A DNA stretch of 41,805 nt from Puniceicoccus vermicola. Lineage in GTDB: Bacteria > Verrucomicrobiota > Verrucomicrobiia > Opitutales > Puniceicoccaceae. A program made the position numbers and the translations under genes. Positions 1 to 41,805 of the stretch are shown here, one piece after another. The notes beneath the pieces are model-generated. The model was not told the origin of the DNA. It did no database searches and worked only from the letters and a program-made list of their open reading frames with translations. The first letter of the stretch is position 1. Every line of letters starts with the position of its first letter. Location of the stretch: positions 1 to 41,805 of the forward strand of contig NZ_JACHVA010000018.1 in the NCBI RefSeq assembly GCF_014230055.1. The letters run 5' to 3'.

Positions 1-154
1 ATGACCAAACCTAGACACCAAATGGTTGTTTCCCCAAGCAGACGCAAAAAGTGACACAGATCGTTCAGAAAAACGCCTTATCTAAGTGCCATTGGAGTCA
101 CACCCTCCATTATAATGAACGCTTACAAAATGTTGGATTTTCGAAGCGACCAAC

Positions 155-166
155 AGTAACGTTATA
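155..166. promoter_or_regulatory. LacI-type operator-like site upstream of the DUF4238 gene
   Basis: The sequence agtaacgttata matches the window-wide near-palindrome TATAACGTTATA at 10 of 12 positions and lies 30 bp before the start codon at 196. It resembles the sites in front of the glycan genes between 13 and 33 kb. However, it sits in front of an unrelated gene in an AT-rich block, so it may be a chance match. Confidence 0.3.
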
Positions 167-195
167 ATCGATCTTAAAGACTGAGGAAGATTTCC

Positions 196-1164
196 ATGAA
201 GCGATCAGAAAATCCGAGAAATCACCACTTCATTTCTCAAGCCTACCTAGCGGGGTTTGCGCGGGGTAACGGAAAGAGAAAGCAGGTATCAGTTTTTGAT
301 TTTGAAAACGAGAAAGAGATTGAAGCCACCAACATACGAAATGTCGGTGCAAGTCGCGATTTCAATCGGATCAATTCGACCACGTTGGATCCTCACTTCT
401 TGGAGAAGGAATTCTCCAAATTTGAAACCGATATTCGTCCAACAGTTCGGTCGATCGAAACGAATGGATCACCGACAGCGAAGGAAATGGGTGTACTCCG
501 AACTATGATGAGCCTTTTTGCAGCCAGAAACCCTGGAAGCAGATGCAAAATTCGTGAGGCTGAAGCAAGCCTCTCAAAGGCAATCCTGCGAGAATGCGTC
601 AAAACCCCGGAGCGTTTCGAATCCCAGCTGAAACAAATGCGATCAGACGGCATAGATGTTGACGATTGGGATTTCCTAGAGATGAAGGAGTTTATCGAGA
701 GCGAACGGTACGCAATTTCTCCCGATCAAAGTAGCACAATAGATCTCGAGCTGTCATTGATTGAGCCAATTGCCCGGACCATGGCGGGTAGAAAATGGAG
801 TTTTCTTCGAGCAAATGAAGATACCGGATTCTTTATCACAAGCGACCGGCCTGTAATCCTCAATTGGTACGACCCTCGCAACCTACCCCTAATGATCAAG
901 AGTTCTCCTGGGTTCGGGATGCCAAATACTGAAGTAATTTTTCCGCTTAGTTCAAGAATTTGTATGGTTGGATCATTTGAGGGATCACCTGACGAGTCCA
1001 AAGTGACCTCAAAAATCGTGGGTCACATAAACGCAAATGTCTTAAACCAAGCTTCAAAACAGATCTACTATCATCCGGTTGGATTTAAATTTCATCATAA
1101 TAATAGACTTTTTCGAAATGACGAGATTCTCGATCGCATCAAACGAAAAGCCCCCGCCCCCTAG
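196..1164 (+). CDS. DUF4238 domain protein
   Basis: This 322-residue protein opens with the hallmark of DUF4238, a histidine-rich HHFISQAYLAGF stretch at residues 10-21. The family's function is not established; members are often found as single genes in variable regions, including defence islands. No signal peptide or membrane segment is visible, so a cytoplasmic location is likely. The ATG at 196 is supported by a good ribosome binding site (gaggaaga at 183-190). The gene is clearly more AT-rich than the metabolic genes downstream and is followed by the large nuclease/NTPase gene on the same strand, which suggests that both arrived by transfer. A functional link to that gene is inference. 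Confidence 0.75.
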   Translation: MKRSENPRNHHFISQAYLAGFARGNGKRKQVSVFDFENEKEIEATNIRNVGASRDFNRINSTTLDPHFLEKEFSKFETDIRPTVRSIETNGSPTAKEMGVLRTMMSLFAARNPGSRCKIREAEASLSKAILRECVKTPERFESQLKQMRSDGIDVDDWDFLEMKEFIESERYAISPDQSSTIDLELSLIEPIARTMAGRKWSFLRANEDTGFFITSDRPVILNWYDPRNLPLMIKSSPGFGMPNTEVIFPLSSRICMVGSFEGSPDESKVTSKIVGHINANVLNQASKQIYYHPVGFKFHHNNRLFRNDEILDRIKRKAPAP

Positions 1165-1169
1165 ATCAC

Positions 1170-1325
1170 ATGAAAGAAAAGAAGCATATAAATTTACAAT
1201 TTGAGGATGCGTATCTTTGGTTCCCCGGTTTTCTCAAACTTCTCGCACCTCGGACTCGCGCAGCACCTAGACGTTACCAGCCCTTCTTTTGGAACTGGAT
1301 AATGGGTGGGACTACACTAATCTAG
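1170..1325 (+). CDS. possible 51-aa small protein between the DUF4238 and NTPase genes
   Basis: An ATG at 1170, five bases after the DUF4238 stop codon, opens a frame of 51 codons that ends at TAG 1323-1325 and nearly fills the gap to the next gene. The predicted peptide begins MKEKKHINLQFEDAYLWFPG and is rich in aromatic residues, with a second cluster (FFWNW) near its end. No clear ribosome binding site is present and I recognise no family. The compact same-strand placement is the only argument for a real gene. Confidence 0.22.
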   Translation: MKEKKHINLQFEDAYLWFPGFLKLLAPRTRAAPRRYQPFFWNWIMGGTTLI

Positions 1326-1338
1326 CAACGTATTATTT

Positions 1339-4300
1339 TTGAGTAATATTATGGCGATTTTTGATGTTGAGAAAGACGATCTACTGCGGTTGTCGGACAC
1401 TCTTCTCGAAGAATTGATTGCTCGGCTCTGTGAGGCTGAGGTTGCATCACATGGACATAGTCCTGCGAGTGTCAGTTGGTCAGGCTCCATAAAAGTTTCC
1501 GATGGAGGCATCGACATCCATGTGCAGGTCTCAGTTCCTACTTTCGATACGGGCTTTCTCGTTCGTCCCGATACGATCTTTCAGTGCAAAAAAGACTCTA
1601 TGCCAAAGTCCGCAATTGCAGCGGAGATGCTGAAGGATGGAGAACTAAACCCGACCATCGCAAACCAAGCCCAGATTGGCGGCAGTTACATCATCGTGAG
1701 CCTCTCCGACGATTGTTCACCACCTATGAAGAAAGATCGCCTCGATGCCATGCGGGCAGCGGTCGCCAATGATCCAAACGAGGATAACATCCACCTCGAT
1801 TTCTTCGACCGTTCAAAGCTGGTCCAATGGGTGCGGCAGTGCCCGTCGGTTTTGCTGTGGCTGAAAGGTAAGCTTGGTCAGGGTTATTCGGGATGGCAAC
1901 CTTATGGAGCCTGGAGCAACCCGCCCAAAGGATCACTTGACACTCTCATTTCTGCTCCAGGCGTGACCGTCCACGTGCCGACTGAGAAAGGTCATGAGCT
2001 TTCAATCGAAGACGCAATAGAACCTATGCGTCGGCTGATACGCACATCAAACAAAGCGATCCGCGTCACGGGACTTTCGGGTGTGGGTAAGACACGGATT
2101 GTCCAAGCACTCTTTGACGAAACTGTCGGTAACGATTCACTTGACCGGACTATCGCTGTCTATGTGGATACGGGACAAGACCCCGATCCGTCCGCATCTG
2201 CTATGCTGGATCGTCTGATTGCCGAAGGTCGTCGCGCGGTGATGGTCCTCGACAATTGTCCCTCTGATCTGCATTCGGCATTGGCAGCCAAAGTGTCTGC
2301 TGCAAGTAGTGATGTCCGCCTGATCACGGTTGAATACGATATCAGAGACGACAAGCCGCAAACCACTGAAGTGATCCACATCGAAGCGAATGGACCGGAA
2401 GTCGCCGAAGAACTTTTGGTGCGCCGTTTTCCCGAAATTGGTCAAGGAAATGCACGGCGTGTCGCCGAGTTTGCTGATGGCAATTCCAGGGTAGCCTTGG
2501 CGATTGCAGAAAGAGTTGAACAAGGTGAGAGCCTCGCCCAATTGTCAGACGCAGAATTGTTCAACCGCCTATTCCAACAACGGAAGGGAGAAGACGGTGA
2601 CCTACGCGAACAGGCCGAAACCCTGTCGTTGGTATACTCATTCTCGATTTCCGACCCGGAGGTCGGTCAGAATGAACTAGAAATCTTGGGCTCGATTTCA
2701 GGGCACTCAAAGGCTCAATTGTTCAGAGCTACCAAGAAGCTGGCAGACCGACATGTCGTGCAAAGGAGAGCCCATTGGAGGGCGGTATTGCCCCATGCAG
2801 TCGCAAACAGGTTGGCAGGCTATGCGTTGAAGAGCATCCCCGATGAGACCCTGAGATCAACGTTTGAAGTATCAGGAAACGGTCGCCTTCTGATGTCGTT
2901 CGCCCACAGACTTGGCTTGATGCATGATCACCCTGTTGCCAGAGAGATTGTTGAGGCTTGGCTGCAACCGGATGGCCTGCTTGGCCGCATTTCGGACCTT
3001 GATGAGAATGGATTGAGGATGCTGGACTACATTGGGCCCGTTGCACCAGATGCACTGCTTGATCGGATCGAAGCAGAACTCACCTCGCCAGACTTTCAAG
3101 GAATGGAGCCGAAGCACAATCCCCGAAGGACCACGATCCTCAACCTGCTTCAGTCTCTGGCCTACGAGGCCCACGCATTTGACCGCTGCATGTCGGTGCT
3201 GATCCGCGTTGCGGACCGTGAAGATGAAAAAAACAATTATGATGCGGTAAGTGACAAGATTTCTGGCTTCTTTCAGCCCTATCTTTCAGGCACCCATGCT
3301 TCCATGAAACAACGCCTCGCCATCGTAGAGAGGTGTCTGAGTTCCGAAGATGCGGGACGGCGTTCCTTGGGACTGAAGCTTCTATCCACGGCACTAGATG
3401 GACCGCCATGGACGGGCTTCGGTCTGAACGAGTTTGGCGCAAGGCCGAGGGATTACGGATACCACCCCAACCATGAGCAACTTGTCGAATGGCGCACTGC
3501 TTTCATTAATCTGGCAGTGCGGCTTGCGAACGCTGACGACGAGGACATCAAGAGCCGTGCACGGCAGGTCCTGGCGAATCAGTTTCGAGGTCTTTGGCAT
3601 CAGGAAGCAATGCGGGCTAAGCTGGTCGAAGCAGCACGGGCGATCCATGATCACGAGCCTTGGGGAGCAGGCTGGAAGGCCGTTCGTTCGATCATCTACT
3701 TCGACCACACGAGGGAGAAGGGTGAAGCTGAGCCGGAACCACTTCCCCAAGACTTGGCCGACCTGGATCGGGACCTGGAGCCTCGCGACCTGATTGCGAA
3801 GATCAAAACATACGTGCTAAGCAAAGAGCATGATTACTGGGCACTTGACGACGAGTTCGACAACAGCAGTGATGACAAATACCGTGCGACTGAAGATCGG
3901 TTGGCTACAAAGGCAACAGACTTAGGAGAGAGCTTTGCAGCTTCAGACCATACCCTCGATGAGTTAGGAGCTGAATTGTTCTCAAACGACTGGATGCCCT
4001 ATCGCAGAGCCTTCGGTGTCGGCCTCGCGAAGGGGGTCCACAATTATCTCGAAGGTTGGCAAGGCTTGCTGGAACACCTCGCTAATTCATCCGGTTCGAA
4101 CAACGACTTTGCGGTGATCGGTGGCTTTATCGAGGAGGTCGCTGCTAATGATCCTGAGCTTTCGCGCAAGTTTCTGGATGAATGTGCACAACACCCAGAA
4201 TTGAAGCGAGTTCTTGTGGGCCTTCATCCTTGGGGCGACTTCACTGAAGCCGACCTGAATCGATGCATGGCCCTCCTTGATTATGAAGACACCAACCCAA

Positions 4301-5205
4301 CCATGTTCGAGTCGATCCTATGGCGGGATAACTATGCTAACCTGCCATCCGAACGATTGTTGGAACTTGCAACACGGCTAATCACCAGAACCAACGGCAG
4401 TGACGTGTTGCTTGAAGCGTTGAGCATGAAGCTACATAGTAAAGACCCTGCTGAGGACACTCTGGGACCCGAATTTCGGAAACTAGGCTTGGAGGCGGCA
4501 ACTAAATCGCTGTTAGCAGATCAGAACGATTTTGGAGAGAGCAAAGACTACCAAATTGAGAAAGTAGTCAGGGCTGCGCTAAGCTTCGATGGCAATGAAA
4601 CGGTGAAGAGCCAATGGATAGATACCATCTACTCCTTCGTAGATAAGCATTATGGATACACTCATTCTTTCGACGACGCCATAGCAACAACGGCACAGCT
4701 AATGCCGGAAGCGTTCTTGAATCGTTTGCTCCTCGGCACAGAGGACCAACAGCATCGACGAAAATTCTTCATCCATCGCGGTGGAATAAGGCGGTCTCCG
4801 CTGTCCAAGGTCGATGTCAGTGTTCTGATCAGTTGGTGTCGGAAGCAGAACGATGTAGTCGTCTGGGAACTGATTGCTTACGGAATAGTGCTTTGGGAAA
4901 AGAATGAAAGCAACGGGAGCGACTCTTTCAGAATAGAATCTGCTTTAGAATTTCTTGAAGCGGCACCAGAGCCCGAAAAAGTCCTTCACGCCTACGCAGA
5001 TCGCGTCGCTCCATCTTCTTGGTCGGGCAGCCGTGTCAGCGCTATGCAGCCTAGGGTTAGAGCTATCGAGGAGCTTACGCAGCATGAAAGAACTGACATC
5101 GCTGCCGCAGCCAAAAAAGTGTTCGCAAGATTGAGTAGAGAAATTGAACGCGAGAGAGTGCGGGAACAACATAGAGACGAAGAGCGAGAACAAAAGTTTG
5201 AGTAA
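1339..5205 (+). CDS. Mrr-like nuclease / STAND-type NTPase fusion, putative antiphage protein
   Basis: This 1288-residue protein has a PD-(D/E)xK nuclease-like N-terminus: GGID with Asp59, then IFQCKK with Gln82-x-Lys84, the Q-x-K variant seen in Mrr-type enzymes. A P-loop follows (GLSGVGKT, 245-252) with a Walker B strand (VMVLDN, Asp305), typical of AAA/STAND NTPases. The remaining 850 residues are charged and mostly helical, without a motif I can name; helical sensor repeats are plausible. The order nuclease, NTPase, long C-terminus matches STAND antiphage proteins of the Avs kind, where the C-terminus senses phage protein and the nuclease cuts DNA. That role is inference. The start may be TTG 1339 or ATG 1351; neither has a strong ribosome binding site. 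Base composition is lower in GC than the genes after 5.4 kb. Confidence 0.7.
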   Translation: MSNIMAIFDVEKDDLLRLSDTLLEELIARLCEAEVASHGHSPASVSWSGSIKVSDGGIDIHVQVSVPTFDTGFLVRPDTIFQCKKDSMPKSAIAAEMLKDGELNPTIANQAQIGGSYIIVSLSDDCSPPMKKDRLDAMRAAVANDPNEDNIHLDFFDRSKLVQWVRQCPSVLLWLKGKLGQGYSGWQPYGAWSNPPKGSLDTLISAPGVTVHVPTEKGHELSIEDAIEPMRRLIRTSNKAIRVTGLSGVGKTRIVQALFDETVGNDSLDRTIAVYVDTGQDPDPSASAMLDRLIAEGRRAVMVLDNCPSDLHSALAAKVSAASSDVRLITVEYDIRDDKPQTTEVIHIEANGPEVAEELLVRRFPEIGQGNARRVAEFADGNSRVALAIAERVEQGESLAQLSDAELFNRLFQQRKGEDGDLREQAETLSLVYSFSISDPEVGQNELEILGSISGHSKAQLFRATKKLADRHVVQRRAHWRAVLPHAVANRLAGYALKSIPDETLRSTFEVSGNGRLLMSFAHRLGLMHDHPVAREIVEAWLQPDGLLGRISDLDENGLRMLDYIGPVAPDALLDRIEAELTSPDFQGMEPKHNPRRTTILNLLQSLAYEAHAFDRCMSVLIRVADREDEKNNYDAVSDKISGFFQPYLSGTHASMKQRLAIVERCLSSEDAGRRSLGLKLLSTALDGPPWTGFGLNEFGARPRDYGYHPNHEQLVEWRTAFINLAVRLANADDEDIKSRARQVLANQFRGLWHQEAMRAKLVEAARAIHDHEPWGAGWKAVRSIIYFDHTREKGEAEPEPLPQDLADLDRDLEPRDLIAKIKTYVLSKEHDYWALDDEFDNSSDDKYRATEDRLATKATDLGESFAASDHTLDELGAELFSNDWMPYRRAFGVGLAKGVHNYLEGWQGLLEHLANSSGSNNDFAVIGGFIEEVAANDPELSRKFLDECAQHPELKRVLVGLHPWGDFTEADLNRCMALLDYEDTNPTMFESILWRDNYANLPSERLLELATRLITRTNGSDVLLEALSMKLHSKDPAEDTLGPEFRKLGLEAATKSLLADQNDFGESKDYQIEKVVRAALSFDGNETVKSQWIDTIYSFVDKHYGYTHSFDDAIATTAQLMPEAFLNRLLLGTEDQQHRRKFFIHRGGIRRSPLSKVDVSVLISWCRKQNDVVVWELIAYGIVLWEKNESNGSDSFRIESALEFLEAAPEPEKVLHAYADRVAPSSWSGSRVSAMQPRVRAIEELTQHERTDIAAAAKKVFARLSREIERERVREQHRDEEREQKFE

Positions 5206-5303
5206 TTACCAAGCTTTTATCGGAAGAGGAGAGGAGGCAAATGGGGTCAGCCCAATGTTTCATGCTTTTTAGTCAGACTGAATGACGTCAGCAACTGTGT
5301 CTC

Positions 5304-5405
5304 TCATGCAAGGGATAAATTTTGATTTTGATTTTTTGCGATGGAGTGAAGATGGATGATGATCTTTCTCATGGCCGCAGTGAGGGCGACTTTGTCAGGT
5401 CTAGA
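5304..5405 (-). pseudogene. C-terminal remnant of an IS110-family transposase
   Basis: On the minus strand about 33 codons ending at 5304 read SRPDKVALTAAMRKIIIHLH and onward to a stop. The K-x-A-x-T-A-x-M-R-K pattern followed by a short helix is the usual end of IS110 transposases (transposase IS116/IS110/IS902 domain). Nothing recognisable of the rest of the protein remains, because the frame runs into the activase gene region. It is of a different subgroup from the intact element at 40402-41496, whose C-terminus reads ARKLLVALWKYLEK. It marks the border between the defence-like block and the metabolic block. Confidence 0.55.
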
Positions 5406-5454
5406 TTTTTGACAATCTTGGAATTGAGCGAAGAGCGAGGAATATAACGGGATG

Positions 5455-6153
5455 CTAGAACTGCGGAACCGCCATCCCGAGGTCTTCGTATTTGGCATTG
5501 CCGATCGAGTGATACGGAAGGCGCTCCAAATACTCGATTCCGGGATGGCGTTCCCAGCGGTCCAGAAAGGCTGCGTGTTCGGCGTCGTCGTTCACTCCGG
5601 GAATGATCGGGCATCGCAAATGAATCCGAGCGCCCTGCTCCAGAAGCCAGTCCAGGTTTTGCTGGATCAAGCGACCATCGACTCCGGTCCACTGGCGATG
5701 TCCTGCGGCATTCCAATGCTTGAGGTCGAAGTGGAAGAGATCCACCCACGGCAGGAGTTCCTCGAGCCGCTCGCGCGAGACTTGGCCGCAGGTGTCGAGA
5801 CAGGTATGAATCCCCTCGTTGCGAGCGGCTTGGAGAAGCGCCCGGCAAAATTCAAACTGCACCGTGGGCTCCCCGCCGGAAACGGTCATTCCCCCACCCG
5901 ATGACTCGTAATAGGACCGATCCGCGCGAACCACATCCATGACGTCGTCCACGGACATCCGCTTCCCATACAGCTTTCCGGATCGACCGACCTGCGGTTC
6001 CCGCTTCTGGGATTCGGGGTTGTGGCACCAGGCACAACGCAACGGGCACCCTTTGAGAAAGACCGTCGTCCGCAACCCCGGTCCGTCATGCAAGGAGGCT
6101 CGCTGAATGTCGAAAACGATTCCGGAATCCGCCACTGACTCTTGAGTCTTCAT
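5455..6153 (-). CDS. glycyl radical enzyme activating enzyme (radical SAM)
   Basis: This 232-residue radical SAM protein uses S-adenosylmethionine and a [4Fe-4S] cluster to abstract a hydrogen from the glycyl loop of its partner enzyme. The cluster motif CPLRCAWC (Cys36, Cys40, Cys43) has the CX3CX2C spacing of the family, followed by HNPE, and SGGEP (92-96) is the usual SAM-contacting motif. It is short and lacks the extra cysteine-rich ferredoxin-like insert that many dehydratase and decarboxylase activases carry, so in this respect it resembles the pyruvate formate-lyase activase. It starts four bases after the stop codon of the glycyl radical enzyme gene, so the two are co-translated. It is the last gene of the four-gene operon. 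Confidence 0.9.
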   Translation of the reverse strand: MKTQESVADSGIVFDIQRASLHDGPGLRTTVFLKGCPLRCAWCHNPESQKREPQVGRSGKLYGKRMSVDDVMDVVRADRSYYESSGGGMTVSGGEPTVQFEFCRALLQAARNEGIHTCLDTCGQVSRERLEELLPWVDLFHFDLKHWNAAGHRQWTGVDGRLIQQNLDWLLEQGARIHLRCPIIPGVNDDAEHAAFLDRWERHPGIEYLERLPYHSIGNAKYEDLGMAVPQF

Positions 6154-6157
6154 GATG

Positions 6158-8338
6158 CTAGTTCAGAGTTCTCGCCAAAACCTCCAACTGTCCGGGGCGC
6201 GGAAGGTCCACGAAGCGAATGCTGAATCCCCCGACGCGCACCATCAGGTGTCCCCACTTTTCCGGTTCGCGCATTGCCGCTTCCATGTCGTCCCGGGAAA
6301 CCACGGTCACCATGGCCTGCGCTCCTCCGTGACGGAAATAGGTCCGCAGCAGCGCATCGAACTTCGGCCGCATCGCCCCGAACCATTCTTTCGAGAATTT
6401 CATATTCTGCACCGCCCCGGCATGGAGGGAAGGATCCAGTTTTACCAGCGAGTTCAAAAAGGCCGTGACCCCGTTGAGATCGCTCCCCGAGGAGGGGTTG
6501 TTGGCGTTGGCCATCGGCTGTCCGGACTTACGGCCGTCGGCACTCGCGCATGTCTTCCAACCGAGCACGGTATTGGCCCAATTGTTGATGACCACGACCA
6601 AATAGCTGTCCAACCCGACCCGTTCCGCCTGCTTCGAGGTTTCCGCACAAATGTGTTCATGAACCTTGCGAGCCATGGCATCGGCCAGCCCTTCATCGTT
6701 GCCATATTTACTGACTTGGCGACAGGCGGCCTGAATCTCGGAAAAACCTTCAAAGTTGGCATCCATCGCCTCGACGAGTTGGGGCAAAGTGAATCGCCTC
6801 TGGCGGTAGACCAATTCCTCGATCACGTGCAAACTGTCCGCGGCATTCGTGTTGCCGTAGGTTTCCAAACATCCTCCGAGGAAGCGTGCCCCACCCCCGA
6901 AGGCAGACTTCTTTCGCTTCACACAATCCGAAGTCAAGGCGCTGATAAAGGCCAGAGGAGCCTCTTGGGCCATGACGTCATACTCCAACTTCTGCTGAAG
7001 CGCCAAAGCGGTCACATGGTGATCGACCACCCGGCAATAGCCCTCCCAAAGCGCATCGAAGTCCTGGTAGTCTGTGATCGCGGGAAAATCCTCAACGACC
7101 TTTCGTCCGGTATTGGGGTCCCGCCCGCCGTGCAGAGTCACCTCCAAGGCTTTGAGCAAATTGATTACTCCATTCGGAGAACCTTCGCTGTAGTGACTCA
7201 GGACATACTCGCCACAACCGTAGGGAGTGTATTGCTCGGCCATGTCGAGACTGACCCCAAAAGCCTTCTGCACCGCCGGAATGTTGACCTCGTCGTTGTA
7301 GAGCATCGGGAAGGTGCACCCCTCCCCAATCGCATCGATGGCACGCTCCCACAGCTCGGGGTTTTGACCGTCGTAAAACCGCAGGGAGAGTTGAGGCTGA
7401 TTGAGCCGGACTTTCCGGGTCCCCTCGATCGCGAGTAGGGCGAATTCATCCGCCGCCTCTTCGTCGGGCCTCCCCCGCCCTCCTACGATCAGCCGATTGT
7501 CATACATATTGTCGTAAGCATGCATCAACCGCCAAAGACCGCAGACCAGCTCCAACGCTTCTTCACGGCGCAAAATCCCCTGCTGCAAATCCGCCTGGAG
7601 GAAGGGCCCCAACGCCACGTCGAGGCGCCCGTAGTTCCAGGTTCCCGAGTGAAGGGCGTAGAGCCAGAAGAGTTGAATGGCTTCCCGAAAATGGCGAGGA
7701 GGCTCATGGCGAATCGCCGCCAGCGTTTTTTCGATCTCCGGAGGAACCGATGCCCGGTAAGAATCGATCGTCTCCCGCAAATGACCGACCACAAACGCAA
7801 AGGGACTGCCCGAGAGTTCGGTCTCCAGTCCATCCAGCCCCAAACGCAACAACTTGGGAAAGTCCAAAGACGAGCCCGCCATGCGGTAGAGCGGAAACGC
7901 CACTCCGCTGTCCTCGGTCCACGCATCGGAAGGAAGACGCTCCGAGACCCACTGCGGATAAGAGGCACGGACCTTTTCCACGGTGGTTTTCCCCCGCCAA
8001 TAGCGAGTGATTTCGGCAGCCGCTTCGGCACAGGCCGGATACAGCTTGGCCCCCTCTTCGAGTGCTTGGAAGCAACAATAATACCCCAGATTGACGGGCT
8101 CCGGGCTCAGCCCCGCCAATGGATAGAGGACTCTGCCCGCGAAAACATCGCCGCTTTCCACGGGTTGAAACATCCCCCGGAACTGAACGGACAGAACCGC
8201 CGCCTCACGATCCTCCGGGGAGTTTCCCTCATTCTTGCGATGCTGCTCCGTCAGCTCCCAGGCGTAAAGGATGCCTTTCCGAAAGAGAGCCTCGGAGGCG
8301 AGCCAATGTTCAGGAGAGAGTTCCGACAGGGTTTTCAT
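6158..8338 (-). CDS. glycyl radical enzyme of unassigned subclass
   Basis: This 726-residue protein is a pyruvate formate-lyase-like glycyl radical enzyme. The C-terminal radical loop reads RVGGFSIRFVDL, with Gly704 the expected radical site. The opposing loop is PYGCGEY, with Cys375 as thiyl residue and Glu377 as the likely base. The CxE spacing is that of the dehydratase/lyase branch (usually GCVE), not the Cys-Cys pair of pyruvate formate-lyase. DGRKSGQPMANANNPSSGSD (601-620) is the conserved segment before the final domain, with several family residues changed. Length is slightly below the common 780-850. The substrate cannot be read from sequence. It overlaps the upstream TIM-barrel gene by 29 bases. 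A polyol, sugar acid or related hydroxylated compound is a guess from its neighbours. Confidence 0.88.
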   Translation of the reverse strand: MKTLSELSPEHWLASEALFRKGILYAWELTEQHRKNEGNSPEDREAAVLSVQFRGMFQPVESGDVFAGRVLYPLAGLSPEPVNLGYYCCFQALEEGAKLYPACAEAAAEITRYWRGKTTVEKVRASYPQWVSERLPSDAWTEDSGVAFPLYRMAGSSLDFPKLLRLGLDGLETELSGSPFAFVVGHLRETIDSYRASVPPEIEKTLAAIRHEPPRHFREAIQLFWLYALHSGTWNYGRLDVALGPFLQADLQQGILRREEALELVCGLWRLMHAYDNMYDNRLIVGGRGRPDEEAADEFALLAIEGTRKVRLNQPQLSLRFYDGQNPELWERAIDAIGEGCTFPMLYNDEVNIPAVQKAFGVSLDMAEQYTPYGCGEYVLSHYSEGSPNGVINLLKALEVTLHGGRDPNTGRKVVEDFPAITDYQDFDALWEGYCRVVDHHVTALALQQKLEYDVMAQEAPLAFISALTSDCVKRKKSAFGGGARFLGGCLETYGNTNAADSLHVIEELVYRQRRFTLPQLVEAMDANFEGFSEIQAACRQVSKYGNDEGLADAMARKVHEHICAETSKQAERVGLDSYLVVVINNWANTVLGWKTCASADGRKSGQPMANANNPSSGSDLNGVTAFLNSLVKLDPSLHAGAVQNMKFSKEWFGAMRPKFDALLRTYFRHGGAQAMVTVVSRDDMEAAMREPEKWGHLMVRVGGFSIRFVDLPRPGQLEVLARTLN

Positions 8339-9149
8339 TTGAGGTTAAAATCGGTTTCAAGTAATCGCGAAAGCGAACATTCACATCCCAGGCATCCGCC
8401 AGCGGTCGCCCGGTAAAAGGTTCGACCGGCATGTAGGGCGGCGGGCCAAATTCCGGAGTGATCGTGAGAAAGGAAGCGCCCGCCTTCTTCCGCACATCGA
8501 GAATACGTTTCCAAAGATCCAAGTGCAGGTCTGTCCAATCGCGATACTCCGGAGCCAGAGGATCCGGGACCTGCGGGCCCTCGGAAAATCCGACCCGTGC
8601 ATGAATGTGGGAGCTGTGCCGGATGGCCAGTTCCACGGTCTCCGATTGGTTGCGGAGATCGCTCTCGTGCACACAGAACCAATGGGAAAAGTCTGCATTC
8701 AGACGAAGTTCCGGGATCTCCCGCAGCAGGTCGCGGGTCATAGGACCGCTACCAGTCGGACGGCCCCGATGCGTTTCCTGCGTGAAGAGAATCCCCGACT
8801 CCTCCGAGAGCCGACAAGCCTCCCGATAAATCCTGCAGTTCTCGGCAAAGCCGAACACATCGCAACCGGTATGACTGTTGATCAGCAACGGCTCGGACTC
8901 CTCAGCTTTGGCAAAACGCTCCTGCAGTGACCGCAGATGATCCTCGGGCGTCTCGCCCTCGGTGATGATCTGGGCCACCAAGAGCAGCCCGTGATCGGAA
9001 ACACGGGCTGCTATCTCGGAAGCGCTTTCCGGCTGAGCCGGTAAGTAAATCTCCACCGCCTCGAAACCGTCGGCTGCGGCCCGCTGGAGAAAATCTTCCA
9101 GCGGGTCGTCCCACATTTCCCATTTCGATTTGGTGAAGAGAAGTTTCAT
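8310..9149 (-). CDS. sugar isomerase/epimerase-like TIM barrel (xylose isomerase-like, AP_endonuc_2)
   Basis: This 279-residue protein has the pattern of the xylose isomerase-like TIM barrel family, which binds a divalent metal and isomerises or epimerises sugars and related polyols. The expected metal ligands appear at strand ends: Glu125 in QETHRGR, Asp153 in NADFSHW, His181/His183 in HIHARVG and Glu233 in TPEFGP. No signal peptide is present, so it is cytoplasmic. It lies four bases after the oxygenase gene and overlaps the glycyl radical enzyme gene by 29 bases, so it very likely acts on the same pathway intermediate. The exact reaction is unknown; hydroxypyruvate isomerase, inosose and tagatose epimerase relatives share this fold. 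Confidence 0.82.
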   Translation of the reverse strand: MKLLFTKSKWEMWDDPLEDFLQRAAADGFEAVEIYLPAQPESASEIAARVSDHGLLLVAQIITEGETPEDHLRSLQERFAKAEESEPLLINSHTGCDVFGFAENCRIYREACRLSEESGILFTQETHRGRPTGSGPMTRDLLREIPELRLNADFSHWFCVHESDLRNQSETVELAIRHSSHIHARVGFSEGPQVPDPLAPEYRDWTDLHLDLWKRILDVRKKAGASFLTITPEFGPPPYMPVEPFTGRPLADAWDVNVRFRDYLKPILTSNENPVGTLS

Positions 9150-9153
9150 GCGA

Positions 9154-9972
9154 TCAGTGTGCTTTGACCCCCAACTGCCGGCGCAGCTCGTTGATGTGCG
9201 CGTAACTCTTCGTCGGATCGGCCATCGGTTGATTCAAAAGATTCTTCCCCCGGGCCATGTACATGAGGTGACGGTCGTGATAGTCCTCGTTCAATTTGGA
9301 AGAGGCCGGGATGAAACGCAGGGTCCAGCCACAACGACGCATATCCGAGGTATTGGGAGGGCTTCCGTGCTGAGTGCGGGCATCGTGCAACGAACATTGA
9401 TTCCGTTGGAGTTCACAAGGCACGGCCAACTCGTCCTTCCGCTGGCTCTTGACGATCTCGGTATCGAAAACACTCTTCGTCACATCGACTCCCTCGTAAT
9501 CGGAGAATCCCATTTTCCCGGTATTGTGAGTCCGCGGGATGACGTACATGCAGCCGTTCTTCTTCGTCGAGGGATCGATGGCCAACCACACGGTCGCGAC
9601 TTCCATCGGGTCGAGCATGCGGCGCCAATAGGCACTATCCTCATGCCAGGGCACCCGACGGCCATCCCCTTGCGGCTTGCAGATAAAGTGGGTGGAGAAA
9701 AGAATGATATCCGGCCCGAGCAACGGCTCGACCAGGTCCACGACCTCGGGAGCAAGCGCCCAGTCCAGGAGCTTCGGATCCGCAAAGTGAGGCGTGTCCA
9801 TCTGCTCCGGACGCTCGTCTTTCGGCCAAGCGGCCAGCTTTTCATCAAAATAATCCGAAAGGGCTTCGAATTTATCGTCCGCAAACACTTTGCCCTTCGG
9901 GATGACGTATCCCTCGGTTTTGTAGTGTTCGACTTCTTCGGGAGTGAGGCGTGGGTTGGTTGTGGTAGTCAT
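9154..9972 (-). CDS. phytanoyl-CoA dioxygenase (PhyH) family oxygenase
   Basis: This 272-residue protein belongs to the PhyH family of Fe(II)/2-oxoglutarate-dependent oxygenases, which hydroxylate small molecules using O2. The iron-binding facial triad is visible: His110-x-Asp112 in PWHEDSAYW and the distal His202 in QHGSPPN, followed by the arginine-rich segment (MRRCGWTLRF, 211-220) that usually contacts 2-oxoglutarate. No signal peptide is seen. It is the first gene of the minus-strand operon, starting 72 bp from the divergent AraC gene. Its substrate is unknown; bacterial PhyH proteins act on very varied compounds. An O2-dependent enzyme in the same transcript as a glycyl radical enzyme is unusual. 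Confidence 0.85.
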   Translation of the reverse strand: MTTTTNPRLTPEEVEHYKTEGYVIPKGKVFADDKFEALSDYFDEKLAAWPKDERPEQMDTPHFADPKLLDWALAPEVVDLVEPLLGPDIILFSTHFICKPQGDGRRVPWHEDSAYWRRMLDPMEVATVWLAIDPSTKKNGCMYVIPRTHNTGKMGFSDYEGVDVTKSVFDTEIVKSQRKDELAVPCELQRNQCSLHDARTQHGSPPNTSDMRRCGWTLRFIPASSKLNEDYHDRHLMYMARGKNLLNQPMADPTKSYAHINELRRQLGVKAH

Positions 9973-10013
9973 GCCACCAGACTATCAGAAAGCGTTCTCG
10001 GGTTCGTCCTTCC

Positions 10014-10037
10014 CAATAGCATAAAAGTGCTCTATTG
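10014..10037. promoter_or_regulatory. inverted repeat between the divergent phyH and araC genes
   Basis: CAATAG (10014-10019) and CTATTG (10032-10037) form a perfect 6-bp inverted repeat with a 12-base spacer. It lies in the 72-bp gap between the divergent phyH operon and AraC gene, ending 7 bp before the AraC start codon. It is the obvious candidate operator for the AraC protein, although AraC proteins more often bind direct repeats. Confidence 0.4.
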
Positions 10038-10044
10038 TGATATC

Positions 10045-10869
10045 ATGAAAACCATCCTCTGGCGCCAGATCTGCCCCAACGAGGAGCATCTGCACGTGGC
10101 GACGATTGAACTCAAGCGCATGCGGGCTCCGGCCATGCATCGACACGACTTCTACGAATGTTTTCTCGTCCTCGACGGGAACGGCACCCACAAACTCCCC
10201 GAAGGAGAAACTCCGCTGAGGGGCCACACCCTCTACTTTCTCCGCCCCGAACACGCGCATGCGATCTACGGTCTTAAAAATCTGGTCTTCCTCAACCTGG
10301 CCTTCCGCGCCAGCACCTTCGAGAAAGTGTTTTCCCTTGCCGAATTCACTCCGGGACTTTGGCGCGAAGGGGATCCCGTCCAGTCCGTGGAACTTGATGA
10401 GCAACAAGTTGAAGACTTCACCCAATGGGTGGCTCAAGTCGCCGGGGACCGCAGTGCGCGCAACGCATCCTGGCTGCTTCTGAGCCTGGCCCGCCTCCTA
10501 CAACCTCGTCAGTCCACGACCCTCCAGCGACCCAACATGCCCGACTGGATGGCCGACGGCCTCTCCCGGGCGACCGAGAGCGATGTCGTGACCGAGGGCC
10601 TCCCCGCCCTCACCCGCATCATGGGTCGATCCCGCGAGCACATCGCCCGGAGCTTCCAGCAACACCTCGGCCAAACCCCGACCGAATGGATCAACCAGGA
10701 ACGCATCGAACGCGCCTGTCTCCTCCTCGCCACCACCCGACTTTCCGTCTACGAGATCGCGCTCGATTGTGGCTTCGAGAGCGCGAGCTACTTTCACAAA
10801 TGCTTCCGCCAAGCCCGCGGAACCACTCCCCGGGACTACCGGACGAATTTGATGCGGATCCAGAGGTAG
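10045..10869 (+). CDS. AraC-family transcriptional regulator
   Basis: The frame is open from 9130, but the protein begins at ATG 10045 (MKTILWRQICPN), giving 274 residues; the earlier part is the antisense of phyH. Residues 1-85 form a cupin-like sensor domain with the MHRHDFYECFLVLDGNGTH pattern, and the last 100 residues form the double helix-turn-helix DNA-binding domain, ending in the classic IALDCGFESASYFHKCFRQ and GTTPRDYR segments. Such proteins bind a small sugar-like ligand and activate a neighbouring operon. Its divergent position 72 bp from the phyH-isomerase-glycyl radical enzyme-activase operon makes that operon the likely target. It appears to be the last functional gene before the palindrome-rich intergenic region. 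Confidence 0.9.
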   Translation: MKTILWRQICPNEEHLHVATIELKRMRAPAMHRHDFYECFLVLDGNGTHKLPEGETPLRGHTLYFLRPEHAHAIYGLKNLVFLNLAFRASTFEKVFSLAEFTPGLWREGDPVQSVELDEQQVEDFTQWVAQVAGDRSARNASWLLLSLARLLQPRQSTTLQRPNMPDWMADGLSRATESDVVTEGLPALTRIMGRSREHIARSFQQHLGQTPTEWINQERIERACLLLATTRLSVYEIALDCGFESASYFHKCFRQARGTTPRDYRTNLMRIQR

Positions 10870-11450
10870 ACGCGAGGATTCCGGGAATCTTGTCGCCTCA
10901 GAATATTCGTAGCATCCCGCCGTGAGGCGGATGAGCGCGGCACGGAACCTATCCGACCCGCGGGCGGACTCCGCAAGCGAAGTCCCTACGGGGAGGGCAG
11001 GCGTGGGAATGCGCACGACTGAAGTCATGCGCGTACGGGATGACGGAATTTTTTTGACGTTGGTGATTTCTAGGTGGGAACGGGTTGGTTGTACCGACTT
11101 TAGTCGGCTGCGTAGGATCGGCAAAGTTGTGGGAGCATCCTTGCTCCCGCGCGCTGGAGACTAACGCGGGCTGAAGCACCGCGCTCCGGGAGAAGGCTGC
11201 TGGTCCTGTCTCGGCTCGGCCGCTGTCGCGTGGATTGAGGGCCCCCGAGGCATTACTGGGATTGGCGAAGTTTGGGAGGTTTTGGCGACTGACGGCGGAA
11301 GTGGGGGAGCCCTTCCCCCCACGGAGAGGCAGAGTCGTTAGAATCCTCAACCCAAGCTAACGTCCATCGGCCTCATCCGTCCTGCGTCCCGCGATTGCGG
11401 GCACTTCGGCGGACAGGCTGGCCAATCTACAACAGAATCCAAAAAGATTC
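10870..11450. other. 581-bp intergenic region rich in short palindromes, no convincing gene
   Basis: The open frames here (such as 10949-11350 on the minus strand) have no recognisable content and I do not call them. Several perfect or near-perfect palindromes are present: gcgcacgact-gaagtcatgcgc at 11011-11032, ccgacttt-agtcgg at 11094-11107, gggagca-tcct-tgctccc at 11131-11148 and gtggggg...cccccac at 11301-11322. The third is related to the tandem repeats at 20847-21348. The region separates two convergent units, AraC (plus) and the sulfatase (minus), so some of these could act as factor-independent stops, but none has a clear T-tract. Confidence 0.6.
11122..11150 (+). repeat. diverged half copy of the 168-bp intergenic repeat
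   Basis: The sequence caaagttgtgggagcatcct followed by tgctcccgc matches the caaagtagtgggagcttcc / ctcccgc segment found in each of the three tandem units at 20847-21348. The inner part forms a 7-bp hairpin (gggagca/tgctccc) with a tcct loop. It shows that the repeat is dispersed in this genome and not confined to one array. Confidence 0.5.
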
Positions 11451-12986
11451 CTAGTGCGAGGCAATCGGAGGCTCCAGGCCGAGCCGGACATACTGATCCC
11501 GCGGCGCGTCACAGGCCTTCATGTTGCTCGCCAGCAGCGCCAACATCTTCGATTCGACCTCCTCATCCTGAATTGGAGATTCTTGATTCGGATCCAGCTC
11601 CAGGTCGTAGAGGACGGTCTGTTTCGTCTCGGAATCGCGCTCCCAGGACGACTCGTCCGACCATCCCATCCCCGTGCAGTCGATCTGCATGACCTGGCAA
11701 TCTTTCATGAAATCGAATGGTTCCGCCAAGGACATCCGCCCTTTGTAAAAGCTATCCGTTCCGAACGGAGAACGCATATGACAGGGCATGAGCGTATACT
11801 CGGAGATCTTCCCCAACCGCTCCTGCTGGGCACGCATGTAGACATAGCGGCCATCCGTGACATTCACCTGATTCCCGAACTGGCCGAAGATCGCCGACTC
11901 GCGCACCGGTTGATCCGACTCAATGACCGGCGAGAGGTCGTGCCCGGTCATGCTGGCCGGAATTTCCTGATGGAAGAAGCTCAAAAGAGTCGGAGCCAGA
12001 TCGATCGAAGGCTGGACCAGAGACTCACGGGACTCACCCCGCGTTCCAGTACGTGGATCCCAGACGAAGAAGGGAGTCCGCGCGGTTTCCTCCCACCAGG
12101 GCATCATCATCTTCGACCACCAATCGTGCTCACCCAAAAGGAAGCCATGGTCGGTCCACACGACCAGCATGGTATCCTCCCAGAGATTTTCCGCGTCCAT
12201 CTTATCGAGGAGAGTTCCGAGCTTCTCATCGCACATTGAGACCAGCGAAGCATACTCGTAACGCCCGTGCTCGGCGAGATCCAGACGTCCTTGGACCCGT
12301 TCGTAATTCGGCCAGTCAAAATGCGGGCCGTTGTAGTTCTTGTAGTGAGGCTCGTAATAGAGCTCCTTGTACTTCGGCAACGAAAAGAAGGGCTCATGCG
12401 GATCAAAGGTTTCGATCTGGAGGAACCAATTGTCCTCCCCCTTGTTCCGATCGATAAAGTCCAGTCCCGCCCGAAAGACACCGCTCTGAGGTTGCTTGTC
12501 GTCTTCCTGCATCTCCCGACGGTTGATCCAGTCCTGCCGGGCCGGTGCGTAGCCCTTGAGACCGTGCCTCCCTTCCGCATCTTCCGGAATTTCGGGGTCG
12601 CGCACTTGTCCGATCCAGGGATCTCCCTCCTGCCCGCGGAATGCTTCGTAGCTCGAATACTTCGTGTGGTAGTTCGATCCGCCGTCCTCGAAATAATGGT
12701 AGTGGTCGGTGATCAAATGCGTGTAGACGCCGTTCTCCTTCAGAATCCGCGGCATCGACTCGTCGTAGGGCTCCATCGGCCCCCAACTGCGATGCAAAAA
12801 GTTCGGACGGCCGGTATGAAGATCCCGTCGAGCCGGCATACAGGGCATCGAACACACGTAGGAGGTGTCGAAGCGCAACGTTTTCTCGGCCAGGCGCTGG
12901 AAATTCGGAGTATGAGTCCACTCGCAACCGTAGGGCGACAAAAACCGCCGGTTGAGGGAATCGAACATGACCATGATGACTTTCAT
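11451..12986 (-). CDS. sulfatase, S1-like, no signal peptide
   Basis: This 511-residue protein hydrolyses sulfate esters. The maturation motif C-M-P-A-R with Cys49 (to be converted to formylglycine) lies in the family's usual place, followed by LHTGRP. Metal and sulfate ligands include Asp9, Asp195 and His197 (FDPHEP), Asp279-His280 (TDHG) and His287/Lys292 (GEHDWWSK). The N-terminus MKVIMVMFDSLNRRF begins directly with the first catalytic strand, so no export signal exists and the enzyme should act in the cytoplasm. It would need an anaerobic (radical SAM) or FGE-type maturase, not seen in the window. It is downstream of lacI on the same strand with an operator-like site between them, so sugar-dependent control is likely. 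The exact sulfated sugar is unknown. Confidence 0.9.
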   Translation of the reverse strand: MKVIMVMFDSLNRRFLSPYGCEWTHTPNFQRLAEKTLRFDTSYVCSMPCMPARRDLHTGRPNFLHRSWGPMEPYDESMPRILKENGVYTHLITDHYHYFEDGGSNYHTKYSSYEAFRGQEGDPWIGQVRDPEIPEDAEGRHGLKGYAPARQDWINRREMQEDDKQPQSGVFRAGLDFIDRNKGEDNWFLQIETFDPHEPFFSLPKYKELYYEPHYKNYNGPHFDWPNYERVQGRLDLAEHGRYEYASLVSMCDEKLGTLLDKMDAENLWEDTMLVVWTDHGFLLGEHDWWSKMMMPWWEETARTPFFVWDPRTGTRGESRESLVQPSIDLAPTLLSFFHQEIPASMTGHDLSPVIESDQPVRESAIFGQFGNQVNVTDGRYVYMRAQQERLGKISEYTLMPCHMRSPFGTDSFYKGRMSLAEPFDFMKDCQVMQIDCTGMGWSDESSWERDSETKQTVLYDLELDPNQESPIQDEEVESKMLALLASNMKACDAPRDQYVRLGLEPPIASH

Positions 12987-13030
12987 AAATGCAAAGGGGA
13001 TTCGCGGGAAAGATTCGGATTCAAAATGAC

Positions 13031-13042
13031 AATAACGTTATA
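13031..13042. promoter_or_regulatory. LacI operator-like site upstream of the sulfatase
   Basis: aataacgttata matches TATAACGTTATA at 11 of 12 positions and contains a perfect 10-bp palindrome (ataacgttat). It lies 45 bp before the sulfatase start codon, in the gap between lacI and the sulfatase gene. It is the best-conserved copy of the site together with that at 33165. Confidence 0.6.
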
Positions 13043-13102
13043 GTATCGAAATTGCTTCGCAGGGAAAGCATTATTTCGCATCCACTCTGCGAAAGCGGTG
13101 AA

Positions 13103-14146
13103 TTACTTCCTCGTCGGAGGCCCCATCGAGCTGCGCAAGAGGAACTCCGAACGCAGACTTTGGAGACGGATCGGCGAATCGAAATTCTTGATTCGGTTGT
13201 CCAACATTTCGAAGACGGATCGAGCCATAAGAGATCGATCCACTCGCAGAGTCGAGAGTTCGAGCGGTTCGGCCGCATCGATATCGTCACTGCCGAGAAT
13301 GGAAAGCTCTCCGGGAACACTCAGCCCCAGCCGCTTCGCCTCGGAAAAGAGAGAGATGGCCGTCTGGTCGTTGTAGGTCACGACCGCCGTCGGCCTGCGT
13401 TTCAGCACCTTCCATTTTCGGAAGGCTTCCTGACCGGCCTCCGCAGCGGAATCGACTCCCAACACCGACAGTTCTTCGTCAAACTTCATTCCGAGCTCAT
13501 CGAGGATACGAATGACTTCGACCAATTTCCCCACTGGAGGCAAATCCGGACGGTTTGGCCCCAAGTACGCCACCGAAGTGTGCCCGACGTCCCTCAGATA
13601 CTGCATGGCCTTCCGCAGGCTGAAAGTATAGTCGACTCCCAAGCTATCGAATTGATCCTCATATCCCCGGTAGATGAACAGGAGCGGGAACCGCCACGCC
13701 TTGAGCTTCTGATAGACGTCCACATTCTCCAAGTTCTCGACGGGATTGACGACGAGACCGTCGACCTCCCCGGCGGAGAGCTGCAGGAGCAAATTTCTCT
13801 CCCGCTCGGGAGACCGGTGAGCCAGGGCGAGCATCGAAGAGTAGCCCGCCTCCGAGGCCACTTGATCCAAATTCTCGTAGAGCTCCGAATAATTGGTGTT
13901 CGCGAGGTCCGGAAGGATCATCCCGATCCGCTTCGTGTATCCCCGTTTGAAATTCCGGGCGGATGGATTGGGAGCATACCCGATTTCCCGAGCCGCCTTG
14001 AGGATACGCTCGCGCGTCGCGTCACTGATCCCCCCCTGCCCGTTGATGGCCCGGGAAACCGCCCCCTGCGAGAAGCCGGTTAATTTTGCGAGCTGGAGAA
14101 TCGTGGGACGTCCACTTCCGGACTGAGCAGATTTCTTCTTGGGCAT
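13103..14146 (-). CDS. LacI-family transcriptional regulator
   Basis: Taking the start at ATG 14146 (MPKKKSAQSG) gives 347 residues; an in-frame ATG at 14167 would add seven residues but would place an operator-like site inside the coding region. An N-terminal LacI helix-turn-helix (PTILQLAKLTGFSQGAVSRA) and hinge (YAPNPSARNFKRGYTKRIG) precede a periplasmic-binding-protein-like effector domain with the GLVVNP and ILGSDDID motifs. Such proteins repress sugar genes until an inducer binds. Its DNA-binding helix should recognise a CG-centred palindrome, which fits the TATAACGTTATA-like sites found at 13031, 14150, 14335, 21419, 21594, 28501 and 33165. It is probably the master regulator of this region and represses itself. 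Confidence 0.92.
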   Translation of the reverse strand: MPKKKSAQSGSGRPTILQLAKLTGFSQGAVSRAINGQGGISDATRERILKAAREIGYAPNPSARNFKRGYTKRIGMILPDLANTNYSELYENLDQVASEAGYSSMLALAHRSPERERNLLLQLSAGEVDGLVVNPVENLENVDVYQKLKAWRFPLLFIYRGYEDQFDSLGVDYTFSLRKAMQYLRDVGHTSVAYLGPNRPDLPPVGKLVEVIRILDELGMKFDEELSVLGVDSAAEAGQEAFRKWKVLKRRPTAVVTYNDQTAISLFSEAKRLGLSVPGELSILGSDDIDAAEPLELSTLRVDRSLMARSVFEMLDNRIKNFDSPIRLQSLRSEFLLRSSMGPPTRK

Positions 14147-14149
14147 ACC

Positions 14150-14161
14150 TAAAACGTTACA
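14150..14161. promoter_or_regulatory. LacI operator-like site overlapping the lacI leader
   Basis: taaaacgttaca matches the TATAACGTTATA pattern at 10 of 12 positions and lies 4-15 bases upstream of the preferred lacI start codon. This is where an autorepression site would be expected, and it argues for the start at 14146. Confidence 0.45.
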
Positions 14162-14334
14162 TGTCATCCGTCAGTTCGGATATTCCAATCTGACCCAACC
14201 GAAAAAAACTCTTTTTCCCCTGAAAATCAACAAGATCCTTCCATTTCTCAGTCCCGCTCCCTTCCATCATCCGCAGTCGCTGAAAGAGAGAAGAACCGCA
14301 ATCACTGAAATTTATAGTGTCAAATTAGGATTGT

Positions 14335-14346
14335 TATATCGTTATA
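14335..14346. promoter_or_regulatory. LacI operator-like site upstream of the GH78-like gene
   Basis: tatatcgttata differs from TATAACGTTATA at one position and is identical to the copy at 21594-21605. It lies 104 bp before the start codon of the GH78-like gene and overlaps a tatagt hexamer (14343-14348) that could serve as a -10 element. A repressor bound here would block that promoter. Confidence 0.55.
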
Positions 14347-14449
14347 GTTAATCTAGCCTTCAACCTTTCTTTTTCCTGATAGCACCACGCCTGATCAAAA
14401 CCATCGCGAAGGCGGAAAGCTCCGTCTTCCTGTCTCCCTGTTTCGACCC

Positions 14450-16654
14450 ATGAAAGAATTCATCGACACCTGCCCGCCCCCCGAATCCGTTCAGTGGACT
14501 TGGGCCGACCAAGAACATCCGAACCAAACGGTTCTCTTTCGGACAAGAATCACTGGGCTCGAGGACTACGGGAAGATCGCGGTCCAGATCACCGCACAGA
14601 CCCGTTTTTATCTCTACGCCAACGGAGAGTATCTCGGACAAGGCCCCTGCCCTTCCATCTGGCCGGACAGCACCTACAACAGCTACTCCGTCGAGGCGAG
14701 CGAGGGGGTCCTCAACCTCGCGGTCATCGTCCACTCCTACGGTGTCCGCACCCAGAGTCACGCCTTGGCTCCCGCAGGCCTATGGGCTCGTTTGATCGGA
14801 CTCCGAGACGGTTCCTGGATGCCTATCGAGATCGTCCCGGAAGCCTGGAAGCACTGCCCACAGGGAGGCTGGATCTCCACCCAACTCCGGCGGACCTGGG
14901 CAACGGGATGGATGGAGCAATTCGACAGTGCAAAACATCCCGAAGGGTGGCTCGATCCGGACTTCGACGATTCCTCCTGGACAACTGCCACGCGGGTCGG
15001 GCGTCCCGGCAGCACCCTTTCCCCGCGCATGACCCCGGACCTCCGGGAATATTCCGTGCCCGCCACGCGCCTTCGCGCGGTGGCCAAAGTGTCCAACCGC
15101 GCTCCGATCACCGACGAGGGGGAAGGTCAACTCGCGAAGATTCTCGACGAGGAAGCTTGGCAGCCGAAAGAAATCGCTCCGTATCAATCTGACTGGGACC
15201 AAGGTCGGGGCATTCGCATTCCCGCGGGCGAAGAAGGGCTGGCCCTGATGTTCGACCTCGGGGAAGAAATGGTCGGGCAGACCGAGTTTTCCGTCGAAGC
15301 CGCATCCGGAATCGTCGATCACTATGGCGCCGAACTCCTGCGCGACGGACGCCCATGGGCCTTCCGCGGCAACGCCGAGTATGCGACTCGGTGGTTCGCC
15401 TCGGGTCGGAACCCGAACTTTCGGACACTCAACTACAACGGGTTCCGTTACCTTCTGATTGTTCTTCGTCCCGATACGTCTCCGATGCACTTACAGTCGT
15501 TTGGCGTTTGGCGACGGGAAGCCGATATCCGACCGAGTTTAACGTTCGATTCCACGGATCCGGAAATGCAACGTCTCTGGGACGTGAGCATGCGGACCCT
15601 CCAGGTTGCGACCCAGGAGACCAACGTGGATTGCCCGACACGGGAACAAGCCCTCTTCATCGCCGACGGTCTTTGGAACGCTCTCTGGATCGATCAACTC
15701 TTCGACGAGCCGTCCCTCTTCGAGCACTACCTCCGGATTGTCGCCAAAGCCCAGCACGAGAACGGCCTCATGCCCTCGGCGGTCTTCTCCAGCCTCAACC
15801 CGCCGCATTACCTCATCGACTTCTGCCTCATCTTTGTCTGGGGGGTCGATGTCTATCGCCGCCTTCATCCGGAACGGCGCGATCTCGTCGAAGAGCTTCT
15901 CCCCGTCGCCGAACGGACGCTCCGCTGGGCCCAAGACCAAATTGCCGAGTCCGGTTTGATCGAAGTCGACCCTCTGGCAATCGAGAATTACGATGGCGGA
16001 CGCTTCGAAGTGGTCTTTCTCGACCACCCGACCATTTGGCACACCTTCTCGCACCCGGGAATCGAGCGGTCACGCATCCAGCTCGCCCTCAACGCCTTCC
16101 TCGCGATCGCCATCGATGCTTTCTCCGCGTCGGCCGAGGCCCTCGGATACGCCCACAGACTCGACGTCCAACGACTCGACGCCGAGCGTATTCGGAAACT
16201 CTGCCACGAACGCTTTTGGCAGGCAGAACGCGGCTACTACGCCGATTGTTTCAACGAGGAAGACAACGCGCTCAAAGGATGGAGTGCGCAGACGCAAGTC
16301 TTGGCGGTTCTCTCCGGGATCACCGGCGGCGACGACGCCCACCAATTGATGGAGCGCCTGATCCGTGATTGGAAACATCCGAACATCTGCCGCTGCACCC
16401 CTTACTTTTGGGTCTACTTCGCCGAAGCGTTGATTGTTTCCGGTCATTCGGATCAAGTCATGCCGCTGATTCGGGAGGCTTGGTCCGTCATGACCGACGA
16501 TCCCGAAACGACCACGTGGTGGGAAACGTTCGAAGGGAGCGATCGCGATACCCGCTGCCATCCCTGGTCGGCCCTGCCCGCCTGGTTTCTCCAAGCGGAT
16601 GGCCTGAACTTCCGTCTTTGTGGAGAACGCAAAGCGGCAAAACCGACCTCCTAA
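14450..16654 (+). CDS. alpha-L-rhamnosidase-like glycoside hydrolase (GH78-like), cytoplasmic
   Basis: This 734-residue protein has the layout of bacterial GH78 enzymes: N-terminal beta-sandwich domains (a carbohydrate-binding-like segment near residues 45-105 and another near 245-360), then an (alpha/alpha)6 barrel starting near 365, and a small C-terminal part. The signature DCPTREQALFIADGLWNALW begins at Asp394; Glu399 matches the catalytic acid position of the family's DCPxRxE motif. TTTWWE (Glu692) and the later H704-P pair match the second catalytic region (WExW...NHP in relatives). There is no signal peptide, so short rhamnosides would be cut in the cytoplasm. The gene starts a plus-strand unit and is followed 9 bp later by a cellulase-like gene. 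GH78 versus GH106 is not in doubt from motifs, but the linkage is unknown. Confidence 0.82.
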   Translation: MKEFIDTCPPPESVQWTWADQEHPNQTVLFRTRITGLEDYGKIAVQITAQTRFYLYANGEYLGQGPCPSIWPDSTYNSYSVEASEGVLNLAVIVHSYGVRTQSHALAPAGLWARLIGLRDGSWMPIEIVPEAWKHCPQGGWISTQLRRTWATGWMEQFDSAKHPEGWLDPDFDDSSWTTATRVGRPGSTLSPRMTPDLREYSVPATRLRAVAKVSNRAPITDEGEGQLAKILDEEAWQPKEIAPYQSDWDQGRGIRIPAGEEGLALMFDLGEEMVGQTEFSVEAASGIVDHYGAELLRDGRPWAFRGNAEYATRWFASGRNPNFRTLNYNGFRYLLIVLRPDTSPMHLQSFGVWRREADIRPSLTFDSTDPEMQRLWDVSMRTLQVATQETNVDCPTREQALFIADGLWNALWIDQLFDEPSLFEHYLRIVAKAQHENGLMPSAVFSSLNPPHYLIDFCLIFVWGVDVYRRLHPERRDLVEELLPVAERTLRWAQDQIAESGLIEVDPLAIENYDGGRFEVVFLDHPTIWHTFSHPGIERSRIQLALNAFLAIAIDAFSASAEALGYAHRLDVQRLDAERIRKLCHERFWQAERGYYADCFNEEDNALKGWSAQTQVLAVLSGITGGDDAHQLMERLIRDWKHPNICRCTPYFWVYFAEALIVSGHSDQVMPLIREAWSVMTDDPETTTWWETFEGSDRDTRCHPWSALPAWFLQADGLNFRLCGERKAAKPTS

Positions 16655-16663
16655 TTCGCTGCG

Positions 16664-17824
16664 ATGTCTTCCTTCCCCTTTCGCAATATCGCCGCTTCTC
16701 GCATGAAACTGAAAAATCTCCAAGAACCGCTCGCCATTACCATGTGGGACTTTTCCTGGCTGGAACGCCGCTGGCCCGGCGCCGGCTACGAGGACTGGGA
16801 CCTCGCCCTCGATGAGCTGGTGGAGCGCGGCTACAACGCCGTGCGGATCGACGCTTTCCCGCACCTCGTCGCCACGGATGCAGAAGCCGTCTGGACGATC
16901 ATTCCCTGCTGGAATCAACAGGATTGGGGCTCCCCCGCCCGCAACCGCATCCAAGTGCAGCCCAACCTGAATACTTTCATCCGGAGATGCTCCGAGCGCA
17001 ATGTTCACGTAGGGCTCTCCACTTGGTTTCAACGAGTCGAAGAACTGGATCGGATTCCCGTCGTTTCTTCGCGCAGCCATAGTCGCATCTGGAGACAACT
17101 TCTGGATTCCATCGCCGCAGAAGGGCTCTTGGACAATATTCTCTACGTAGATTTCTGCAATGAATGGCCTCTTGACTGCTGGGCGCCATTCTTCATGCCC
17201 AAACCATCGGAACAGGGCCTGTGGAATTCTCCTTCCTCTCTCCAGTGGATGCTGGAATCGATCGAGGAACTTCGCCGCGACTACCCGGATATCCCCTATA
17301 CCTTTTCGAACGTTGGGAACTTCCAACTGTCGGAGAATCAGATGCAGCTGGTTTCCGAAGCCTTCGACTTTCTGGAACCCCATATTTGGATGTCACAAGC
17401 CAACCAGCACGAATTCTACAATCGCATTGGTTATCAATACGAGCGTTTCGAGAGTAAAGGCTATGAGAATGTTGCGCTGAATGCTCAGCGTTTTTACGAG
17501 TCTGACTCCGAGTATTGGGACTCACTGCTCAGGAAGTTCATTGATCAAGTGAGCGCGGAGGCGGACGCGCTAAAACTTCCGCTCATCACCACCGAGTGCT
17601 GGAGCATCGTCGACTACAAGGATTGGCCCCTACTCGATTGGGAGTGGGTCAAACGGGCGGGCGAAGTCGGTATTCGTCATGCCGCGAGCAAAGGAAACTG
17701 GATCGCGATGGCCACCAGCAACTTCTGCGGCCCCCAGTTCCGCGGCATGTGGCGCGACAAAGACTGGCATCAGGAGATGACCCGCGTCATCCGCTCGGCC
17801 GGGCTGCCGAAATTGAAAGAATAA
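16664..17824 (+). CDS. cellulase-like TIM-barrel glycoside hydrolase (clan GH-A type), cytoplasmic
   Basis: This 386-residue protein resembles the sugar-binding cellulase-like family, a clan GH-A-type (beta/alpha)8 barrel. The acid/base candidate is Glu167 in FCNEWPLDCW and the nucleophile candidate is Glu311 in TTECWS, the usual strand-4 and strand-7 glutamates. No signal peptide is seen. It begins only 9 bases after the GH78-like gene, so the two are probably translated from one message and act on the same oligosaccharide. A second start at ATG 16703 (MKLKNLQEPLAI) is equally possible, since neither has a strong ribosome binding site. It does not match any well-characterised GH family that I can recall, so the substrate is open. 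Confidence 0.7.
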   Translation: MSSFPFRNIAASRMKLKNLQEPLAITMWDFSWLERRWPGAGYEDWDLALDELVERGYNAVRIDAFPHLVATDAEAVWTIIPCWNQQDWGSPARNRIQVQPNLNTFIRRCSERNVHVGLSTWFQRVEELDRIPVVSSRSHSRIWRQLLDSIAAEGLLDNILYVDFCNEWPLDCWAPFFMPKPSEQGLWNSPSSLQWMLESIEELRRDYPDIPYTFSNVGNFQLSENQMQLVSEAFDFLEPHIWMSQANQHEFYNRIGYQYERFESKGYENVALNAQRFYESDSEYWDSLLRKFIDQVSAEADALKLPLITTECWSIVDYKDWPLLDWEWVKRAGEVGIRHAASKGNWIAMATSNFCGPQFRGMWRDKDWHQEMTRVIRSAGLPKLKE

Positions 17825-17976
17825 GAACCAAACGAGGCCGAGGTCGTCGGCGCGCATAGTTCCCGTTCATCGAACCATGATGCAACTGGTGCATCACTCT
17901 TCTATCGCCGCGCCTGACTCCTGGGAAACAAAATCCTGCTGATACTCCCCCCGTTCGATCCCTATCCGTCATCCCC

Positions 17977-20808
17977 GTGTTTCCCCGCCTGCTCATACTC
18001 GCAATCGGTCTCGTACTCCCGCTCGCAGCCTACCCATCGGCGTCGACCCCTAATCCAGGCCTCAAGTACTATTACCCCGCACCGGACGCACCACAGGTCG
18101 ATGTGGAGGCCGACATCATCGTGTATGGCGGAACTTCGGGTGGTGTGGTTGCGGCCGTGCAAGCGGTCCGGCAGGGAAATTCAGTCGCGCTGGTTGTCTT
18201 TGGCCGACACGTCGGTGGGATGACTTCCGGAGGTCTTACCCACACCGATGGCGTAAACGCCGAGGTGCAAGGGGGCATTACCCGCGAGTTTTTTGATGTC
18301 GTTGGAGACAGCGGGTTTCTCCCGTCGGAAGCCGAGGCGACGTTTGAATCGATGCTCAGTGATCCGGTTCCCGCCGCCGAATGGGATGAGCCGATTCCCA
18401 CGTATTTTGAGCAGAGACTCGATCACGTCGAAAAGGTGGGAACCCGAATCGTGGCCATCCACATGGAAAACGGCAGCATCTTTCGGGGAAGGATGTTCCT
18501 TGATTGTACCTACGAAGGCGATCTCATGGCGATGGCCGGAGTCCCCTATACCTATGGCCGGGAATCCCAAGCGCAATATGGCGAATCTCTCGCCGGCCGC
18601 CGGGCTTCCGTACCATTGGGTGAAATCGACGCCTACAATATCCCCGGCGATCCGGAGAGCGGCTTGATCGACAACCTTATCGAAGGCGAAACCGAGGGCG
18701 AGGTCGGCCAGGCCGACGAGCACGTCCAAGCCTACAACTTCCGGATGTTCACGACCTGGACAAACAAGCAACCGATCTTCAAACCCGATGGATACGACGC
18801 CGCCAACTTTGAGATCCTTTATCGGTTTCACAAAAACGGAGGGGATGCATCCGTTCGCCGTATTGCCAATGACGTCAACAACCATCACCTCTTCGACCGC
18901 GGAGTCGCCACCGACCACATCGGAGGAAATCGCTGGCCCGACGGAGAAGGCGGTTTCATCCCGTGGTGGGAAGCCGACTACGCCACCCGCGAGCTCATTT
19001 ACCAGAGCCATGTCAATTGGCAGTTGGGGATGCTCTGGTATGTAAAGACCGATCCGGCCTACGCCGCCCTTACCTCCGATCCTTCCGTTTCCCCCAGCCA
19101 GCAAGACGCCATCCAGGAAGCCATCGATCGCGTCAACGCCTTTGGATTTCCCATCGGGGAACACCCGGAAACCCAGGGCTGGCCCCACGAACTCTATGTC
19201 CGGGAGGCCCGACGTATGGTCTCCGACCACGTAACGACGCAGGACCACTACGACGGCAACACTCCCGTTCCGGACCCTGTCGGTCTGGCCAACTACCGAG
19301 CGGACGCCCATCACAGCCGTCGCTTTGTCGGTGCCGACGGTACGGTCCGAGTCGAGGGAGACACGGGTGGCCACGACCACATCCCGTGGGGCATCCCCTA
19401 CCGCGCCCTCGTTCCCCCGGCCGACAATACGACCAATCTCCTCGTTCCGTGGAGCATCTCCGCCAGTCATGTCGCTTTTTGCTCAATGCGAATGGAACCG
19501 TGCTTCATGGTCCTTTCGCAATCCGCTTCAACGGCTGCGGGCCTGGCCATCGATCAGAAGATTTCCGTTCAGGAGGTAGATTATGCGGAATTGCGAATGC
19601 GACTCATCGCCGACCGTCAAATTCTGGGCGCAGATACAGTCGTCCACGAAACGGAAGTGATCGTCGACAACGCGGATACGGATCATCTCCGTCTCATTGG
19701 AAACTGGCTGACCAGTTCCAGCGCCCCGGGAGCCTACAACACCCGCTACCTTCATGATAACAACACCAGGTCCGGCAAGAGCGCAACCTTCTCGCCCCTC
19801 TTGACCGATAGCGGCCTCTACGAGGTCTATCTTCAGTGGGCGGCCTTCGACAATCGCGCCAGCAACGCCTTGGTCACCGTAAATCACGCGCACGGAACGG
19901 ACGACATGCGCATCAATCAACAGGTGGATGGAGGTCAATGGAACTGGCTCGGCACTTGGAACTTCGACGCGGGAACGTCCGACGCCCTGACTCTCAGCAA
20001 TGAAGGCGCAGACGGATACGTCATCGCTGATGCCGTACGCTTCGTCTATTCCGAAGACACACACCCAACCACGGTCCAAATATTCTCCTCCCATCCCTAT
20101 GCGGATGAACTCAGGGGCACACCCGCACGTCTGCAAATCCTCCGGGAAAGCGAATCCTACGCCTCCCCTCTCACCGTGGAGATCCAAGCGAACGGAACCG
20201 CCGTTTCCGGAACCCACTATGATCCCCTTCCGGCAAGCGTCACCATTCCCACAGGGGAACGGGCCATCGATCTCTGGATTTTCCCGATCCGCGACGACCT
20301 TCCCCAAGGTTCGCGGACAGGGGCGGTCCACTTGGTCGCCACGCCGGAATACACATTGGGGAATGCCTCTACCGCAGATTTCACCGTATTGGACAAACCG
20401 GAAGACGATTGGCGCTATCGCCATTTCGCCTCGACCGACGAAGCACAAGCTGCCACCAGCGCCCCCGAGGCCGACCCCGACCACGACGGGAGATCCAACC
20501 TCTTCGAGCGTTACTTTGACACGGAACCCCGGTCGGGACACCGCCATGAGCAGAACGAACCCCGCCTTACCCTGCAGTGGATCGAAGGGGTTCGTTGGGC
20601 TGGCCTGACTTGGAATCGCAGTGGCGACGCCAAAGACCTTCAGGCCGTGGTGGAGTACAGCACAAGTCTTGGCAACGGAGACTGGACACCGCTCGATACG
20701 CCAATCGAAACTCTCGACTGGGACCCAAATTCTGGCGACCGGATCCTGCGGCAACGCATGAGCGCTGCGAACAAGCAATTCCTATTCTTCCGTCTACGCG
20801 TGGAATAA
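17977..20808 (+). CDS. exported FAD-dependent oxidoreductase with golvesin-like and Calx-beta-like domains
   Basis: This 943-residue protein has a GTG start and a signal peptide (MFPRLLILAIGLVLPLAAYP). Residues 45-540 are a FAD-dependent oxidoreductase domain with the dinucleotide-binding turn YGGTSGG (50-56) and the family's HVGGMTSGGLTHTD stretch. Residues 557-695 resemble the golvesin C-terminal/xanthan lyase type binding domain (GLYEVYLQW, ending YVIADAVRFVY). Residues 700-810 look Calx-beta-like. The C-terminus (about 820-943) carries ADPDHDGRSNLFE and VEYSTSL..W, a module common in secreted Verrucomicrobiota proteins. Related proteins are often found beside glycosidases and are annotated as xanthan lyase-like. 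A role in oxidising a polysaccharide or its sugars outside the cytoplasm is inference. Confidence 0.8.
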   Translation: MFPRLLILAIGLVLPLAAYPSASTPNPGLKYYYPAPDAPQVDVEADIIVYGGTSGGVVAAVQAVRQGNSVALVVFGRHVGGMTSGGLTHTDGVNAEVQGGITREFFDVVGDSGFLPSEAEATFESMLSDPVPAAEWDEPIPTYFEQRLDHVEKVGTRIVAIHMENGSIFRGRMFLDCTYEGDLMAMAGVPYTYGRESQAQYGESLAGRRASVPLGEIDAYNIPGDPESGLIDNLIEGETEGEVGQADEHVQAYNFRMFTTWTNKQPIFKPDGYDAANFEILYRFHKNGGDASVRRIANDVNNHHLFDRGVATDHIGGNRWPDGEGGFIPWWEADYATRELIYQSHVNWQLGMLWYVKTDPAYAALTSDPSVSPSQQDAIQEAIDRVNAFGFPIGEHPETQGWPHELYVREARRMVSDHVTTQDHYDGNTPVPDPVGLANYRADAHHSRRFVGADGTVRVEGDTGGHDHIPWGIPYRALVPPADNTTNLLVPWSISASHVAFCSMRMEPCFMVLSQSASTAAGLAIDQKISVQEVDYAELRMRLIADRQILGADTVVHETEVIVDNADTDHLRLIGNWLTSSSAPGAYNTRYLHDNNTRSGKSATFSPLLTDSGLYEVYLQWAAFDNRASNALVTVNHAHGTDDMRINQQVDGGQWNWLGTWNFDAGTSDALTLSNEGADGYVIADAVRFVYSEDTHPTTVQIFSSHPYADELRGTPARLQILRESESYASPLTVEIQANGTAVSGTHYDPLPASVTIPTGERAIDLWIFPIRDDLPQGSRTGAVHLVATPEYTLGNASTADFTVLDKPEDDWRYRHFASTDEAQAATSAPEADPDHDGRSNLFERYFDTEPRSGHRHEQNEPRLTLQWIEGVRWAGLTWNRSGDAKDLQAVVEYSTSLGNGDWTPLDTPIETLDWDPNSGDRILRQRMSAANKQFLFFRLRVE

Positions 20809-20846
20809 TCCCAGTCCCAGGAGGGCCGTGCTCCCGTCGCTGCCGG

Positions 20847-21348
20847 GCCGTCTGATTCAAACCGCCGCCCGAATCCCGGAACCCAGCACAGATTGTCAAA
20901 CAACCCGAAAGGAGGGAGCAGGATGCTCCCACTACCTTTGTCCCCTCCTTCGAATCAAAGTAGTGGGAGCTTCCAACTCCCGCACCCTGCCCCTCGGCAA
21001 TCATCCGTCGAGCAGCCGCCTGATTCGAACCGCCGCCCGAATCCCAGAACCGAGCACAGATTGCCGACCAACCCGAAAGGAGGGAGCAGGATGCTCCCAC
21101 TACCTTTGTCCCCACCTTAGAATCAAAGTAGTGGGAGCTTCCAGCTCCCGCACCCTGCCCCTCGGCAATTATCCGTCGAGCAGCCGCCTGATTCGAACCG
21201 CCGCCCGAATCCCGGCAACCCAGCACAGACTGCCAACCAACCCGAAAGGAGGGAGCAGGATGCTCCCACTACCTTTGTCCCAACCGTCGAATCAAAGTAG
21301 TGGGAGCTTCCAGCTCCCGCACCCTGCCCCTCGGCAATCATTCGACGA
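20847..21348. repeat. three tandem 168-bp REPIN-like repeats
   Basis: Units begin at 20847, 21015 and 21183, exactly 168 bp apart, and are about 90 % or more identical by eye. Each holds gggagca-gga-tgctccc, then ctacctttg, a spacer, caaagtagt and gggagc-ttcca-gctccc. In unit 1, 20925-20940 can pair with 20956-20970 (15 pairs plus one bulged C), which competes with the small hairpin at 20914-20930. Since 168 is a multiple of three, frames stay open across the array (20828-21421 plus, 20567-21226 minus) and mimic genes. A diverged half copy lies at 11122-11150. Confidence 0.9.
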
Positions 21349-21418
21349 ATCCGTATCCCGGACCGAACGTCACGCTCGTCCACATCCGCGAAAATCCAAA
21401 GACTGCAAAAGTGAAAGA

Positions 21419-21430
21419 TAAATCGTTATA
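21419..21430. promoter_or_regulatory. distal LacI operator-like site upstream of the esterase gene
   Basis: taaatcgttata matches TATAACGTTATA at 10 of 12 positions. It lies 175 bp upstream of a better copy at 21594-21605, a spacing that would suit repression by looping between two sites. Confidence 0.4.
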
Positions 21431-21593
21431 CTTTTCAAAAAAGACGAATCTCTTTCCGCCCCCGAAGGAAACTTCCTTCTCAGATTTCCATCAATTCGGA
21501 TCCAAAATACCCATTCCGGATCAATGCACCGTGTGCATTAATCGCTCTCAAATTGAAATCGACCCCCACCGGTCTCTTCTCACAATGGAGAAC

Positions 21594-21605
21594 TATATCG
21601 TTATA
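21594..21605. promoter_or_regulatory. proximal LacI operator-like site upstream of the esterase gene
   Basis: tatatcgttata is identical to the site before the GH78-like gene (14335-14346) and lies 81 bp before the esterase start codon. Confidence 0.55.
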
Positions 21606-21686
21606 TCCCCGCTCAATTCGTTCCTCTGACGACCTTTCCAGGAACCCCGAGAATAGCCTTCAGAGGGCGAGGTTTTCGAAATCTCC

Positions 21687-24600
21687 ATGCTGACACCCCG
21701 CTTCAAAATATTCCTTTCCGCACTGGCGGCTTTTCTGGTCCTGACGGCCGGTCCGCTGAGAGCGAGCAACATCGCGAAAGTCTCCGCGGTGGATGGCGGC
21801 ATGCCATACCTCCTCCACCTCCCCGAAATCTACGAAGACGAACCCGCCCGAGAATTCCCCACGATCATCTACCTTCACGGTTTCGGGGAGCGCTGTGCCG
21901 ACTCCTCTTACGGCACGACCAGCGAGCTTTATCGACTGAGGAATGCTCGGAACACCCCGACTCACCACGTTGAAAATGGAAACCCGCTGAAGTTCACCGT
22001 CAACGACCAGGATGAGTACTTCATCCTGATTTCCCCCCAGGTCCGCAGATCCCGCGGCGACTGGAAAGCGGAAGACGTGATCGCCCTCCTCGACGAAGTC
22101 GCCGCCGAGTATCGGATCGACCCGGATCGCGTTTACCTAACCGGATTCAGCTTTGGCGGCCAGGGCACCTGGAATGTCTTAACCGGAGATGCCAATACCC
22201 CTAACCGCTTCGCTGCGGCCGCGGTCGTAGCTGGCCGCTCGGTAGTGACCAATCAACACGGCAAAATCGCCGAGGACAACGTAGCTGTCTGGTCGATGAG
22301 CGGCTTGGATGACGGCACTGAGCACACCCCCGAAAAAGTTCTCACCGCCAACAACGCTCTGCGGATCCACCTACCGGAAGCCGAACATCGGGTGACGATG
22401 TATCCCGGCTATGCCCATCAATCTTACAAACAATATAACCTCGGACACTATTACCACAATCCCAACTTGTACGAATGGTTCCTGAGCAAAACCCGACAGG
22501 TCCCCGGCAAACCTGAACGGGTGAACCTCAGCGACCGAACCGAGACCATTGCCACAGCCGGTGACGAAGAATCGGGTCAACCTTCCGAGCGCGTAAAGAG
22601 ATACTCCAACTCCTACTGGGCTTCAAGCACCTCCAATTATGACGACAAATGGGTGCAACTCGATCTCGGTGATGTCTTCTCCGTAGACCAGGTCTTTCTT
22701 CGTTTCTCTTGGTCGACCAGCGCCGCGATCGAACCTGTCGCGCCCAAGGGGCGAATCACCTCGATCGAAGCCTCCCCCACCGCCGGCCGCATACGCGTTT
22801 ACGCCCCCTTCCACAACCGGCGGGCGAAAAACGGACAGATCCCGGCTCACCAAATTTACCTGAAAGATACCCACGGAAACGACGGCGGTCCTTACACCAT
22901 CCTCAATGATCGGGACTACAATAAGGAAACCGGATGGTTTGAGGTCGAAGGCGACTTTTCCGGCGACAGCACGGGCACTTGGTACACGCTCAACGAAACC
23001 GTCGCCGCTTATCAGTTACAAGGCAGCCTCGACGGCAGCGAATGGTTCTCCCTTGCCGAAGAGGACGAAAACTACGAATTCAGCCGCCAGCACAAATTCG
23101 ACCCCACCCTCCTCCGCTTCGTCCGCCTCAAGATCACCGACCCGAATCGCACCGACTTGCCGGAATACGAGCATCGCGCAAAAGTCTATGAAATGGCGGT
23201 TCTGGAAAGCTATGCCCCTCCCGAAGTTCCGGTGGCCCCCACAGAGGTAAACATCTCCGATGTGACATCAGGCAGCCTCACCCTATCTTGGAGCGGGGCG
23301 ACCGGGATGATTGACGAATATTTTCTCTACTGGAGTACGGAATACGAGCAACCTCCAGCCCCGCAGGCCCGCATTAGCGGCACTCAGAACAACTTCAAGG
23401 TCGAGAATCTCGCGCCAGAGACCGAATACTTCTTCTGGATCACTGCCTCGAACGCCGGGGGGCAGTCGGACGCCATCACCGCCTCGCAGACGACGGATAT
23501 TCTCGTTCCCCCACTCGCTCCTACTCTCTTCACCGCCAACGGACCTACGGCAACCAGCCTCTCCCTGAGCTGGCAAGACAACGCTGACAACGAGAGCGCT
23601 TACCACCTTTACTCGAGCACCTCCGATCAGAAACCCTCCAGCCCCAATTTCATTTTGGATCCGGATACCCGTGGGATTCTCGTCGAAAATCTCACCCCGA
23701 ACACGAGATACTATTTCTGGCTGGCAGCTTCCAACGCTGCGGGACAGTCCCCAAGCGCTTCGGTAACCGAAACGACGAGCGACTTTGAAGGCAGCCTGGC
23801 AAACAACCTTCTTTCCCGCTGGAAATTCGATTCGGGCAACGAAACGACAGCCTTCGACTCAACGGGCTTCAACGACGCCGCTTTCGGGGGAGATGCAAGT
23901 CCTACCGATGAATCGGTCGCCGGTCGCGCGATCCATTTCGACGGCAACGACGACTGGACTGCAGCGCCCCACAAAGACGCCTACAGCAGCGATGCTCTCA
24001 GTGTATCCCTGTGGGTCCGCCCCTCGATCGCCGATTCCCAACCGCGCGGATTGATCTCGAAACGCCAAGGTTTGAGCGCAAACCAGCGCTGCTTCAGCAT
24101 TTTCTCCCACACCAATTCGAACCTGAACCTCGACATCGGGAGCCAGCGTTTCACCACCGACTACTCCCTGAACGAAGTAGACGTCTGGAAACACCTCGTC
24201 ATGACATTTGATGGTTCGGCATCGACCGACAATCTCAAACTCTACAGCGACGGTATTGAGGTCGCATCCACCACCATCAGCATCAACACGATTCCGGTCC
24301 TCGACTGTCCGGTCACGATCGGCATTCTGAACACGGGCTACGGCACCGGGTTTGCCGGAGAGATCGATGAAGTCCGCCTTTACGACCGCGTGCTCGCTCC
24401 GAGTGAAATCCAGGCGCTCTATGAGACCGAGCCGTTGACCGGGAATTCCCCGGTCCCGAACTACAGTGAATGGGTGGACCAACATCTCGGAGATCTACCC
24501 GACACGGATCGAGATCCCTCGGCGGATCCGGATCATGATGGGATCCCCAACCTTCTCGAATTCGCCCAGGGCAGCCCACCGAACCAATCCGGCTCCGGCA

Positions 24601-24908
24601 ATCTTCCCGACTGCGCGATGGCGACCGAAAACAATGAGCATTATTTCGAGTTCAGCTATCGACGCAGGCAAGGAGGTACGGGCAATGCCGAGAGCGGTTA
24701 CACGGTCGGCGATTTACGCTACACCGTGGAAATGAGTCCCGACCTTTCCCCCGACAGTTGGGTCACCGGATCGGACTATCTCGAAACCATTCCTCCCGCC
24801 ATCGACCATGGCGACCATTTTGAAACCGTAACCGTGCGCGCGAAGCAAAGCGTTGAGACCACCTCAACGATCTTCTTCCGGCTACAGGTCGAAGAACTGA
24901 ATCAATAA
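21687..24908 (+). CDS. exported multidomain esterase (alpha/beta hydrolase, discoidin-like, two FN3, LamG)
   Basis: This 1073-residue protein has a signal peptide (about 1-27, ending PLRAS). Residues 35-275 are an alpha/beta hydrolase of the esterase/PHB-depolymerase kind: HGFGE oxyanion region, nucleophile Ser155 in TGFSFGG, and a late HQSY histidine. Residues 285-510 look like a discoidin (F5/8) domain split by an insert, followed by two fibronectin type III domains (about 515-610 and 612-705, each ending in xTxYxFWxxASNAxGQS), a LamG/concanavalin-like domain (about 715-915) and the shared ADPDHDGIPNLLEF C-terminal module. It probably removes acyl groups (acetate or similar) from a polysaccharide while bound to it. 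It is preceded by two operator-like sites. The next gene begins 18 bases after its stop codon. Confidence 0.85.
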   Translation: MLTPRFKIFLSALAAFLVLTAGPLRASNIAKVSAVDGGMPYLLHLPEIYEDEPAREFPTIIYLHGFGERCADSSYGTTSELYRLRNARNTPTHHVENGNPLKFTVNDQDEYFILISPQVRRSRGDWKAEDVIALLDEVAAEYRIDPDRVYLTGFSFGGQGTWNVLTGDANTPNRFAAAAVVAGRSVVTNQHGKIAEDNVAVWSMSGLDDGTEHTPEKVLTANNALRIHLPEAEHRVTMYPGYAHQSYKQYNLGHYYHNPNLYEWFLSKTRQVPGKPERVNLSDRTETIATAGDEESGQPSERVKRYSNSYWASSTSNYDDKWVQLDLGDVFSVDQVFLRFSWSTSAAIEPVAPKGRITSIEASPTAGRIRVYAPFHNRRAKNGQIPAHQIYLKDTHGNDGGPYTILNDRDYNKETGWFEVEGDFSGDSTGTWYTLNETVAAYQLQGSLDGSEWFSLAEEDENYEFSRQHKFDPTLLRFVRLKITDPNRTDLPEYEHRAKVYEMAVLESYAPPEVPVAPTEVNISDVTSGSLTLSWSGATGMIDEYFLYWSTEYEQPPAPQARISGTQNNFKVENLAPETEYFFWITASNAGGQSDAITASQTTDILVPPLAPTLFTANGPTATSLSLSWQDNADNESAYHLYSSTSDQKPSSPNFILDPDTRGILVENLTPNTRYYFWLAASNAAGQSPSASVTETTSDFEGSLANNLLSRWKFDSGNETTAFDSTGFNDAAFGGDASPTDESVAGRAIHFDGNDDWTAAPHKDAYSSDALSVSLWVRPSIADSQPRGLISKRQGLSANQRCFSIFSHTNSNLNLDIGSQRFTTDYSLNEVDVWKHLVMTFDGSASTDNLKLYSDGIEVASTTISINTIPVLDCPVTIGILNTGYGTGFAGEIDEVRLYDRVLAPSEIQALYETEPLTGNSPVPNYSEWVDQHLGDLPDTDRDPSADPDHDGIPNLLEFAQGSPPNQSGSGNLPDCAMATENNEHYFEFSYRRRQGGTGNAESGYTVGDLRYTVEMSPDLSPDSWVTGSDYLETIPPAIDHGDHFETVTVRAKQSVETTSTIFFRLQVEELNQ

Positions 24909-24926
24909 GAACTCCGAGCGATTGAA

Positions 24927-27900
24927 ATGAAGAGCAAAAATTCACCACTCCAGCAACTCTCAAGCTCCTTCCTGGCCTGCGTATTCATGCTAGGAGGACT
25001 GGCGACAAGCTTAGCCGCACAGAGCAGCAGCAAGGCCATCACCCAATTCTCGCCGCAAGACTGGAAGACCAGCGCCGACAACCGGGCTCCCGCCGACTAC
25101 AATCCTCTCGAAGACTACGGCATGGAAGTCGAAATCGATTACTCGGGCAAAGGGTTCGAATACCACCGTATCGAAGCGAAGAACCCGATCGCGATTCCGG
25201 GAAAATTGAAGTCCGTGGATGTTCTCGTCAACATGAGCAACCCGGGGGCAGGATCCAAACTTACCCTCGTGGACGCATATGGAGAATGGCACAATATCGA
25301 CTTCCCGAAGTTTACCTCCGAAAGCTGGGAGACCGTCACCATTCCCGTGCCGGAAGACATCCCTCAGCCGGTGCAACTCCAGGGCTTCATGTTCCACAAC
25401 TGGGGAACCCGGATGCAAAAGACGGACGTCCGGGTCGGACTCCGGGGCTTGGCGGTGGAAACCGACCTCTCGCGCGTCAATCCGGTTACCGGGGTCTACT
25501 TGGATTGGAAGCCGGACCCCTCGGGAAAAGGCAGCAACACCGAAGCTCCCGAAACACCCCTCTTTGCCGCAAACTTCAGTTCTACGGCTCCGGGACATTT
25601 CTTTGCCGGAACCGATGCCGAGCTGATTCTCAACATCCGCAACTGGCGGCCGCAACCCGCACAGGTCAAAGCCACGGTCACCGTGACCGACCCGAAAGGA
25701 ACGACTATCTTTTCCGAAACGATCCAGCAAACCGTGGACTCCTTCGAGCAATTCAAATGGACGCCACCGGTCGAGCAGTATGGCCCTCACCGCGCGGAAG
25801 TGTTGATCGAGAACAAGGGATTCGAGCCCGCCGAGGCCTATCTGATTTTTGCGGAAGGCCCGAAGCCGCATGACCTGACGGATGCGGACAAGATGGCCTC
25901 CCCTTACGGCATGAATGTCCATGGAGCACAAGGCCTCTTCATCACCCCTTTCCGCAATGCCGGCATCGTTTGGTATCGCGACTACGCCTTCGACTTTCAA
26001 TGGCTCAAAAAGGCGAAGAAGAACAATCGCAACTTTAGCGGTTGGCCCGGCTATCCGGGGATCGTCCAGATTTATGAAGACGAAGGGGCAAAGGTCTTGC
26101 CGGTCCTGGCTCACTCGATTCCGAAACCGGAAATCGTCGACGGCGAGGTCGAGGGAAACATCCCGGCCGACCGGGAATGGGTGGCCCACCTGGCCGAGGT
26201 CTTCAACGGCTTCCCTCAATACAAATACTGGGAGCTGGATAATGAATACGCACTCGATCCCGAAGTTCGCGAAGCGGAAGCCAAGCTCGATTGGGCACAC
26301 TATGAGAGCTACCATGAAGTATTCGGCCAAGCCGTTCATTTCCTCGGATTCGGAGAATTGAAAGCCGTCGAAAACGGTCGCTCGGGCATTCGCCCGGATC
26401 TGGTCGAAAAGGCGATCCGAAACGGATCTTTCGCGGACATTGATGTGGTCAACGTCCATCACTATCCGGGGGTGGACGCTCCGGAAATCAATGTGAAGAA
26501 TTTCAACACCGGCGGCCTCGGCCGCGAGTCCGGTCTCTTCTTCGACAAACTGCACGATCTCGTAAAGGTCGCCGATTCCGATGGAAAAGACCGCGAGGTG
26601 TTCATCACCGAATTTGGCTGGGACACCGCAGCCGGGCAAGTCGTCACCGAAGAGCAACAAGCCGCCTACGCCCCCCGGGCCTACATGATGTTTGCCGCAG
26701 CCGGAATCGATAAATCTTTCTGGTTCTGGCATTTCGACTCTCCGACTCCGATGAAGTTCTTCGACGCCTGCGGTCTGATGACTGCGCGCCGTGAGCCCAA
26801 GCCCTCCCTCTGCACGATGGCCGGGCTGACGCACCTGCTTCCCAATCTCGACTACGTCGGAAGTTTCAACGTCGGACCCGGGACGCAGGGTTACGTCTTC
26901 CGGGAAGACGGAGAATACATTGCCGCCGTCTGGAGAATCGCCAAAGGTGAAAAACCGATTGAGGTCGACTTTGGATCCGGCCCGCAAGTCTACGATGCCT
27001 TTGCCAATCCGCTTGATGGAACGAAGGCGGTCCTCGACATCGCTCCAGTCTATGCCGTCGGCTTGCAACCGGATTCGAATCTCATGCGCCGGGCCACCTA
27101 TTCGCTGGAGTCCCCTCTCTTTATGGCCACCGTCGCCAACGAGAATTCGGACATCATCGTGCGGATCCACAATACGAGCGACCGGGCCAAGAAGGTTACC
27201 CTCACGCCCGTCCTCCCCGATGGATGGACTCCTCAGCAGGACACCTTCACCTATAACGCATCCCCGGGAAGTGATGGCACGGTCACGATCCCCTTCCACG
27301 CTGCCGCCGATGCGAAAGCCGGGATTGAACCCCTCCGTGTCGATGTGGCGGAAAACGGCCAAGCCCTCACCTCTCTCTACCTGCGGGCAAACGTTCTCGA
27401 GCCTTATTTGATGACGGTCGGCGGCATGCCGAACCAGCAGGGGGAGGTCGAGGTCATGGCAAATGTCGTCAACCAAACCAACTCGGTGAAAAGTCCGACG
27501 ATATCGATGGCGCTCCCCAGTGGATGGCACGCAATCACTCCGAACAGCACGATTGAGAACTTGCAACCTCTGGAAGATCGCGAGGTCGCACTGAAGTTCG
27601 AGTGGAAGACCGATACGGAGTGGGACCGCGTTCCTGAAGTCACCCTCAAAGATAAAGACTTCGAGATCACGCGATCCATCATTCCTCCCTTCATGGCAAT
27701 CCACAAGATCGAGGACTCCGGATGGTTCCACGGCGATTCCGCAAAATGGCCGGAAGCGAACAAGTTGTCCGAGTGGATTGTCGGATCCAGCTACGGGGAT
27801 CCGCTCACCGACATCTGGATGGGCTGGAGCGAGCGAGGCCTTTGGGTCGCAGTCGACGTTGAAGGATCGAAAGTCCAAGTGACGGGACCCCGCTCCTTCT

Positions 27901-28304
27901 GGCAGGCCGACTCCCTCGAGCTATTCATCGACTCGCAGAACGACAAATCGGCGAAAACCTTCGGACCGGGCGACCATCAGTTCTGGGCGGTCGCACAACC
28001 CGATGAAAATCGAGTCTACCTCGGCCAGTGGAAACGCAACGATGAGATCAACGAGATTCGCTACGACATTCCGCTCACCGAATCCGCAGCCAGCGTCACA
28101 GAGAACGGCTACACGATGGAATTCGTGATCCCGTGGGAGGAGATCCGCGGATTCGAGATCCAATCCGGCGCCTTCATGGGCCTCAACTTCAACCTGAACG
28201 TAAAAGGCACCGAAGGTCCGCGCGAAGTCTACTGGCCGCGACTGAAAAATAAGAAAACCATCGGGATCCCGGCCTCTTGGGGAACGATTGAACTCGCCGA
28301 GTAG
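24927..28304 (+). CDS. exported GH39-like glycoside hydrolase with C-terminal CBM9-like domain
   Basis: This 1125-residue protein has a signal peptide (MKSKNSPLQQL... to SLAAQ, about 32 residues). The N-terminal third is beta-sandwich-like. Residues 325-680 form a TIM barrel with acid/base Glu440 (YWELDNEYAL) and nucleophile Glu562 (FITEFGWDT), the strand-4 NE and strand-7 E of clan GH-A. Two Ig-like or NEW3-like domains follow, then a C-terminal domain (about 925-1120) with the WxGWSERGLWVAVDVEG and DSLELFIDSQND features of CBM9/DOMON-like binding domains. The closest family is probably GH39 or an unclassified relative. It lies 18 bases after the esterase gene, so both should be co-transcribed and exported together to attack the same glycan. 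Confidence 0.78.
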   Translation: MKSKNSPLQQLSSSFLACVFMLGGLATSLAAQSSSKAITQFSPQDWKTSADNRAPADYNPLEDYGMEVEIDYSGKGFEYHRIEAKNPIAIPGKLKSVDVLVNMSNPGAGSKLTLVDAYGEWHNIDFPKFTSESWETVTIPVPEDIPQPVQLQGFMFHNWGTRMQKTDVRVGLRGLAVETDLSRVNPVTGVYLDWKPDPSGKGSNTEAPETPLFAANFSSTAPGHFFAGTDAELILNIRNWRPQPAQVKATVTVTDPKGTTIFSETIQQTVDSFEQFKWTPPVEQYGPHRAEVLIENKGFEPAEAYLIFAEGPKPHDLTDADKMASPYGMNVHGAQGLFITPFRNAGIVWYRDYAFDFQWLKKAKKNNRNFSGWPGYPGIVQIYEDEGAKVLPVLAHSIPKPEIVDGEVEGNIPADREWVAHLAEVFNGFPQYKYWELDNEYALDPEVREAEAKLDWAHYESYHEVFGQAVHFLGFGELKAVENGRSGIRPDLVEKAIRNGSFADIDVVNVHHYPGVDAPEINVKNFNTGGLGRESGLFFDKLHDLVKVADSDGKDREVFITEFGWDTAAGQVVTEEQQAAYAPRAYMMFAAAGIDKSFWFWHFDSPTPMKFFDACGLMTARREPKPSLCTMAGLTHLLPNLDYVGSFNVGPGTQGYVFREDGEYIAAVWRIAKGEKPIEVDFGSGPQVYDAFANPLDGTKAVLDIAPVYAVGLQPDSNLMRRATYSLESPLFMATVANENSDIIVRIHNTSDRAKKVTLTPVLPDGWTPQQDTFTYNASPGSDGTVTIPFHAAADAKAGIEPLRVDVAENGQALTSLYLRANVLEPYLMTVGGMPNQQGEVEVMANVVNQTNSVKSPTISMALPSGWHAITPNSTIENLQPLEDREVALKFEWKTDTEWDRVPEVTLKDKDFEITRSIIPPFMAIHKIEDSGWFHGDSAKWPEANKLSEWIVGSSYGDPLTDIWMGWSERGLWVAVDVEGSKVQVTGPRSFWQADSLELFIDSQNDKSAKTFGPGDHQFWAVAQPDENRVYLGQWKRNDEINEIRYDIPLTESAASVTENGYTMEFVIPWEEIRGFEIQSGAFMGLNFNLNVKGTEGPREVYWPRLKNKKTIGIPASWGTIELAE

Positions 28305-28600
28305 AAGTTGAACCCGGAACTTCCCGGATCACCGTGTCCCTCCCAAAAAGCAGAGGGACGCGGCAAGATCCGCACCGCACTCCAATTTCCCCCTTTTCAC
28401 CGCAAAAGTTATAGCACAACGAGAAACCGCCAAGCCCTCTTTTTAGAGTGATTTAACAAAGAAATCGACGGCATTTCGTTGACGAATCACCGACCATTAC
28501 TTAAACGTTATAGTATTCCCTCGATGCGATCCCTTAATCCCATTCTCTTGGCATCTCGCACATCCTCGGTTTACTGGAATTCAAACCTACGGTTACGCTT
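28305..28600. other. intergenic region with a hairpin and an operator-like site
   Basis: A 10-bp stem (28333-28342 with 28353-28362, cgtgtccctc against gagggacgcg, one G-T pair) lies 29 bases after the GH39-like stop codon. It could end or protect the upstream message, though it has no T-tract. The operator-like site at 28501-28512 is listed separately. I see no gene here. Confidence 0.5.
28501..28512. promoter_or_regulatory. LacI operator-like site upstream of the pseudopilin gene
   Basis: ttaaacgttata matches TATAACGTTATA at 10 of 12 positions, lies 88 bp before the pseudopilin start codon and overlaps a tatagt hexamer (28509-28514), a possible -10 element. The same arrangement occurs before the GH78-like gene at 14335. 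Confidence 0.5.
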
Positions 28601-31600
28601 ATGATTACCCCCAATCAATCGACGACAGGGCGCAGATCACGCACCCCGAATCATGGATTTGCCCTGATCATCGCCCTCTCCCTCATGGCGTTGATTTTTC
28701 TCCTTCTCCTGAGTCTCGCCGTCCCCACTCGAATCGGCATGGAGAACCTTTCCCAAGCCCAAACTCGCAATGAGGCCCGTCAAAATGCTCTCTGCGGCCT
28801 GACCATTGCGCTCGGCAACCTCCAAAAACAACTGGGCGTGGACCAGCGCACCAGTGGGTCGCCCCTTTTTCTCGACGATAGCCTTGCGGCGACCGCAGCG
28901 CCCTACCACTGGACCGGGATCTGGGATACCAAAGAATTGAACGCAGACGGAAGCAACAACCCGACCTACGGAGAAAATCTCGGCTGGCTGGTTTCTGGCT
29001 ATGATGCTCCCAATTTTGCGGACGCAATCCCTACGGTCGCCAATCTACTCAATCCCGATGGAACTCCGATCGATCCGAACTCCACGGCAGTTCTCGTCGG
29101 TCAGGGCTCGGCTAACTCGATCAATGACTTTGTCGCAGCCCCCAAAGTAACGATTGGAAATACCGGCGAATACGCTTACTGGGTGGGTGACGAAGGGCGT
29201 AAGGCGATGACCACCCTATCCGGTCGAGCCGAAAGGGGAGAAAATCCCTATCCGGGAAATTCCCCCAACGTCAGAACGCGTAGCTTGTTATCCGCTCCCG
29301 CCCACAACGGAGTCAACGTACTAACCGGCCTCGAAACTCTCCAACCGGGAAACGACCCAGCACTCGCCAACGATGTTTGGAAATCCCGAAGCTCTGACGA
29401 AATGATCCTTGCCGGGATCCGCTTGAATAACGACGATCTGTGGGAGGAACCTTTTCAAGATTTCTATCACGATATTTCCTTCAATTCCCACACTCTCCAA
29501 ACCAACACCCGAGACGGCGGCCTGAAGAAAGATCTTAGCCTTCTCTTCGAGCTCAGCGATGCTGATTTTGCCCGGACTCCTTACTCCGGGAATTCTACCG
29601 ATCCAGCTTTCTCGGACTGGATTTCGACTCCTCCCACCGATGGAGCCTCCTATATCGATCCGGTAACGAACGACCAAGTAAGCTATCTCTTCAAAGAGGA
29701 AGCCTTGCGCTACGGAGCCAACTCAGGCGCATACGTGCGAGGCCCCACATGGGATTACCTTCGTAATTTCTATCGGCTCTACAAAGATATCGAAGACAAC
29801 GATACAAGTCCCTCCATTCCCATGCGCCCCTTTCGCCCAAGTGCCCTAGACTTTTCGACAGAAGGTGGAGACCGAGGATACATGTGGACGATGGAAGCCG
29901 ACGGAGGAGGCGATTTTGAAACCACCGGTGAAGCAGATACTTTTGTCAGCACGGTTGTTCAACCCAAAGGATACAACCATCAAGACCCGGTCACACGCCT
30001 GACCCGCCCCAGCGTCATCCCTCTCGTCAACCGGATTATCTACGTTTTCTCCCTCTATGAGGATCAGAGCGTCGATAAGTATCGCTATGTTCCAGAAGGC
30101 CAATTCAATAAAGACGGAGACGCAGCGAAAGAAGGAGGTGAGTTCGAGAAAACAGGAGGAACGACCGATGCGATTTCGTTAGTTCTGGAACCAGTCGTCA
30201 TCCTCTGGAACCCTTACAACGTAGCCGTTGAATTCAACGGAGGAATCAGAATCGAAAACCAATCCAACTTTGGTTTCTTGTTTTCTCTGGCTCCTCCCGA
30301 TATCGCCGCCAACGGTAAACGACTCCCCTTCGAGAAAGAGAATCTCGACCGAGTGCAGATGGCTGGACAGCTCTCCGCGTTCGCCAACATCGGAGGAGGC
30401 AATCTCACTAATCTTCAGTTTATTTTAGGACGCGATGAAACGATCCGCATGGAACCAGGGGAAGTGCTCTACTTTTCGGATCCAAATTCTTCCCCGACTC
30501 CCTGGGCTAGCCTACCTAGATCTCCAAAAGAAACCTATACTCTCCCGACAATACTTCTCGAAAGAGGATTTAATAAGGCCGGAGGAGTCATCCTCGGAAG
30601 AAGAACGGAAACAACAAACAATTGGAAAACTGAAGGTCTGATTCATCAAATCCCAGCGGACTCCACAGATCCCTTTCAGCTCGATTTCTACCCTTGGGGC
30701 GGATTCTCTTTGGCAAATGGGGGGACAAACCGAAGAGACGCGAAAGAAACAAAAATAGAAACGACCATTTCTTATATTCCAGAATCTGGACTTCCAACCT
30801 ACGGGCATATCACCAATACCGACACCCCGATTCAAAGAAATTACCTCAAACTTCGCGGACCCAAAGAAAGCGGAAACATCGCTCCGATCCGCAATTGGCT
30901 GTACGGTCAATCTGGAACTGCCGGTCCATTTCCGCTCCTCATTTACCCTGAAGAAATCGGTTCGAATCCAAATCGAAAATTACCTTTTCTTTCTTACGGC
31001 GTTTATCAAAACCCAATTCTACCTGACTTAAACGTAGTCGACTCCCCCACCGAGTTCATCGGTTCCATGTCCCCGTTTGCCGTCCACGTTGATAGCCAAT
31101 TCTCGCACGGAATCAAAACTCCACCATACACGGCTCAGATGGCCCCGATGTCGAACTATTCCAGCTTCGACAACCTCGGCGACCAAGGATTCTTCGGCAA
31201 CGGTTACTCGGCGGGATCTGAGAATCACGTAACAGTCTCCGAAATTCCTACTTATCCTTTGCAATCTCTCGCATCTCTACAGCATGCGAACGTCAGCCCC
31301 ACTGCTTACATGCCAGGCCAGGCAATCGGGAATTCCTGGGCAAGCGGTTCGTTCGGTCTCGACGAAACCATGACCAGCGCCCTGCCACAGCCACGATACA
31401 CGATTTACGACATTTCCTATTTCTCCAACCAGGCTCTCTTCGACGACTATTTCTTTTCGTCATTAACCCCTGAGATGGATCTTGAAGGCGACACGACACA
31501 AATCCTCGACCTTACGACGACCTTGGAAAATCTCGTCGATGACGCCAATAGCAACAACCATACCTTGAGACTGAACAACGAGCGATTTTCATACATCGAC

Positions 31601-32419
31601 GATTCTCCCGGAATCGCTACCTCTTTGGTCGGTGATCTAGACGCGGTCGATGGTTTCTCCAAGACCGCCAAATATTTTGGCCTCGAAGGGGGCTTCAACG
31701 TAAACAGTCTATCCGTCGATGCTTGGGATGCGTTCCTGGCCTCTACGCAAGGAATAGACTACACTTACAATGATCCTGGGAGAGGCTATAGCACCGAGAA
31801 CAATACCGAAACGATATTTCCTCGCACCACCCTGCCCAACGGAACGGATAGGGATTCCTGGCGGGGCCCCCGAGCCCTGTCGAATGCGGAACGGCGCTCC
31901 CTCGCCTCCGCTATTGTCAATGAGATTCGCGAGAGGGGTCCGTTCTTAAGTGTTTCGGATTTCGTCAACAGAGAGATATCGACGAATGACAACGCGAAAA
32001 AAGGCGCGATCCAAGATGCAATCGATTGCACCAGCCTGAATAATACGATTGATTCTGAAAAAGCCTATACCGATGTGGAAAGCTATTTTCAAACCGGTAA
32101 CATAACCGCAGAGACGAAGGTTGGAATTCCCGAGTACCTGACTCAAGCCGACGTGCTGACTCCGATCGCTCCTTACCTCAGCGCACGCTCCGACACCTTC
32201 GTCGTTCGCTCTTACGGCAATTCAACGAACCCGATCACGGGTATTGTCGACTCGGAGGCAGTCATTGAGGCGGTCGTTCAAAGAATTCCCGACTATGTTA
32301 ACCAGAACAACGATGCGGCCGAGACCCAGATCCCGAACCTCTCGAATCCAACGAACATCAATTTCGGGCGGCAATTTGTGGTCGTTTCTGCGCGTTGGCT
32401 CGAAAAAGACGAAATTTAA
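28601..32419 (+). CDS. giant pseudopilin-like protein (Verru_Chthon cassette protein A-like)
   Basis: This 1272-residue protein has a type IV pilin/PilX-like N-terminus: a short basic leader, then Gly-Phe and a 25-residue hydrophobic helix (GFALIIALSLMALIFLLLLS, 18-37) followed by ARQNALCGLTIALGNLQKQL. The last segment is the typical helix of Verrucomicrobiota 'Verru_Chthon cassette protein A' proteins (usually ALGELQKxxGPDQR; here GVDQR). The rest is an Asn/Asp/Ser-rich surface-like domain without a motif I can name. Such proteins are presumably exported by a pilus- or type II-like machine, but their function is not known. The gene sits between glycosidase genes behind an operator-like site, and the next gene follows two bases after its stop codon. 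Confidence 0.75.
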   Translation: MITPNQSTTGRRSRTPNHGFALIIALSLMALIFLLLLSLAVPTRIGMENLSQAQTRNEARQNALCGLTIALGNLQKQLGVDQRTSGSPLFLDDSLAATAAPYHWTGIWDTKELNADGSNNPTYGENLGWLVSGYDAPNFADAIPTVANLLNPDGTPIDPNSTAVLVGQGSANSINDFVAAPKVTIGNTGEYAYWVGDEGRKAMTTLSGRAERGENPYPGNSPNVRTRSLLSAPAHNGVNVLTGLETLQPGNDPALANDVWKSRSSDEMILAGIRLNNDDLWEEPFQDFYHDISFNSHTLQTNTRDGGLKKDLSLLFELSDADFARTPYSGNSTDPAFSDWISTPPTDGASYIDPVTNDQVSYLFKEEALRYGANSGAYVRGPTWDYLRNFYRLYKDIEDNDTSPSIPMRPFRPSALDFSTEGGDRGYMWTMEADGGGDFETTGEADTFVSTVVQPKGYNHQDPVTRLTRPSVIPLVNRIIYVFSLYEDQSVDKYRYVPEGQFNKDGDAAKEGGEFEKTGGTTDAISLVLEPVVILWNPYNVAVEFNGGIRIENQSNFGFLFSLAPPDIAANGKRLPFEKENLDRVQMAGQLSAFANIGGGNLTNLQFILGRDETIRMEPGEVLYFSDPNSSPTPWASLPRSPKETYTLPTILLERGFNKAGGVILGRRTETTNNWKTEGLIHQIPADSTDPFQLDFYPWGGFSLANGGTNRRDAKETKIETTISYIPESGLPTYGHITNTDTPIQRNYLKLRGPKESGNIAPIRNWLYGQSGTAGPFPLLIYPEEIGSNPNRKLPFLSYGVYQNPILPDLNVVDSPTEFIGSMSPFAVHVDSQFSHGIKTPPYTAQMAPMSNYSSFDNLGDQGFFGNGYSAGSENHVTVSEIPTYPLQSLASLQHANVSPTAYMPGQAIGNSWASGSFGLDETMTSALPQPRYTIYDISYFSNQALFDDYFFSSLTPEMDLEGDTTQILDLTTTLENLVDDANSNNHTLRLNNERFSYIDDSPGIATSLVGDLDAVDGFSKTAKYFGLEGGFNVNSLSVDAWDAFLASTQGIDYTYNDPGRGYSTENNTETIFPRTTLPNGTDRDSWRGPRALSNAERRSLASAIVNEIRERGPFLSVSDFVNREISTNDNAKKGAIQDAIDCTSLNNTIDSEKAYTDVESYFQTGNITAETKVGIPEYLTQADVLTPIAPYLSARSDTFVVRSYGNSTNPITGIVDSEAVIEAVVQRIPDYVNQNNDAAETQIPNLSNPTNINFGRQFVVVSARWLEKDEI

Positions 32420-32421
32420 CC

Positions 32422-33105
32422 ATGATGCGAATTATAACCTTATCGATCTTCATCTTCGTATTTGCACACGGCCTTCACAGCCAGACGAGTTCAAGTGAAA
32501 TCAACTTCAAATTTCGGGCGCTCGCCTTGAACTACCCTCTCAACCGGGGAGTTTACCTCCAACCGGAAGACGGAGAACTGTACCGAATTTTCTCCAACGC
32601 CTCCACCGATTGGATTGAATACCGGGGTCCGAATCCGATTCAATTTTACACCGCGAACCCCAAAGCTCCCGGTGGCCGCACAGTCATCGGTTCTTTTGAC
32701 GCGACAAAAGCACCACCAGACCCCCTATTGCTCTTTTCAAAATCCGATGCAAATTCGACTTCTTACCGGATCGACGCCATCGACAATAGCGTAGATTCAG
32801 CAGGCCCCGGCAGTTATCGAATCTTCAATTTTACCGAAAAAACAATTGCCGGGAAAATTGACGATCAGAAGTTCCTTCTGAAACCTAGAGCCTCAGCCTT
32901 TGCACAAGTCAAAGAACAGAAGGACTTCGAAGTCACGGTCCAACTAATCGAAAGCGTCGACTCAAAACCCAAACGCCTCTACGCCTCCAGCTGGACTTTC
33001 TCGGAAAACTTCCGCTATCTCGTCTTCATTCTCCCCAGCGACGACCGCACCCGGGGCAATATTCAAATCCGTCTCATCTCTGACCTGATCCGCAGCGACG
33101 GATAG
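32422..33105 (+). CDS. exported hypothetical protein, partner of the pseudopilin
   Basis: The start at ATG 32422 (MMRIITLSIFIFVFAHGLHSQ) gives 227 residues with a clear signal peptide cleaved near residue 21. An upstream in-frame start inside the pseudopilin gene (32395) would spoil that signal, so I prefer 32422. It lies only two bases after the pseudopilin stop codon, so translation is probably coupled. The mature protein is mostly beta-strand-like (FKFRALALNYPLNRGVYLQP near its start, LYASSWTFSENFRYLVFILP near its end). I recognise no family. Its placement suggests a periplasmic partner in assembly or export of the pseudopilin, which is inference. Confidence 0.7.
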   Translation: MMRIITLSIFIFVFAHGLHSQTSSSEINFKFRALALNYPLNRGVYLQPEDGELYRIFSNASTDWIEYRGPNPIQFYTANPKAPGGRTVIGSFDATKAPPDPLLLFSKSDANSTSYRIDAIDNSVDSAGPGSYRIFNFTEKTIAGKIDDQKFLLKPRASAFAQVKEQKDFEVTVQLIESVDSKPKRLYASSWTFSENFRYLVFILPSDDRTRGNIQIRLISDLIRSDG

Positions 33106-33164
33106 TCACGAGAAGCCAATGATTGGCATTGAACCCATCCTCCAAATCTCTCATCCCTTCTTGC

Positions 33165-33176
33165 TATAACGTTATT
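33165..33176. promoter_or_regulatory. LacI operator-like site abutting a GH39-like gene start
   Basis: tataacgttatt matches TATAACGTTATA at 11 of 12 positions with a perfect ataacgttat core. It ends four bases before the start codon at 33180, so a bound repressor would block both transcription through this point and the ribosome binding region. It also argues against the longer frame starting at 33123. Confidence 0.6.
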
Positions 33177-33179
33177 CTC

Positions 33180-35471
33180 ATGAAATTGATCCAAAAAACA
33201 CTCTGCCTGATGGGGCTTCTGCTCATCAGCCACACCGCCCTGCAGGCGGAACTCCAGCTCTCGATTTCACCAGATCGTTCGTCAGATCCCAACCAACCCA
33301 TCTCCCGCGATCTGACGATCGTCAACGACAGCAGTCAGCCGGCTAAATTGAACATCCAATTCAGCATCCAGCCGGACCCACAATTCAGCGTCCCGAGCCA
33401 AGTGGAATCCTCTTCGAGTCCGATCACCCTGCCCTCTACCGGTCCGGTGCTCGACCAGACGAACCTCACCGTCGAAGTCGGCGCAAACGAGACGAAAACC
33501 GTCAACCTGCAATCCGAAAAGACTCTGGATGTTGGTTTCTACCTATTAGGGGCCTCCATTCATGAGAAGGGGCAGGACCAATACTATCTGGTCACCGTCC
33601 ATCAATTGGTTCTCCACGAGGCGTTACCGGAGATCAACGCGGACTCCCGCTTCGGGATGAACGTATCCAATTTAGACTACATCGACATGAACCGTCGTCT
33701 AGGTGTCGGTTGGATCCGCTTTGAAAATCTCAAATGGGCCTTCATTAACCTGGGAAAAGATCAGTTCGCCTTTGATGGCAGTGTGGGTCCCTGGCACGTC
33801 AAGATGGACGAAACCCTCTCCAGCTACAAAGAGGCAGGCTTTCAAACCGTCGGCTACTTTTTCCAAACGCCTTGGTGGGCATCAAGTGCCCCGAGTGACG
33901 TGAAACGCTCCCGCAAACTCGCCTATCCACCGGCCGATTATGCGAATTACGCAGACGCGGTCTTCCAAACGATCGCCCGCTATGGATCCGTCGAGCATCC
34001 CGAGTCGGAACTCAAATCGAAAAACAAGAAATCCGGCTTAGGCACCCTCAACATGTTGGAGCTTTGGAACGAGGTAAACCTCAACAACCCGAAATGGGGA
34101 TTCTGGGTTGGCACGCAGCCGGAATACTTCGAAATGTTCCGTCCGGCAGCGGAAGCGGCCAAGAAAGCGGATCCTGACACCATGATTTCCCACTCCAGCT
34201 ACGCTGGACTCGGATTGGACCTTGTGGATCAACTACGCACCTATACCTACGAGGATGGCAGCCACCCTCTCGATTATACCGACATCATCAACGTTCACTT
34301 CTACACGGGCAAACAACTGCCTGAGCTCGCCGCCCAGGATCCCAATGCTCAGCGCACCGGTAAAAGCATGAAAGGCACCCCTCGGATCGAATCCGACCTT
34401 GCGGCGCTGAACATCTGGCGCAATCAGTTCAAGCCTGGGACGGAAATCTGGTTGACCGAAACAGGCTACGACGTAGGCGGCCCGATTGGCGGAACCTTAC
34501 GAATGCAGGCGGCCAAACTGCCGCGAGCCCTGATGATGTCGATGGCCAATGGTGTGGACAAAATCTTCTGGTATCGTGAGAAAGGTTCCGACCCAAGCAT
34601 GCATGGCGGCGCTGGATTGCTCGCGAACGACGAGCTCCCGCAACCCTCTTGGTTGACTTTTGCAACTCTGATCCGAGAGCTCCACGGAGCCGACCGGAAC
34701 GACTGCCTGCAGCTTCCCTATCCGGATGAGAACATCCGCCTCTACCTGTGGAAGACAGACCAAGGCCCCGTTCTCACTGCATGGGCGATCCAGAATGGAG
34801 GCACGGTTGACCTGCCCTTGGGTAAAGTCACGCAGACCGATGCCTTCGGCTACAAGTCGGAGGTGACTCTCGATTCGCCTTGGGAGGTCAACGACTTCCC
34901 GATCTACCTGAGTGGCATTGAGCTTTCCGGCAGATTGCTCGAGCTCAAAGACCAAGCCGTTCAGTTGAAAACCGCCGAGATGCGAATGATCGAAGCGTCC
35001 AAAGACATGAACTACGCACTCCTCGATTTCGGTTCCCAAGATTCACCGGGCCTCTTGCGGGGGCATGGGATCATTCGTCCCTTTGAGACCTACACCTCGG
35101 AAGACACCTACGAAGCCGGGGCTCAAAACGGGTTTAGCAAACCAGCCCGTCAGGATGGAACGGTCGGACATCTCGCGCGCTACCCTCTTTTCTCCGACTA
35201 CACTCGCTTCGATGCGAACACCGAGTTCACTGTAGACCTGGATCCCGGCACCTACGAAGTCGAGGGCCGCGCCAAGCAAGTCAGCAAGGGCGAGCTTCTC
35301 CTCCAAATCACCGACGCCAGCGGTAAGACCGAAGGTTACCAGATCGGCAAACCAGAAGGGATCTTACCCAACATCGGAGGCGTTTTCACCGTCAAACAGG
35401 GTCCCGTACGCATTCACTGTAATGGCTACATGGACCTAAGCTGGCTCTCCCTGGTCGAAGTCCAGGAATAG
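33180..35471 (+). CDS. exported GH39-like glycoside hydrolase
   Basis: The start is placed at ATG 33180, giving 763 residues with a clear signal peptide (MKLIQKTLCLMGLLLISHT, cleaved after LQA). The frame is open from 33123, but that extension would bury the signal. An N-terminal beta-sandwich (about 25-150) precedes a TIM barrel (about 160-510) with acid/base Glu298 (LELWNEVNL) and nucleophile Glu427 (WLTETGYD), the clan GH-A pair. A C-terminal jelly-roll-like domain (about 610-763) resembles a carbohydrate-binding module. The barrel is similar in outline to that of the gene at 24927, but the flanking domains differ, so the two probably cut different linkages. It is followed by the GH94-like gene 119 bp later. 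Confidence 0.78.
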   Translation: MKLIQKTLCLMGLLLISHTALQAELQLSISPDRSSDPNQPISRDLTIVNDSSQPAKLNIQFSIQPDPQFSVPSQVESSSSPITLPSTGPVLDQTNLTVEVGANETKTVNLQSEKTLDVGFYLLGASIHEKGQDQYYLVTVHQLVLHEALPEINADSRFGMNVSNLDYIDMNRRLGVGWIRFENLKWAFINLGKDQFAFDGSVGPWHVKMDETLSSYKEAGFQTVGYFFQTPWWASSAPSDVKRSRKLAYPPADYANYADAVFQTIARYGSVEHPESELKSKNKKSGLGTLNMLELWNEVNLNNPKWGFWVGTQPEYFEMFRPAAEAAKKADPDTMISHSSYAGLGLDLVDQLRTYTYEDGSHPLDYTDIINVHFYTGKQLPELAAQDPNAQRTGKSMKGTPRIESDLAALNIWRNQFKPGTEIWLTETGYDVGGPIGGTLRMQAAKLPRALMMSMANGVDKIFWYREKGSDPSMHGGAGLLANDELPQPSWLTFATLIRELHGADRNDCLQLPYPDENIRLYLWKTDQGPVLTAWAIQNGGTVDLPLGKVTQTDAFGYKSEVTLDSPWEVNDFPIYLSGIELSGRLLELKDQAVQLKTAEMRMIEASKDMNYALLDFGSQDSPGLLRGHGIIRPFETYTSEDTYEAGAQNGFSKPARQDGTVGHLARYPLFSDYTRFDANTEFTVDLDPGTYEVEGRAKQVSKGELLLQITDASGKTEGYQIGKPEGILPNIGGVFTVKQGPVRIHCNGYMDLSWLSLVEVQE

Positions 35472-35590
35472 AGAGTCTTCTTCTCGAACAACCATCCTAT
35501 CCGAAGAGCGATCGACTGAGCCTGCCCTACTGGAAGGCTCGGAACGCTCATCCAATTAATTCAACGTCACAGACAATAAGACCATTTCCT

Positions 35591-37915
35591 ATGCTTCAAG
35601 TCGCTGAAGAATCTCGTTCCGAAACCGCCCGGAACCCACGCATTCCGGTCAAGCCATGGGGATACTTCAATGTATCCGCCAACGAGTTCGTTTTGGATAC
35701 CCCTCACACGCCTCGTCCCTGGAAAAACATCCTCTGGAACGAAACATACAATGCTCAGCCGACTCAGCTATCGGGAGGAATTAGCTACAAACGGTACGAG
35801 GATGGAACGATTCTTCTCTTGAACTGGTCCGGGCACAAATACTTCTACCTGAAGAATCTGGAAACGGGAGAGACCTTCAGCCCGAGTATCGCGCCGCTGT
35901 CGAATAAGGGATTCGAGGCTTACGAGCACACGACGGGACTCTCCTACAGCACCACCAAGATTACCCAGTGCGGCCTCGAAGTCAGCGTGGTGCATTCTGT
36001 CGACTCCACCCTGCCCCGCGAGTATTTCGAACTGAGTCTCAAGAACCTGCGCGACACCGCACAGCCATGGCGCTTGGTTTTCTTCTGTGATATCAACTTG
36101 CGGTGCGTCGACAATAAGTTCGGGTCGGCAGACCGCTTTGAAGGAGAAGTCCTCTCGGACCACCGCCGCATCATCACCCGCAACCTGTCGGATCCTCGCA
36201 ATGACCATGCCGCCTTCCTCGAAGCCAGCGTTCCCTTCGACGGCTACGCCTTCGAGACGGAAGACTTCACCGGACTGACTGGCTCGCTCGCTCGCCCCGA
36301 CGCCGTTTTGGAAGAATGGCCCACTCATTTGAATCCGGTCCAGGCACCAATTCTCGCCGCTCATATCGATTGCACCATTCCGGCCGGAGAGTCCGAAAAG
36401 AGCTTCTTCACCCTCGGCCTTCCGGACGCTCAGGGTTATGATCTTTCCACCATGGAACTCACGACTCGTGAACAAATCCAACAATCGAAGGATCAACAAG
36501 AGTCACGCTTCACCAGCACCTACGAGTCGCTGAACCTTCAAACTCCGAATACAGAATTCGACCTTTTCGTCAACACCTGGTTCAAACACCAGCTCCACTA
36601 CTGCGCTTTCTGGAACCGTGGCTGGGAAAAGGGATTCCGTGACAGCAATCAGGATGCGTGGGCCTTTGCCCTGCTCAAGCCAGAGCGATCGAGACAAATG
36701 ATTCTCGATTGCCTCCCCTACCAGTACGCCGACGGTCGAACGGTTCGCAAGTGGGGACCGGTCGATCGGGATGCCTACAACGACGGAGGCACCTGGTTGA
36801 TCTTTGCCAGCCACGCCTATCTGGCCGAAACCGGAGACTTCGATCTCCTCCAAATGGAGTCGCCGTTCTTTGAATCCGAGGACCGCGGAACTTGCTACGA
36901 ACACTTGAGACGCTGCGTCGACTACCTCTGGAACAACCGAGGCGACAAAGGACTCTGCTTAATGCCTTACGGAGACTGGAACGATCGCCTGACCGGACCC
37001 GGCAAGGAAGGAAAGGGACAGAGCGTTTGGACTACAATGGCCCTCGCCGAGTCACTCCGCAAAATGGTCGAGATTGCCGAGCAATGTGGGTACCAAGAGG
37101 ATGCTCTCGAATACAAGACCAAGAGAGAAGAGATCACCGAGACCCTTCGTCGCGAGGCGTGGAACGGCGAGTGGTATTCCCGCGCCTTCAACGATTTTGG
37201 GAAGCCCGTGGGCGCTCCGGAAAACAGCGAAGGCTCCATCTACCTCCTGCCGCAAGCTTGGAGCATCATCGCCGGCATCGCCACACCGGATCAGTTCCCG
37301 AGCCTGATTGAAGCGGTCGAATCCAAACTGCAGACCACCCATGGATTCCGGCTTCTCACCCCGCCCTACCGCCAGTTCGACCCGAGCATTGGCCACCTCA
37401 GTGCGACTCAACCTGGCTATCTTGAGAACGGCGGCAACTACTGCCATGGCACCATGTTCATGACCTATGCATTGAGCCTTGCAGACCAGCGTGAGAAATC
37501 CTTGGAGGCACTTATGAGCACGCTGCCGATCAATCCGGACAATCCCCCGTCGATCTCCCGTCAGGAGCCCTACTCGATTACCAATTCCTACGCCGCCCCT
37601 GAGTCAGGCAAAATGTCAGGCCGCTCCTATTTTTCTTGGAGAACCGGTGCTGCCGGCTGGGCGCTTCGTTGCGCAGTCGAGGGAATTATGGGTGTCACCG
37701 CGACCATGAAGGGCCTAGAGATCGCTGACGCTCTTCCAGTCGCGGATTGGGACAGTGCTTCCGTTGTCCGCCACTATCGGGGACGGAAGGTCCGGATTCA
37801 ATGGAAGCGGACCGGCACCGCATCCCGGACTCTCAACGGAGTCGAATGCGAAAGCGGTCCCCTGACGACGAAAGATCTTTGGGAAGCGGAGAACCAATTG
37901 GAGATCACTTTCTGA
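35591..37915 (+). CDS. GH94-like glycoside phosphorylase, cytoplasmic
   Basis: This 774-residue protein resembles GH94 phosphorylases such as cellobiose phosphorylase, which split a beta-glycosidic bond with inorganic phosphate to give a sugar 1-phosphate. An N-terminal beta-sandwich (about 20-290) is followed by an (alpha/alpha)6 barrel. Motifs include KGFRDSNQDAW, DAYNDGGTWL, the GDWND segment at 461-465 that carries the family's catalytic aspartate, and SWRTGAAGWALRCAVEGIMG near the end. There is no signal peptide. Phosphorolysis saves ATP, so this enzyme and the following GH3 glucosidase would process imported oligosaccharides in the cytoplasm. The disaccharide preference cannot be read from sequence. 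Confidence 0.87.
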   Translation: MLQVAEESRSETARNPRIPVKPWGYFNVSANEFVLDTPHTPRPWKNILWNETYNAQPTQLSGGISYKRYEDGTILLLNWSGHKYFYLKNLETGETFSPSIAPLSNKGFEAYEHTTGLSYSTTKITQCGLEVSVVHSVDSTLPREYFELSLKNLRDTAQPWRLVFFCDINLRCVDNKFGSADRFEGEVLSDHRRIITRNLSDPRNDHAAFLEASVPFDGYAFETEDFTGLTGSLARPDAVLEEWPTHLNPVQAPILAAHIDCTIPAGESEKSFFTLGLPDAQGYDLSTMELTTREQIQQSKDQQESRFTSTYESLNLQTPNTEFDLFVNTWFKHQLHYCAFWNRGWEKGFRDSNQDAWAFALLKPERSRQMILDCLPYQYADGRTVRKWGPVDRDAYNDGGTWLIFASHAYLAETGDFDLLQMESPFFESEDRGTCYEHLRRCVDYLWNNRGDKGLCLMPYGDWNDRLTGPGKEGKGQSVWTTMALAESLRKMVEIAEQCGYQEDALEYKTKREEITETLRREAWNGEWYSRAFNDFGKPVGAPENSEGSIYLLPQAWSIIAGIATPDQFPSLIEAVESKLQTTHGFRLLTPPYRQFDPSIGHLSATQPGYLENGGNYCHGTMFMTYALSLADQREKSLEALMSTLPINPDNPPSISRQEPYSITNSYAAPESGKMSGRSYFSWRTGAAGWALRCAVEGIMGVTATMKGLEIADALPVADWDSASVVRHYRGRKVRIQWKRTGTASRTLNGVECESGPLTTKDLWEAENQLEITF

Positions 37916-38006
37916 TCTCATTTTCGGAAGTGATTTCGACTCCCTCCTACCCGAGATCCCCCACTAGCGCCTAGTCGTATCGCGATCTGATAAAAAAACA
38001 GACCGA

Positions 38007-38023
38007 AAGGACCCTCGGTCCTT
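38007..38023. other. perfect short hairpin between the GH94 and GH3 genes
   Basis: aaggacc-ctc-ggtcctt is a perfect 7-bp stem with a three-base loop in the 157-bp gap. No T-tract follows on the plus strand. On the minus strand a run of seven T lies 13 bases after it, but no minus-strand gene is nearby. It may stabilise or partly end the GH94 message; I would not call it a terminator. Confidence 0.35.
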
Positions 38024-38072
38024 AAGGCGACTTTGAATTGTCCCGCTTCAAACCATCTTCCATCCCTATTTC

Positions 38073-40259
38073 ATGCATCCATACGAAGATCCAAATCTTT
38101 CCACACAAGCCCGTTTAGACGATCTACTCCCTCGCATGACGTTGGAAGAAAAGATCGGCCAGCTCTGCATGATGGCCGGTAATGTGGATGAGGAATGGCT
38201 TGTTGAAAAACACGTAGGCACCATGATTAACGTCTACGAGGAAAACTCTTTGCGGTTGCAAAAGAAGCTGGGTGATGGACACCGTCTGCGCATCCCGGTT
38301 CTTTTCAGCTTGGACTGCCCGCACGGTCACGGTCTCCTCAGTTCCAAAGGGGCCACGGTCTTCCCCGGGCCCCTCGCGCTATCCTGCTCTTGGAGCGAAG
38401 ACCATCTCGAAACTGTGGGACGTGTCACCGCCACCGAGATGACCTATACCGGGATCCACTGGTCCTTCGCCCCGGTAGTCGACGTCGTCCGCGATCTCCG
38501 CTGGGGCCGAGTCGAAGAAACCTTCGGAGAAGACGGTTTCCTCGTCGGCGAAATGGCCGCGGCCATGATTCGCGGATTCCAAGGGAAAAACCTATCCGAT
38601 CCGGAAAGCGTCATGAGTTGCCTGAAGCATTTCATCGGCTACTCCCAGACCATCGGCGGACGCGATTCGACGGAAACTCAACTTTCGCAACGGCAACTTC
38701 GGCGCGATTTCCTTCCTCCCTACGAACGGGCTTTTGCAGAGGGATGCCCCACGGTCATGGCTGGCTATCAGGCCATCGACGGAACTCCCTGCTCTCTCAA
38801 TCATTGGTTATTGCGTCATCTCCTTCGCGATGAACTTGGGTTTGAAGGCTTCGTCGTCTCCGACTTCAACAACATCGAGAAAGCGGTCAAACTCCAGAAG
38901 GTCTGCGAGGACATGGAGACTGCCTGCGTGGAATCCTTCAAGGCCGGAAACGACATGCCGATGCACACCCGCGAGTTTCCCGAGGCCGTACTCAAAGCCG
39001 TGCGAAATGGAACGCTCTCGGAGGAGGCTATTGATATTTCGTGCGCACGAATTCTCAAAATGAAATTCGCGCTGGGCCTCTTTGACGAGAAGCGTTATCC
39101 GGACCTCGCAAAACGCGCCACCCATTTCGGGAGTGAAGAGCACATGGAGAAGGCTCTTCAGGTCGCTCGTGACTCCACGGTCCTCCTCAAAAACGAAAAT
39201 CAAACGCTACCCCTTTCTCCCAAGACCCGGCGGGTCGCCGTCGTCGGTCCAAACGCCAACGATATTTTCGCTCAATTGGGTTGCTGGACCTACAGCTGGA
39301 TGAAGGATTCGAAGCCCGAATTGCGATTGGAAAATCCCATCCCGGCCGAGGTCACCATCCTCGAGGCGATCCGCGAGCGCGGCGGAGATGCAGTTACGGT
39401 CGATCACGTCCAAGGCTGCAACATCGAGGATGATGAGCTCAATGAGATCGAAGCCGCCGTCAAAGCTGCTGAGGACGCAGAGGTCGTCATCGCTGTGGTT
39501 GGAGACAACCGCTTCTTCGCCGGCGAACAGGCCGATCGCGCCACCCTCGATCTTCCCGGTCGTCAACAAGAACTCCTCAAAGCCCTCAAAGCTACGGGCA
39601 AACCGCTCGTCCTCGTTCTCGTCTGCGCCAAACCACCGTCTCTTCACTGGGCGAGTCAGCACGCAGACGCGATCCTCTGCGCCTGGACTCCCGGCACTAG
39701 AGGTGGAGTCGCTATTGCCGAACAGCTTTTCGGGGACCATAGCCCCAGCGGCAAACTCAGCCTCACCTTCGCCGAGTCAGCAAGCCAGCTCCCCGTAAAT
39801 TACAACCAAACGCGCGGCTGGCATGGCCCCGATCACTACATCGACCTGCCTCCGGAGACAAAAGATCCGCTCTATCCATTCGGATTCGGCCTCAGCTACA
39901 CCCAATTCTCTTACACCCATCCAGAAGTCGTGAACCCGACTCTGGACACCGATGAAACACTAAAGGTTCGTGTCGACATCACAAATACCGGCAACGTCGC
40001 CTGTCGTGAGATCGTCCAACTGTACATCGAAGACAAAGTCGCTTCGGTCGTGCGCCCACCCTACGAGCTGAAGGCCTACCGCCAAGTCTTCCTACAACCC
40101 GGCGAAAAAGCGACCGTCGAACTGGAAGTGCCCTACAAATCGCTGGCAATCCTCAACTCGGAAATGCAGTGGGTGGTCGAGCCAGGCGAGTTCATCGCCC
40201 ATGTCGGAAGCAGCTCCAGAAGCAGCGACCTGACTCCCCTCCCGGTTGAGGTTCGGTAA
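38073..40259 (+). CDS. GH3 beta-glucosidase-like hydrolase, cytoplasmic
   Basis: This 728-residue protein has the standard GH3 order: a TIM-barrel domain (about 1-310), an alpha/beta sandwich domain (about 345-560) and a C-terminal fibronectin-like domain (about 610-725). The nucleophile is Asp264 in FVVSDFNNI (SDW is more usual), and Glu485 in AGEQADRATLDLPGRQ is the likely acid/base. KHF and GRD motifs (near 189 and 198) and RWGRVEETFGED also fit. No signal peptide is seen, unlike many GH3 enzymes of this phylum, which indicates cytoplasmic release of terminal sugars from imported oligosaccharides. It is the last gene of the plus-strand glycan cluster and is directly followed by the insertion sequence. 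Confidence 0.92.
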   Translation: MHPYEDPNLSTQARLDDLLPRMTLEEKIGQLCMMAGNVDEEWLVEKHVGTMINVYEENSLRLQKKLGDGHRLRIPVLFSLDCPHGHGLLSSKGATVFPGPLALSCSWSEDHLETVGRVTATEMTYTGIHWSFAPVVDVVRDLRWGRVEETFGEDGFLVGEMAAAMIRGFQGKNLSDPESVMSCLKHFIGYSQTIGGRDSTETQLSQRQLRRDFLPPYERAFAEGCPTVMAGYQAIDGTPCSLNHWLLRHLLRDELGFEGFVVSDFNNIEKAVKLQKVCEDMETACVESFKAGNDMPMHTREFPEAVLKAVRNGTLSEEAIDISCARILKMKFALGLFDEKRYPDLAKRATHFGSEEHMEKALQVARDSTVLLKNENQTLPLSPKTRRVAVVGPNANDIFAQLGCWTYSWMKDSKPELRLENPIPAEVTILEAIRERGGDAVTVDHVQGCNIEDDELNEIEAAVKAAEDAEVVIAVVGDNRFFAGEQADRATLDLPGRQQELLKALKATGKPLVLVLVCAKPPSLHWASQHADAILCAWTPGTRGGVAIAEQLFGDHSPSGKLSLTFAESASQLPVNYNQTRGWHGPDHYIDLPPETKDPLYPFGFGLSYTQFSYTHPEVVNPTLDTDETLKVRVDITNTGNVACREIVQLYIEDKVASVVRPPYELKAYRQVFLQPGEKATVELEVPYKSLAILNSEMQWVVEPGEFIAHVGSSSRSSDLTPLPVEVR

Positions 40260-40342
40260 GAGGATCAATCCCCCTCCGTAGATGCTATGAGCGGATCCGA
40301 GGGATCTGCTTTTCTTGGGGCCTCTTCTTTCGGATACTAAAC

Positions 40343-40369
40343 AGGCCCGGGTTAAGAGGACCCGGACCT
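40343..40369 (+). other. hairpin in the transposase leader
   Basis: aggcccgggt (40343-40352) pairs with acccggacct (40360-40369) over ten positions with one mismatch, leaving a seven-base loop. It lies 33 bases before the transposase start codon and has no T-tract. It may insulate the transposase from readthrough of the GH3 message or be part of the left end. Confidence 0.45.
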
Positions 40370-40401
40370 GAAAAAATGAACCTGAAAGAAAGATTCAAAA
40401 A

Positions 40402-41496
40402 ATGAAGTTATACATGGCGCTGGAACTGAGCAATACTAAATGGAAGCTGGCCTTCTCGACGGGAGAGAAGATACGGCTGATCACGATCGAGGCTCGTGAT
40501 CAGTTGGCCTTTCAATCGGCCCTGAAGGCGACTCGGGACAAGTGGCAGCTAGGCGAAGACATTGAGGTTTTCAGTGTCTACGAAGCGGGCCGGGACGGTT
40601 TCTGGATCCACCGCTGGCTGGAGGGGTTGGGGATCAACAACGTCATCGTTGATCCCGCCAGCATTGAGGTGAACCGCCGCAAACGCCGAGCCAAGACTGA
40701 CCGCCTGGACGCCAAGGCCTTGCTGCGTCAGCTGATTCGCTACCACGGCGGTGAGCATACGCTCTGGTCTGTCGTGCGCGTGCCGAGCGTGGAGCAGGAA
40801 GACCTGCGTCGGCGCGAGCGAGAGATCAAGCGACTGAAGAAGGAGATCGGTGCGGGCACAGCCCGGATCAAAAGCCTGCTTGTTTTGCATGGACTTCGCC
40901 TCGATTCACTTAGCAAGCTCGATACACGGCTCGATTCGCTGCTCGGTTGGGACAACCGCCCCCTCCCGGAACATATACGCAGCGAGATCGCCCGCGAATA
41001 CGAACGCGTGGAGTTTGCCCGCACCCAACTCAAGGCTCTGGAACGTGCGCGGACTGCCCGAATCGCAAAGCCCCAAACAAAGGCCGAGCGACAGGCCCAC
41101 AAGCTCACCCGGCTCAAGGCCGTTGGCGTCATCAGCGCCATGACCTTAAGCGAGGAGTTCTTCAGCTGGCGAGAGTTCCGCAACGTCCGGCAAGTCGGCG
41201 CCTGCGCCGGTCTGGATGGCTCCCCCTACGACAGCGGCGACAGCAAGAACGAACAAGGCATCAGTAAAGCCGGCAATGCCAAGGTCCGGGCCCTGATGAT
41301 CGAGCTGGCCTGGTCGTGGCTGAGGAACCAACCCCAGTCGGATCTGGCCAAATGGTTCGACAACAACTTCGCCAGGGGAAAACGCAGCCGAAGAATCGGC
41401 ATCGTCGCTCTGGCGCGCAAGCTACTGGTGGCTCTGTGGAAGTACTTGGAAAAAGACGAACTCCCCGCTGGGGCTCTCCTCAAAGAGACTGCCTGA
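40402..41496 (+). CDS. IS110-family transposase (DEDD + Transposase_20)
   Basis: This 364-residue protein has the two-domain layout of IS110-family recombinases: an N-terminal RuvC-like DEDD domain and a C-terminal Transposase_20 domain. The acidic residues fall at Glu8 (MALELSNTKW), Glu61 (VYEAGRDGFW), Asp100 and Asp103 (KTDRLDAKAL). The first is Asp in most relatives, so its replacement by Glu is notable. A coiled-coil-like charged helix (EQEDLRRREREIKRLKKEI) follows. GLDGSPYDSGDS...GISKAGNAKVR holds the candidate nucleophilic serine (Ser278 or Ser281). The frame is intact and full length, so it may be active. The start MKLYMALELS has only a weak ribosome binding site. It is unlike the IS110 remnant at 5304. 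Confidence 0.92.
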   Translation: MKLYMALELSNTKWKLAFSTGEKIRLITIEARDQLAFQSALKATRDKWQLGEDIEVFSVYEAGRDGFWIHRWLEGLGINNVIVDPASIEVNRRKRRAKTDRLDAKALLRQLIRYHGGEHTLWSVVRVPSVEQEDLRRREREIKRLKKEIGAGTARIKSLLVLHGLRLDSLSKLDTRLDSLLGWDNRPLPEHIRSEIAREYERVEFARTQLKALERARTARIAKPQTKAERQAHKLTRLKAVGVISAMTLSEEFFSWREFRNVRQVGACAGLDGSPYDSGDSKNEQGISKAGNAKVRALMIELAWSWLRNQPQSDLAKWFDNNFARGKRSRRIGIVALARKLLVALWKYLEKDELPAGALLKETA

Positions 41497-41612
41497 GAAC
41501 TTTTACCAATCAAACTATCTGAGCTTTATCTGACTTTGGTGGATTGATGGCCCGTTTCGATGCTGGAGATGGTAAATCCCACTCGTTCTTGTAGATTGGC
41601 GTCATCATGAAA

Positions 41613-41722
41613 CCGCATATTCAAGCCTGCGATCAGGCGTATTTGGCATCAGGTGACCGGCTAGACCGGCACGGATAGAAGTTGGTCCCGAGGGCTACAT
41701 AGCCCCGGATACTCAAATGCGG
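41613..41722 (+). ncRNA. candidate IS1111-type guide RNA (seekRNA/bridge RNA)
   Basis: A compact structure lies about 120 bases after the transposase stop codon. A closing stem ccgcat (41613-41618) with atgcgg (41717-41722) encloses three hairpins: gcctg-cgat-caggc (41625-41638), ccgg-ctaga-ccgg (41657-41669) and gggct-acat-agccc (41692-41705). IS1111-group elements are known to encode their guide RNA in the 3' non-coding end, so position and structure fit. The guide loops and the core dinucleotide were not identified. Confidence 0.55.
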
Positions 41723-41805
41723 AAACCACTAAGATCAATCGCTCAAAATAAACATAACATTATCGCGATTATGACTTGACCCATAAATCACCATAGAAGC
41801 ATCGA
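41723..41805. other. window end: no gene; near-palindrome and GGGTCA-type motif
   Basis: attatcgcgattat (around 41758-41771) is nearly palindromic around atcgcgat, and it is followed by cttgaccc, whose reverse complement is gggtcaag. The first could be an operator of another regulator, and the second could be part of an element end. I see no coding frame. Confidence 0.3.

Follow-up and report, generated by a model that had tools for sequence, protein, structure and literature searches.

The window analyzed here comprises 41,805 nucleotides and represents a complete contig (C18) of the Puniceicoccus vermicola genome, which is available in 143 contigs. It carries two neighboring genes with matches to described antiphage systems. 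We consider it quite probable that the larger gene encodes PD-λ-4 A, gained by horizontal transfer and working in one chain as an NLR-like antiphage effector for which the partner B would not be needed, and that the adjacent DUF4238 gene is a defense gene of its own. The initial annotation, deduced from the sequence alone, had proposed both genes together with a short ORF as a possibly complete, undescribed defense system. While its antiphage reading is supported, the large gene corresponds to PD-λ-4 A and the DUF4238 gene to a described single-gene system. The features are collected in Table 1.

Table 1. Features of the window, with coordinates, strand and supporting evidence.
Feature	Coordinates	Strand	Evidence and remarks
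Transposase-like repeat, 3' end	1..104	+	Multi-copy, 6 genome places (5 besides the window); contig breaks there
DUF4238 gene, 322 aa, separate single-gene defense gene (predicted)	196..1164	+	PF14022, PADLOC DUF4238-Pers
51-codon ORF between DUF4238 and A	1170..1325	+	No Pfam match; common to no relative
PD-λ-4 A homologue, 1284 aa, nuclease + STAND NTPase + α-solenoid (predicted)	1351..5205	+	PADLOC and E. coli homologue
Predicted PD-(D/E)xK (Mrr-like) nuclease domain, approx. residues 1-170	1351..1860	+	Alignment, AlphaFold2 model
STAND/AP-ATPase-type NTPase, approx. residues 185-500	1900..2850	+	Walker A GLSGVGK (K247), Walker B VLDN (D301)
HEAT/ARM-like α-solenoid, presumed sensor, approx. 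residues 500-1284	2851..5202	+	Structure model
IS110-family transposase 3'-end fragment	5281..5395	-	82% identity to the 3' end of an IS110-type transposase on contig C135, same genome

Identity of the Large Gene

The PADLOC model PD-Lambda-4_A (PDLC03991) matches the large protein with 2014 bits, whereby residues 5-1288, counted in the frame opened by TTG, cover positions 1-1283 of the 1283 positions of the profile. The alignment to PD-λ-4 A of E. coli spans 1,284 residues at 60% identity and contains a single gapped position. The E. coli protein itself scores 2518 bits with PD-Lambda-4_A and is followed by PD-Lambda-4_B (653 bits) 46 bp downstream. Since the E. coli protein aligns from residue 5 of the TTG frame and homologues open with MAIFD, the start is ATG 1351 and not TTG 1339. 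The large ORF, in which a Walker A and the QxK PD-(D/E)xK motif are present, is a real gene, although it encodes 1284 rather than the 1288 residues assigned to it, and the residues formerly counted as Asp59 and Lys251 are D55 and K247. The reading frame is intact. Judged from these matches, the window carries a near relative of PD-λ-4 A, to all appearances intact, and not an undescribed system.

Pfam and NCBIfam searches of the large protein detected the P-loop only, below the cut-offs, and PDB sequence searches returned weak P-loop matches only, with nothing useful for the C-terminus. A search of the phage collection yielded no relative of A.

The PD systems were named by Vassallo et al. 2022 (PMC9519451); in that report, systems were cloned as single ORFs or predicted operons, and each candidate lowered plaquing of its selecting phage. 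The protein in the window is like the A protein of PD-λ-4 in its full-length match, length and invariant residues. It differs in setting: the window has no B gene, and the host lies beyond the Enterobacterales range to which B was confined in our study.

Domain Architecture

Among 63 full-length homologues, D51, G53, D55, Q78, K80, and E92 are invariant, as are the Walker A glycines and lysine (K247) and D301. Both residues singled out initially for mutation, D55 and K247, are included in this set. The AlphaFold2 model of residues 1-560 (pLDDT 87) consists of an α/β N-terminal domain followed by the NTPase. In this model D55 opens strand 56-59, Q78 and K80 lie in strand 74-80, and the two strands are adjacent. 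The N-terminal domain as modeled therefore displays the D...QxK arrangement on adjacent strands of an α/β core that characterizes PD-(D/E)xK enzymes, and we regard it as a predicted nuclease of this superfamily; the Mrr branch is presumed, the domain having been modeled only joined to the NTPase. Because the NTPase crowds the match list, a structure search with the joined model gave no separate match for the nuclease domain. A review that counts PD-λ-4 among the systems of Vassallo et al. files it under P-loop NTPase rather than PD-(D/E)xK, so the nuclease assignment may add to the annotation of this system.

The best Foldseek matches of the NTPase model are 6mfv (STAND), NOD2, CED-4, Sr35, and AVAST5; VIA-align likewise gave STAND/NLR fold matches. 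Walker A and B motifs within an AP-ATPase/NACHT-like fold, combined with a repeat sensor, are the hallmarks of STAND NTPases and are all recognizable in the models. Residues 420-1284 were modeled with a pLDDT of 86.9 and are nearly all helical. Structure matches of this part comprise transportin, karyopherin, PP2A PR65, and importin with Z-scores of about 9-10, a level that indicates HEAT/ARM-like repeats only and no specific relative. The C-terminal 850 residues, which the initial annotation could not place, are hence assigned a confidently predicted HEAT/ARM-like solenoid fold. Invariant residues, models and STAND/NLR fold matches together support the Mrr-like nuclease/STAND architecture proposed at the outset and predict a single-chain NLR-type sensor-nuclease.

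In its layout of effector, STAND NTPase and helical-repeat C-terminus the protein resembles AVAST/Avs and bNACHT proteins. It differs from the former in that a PADLOC scan at E <= 1 found none of the AVAST models (Avs1-5) in the large protein, but PD-Lambda-4_A only.

Distribution of the Partner Gene B

No match to PD-Lambda-4_B was found in the whole genome that contains the window (96% complete), while the same search detects the E. coli control. We therefore limit our claim to a homologue of PD-λ-4 A and do not assign the full two-gene PD-λ-4 to the window.

The wider distribution was studied on 85 A loci, 80 of which come from a single scan across 84,980 species genomes and five of which are annotated plasmid and E. 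coli loci. Among the 61 genome loci whose sequence continues downstream of A for 1 kb or more, 55 are missing B, as judged by tblastn, which distant B-like genes could escape. All B-bearing loci belong to the Enterobacterales, where they fall within one clade of the tree, and in several of them B is split or shortened. Most A homologues, found in Pseudomonadota, Cyanobacteriota, Acidobacteriota, and Bacteroidota, are without B and keep the invariant residues. A without B thus appears to be the usual state.

PADLOC models PD-λ-4 as two components, the families A and B, and in E. coli B adjoins A. From this angle the gene in the window might be an orphan, non-functional without B and kept merely as a recent arrival. 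However, its ORF is intact, its catalytic residues are conserved, and conservation of these residues without B extends over four phyla. We deem an orphan state unlikely. Given the frequency of loci without B and the restriction of B to Enterobacterales, in which it is often broken, A probably acts alone and is sufficient without B.

The DUF4238 Gene

The protein of the DUF4238 gene, correctly recognized in the initial annotation, matches PF14022 over its full length (122 bits, E 3e-35) and likewise PADLOC DUF4238-Pers (155 bits). It is about 30% identical to the product of a gene of the P2-like phage pro483. DUF4238 has been described as a single-protein system conferring strong T7 resistance (Rousset et al. 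2022, PMC9122126), and the likeness of our gene to this system consists in the full-length profile match and the identity to the pro483 gene. It differs in location, since the copy in the window lies in an IS-bounded contig, in a chromosome-like region and not in a P2-like prophage hotspot. DUF4238 genes have no fixed partner; their neighbors vary between pro483 and three plasmid loci. A PDB sequence search with DUF4238 gave nothing useful. Homology of DUF4238 to PD-λ-4 B was considered as well and ruled out, as there is no similarity.

The 51-codon ORF that had been counted as part of the block has no family match, and no relative matches the window DNA upstream of base 1338. It is probably not a gene.

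Do Both Genes Form One Module?

DNA similarity of the window to its nearest relatives starts at base 1338 at the earliest and ends at 5210 at the latest; with these limits, A alone is common to the relatives, and not the DNA upstream of it. A relative of the DUF4238 protein was found near A in none of the 85 other A loci. Neighbors of A homologues belong to no constant family. Most numerous among them are B, PifA-like proteins, and reverse transcriptases (RT), with raw counts of 6, 5, and 5, respectively, for the corresponding PADLOC families among 118 neighbors. A homologues do sit beside other PADLOC families, none of which is constant.

The GC content is 45% for the DUF4238 gene (GC3 45%) and 52% for the PD-λ-4 A gene (GC3 54%), while other tested coding genes of the contig mostly reach 55-60% (GC3 66-73%). 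The AT-rich composition said to be common to the block does not extend to both genes. Lack of DUF4238 at other A loci, DNA similarity ending with A and differing GC content speak against a conserved module, and the missing constancy of A neighbors is a defense-island pattern rather than a fixed operon.

Nevertheless, DUF4238 might have taken the place of B, such that both genes constitute one two-gene system: they are encoded on the same strand 186 bp apart, the genome has no B, and other A genes possess close same-strand upstream neighbors of other kinds (PifA-like, RT, Abi). This pairing recurs nowhere among the 85 loci, nor in the sole other genome of the phylum sample with a full-length A; moreover, DUF4238 stands alone as a system in P2-like phage, and the two genes are unlike in GC content and codon usage. 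We regard a joint system as very improbable. The distribution indicates that the DUF4238 gene adjoins A by chance and that the pair is not an undescribed two-gene system.

As a separate observation, A is preceded on its own strand, at a distance of 75-93 bp, by a recurrent gene of about 725 aa in four Rhodobacterales loci (L016, L017, L019, and L028). Its size and count agree with the PifA-like PADLOC matches, and it is possibly a recurrent partner of A in that clade.

Origin and Genomic Setting

In the tree, A of the window is placed inside a Roseobacteraceae/Paracoccaceae clade (SH-aLRT 100), whose nearest rows are 82-83% identical. In the first sample of related genomes, A is absent from 51 of 51. 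A wider sample of the phylum (387 genomes) contains one other full-length A, 30% identical, with neither DUF4238 nor B adjoining; this distant relative (L101, G376:C32:273424-277209) belongs to the same order as the host and stands alone within the DNA compared. Placement in the tree and near absence from related genomes point to a recent gain of A by horizontal transfer from the Roseobacteraceae/Paracoccaceae side.

Mobile-element remnants, namely the repeat at the contig start and the IS110-type fragment, and a carbohydrate-utilization region flank both defense genes. At one other copy, the repeat forms the end of a transposase-like frame. The IS110 fragment reported initially is real, and a longer IS110-family transposase ORF (40402-41496) is located at the far contig end. 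The carbohydrate-utilization genes of the contig comprise a glycyl radical enzyme and its activase, a sulfatase, a LacI regulator, GH94, and GH3. Promoter and terminator scans gave results not above chance, and an empty site, looked for in genomes of the same family, could not be demonstrated.

Further observations concern the surrounding DNA. The glycyl-radical enzyme/activase pair (5455-8338) is duplicated on contig C95 (L008) of the same genome with 82-87% DNA identity; similarity to this second copy, which adjoins a tyrosine-recombinase-like gene, begins at base 5399. A short repeat of about 30 bp (TGGGGTCAG...) at 5233-5274 occurs at several genome places. It may be REP/REPIN-like, since C135, which carries a related repeat, bears a REP-associated-type transposase frame (MSNHFHLAVE). 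Finally, three ORFs in a row (1272, 236, and 782 aa) at 28601-35471 have no Pfam match at 1e-5, the first of them with a GC content of 52%, below that of its neighbors.

Proposed Function and Implications

We propose that the α-solenoid at the C-terminus detects a phage product. The STAND NTPase, to judge from its fold and invariant Walker motifs, would then exchange nucleotide and oligomerize, and the N-terminal PD-(D/E)xK nuclease would thereby be activated to cut DNA, as the invariant D55, Q78, and K80 suggest. None of these steps would require PD-λ-4 B. DUF4238 would be an independent defense gene collected into the same IS-bounded stretch.

For the family as a whole, we see an even chance that PD-λ-4 is at its core a one-protein NLR-like nuclease system spread over several phyla, with B as a late, dispensable add-on of Enterobacterales, and that other neighbors (PifA-like, RT, Abi, DUF4238) taken up elsewhere may modulate it.

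Our analysis replaces a supposedly undescribed system with two described ones. It adds to the range of PD-λ-4 A, by what appears to be recent transfer, a host that is remote from the gene's nearest relatives. In addition, PD-λ-4 A is given a predicted layout of nuclease, STAND switch and solenoid sensor, and B is predicted to be dispensable.

Follow-up and report, generated by a model that had tools for sequence, protein, structure and literature searches.

A distinct glycyl radical enzyme subfamily in Puniceicoccus vermicola and its possible oxygen-dependent counterpart

Glycyl radical enzymes (GREs) perform some of the hardest known anaerobic bond cleavages, and new subfamilies tend to bring new substrates. 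A gene in a 41,805-nucleotide stretch of the Puniceicoccus vermicola genome, here called the window, raises the question of whether the GRE it encodes belongs to such a subfamily and, if so, what compound it and its operon partners might act on. The reading frame lies where a preliminary description of the sequence had placed it (Table 1), on a strand that the description did not give. The unusual features listed there were all found in the translation, namely, the thiyl loop YGCGEY at residues 373 to 378, the radical loop RVGGFS at residues 701 to 706, and an altered segment, DGRKSGQPMANANNPSSG, beginning at residue 601. The catalytic residues it had named, Cys375, Glu377, and Gly704, align with Cys433, Glu435, and Gly763 of glycerol dehydratase (GDH). 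The thiyl Cys, catalytic Glu, and radical Gly, an adjoining activating-enzyme gene, and the Pfam PFL-like (307.5 bits; cut-off, 24.3) and Gly_radical (66.5 bits; cut-off, 22.2) domains identify a PFL2-type GRE. The motifs are retained in relatives down to about 31% identity, so their oddities reflect neither chance nor decay. From its residues and the adjoining activase gene, the enzyme would be expected to be catalytically competent.

A second copy of the gene, 87% identical to that of the window, lies on contig C95 of the same genome (G000; locus L046, 1245 to 3783). It is truncated, lacking about the first 115 N-terminal residues, and the activase beside it looks intact. Neither a dioxygenase nor a TIM barrel was seen near it on this 9.1-kb contig, where its neighbors are a Gp49/HTH pair resembling a toxin-antitoxin system, a phage-type integrase, and a reverse transcriptase.

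The further claim that the enzyme matches no known subclass is supported by the NCBIfam GRE models, whose cut-offs were missed widely. The window GRE scored 264 bits with the PFL2-3 subfamily model TIGR01774 (curated cut-off, 678), 212 and 219 bits with the HpsG/HpfG sulfopropanediol dehydratase models NF048011 and NF048009 (cut-off, 1000), 217 bits with HypD (1100), 191 bits with choline TMA-lyase CutC (TIGR04394; 1050), 170 and 162 bits with the arylacetate decarboxylase models IAD (NF033718; 1100) and HPAD (NF033715; 1150), and 70 bits with pyruvate formate-lyase (TIGR01255; 994), having GCGE instead of a Cys-Cys active site. The closest solved relative, glycerol dehydratase, scored 220 bits with the single sequence and 418 bits when the family profile was used. 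In all, 25 family loci were recovered from 286 genomes of the class, 387 of the phylum, and 52 near genomes, along with genome contigs and plasmids, and in the phylum search a gap separated family GREs (at least 568 bits) from other GREs (at most 332 bits). Identity to the window GRE is 72% in Cerasicoccus maritimus and C. frondis, 47.5% on a Persicobacter plasmid, and 36.9% in Parabacteroides distasonis, on a record labeled as a plasmid. The 345 genomes of the class of G595 held no member at a family-like score (best, 393 bits), and a viral contig scan found no family relative among 106 pattern matches. In the phylogeny that the preliminary description had proposed as a check, 23 family rows group as a single clade (SH-aLRT 100; stem length, 1.04 changes per column), with all seven references (GDH, PDD, YbiW, PflD, PflB, CutC, and HypD) outside it and no clustering with a characterized enzyme. 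This 59-row tree was made by a quick method without bootstrap and omits two family loci, G427 and G217 (a near copy of G112). With 25 loci, 23 of them on one branch, the odd motifs are the mark of a clade and not a fluke, and the window GRE thus belongs to a real, uncharacterized PFL2-type subfamily that matches none of the curated models searched. The same tree contains a second uncharacterized-looking GRE clade from this phylum (L021, L025, L028, L062, and L063; one starred clade), with GCNE and RVAGFS motifs.

Residue counts over the aligned family rows and 36 rows of other GREs (one identical pair included) show what sets the subfamily apart. Cys375, Glu377, and Gly704 are each present in 23 of 23 family rows. 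Gly376 occurs in 22 of 23 family rows versus none of the others, and Gly703 in 22 of 23 versus 2 of 36, so that the RVGG loop by itself is not unique to the family. Arg282 and Arg290 are both invariant in the family and occur in 0 and 4 of the other rows, respectively. A core group of 17 rows additionally retains Arg152, Asn586, and His639; a second group of six (G433, G445, G439, G413a, G413b, and G374) is without Arg152 and Asn586, and has His639 in two rows. The substrate contacts of GDH, which we take to be His164, His281, Tyr339, Asp447, and Tyr640 in GDH numbering, are replaced in the window GRE by Gly155 (profile alignment) and Gly232, Asp280, Pro388, and Ile584 (alignment), respectively, with a conservative change of GDH Ser282 to Thr. 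At the column of residue 155, aligned to GDH His164 by the family profile, most family rows (17 of 23) have Gly and most of the others (27 of 36) have His. The pocket comparison proposed in the preliminary description was made by alignment, which shows the contacts replaced; the structural model, built from seven sequences, was of moderate quality (pLDDT 70.5, with several loops below 50) and gave no basis for reading pocket geometry, and its Foldseek search yields the GRE fold only. The glycine next to the catalytic Cys may allow a larger substrate, and the extra arginines could bind an anion.

The GRE gene is part of a tight minus-strand block that runs from a PhyH-type dioxygenase through a TIM barrel and the GRE to a short activating enzyme, with an AraC-family regulator gene divergent from it. 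Four bases lie between the dioxygenase stop and the TIM barrel start, the TIM barrel frame runs 29 bases into the beginning of the GRE, and another 4-base gap separates the GRE stop from the activase start.

Table 1. Features of the GRE locus, in window positions
Feature	Positions	Strand	Remarks
GRE-activating radical SAM enzyme, 232 aa	5455..6153	minus	TIGR02494, 264 bits (cut-off, 174); CPLRCAWC
Glycyl radical enzyme (GRE), 726 aa	6158..8338	minus	ATG start; C375 thiyl, E377 base, G704 radical site
Xylose-isomerase-like TIM barrel (sugar epimerase/isomerase or keto-glycoside lyase type)	8310..9149	minus	PF01261, 35.0 bits (cut-off, 31.1)
PhyH-type Fe(II)/2-oxoglutarate dioxygenase	9154..9972	minus	PF05721, 94.7 bits
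Operator-like site ATCACAATAGAGCACTTTTATGCTAT	10016..10041	minus	69 bases upstream of dioxygenase start; weak variant, score 7.9 versus locus maximum of 14.2
AraC-family regulator, 274 aa	10045..10869	plus	PF12833 and AraC_binding; divergent, 72 bases from operon

PFL2-type activases usually carry a Cys-rich insert. In the motif table, the window activase is without this ferredoxin-like insert. Among the activases compared, which exclude that of P. distasonis, short linkers of 48 to 55 residues with 0 or 1 Cys are found in the window, C95, both Cerasicoccus genomes, G138, G089, G112, G305, G371, G498, and G572a; inserts with 7 to 10 Cys are found in G084, G433, G445, G439, G413a, G413b, G374, G427, and Persicobacter, and the linker of G577a is long and contains 1 Cys. 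The TIM barrel model (pLDDT 76.6) aligns in VIA-align with DgpB-DgpC (Z 19.7) and D-tagatose 3-epimerase (Z 19.2), and it resembles ketose 3-epimerases and keto-glycoside C-deglycosidases generally (Z 17 to 20; 2.8 to 3.8 Å). A common fold is no proof of function, and we would place the protein no more narrowly than in a sugar-epimerase-like fold.

Elsewhere in the window, the protein encoded at positions 1339 to 5205 matches PD-Lambda-4_A, a candidate anti-phage protein of PADLOC, over the full length (2014 bits), and its gene lies beside that of a DUF4238 protein (196 to 1164). A sulfatase with an intact C-x-P-x-R signature (CMPAR) adjoins the GRE operon at 11451 to 12986, and positions 14450 to 40259 hold genes for polysaccharide degradation (a rhamnosidase-like protein, a cellulase-like PF12876 protein, an FAD oxidoreductase with a Golvesin domain, CBM9, GH94, and GH3).

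The dioxygenase recurs at GRE loci. Its family is found at seven of them (the window, two Cerasicoccus genomes, G138, G089, G498, and the Persicobacter plasmid), with 46 to 78% identity where measured, and its WHEDSAYW and distal His/Arg motifs are present in 17 of 17 relatives examined. Four gene orders occur: AraC / PhyH-TIM-GRE-activase (the window, Cerasicoccus, and G138), PhyH / AraC-GRE-activase (G089), AraC / GRE-activase-PhyH (G498), and AraC / PhyH-GRE-activase (Persicobacter). Genome-wide, the first look gave only one dioxygenase candidate in G138, two in G089, and one in G498. The dioxygenase also occurs without a family GRE, in 27 genomes; an AraC gene of the same kind lies beside it in 13 of the 16 such neighborhoods fetched, being missing in G030, G064, and G536 (where the contig ends close by), and one of the 16 (G301) has the TIM barrel too. 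Conversely, the GRE lies with AraC and without a dioxygenase at the locus in G112, G217, G084, G305, G433, and P. distasonis, the last with AraC downstream, and 11 GRE-only genomes drawn in both the GRE and the dioxygenase searches gave no dioxygenase of the window's family at E 1e-45. That these searches drew the same genomes is taken from their equal numbers and handles, and the dioxygenase search left out G577 and G572. In G371, a GH5-type cellulase gene (L073, 1017 to 2393) sits between the GRE and its activating enzyme. Neither the GRE nor the dioxygenase was matched, at the cut-offs applied, in two other genomes of the window's genus (G127 and G203), and the operon may therefore be recently gained or lost. 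The literature searched, with most subscription journals outside its coverage, gave no description of a PhyH-GRE pairing; queries for GREs with alpha-ketoglutarate-dependent dioxygenases found none, and those with N-acetylmannosamine found nothing apparently relevant.

When the window AraC was searched against nine other genomes, picked because they carry the GRE or the dioxygenase, the top hit was in every case the gene adjoining one of those two. In a careful 51-row AraC tree, 25 of 28 partner rows fall in a 29-row clade (support, 100/99) that takes in 14 of 14 regulators from dioxygenase-only loci, 6 of 7 from loci with both genes, 5 of 7 from GRE-only loci, and 4 of 23 controls (three different sequences); those of Persicobacter, P. 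distasonis, and G577 lie outside. The GRE-only regulators of G112 and G217 nest with those of G283 and G262 (dioxygenase-only) and G089 (both genes), again with support of 100/99. Depending on the genome, a single AraC lineage and a 26-bp site of a single type go with the dioxygenase alone, the GRE alone, or both.

The site matrix (core, ATCAATAnAG-N11-GTCAT) was trained on 13 dioxygenase-only loci, the final form using the best 9 and no GRE locus; the poor training sites were those of G271 (kept, at 9.2), G283, G024, G123, and G530. This was not a blind test, as the motif had been noticed by eye in dioxygenase and GRE promoters before the width and the seed (the G061 site) were chosen. Both strands of each locus were scanned, leaving out G427 and G572b (at a contig end), and distances are counted from start codons that we chose (for G084, base 8226 of L043). 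For 6 of the 15 GRE-only loci, the highest score of the whole locus lies 69 to 148 bases upstream of the GRE (next best in parentheses): G305, 28.2 (7.0); G112, 17.9 (12.9), and its near copy G217, 17.9 (8.0); G084, 15.8 (9.3); G572a, 15.6 (7.9); and G433, 8.7 (6.0), with per-locus p values of only about 0.006 to 0.02. The other 9 of 15 have no top-ranking site before the GRE; G371 scores 15.2 there and 17.5 elsewhere in the locus, and eight (G577a, G577b, G413a, G413b, G445, G439, G374, and P. distasonis) give -2.3 to 9.8, under their locus maxima, with weak scores in G413a, G413b, and G445 and nothing notable in the remaining five. Where both genes are present, G089 has a site before the GRE (10.0) and one before the dioxygenase (9.9; locus maximum, 10.6), G498 scores 11.2 before the GRE (maximum, 11.8), G138 scores 13.4 before the dioxygenase (9.5 elsewhere), and Persicobacter scores 10.6 (maximum, 13.1), while the window and Cerasicoccus have a weaker variant (6.3 to 7.9, under the locus maxima). 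When three near-identical training sites are removed, the site stays on top in G305, G084, G112, G572a, and G433, and that before the G089 GRE becomes top. Among control AraC genes of the clade, which have neither enzyme as a neighbor, the site is found at L204 (17.1) and L205 (18.1 and 16.0), with at most 10.5 and 10.1 at L206 and L207. Since it also occurs beside other neighbors, the site reflects the DNA specificity of the regulator and not one ligand, and as a predicted operator it supports co-regulation of the GRE and dioxygenase more than it does an identical ligand.

Dioxygenase-bearing and GRE-only genomes differ in their respiratory genes. All 6 genomes that carry both enzymes have a haem-copper oxidase (PF00115), as do all 16 that carry the dioxygenase only, versus 1 of 13 with the GRE only, the exception being G577, which has no dioxygenase at either of its two GRE loci. 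For dioxygenase-bearing versus GRE-only genomes (22 of 22 versus 1 of 13), Fisher's test gives p 1.6e-8, counting related genomes as separate; the independent contrasts number three, of which 2.5 on average run as expected and none against, which is not significant. Such a split is expected for any O2-using versus O2-sensitive enzyme and gains meaning from the one regulator lineage that serves both. The window genome (G000; 96% complete) has oxidase genes, and an NrdD search gave no match in it or in G138, G089, G112, G084, and G498; both Cerasicoccus genomes have NrdD and oxidases, and G305 has NrdD, so NrdD does not sort the GRE loci. The Cerasicoccaceae are described as obligately aerobic (PMC10288369).

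Neighboring genes give clues to the substrate, which is probably carbohydrate derived. Many GRE loci are flanked by glycosidases and sulfatases, and their carbohydrate-type neighbors include rhamnosidase-like, GH94, GH3, GH20, GH127, GH5, and GH42 proteins; the epimerase-like fold of the TIM barrel fits this setting. In P. distasonis, the order is ROK kinase, putative ManNAc-6-P epimerase, GRE, and activase, and the G084 GRE adjoins NagA-like and NagB-like genes, both below equivalog cut-offs; these two loci hint at amino sugars. An amino-sugar role was our first idea from them and was set aside, as few loci agree. Genes with the URO-D fold, which is that of corrinoid methyltransferases, accompany the dioxygenase in 4 of the 16 dioxygenase-only neighborhoods fetched. 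In G066, G061, and G283, no more than about 25 bases separate this gene from the dioxygenase, which it follows in the same orientation. In G280, the 26-bp site occurs a second time (L173, 3007 to 3032, minus strand; 18.4), about 70 bases upstream of the URO-D-fold gene, which would place that gene in the same regulon, and a RACo-type corrinoid activator is nearby. In G577b, a URO-D-fold gene lies downstream of the GRE and a GH127 gene, all on one strand; none was recognized in the part of the neighbors scanned in the other 12 dioxygenase-only neighborhoods. Such genes are a hint of methyl transfer, and a substrate carrying an ether or methyl substituent is conceivable, if unlikely. The variety of neighboring glycosidases is as expected for a widespread small substituent. 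In a still more doubtful version, both enzymes would strip the same ether substituent, a methyl ether or another, from sugars derived from glycans, with the dioxygenase hydroxylating it and the GRE eliminating it by radical chemistry. Radical sugar O-dealkylation would then be a new GRE reaction, and the two unrelated enzymes would form an O2-switched pair controlled by a single regulator.

Our results lead us to propose, with about an even chance of being right, that one carbohydrate-derived compound is used by two routes, the GRE serving without O2 and the PhyH dioxygenase with it. As in known GRE eliminases, the adjoining radical SAM enzyme would form a glycyl radical at Gly704, which would move to Cys375; the Cys375 thiyl would abstract a hydrogen from the carbinol carbon of the substrate, Glu377 would accept the hydroxyl proton, and a neighboring C-O (or C-N) bond would be cleaved before Cys375 gives the hydrogen back. 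The TIM barrel, present in some loci only, might process the sugar-like product. The subfamily, or at least its core group, would be the O2-independent counterpart of the dioxygenase, and a single AraC lineage acting through a single operator type would turn on either enzyme or the two together, allowing one compound, or closely related ones, to be used whether or not O2 is present. What we observed is the clade, the operon, a regulator lineage and site type in common, and the oxidase split; GRE activity, the reaction, and a common substrate are inferred. Several points speak against it: the sites at control genes, the 9 of 15 GRE-only loci whose top site lies elsewhere, the few contrasts, the regulators outside the clade, the oxidase of G577, the weak site of the window, and the description of the Cerasicoccaceae as obligately aerobic.

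Other explanations were also weighed. The GRE may open an anhydro-sugar or amino-sugar ether, with the dioxygenase as a partner of convenience. YbiW and PflD, which open 1,5-anhydrohexitol 6-phosphates, offer a precedent, their structures containing 1,5-anhydroglucitol-6-phosphate and 1,5-anhydromannitol-6-phosphate (PMC12441222), and the amino-sugar genes of P. distasonis and G084, the GH20 of Persicobacter, and the invariant Arg282 and Arg290, which could hold an anion, would fit. However, the window operon has no kinase or PTS gene, YbiW and PflD fall outside the family in the quick tree, and amino-sugar genes are found at few loci, which makes this unlikely in our estimation. Somewhat less likely is that the GRE is a standard dehydratase of vicinal diols or polyols whose pocket has drifted, fermentative and unrelated to the dioxygenase: glycerol and propanediol dehydratases are the best sequence and fold matches and the C-x-E pair is retained, but the contacts presumed for GDH are replaced (the residue 155 column among them, where most other GREs have His), the window operon lacks aldehyde-processing and microcompartment genes, and the linkage to the dioxygenase recurs.

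Alternatively, the two enzymes might catalyze successive steps of one pathway, or the dioxygenase might guard the GRE against O2 or sense O2 for it, as the single operon in the window and the like sites before both genes in G089 would allow; the 27 genomes that have the dioxygenase and no family GRE, with AraC beside it in 13 of the 16 neighborhoods fetched, and the 11 GRE-only genomes without a dioxygenase match at E 1e-45 make this improbable. The truncated copy on C95 might suggest that the GRE is degenerate and inactive, which is hardly credible given that the window copy is full length and that catalytic residues and activase genes are retained across the family.

If the pairing of O2-dependent and O2-independent routes is right, the substrate of the dioxygenase, which is easily handled and can be purified in air, would reveal that of the GRE, and the pairing might explain why an O2-sensitive enzyme is kept by bacteria described as obligately aerobic. 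In any case, the subfamily comes with functional handles in its regulator, operator-like site, and O2-using counterpart.

Compared with known systems, the window GRE is nearest in fold to the B12-independent glycerol/1,2-propanediol dehydratases (1r8w, 5i2g, and 9rco; Foldseek E about 1e-28 to 1e-29, TM-score 0.6 to 0.7), with which it has the Cys-x-Glu pair and glycyl loop in common, whereas its chain is shorter, its contacts are replaced, and identity in the Foldseek alignments is about 22 to 24%. With YbiW and PflD it shares Cys-x-Glu and plausibly sugar-derived substrates, but it differs in its neighbors, in having no PTS gene in its operon, and in its position in the tree. HemF/HemN and NrdAB/NrdD are pairs of unrelated O2-dependent and O2-independent enzymes for one step. 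While those pairs have one step in common and for the GRE and PhyH enzymes a common substrate is only proposed, they would likewise be two unrelated enzymes chosen by O2.
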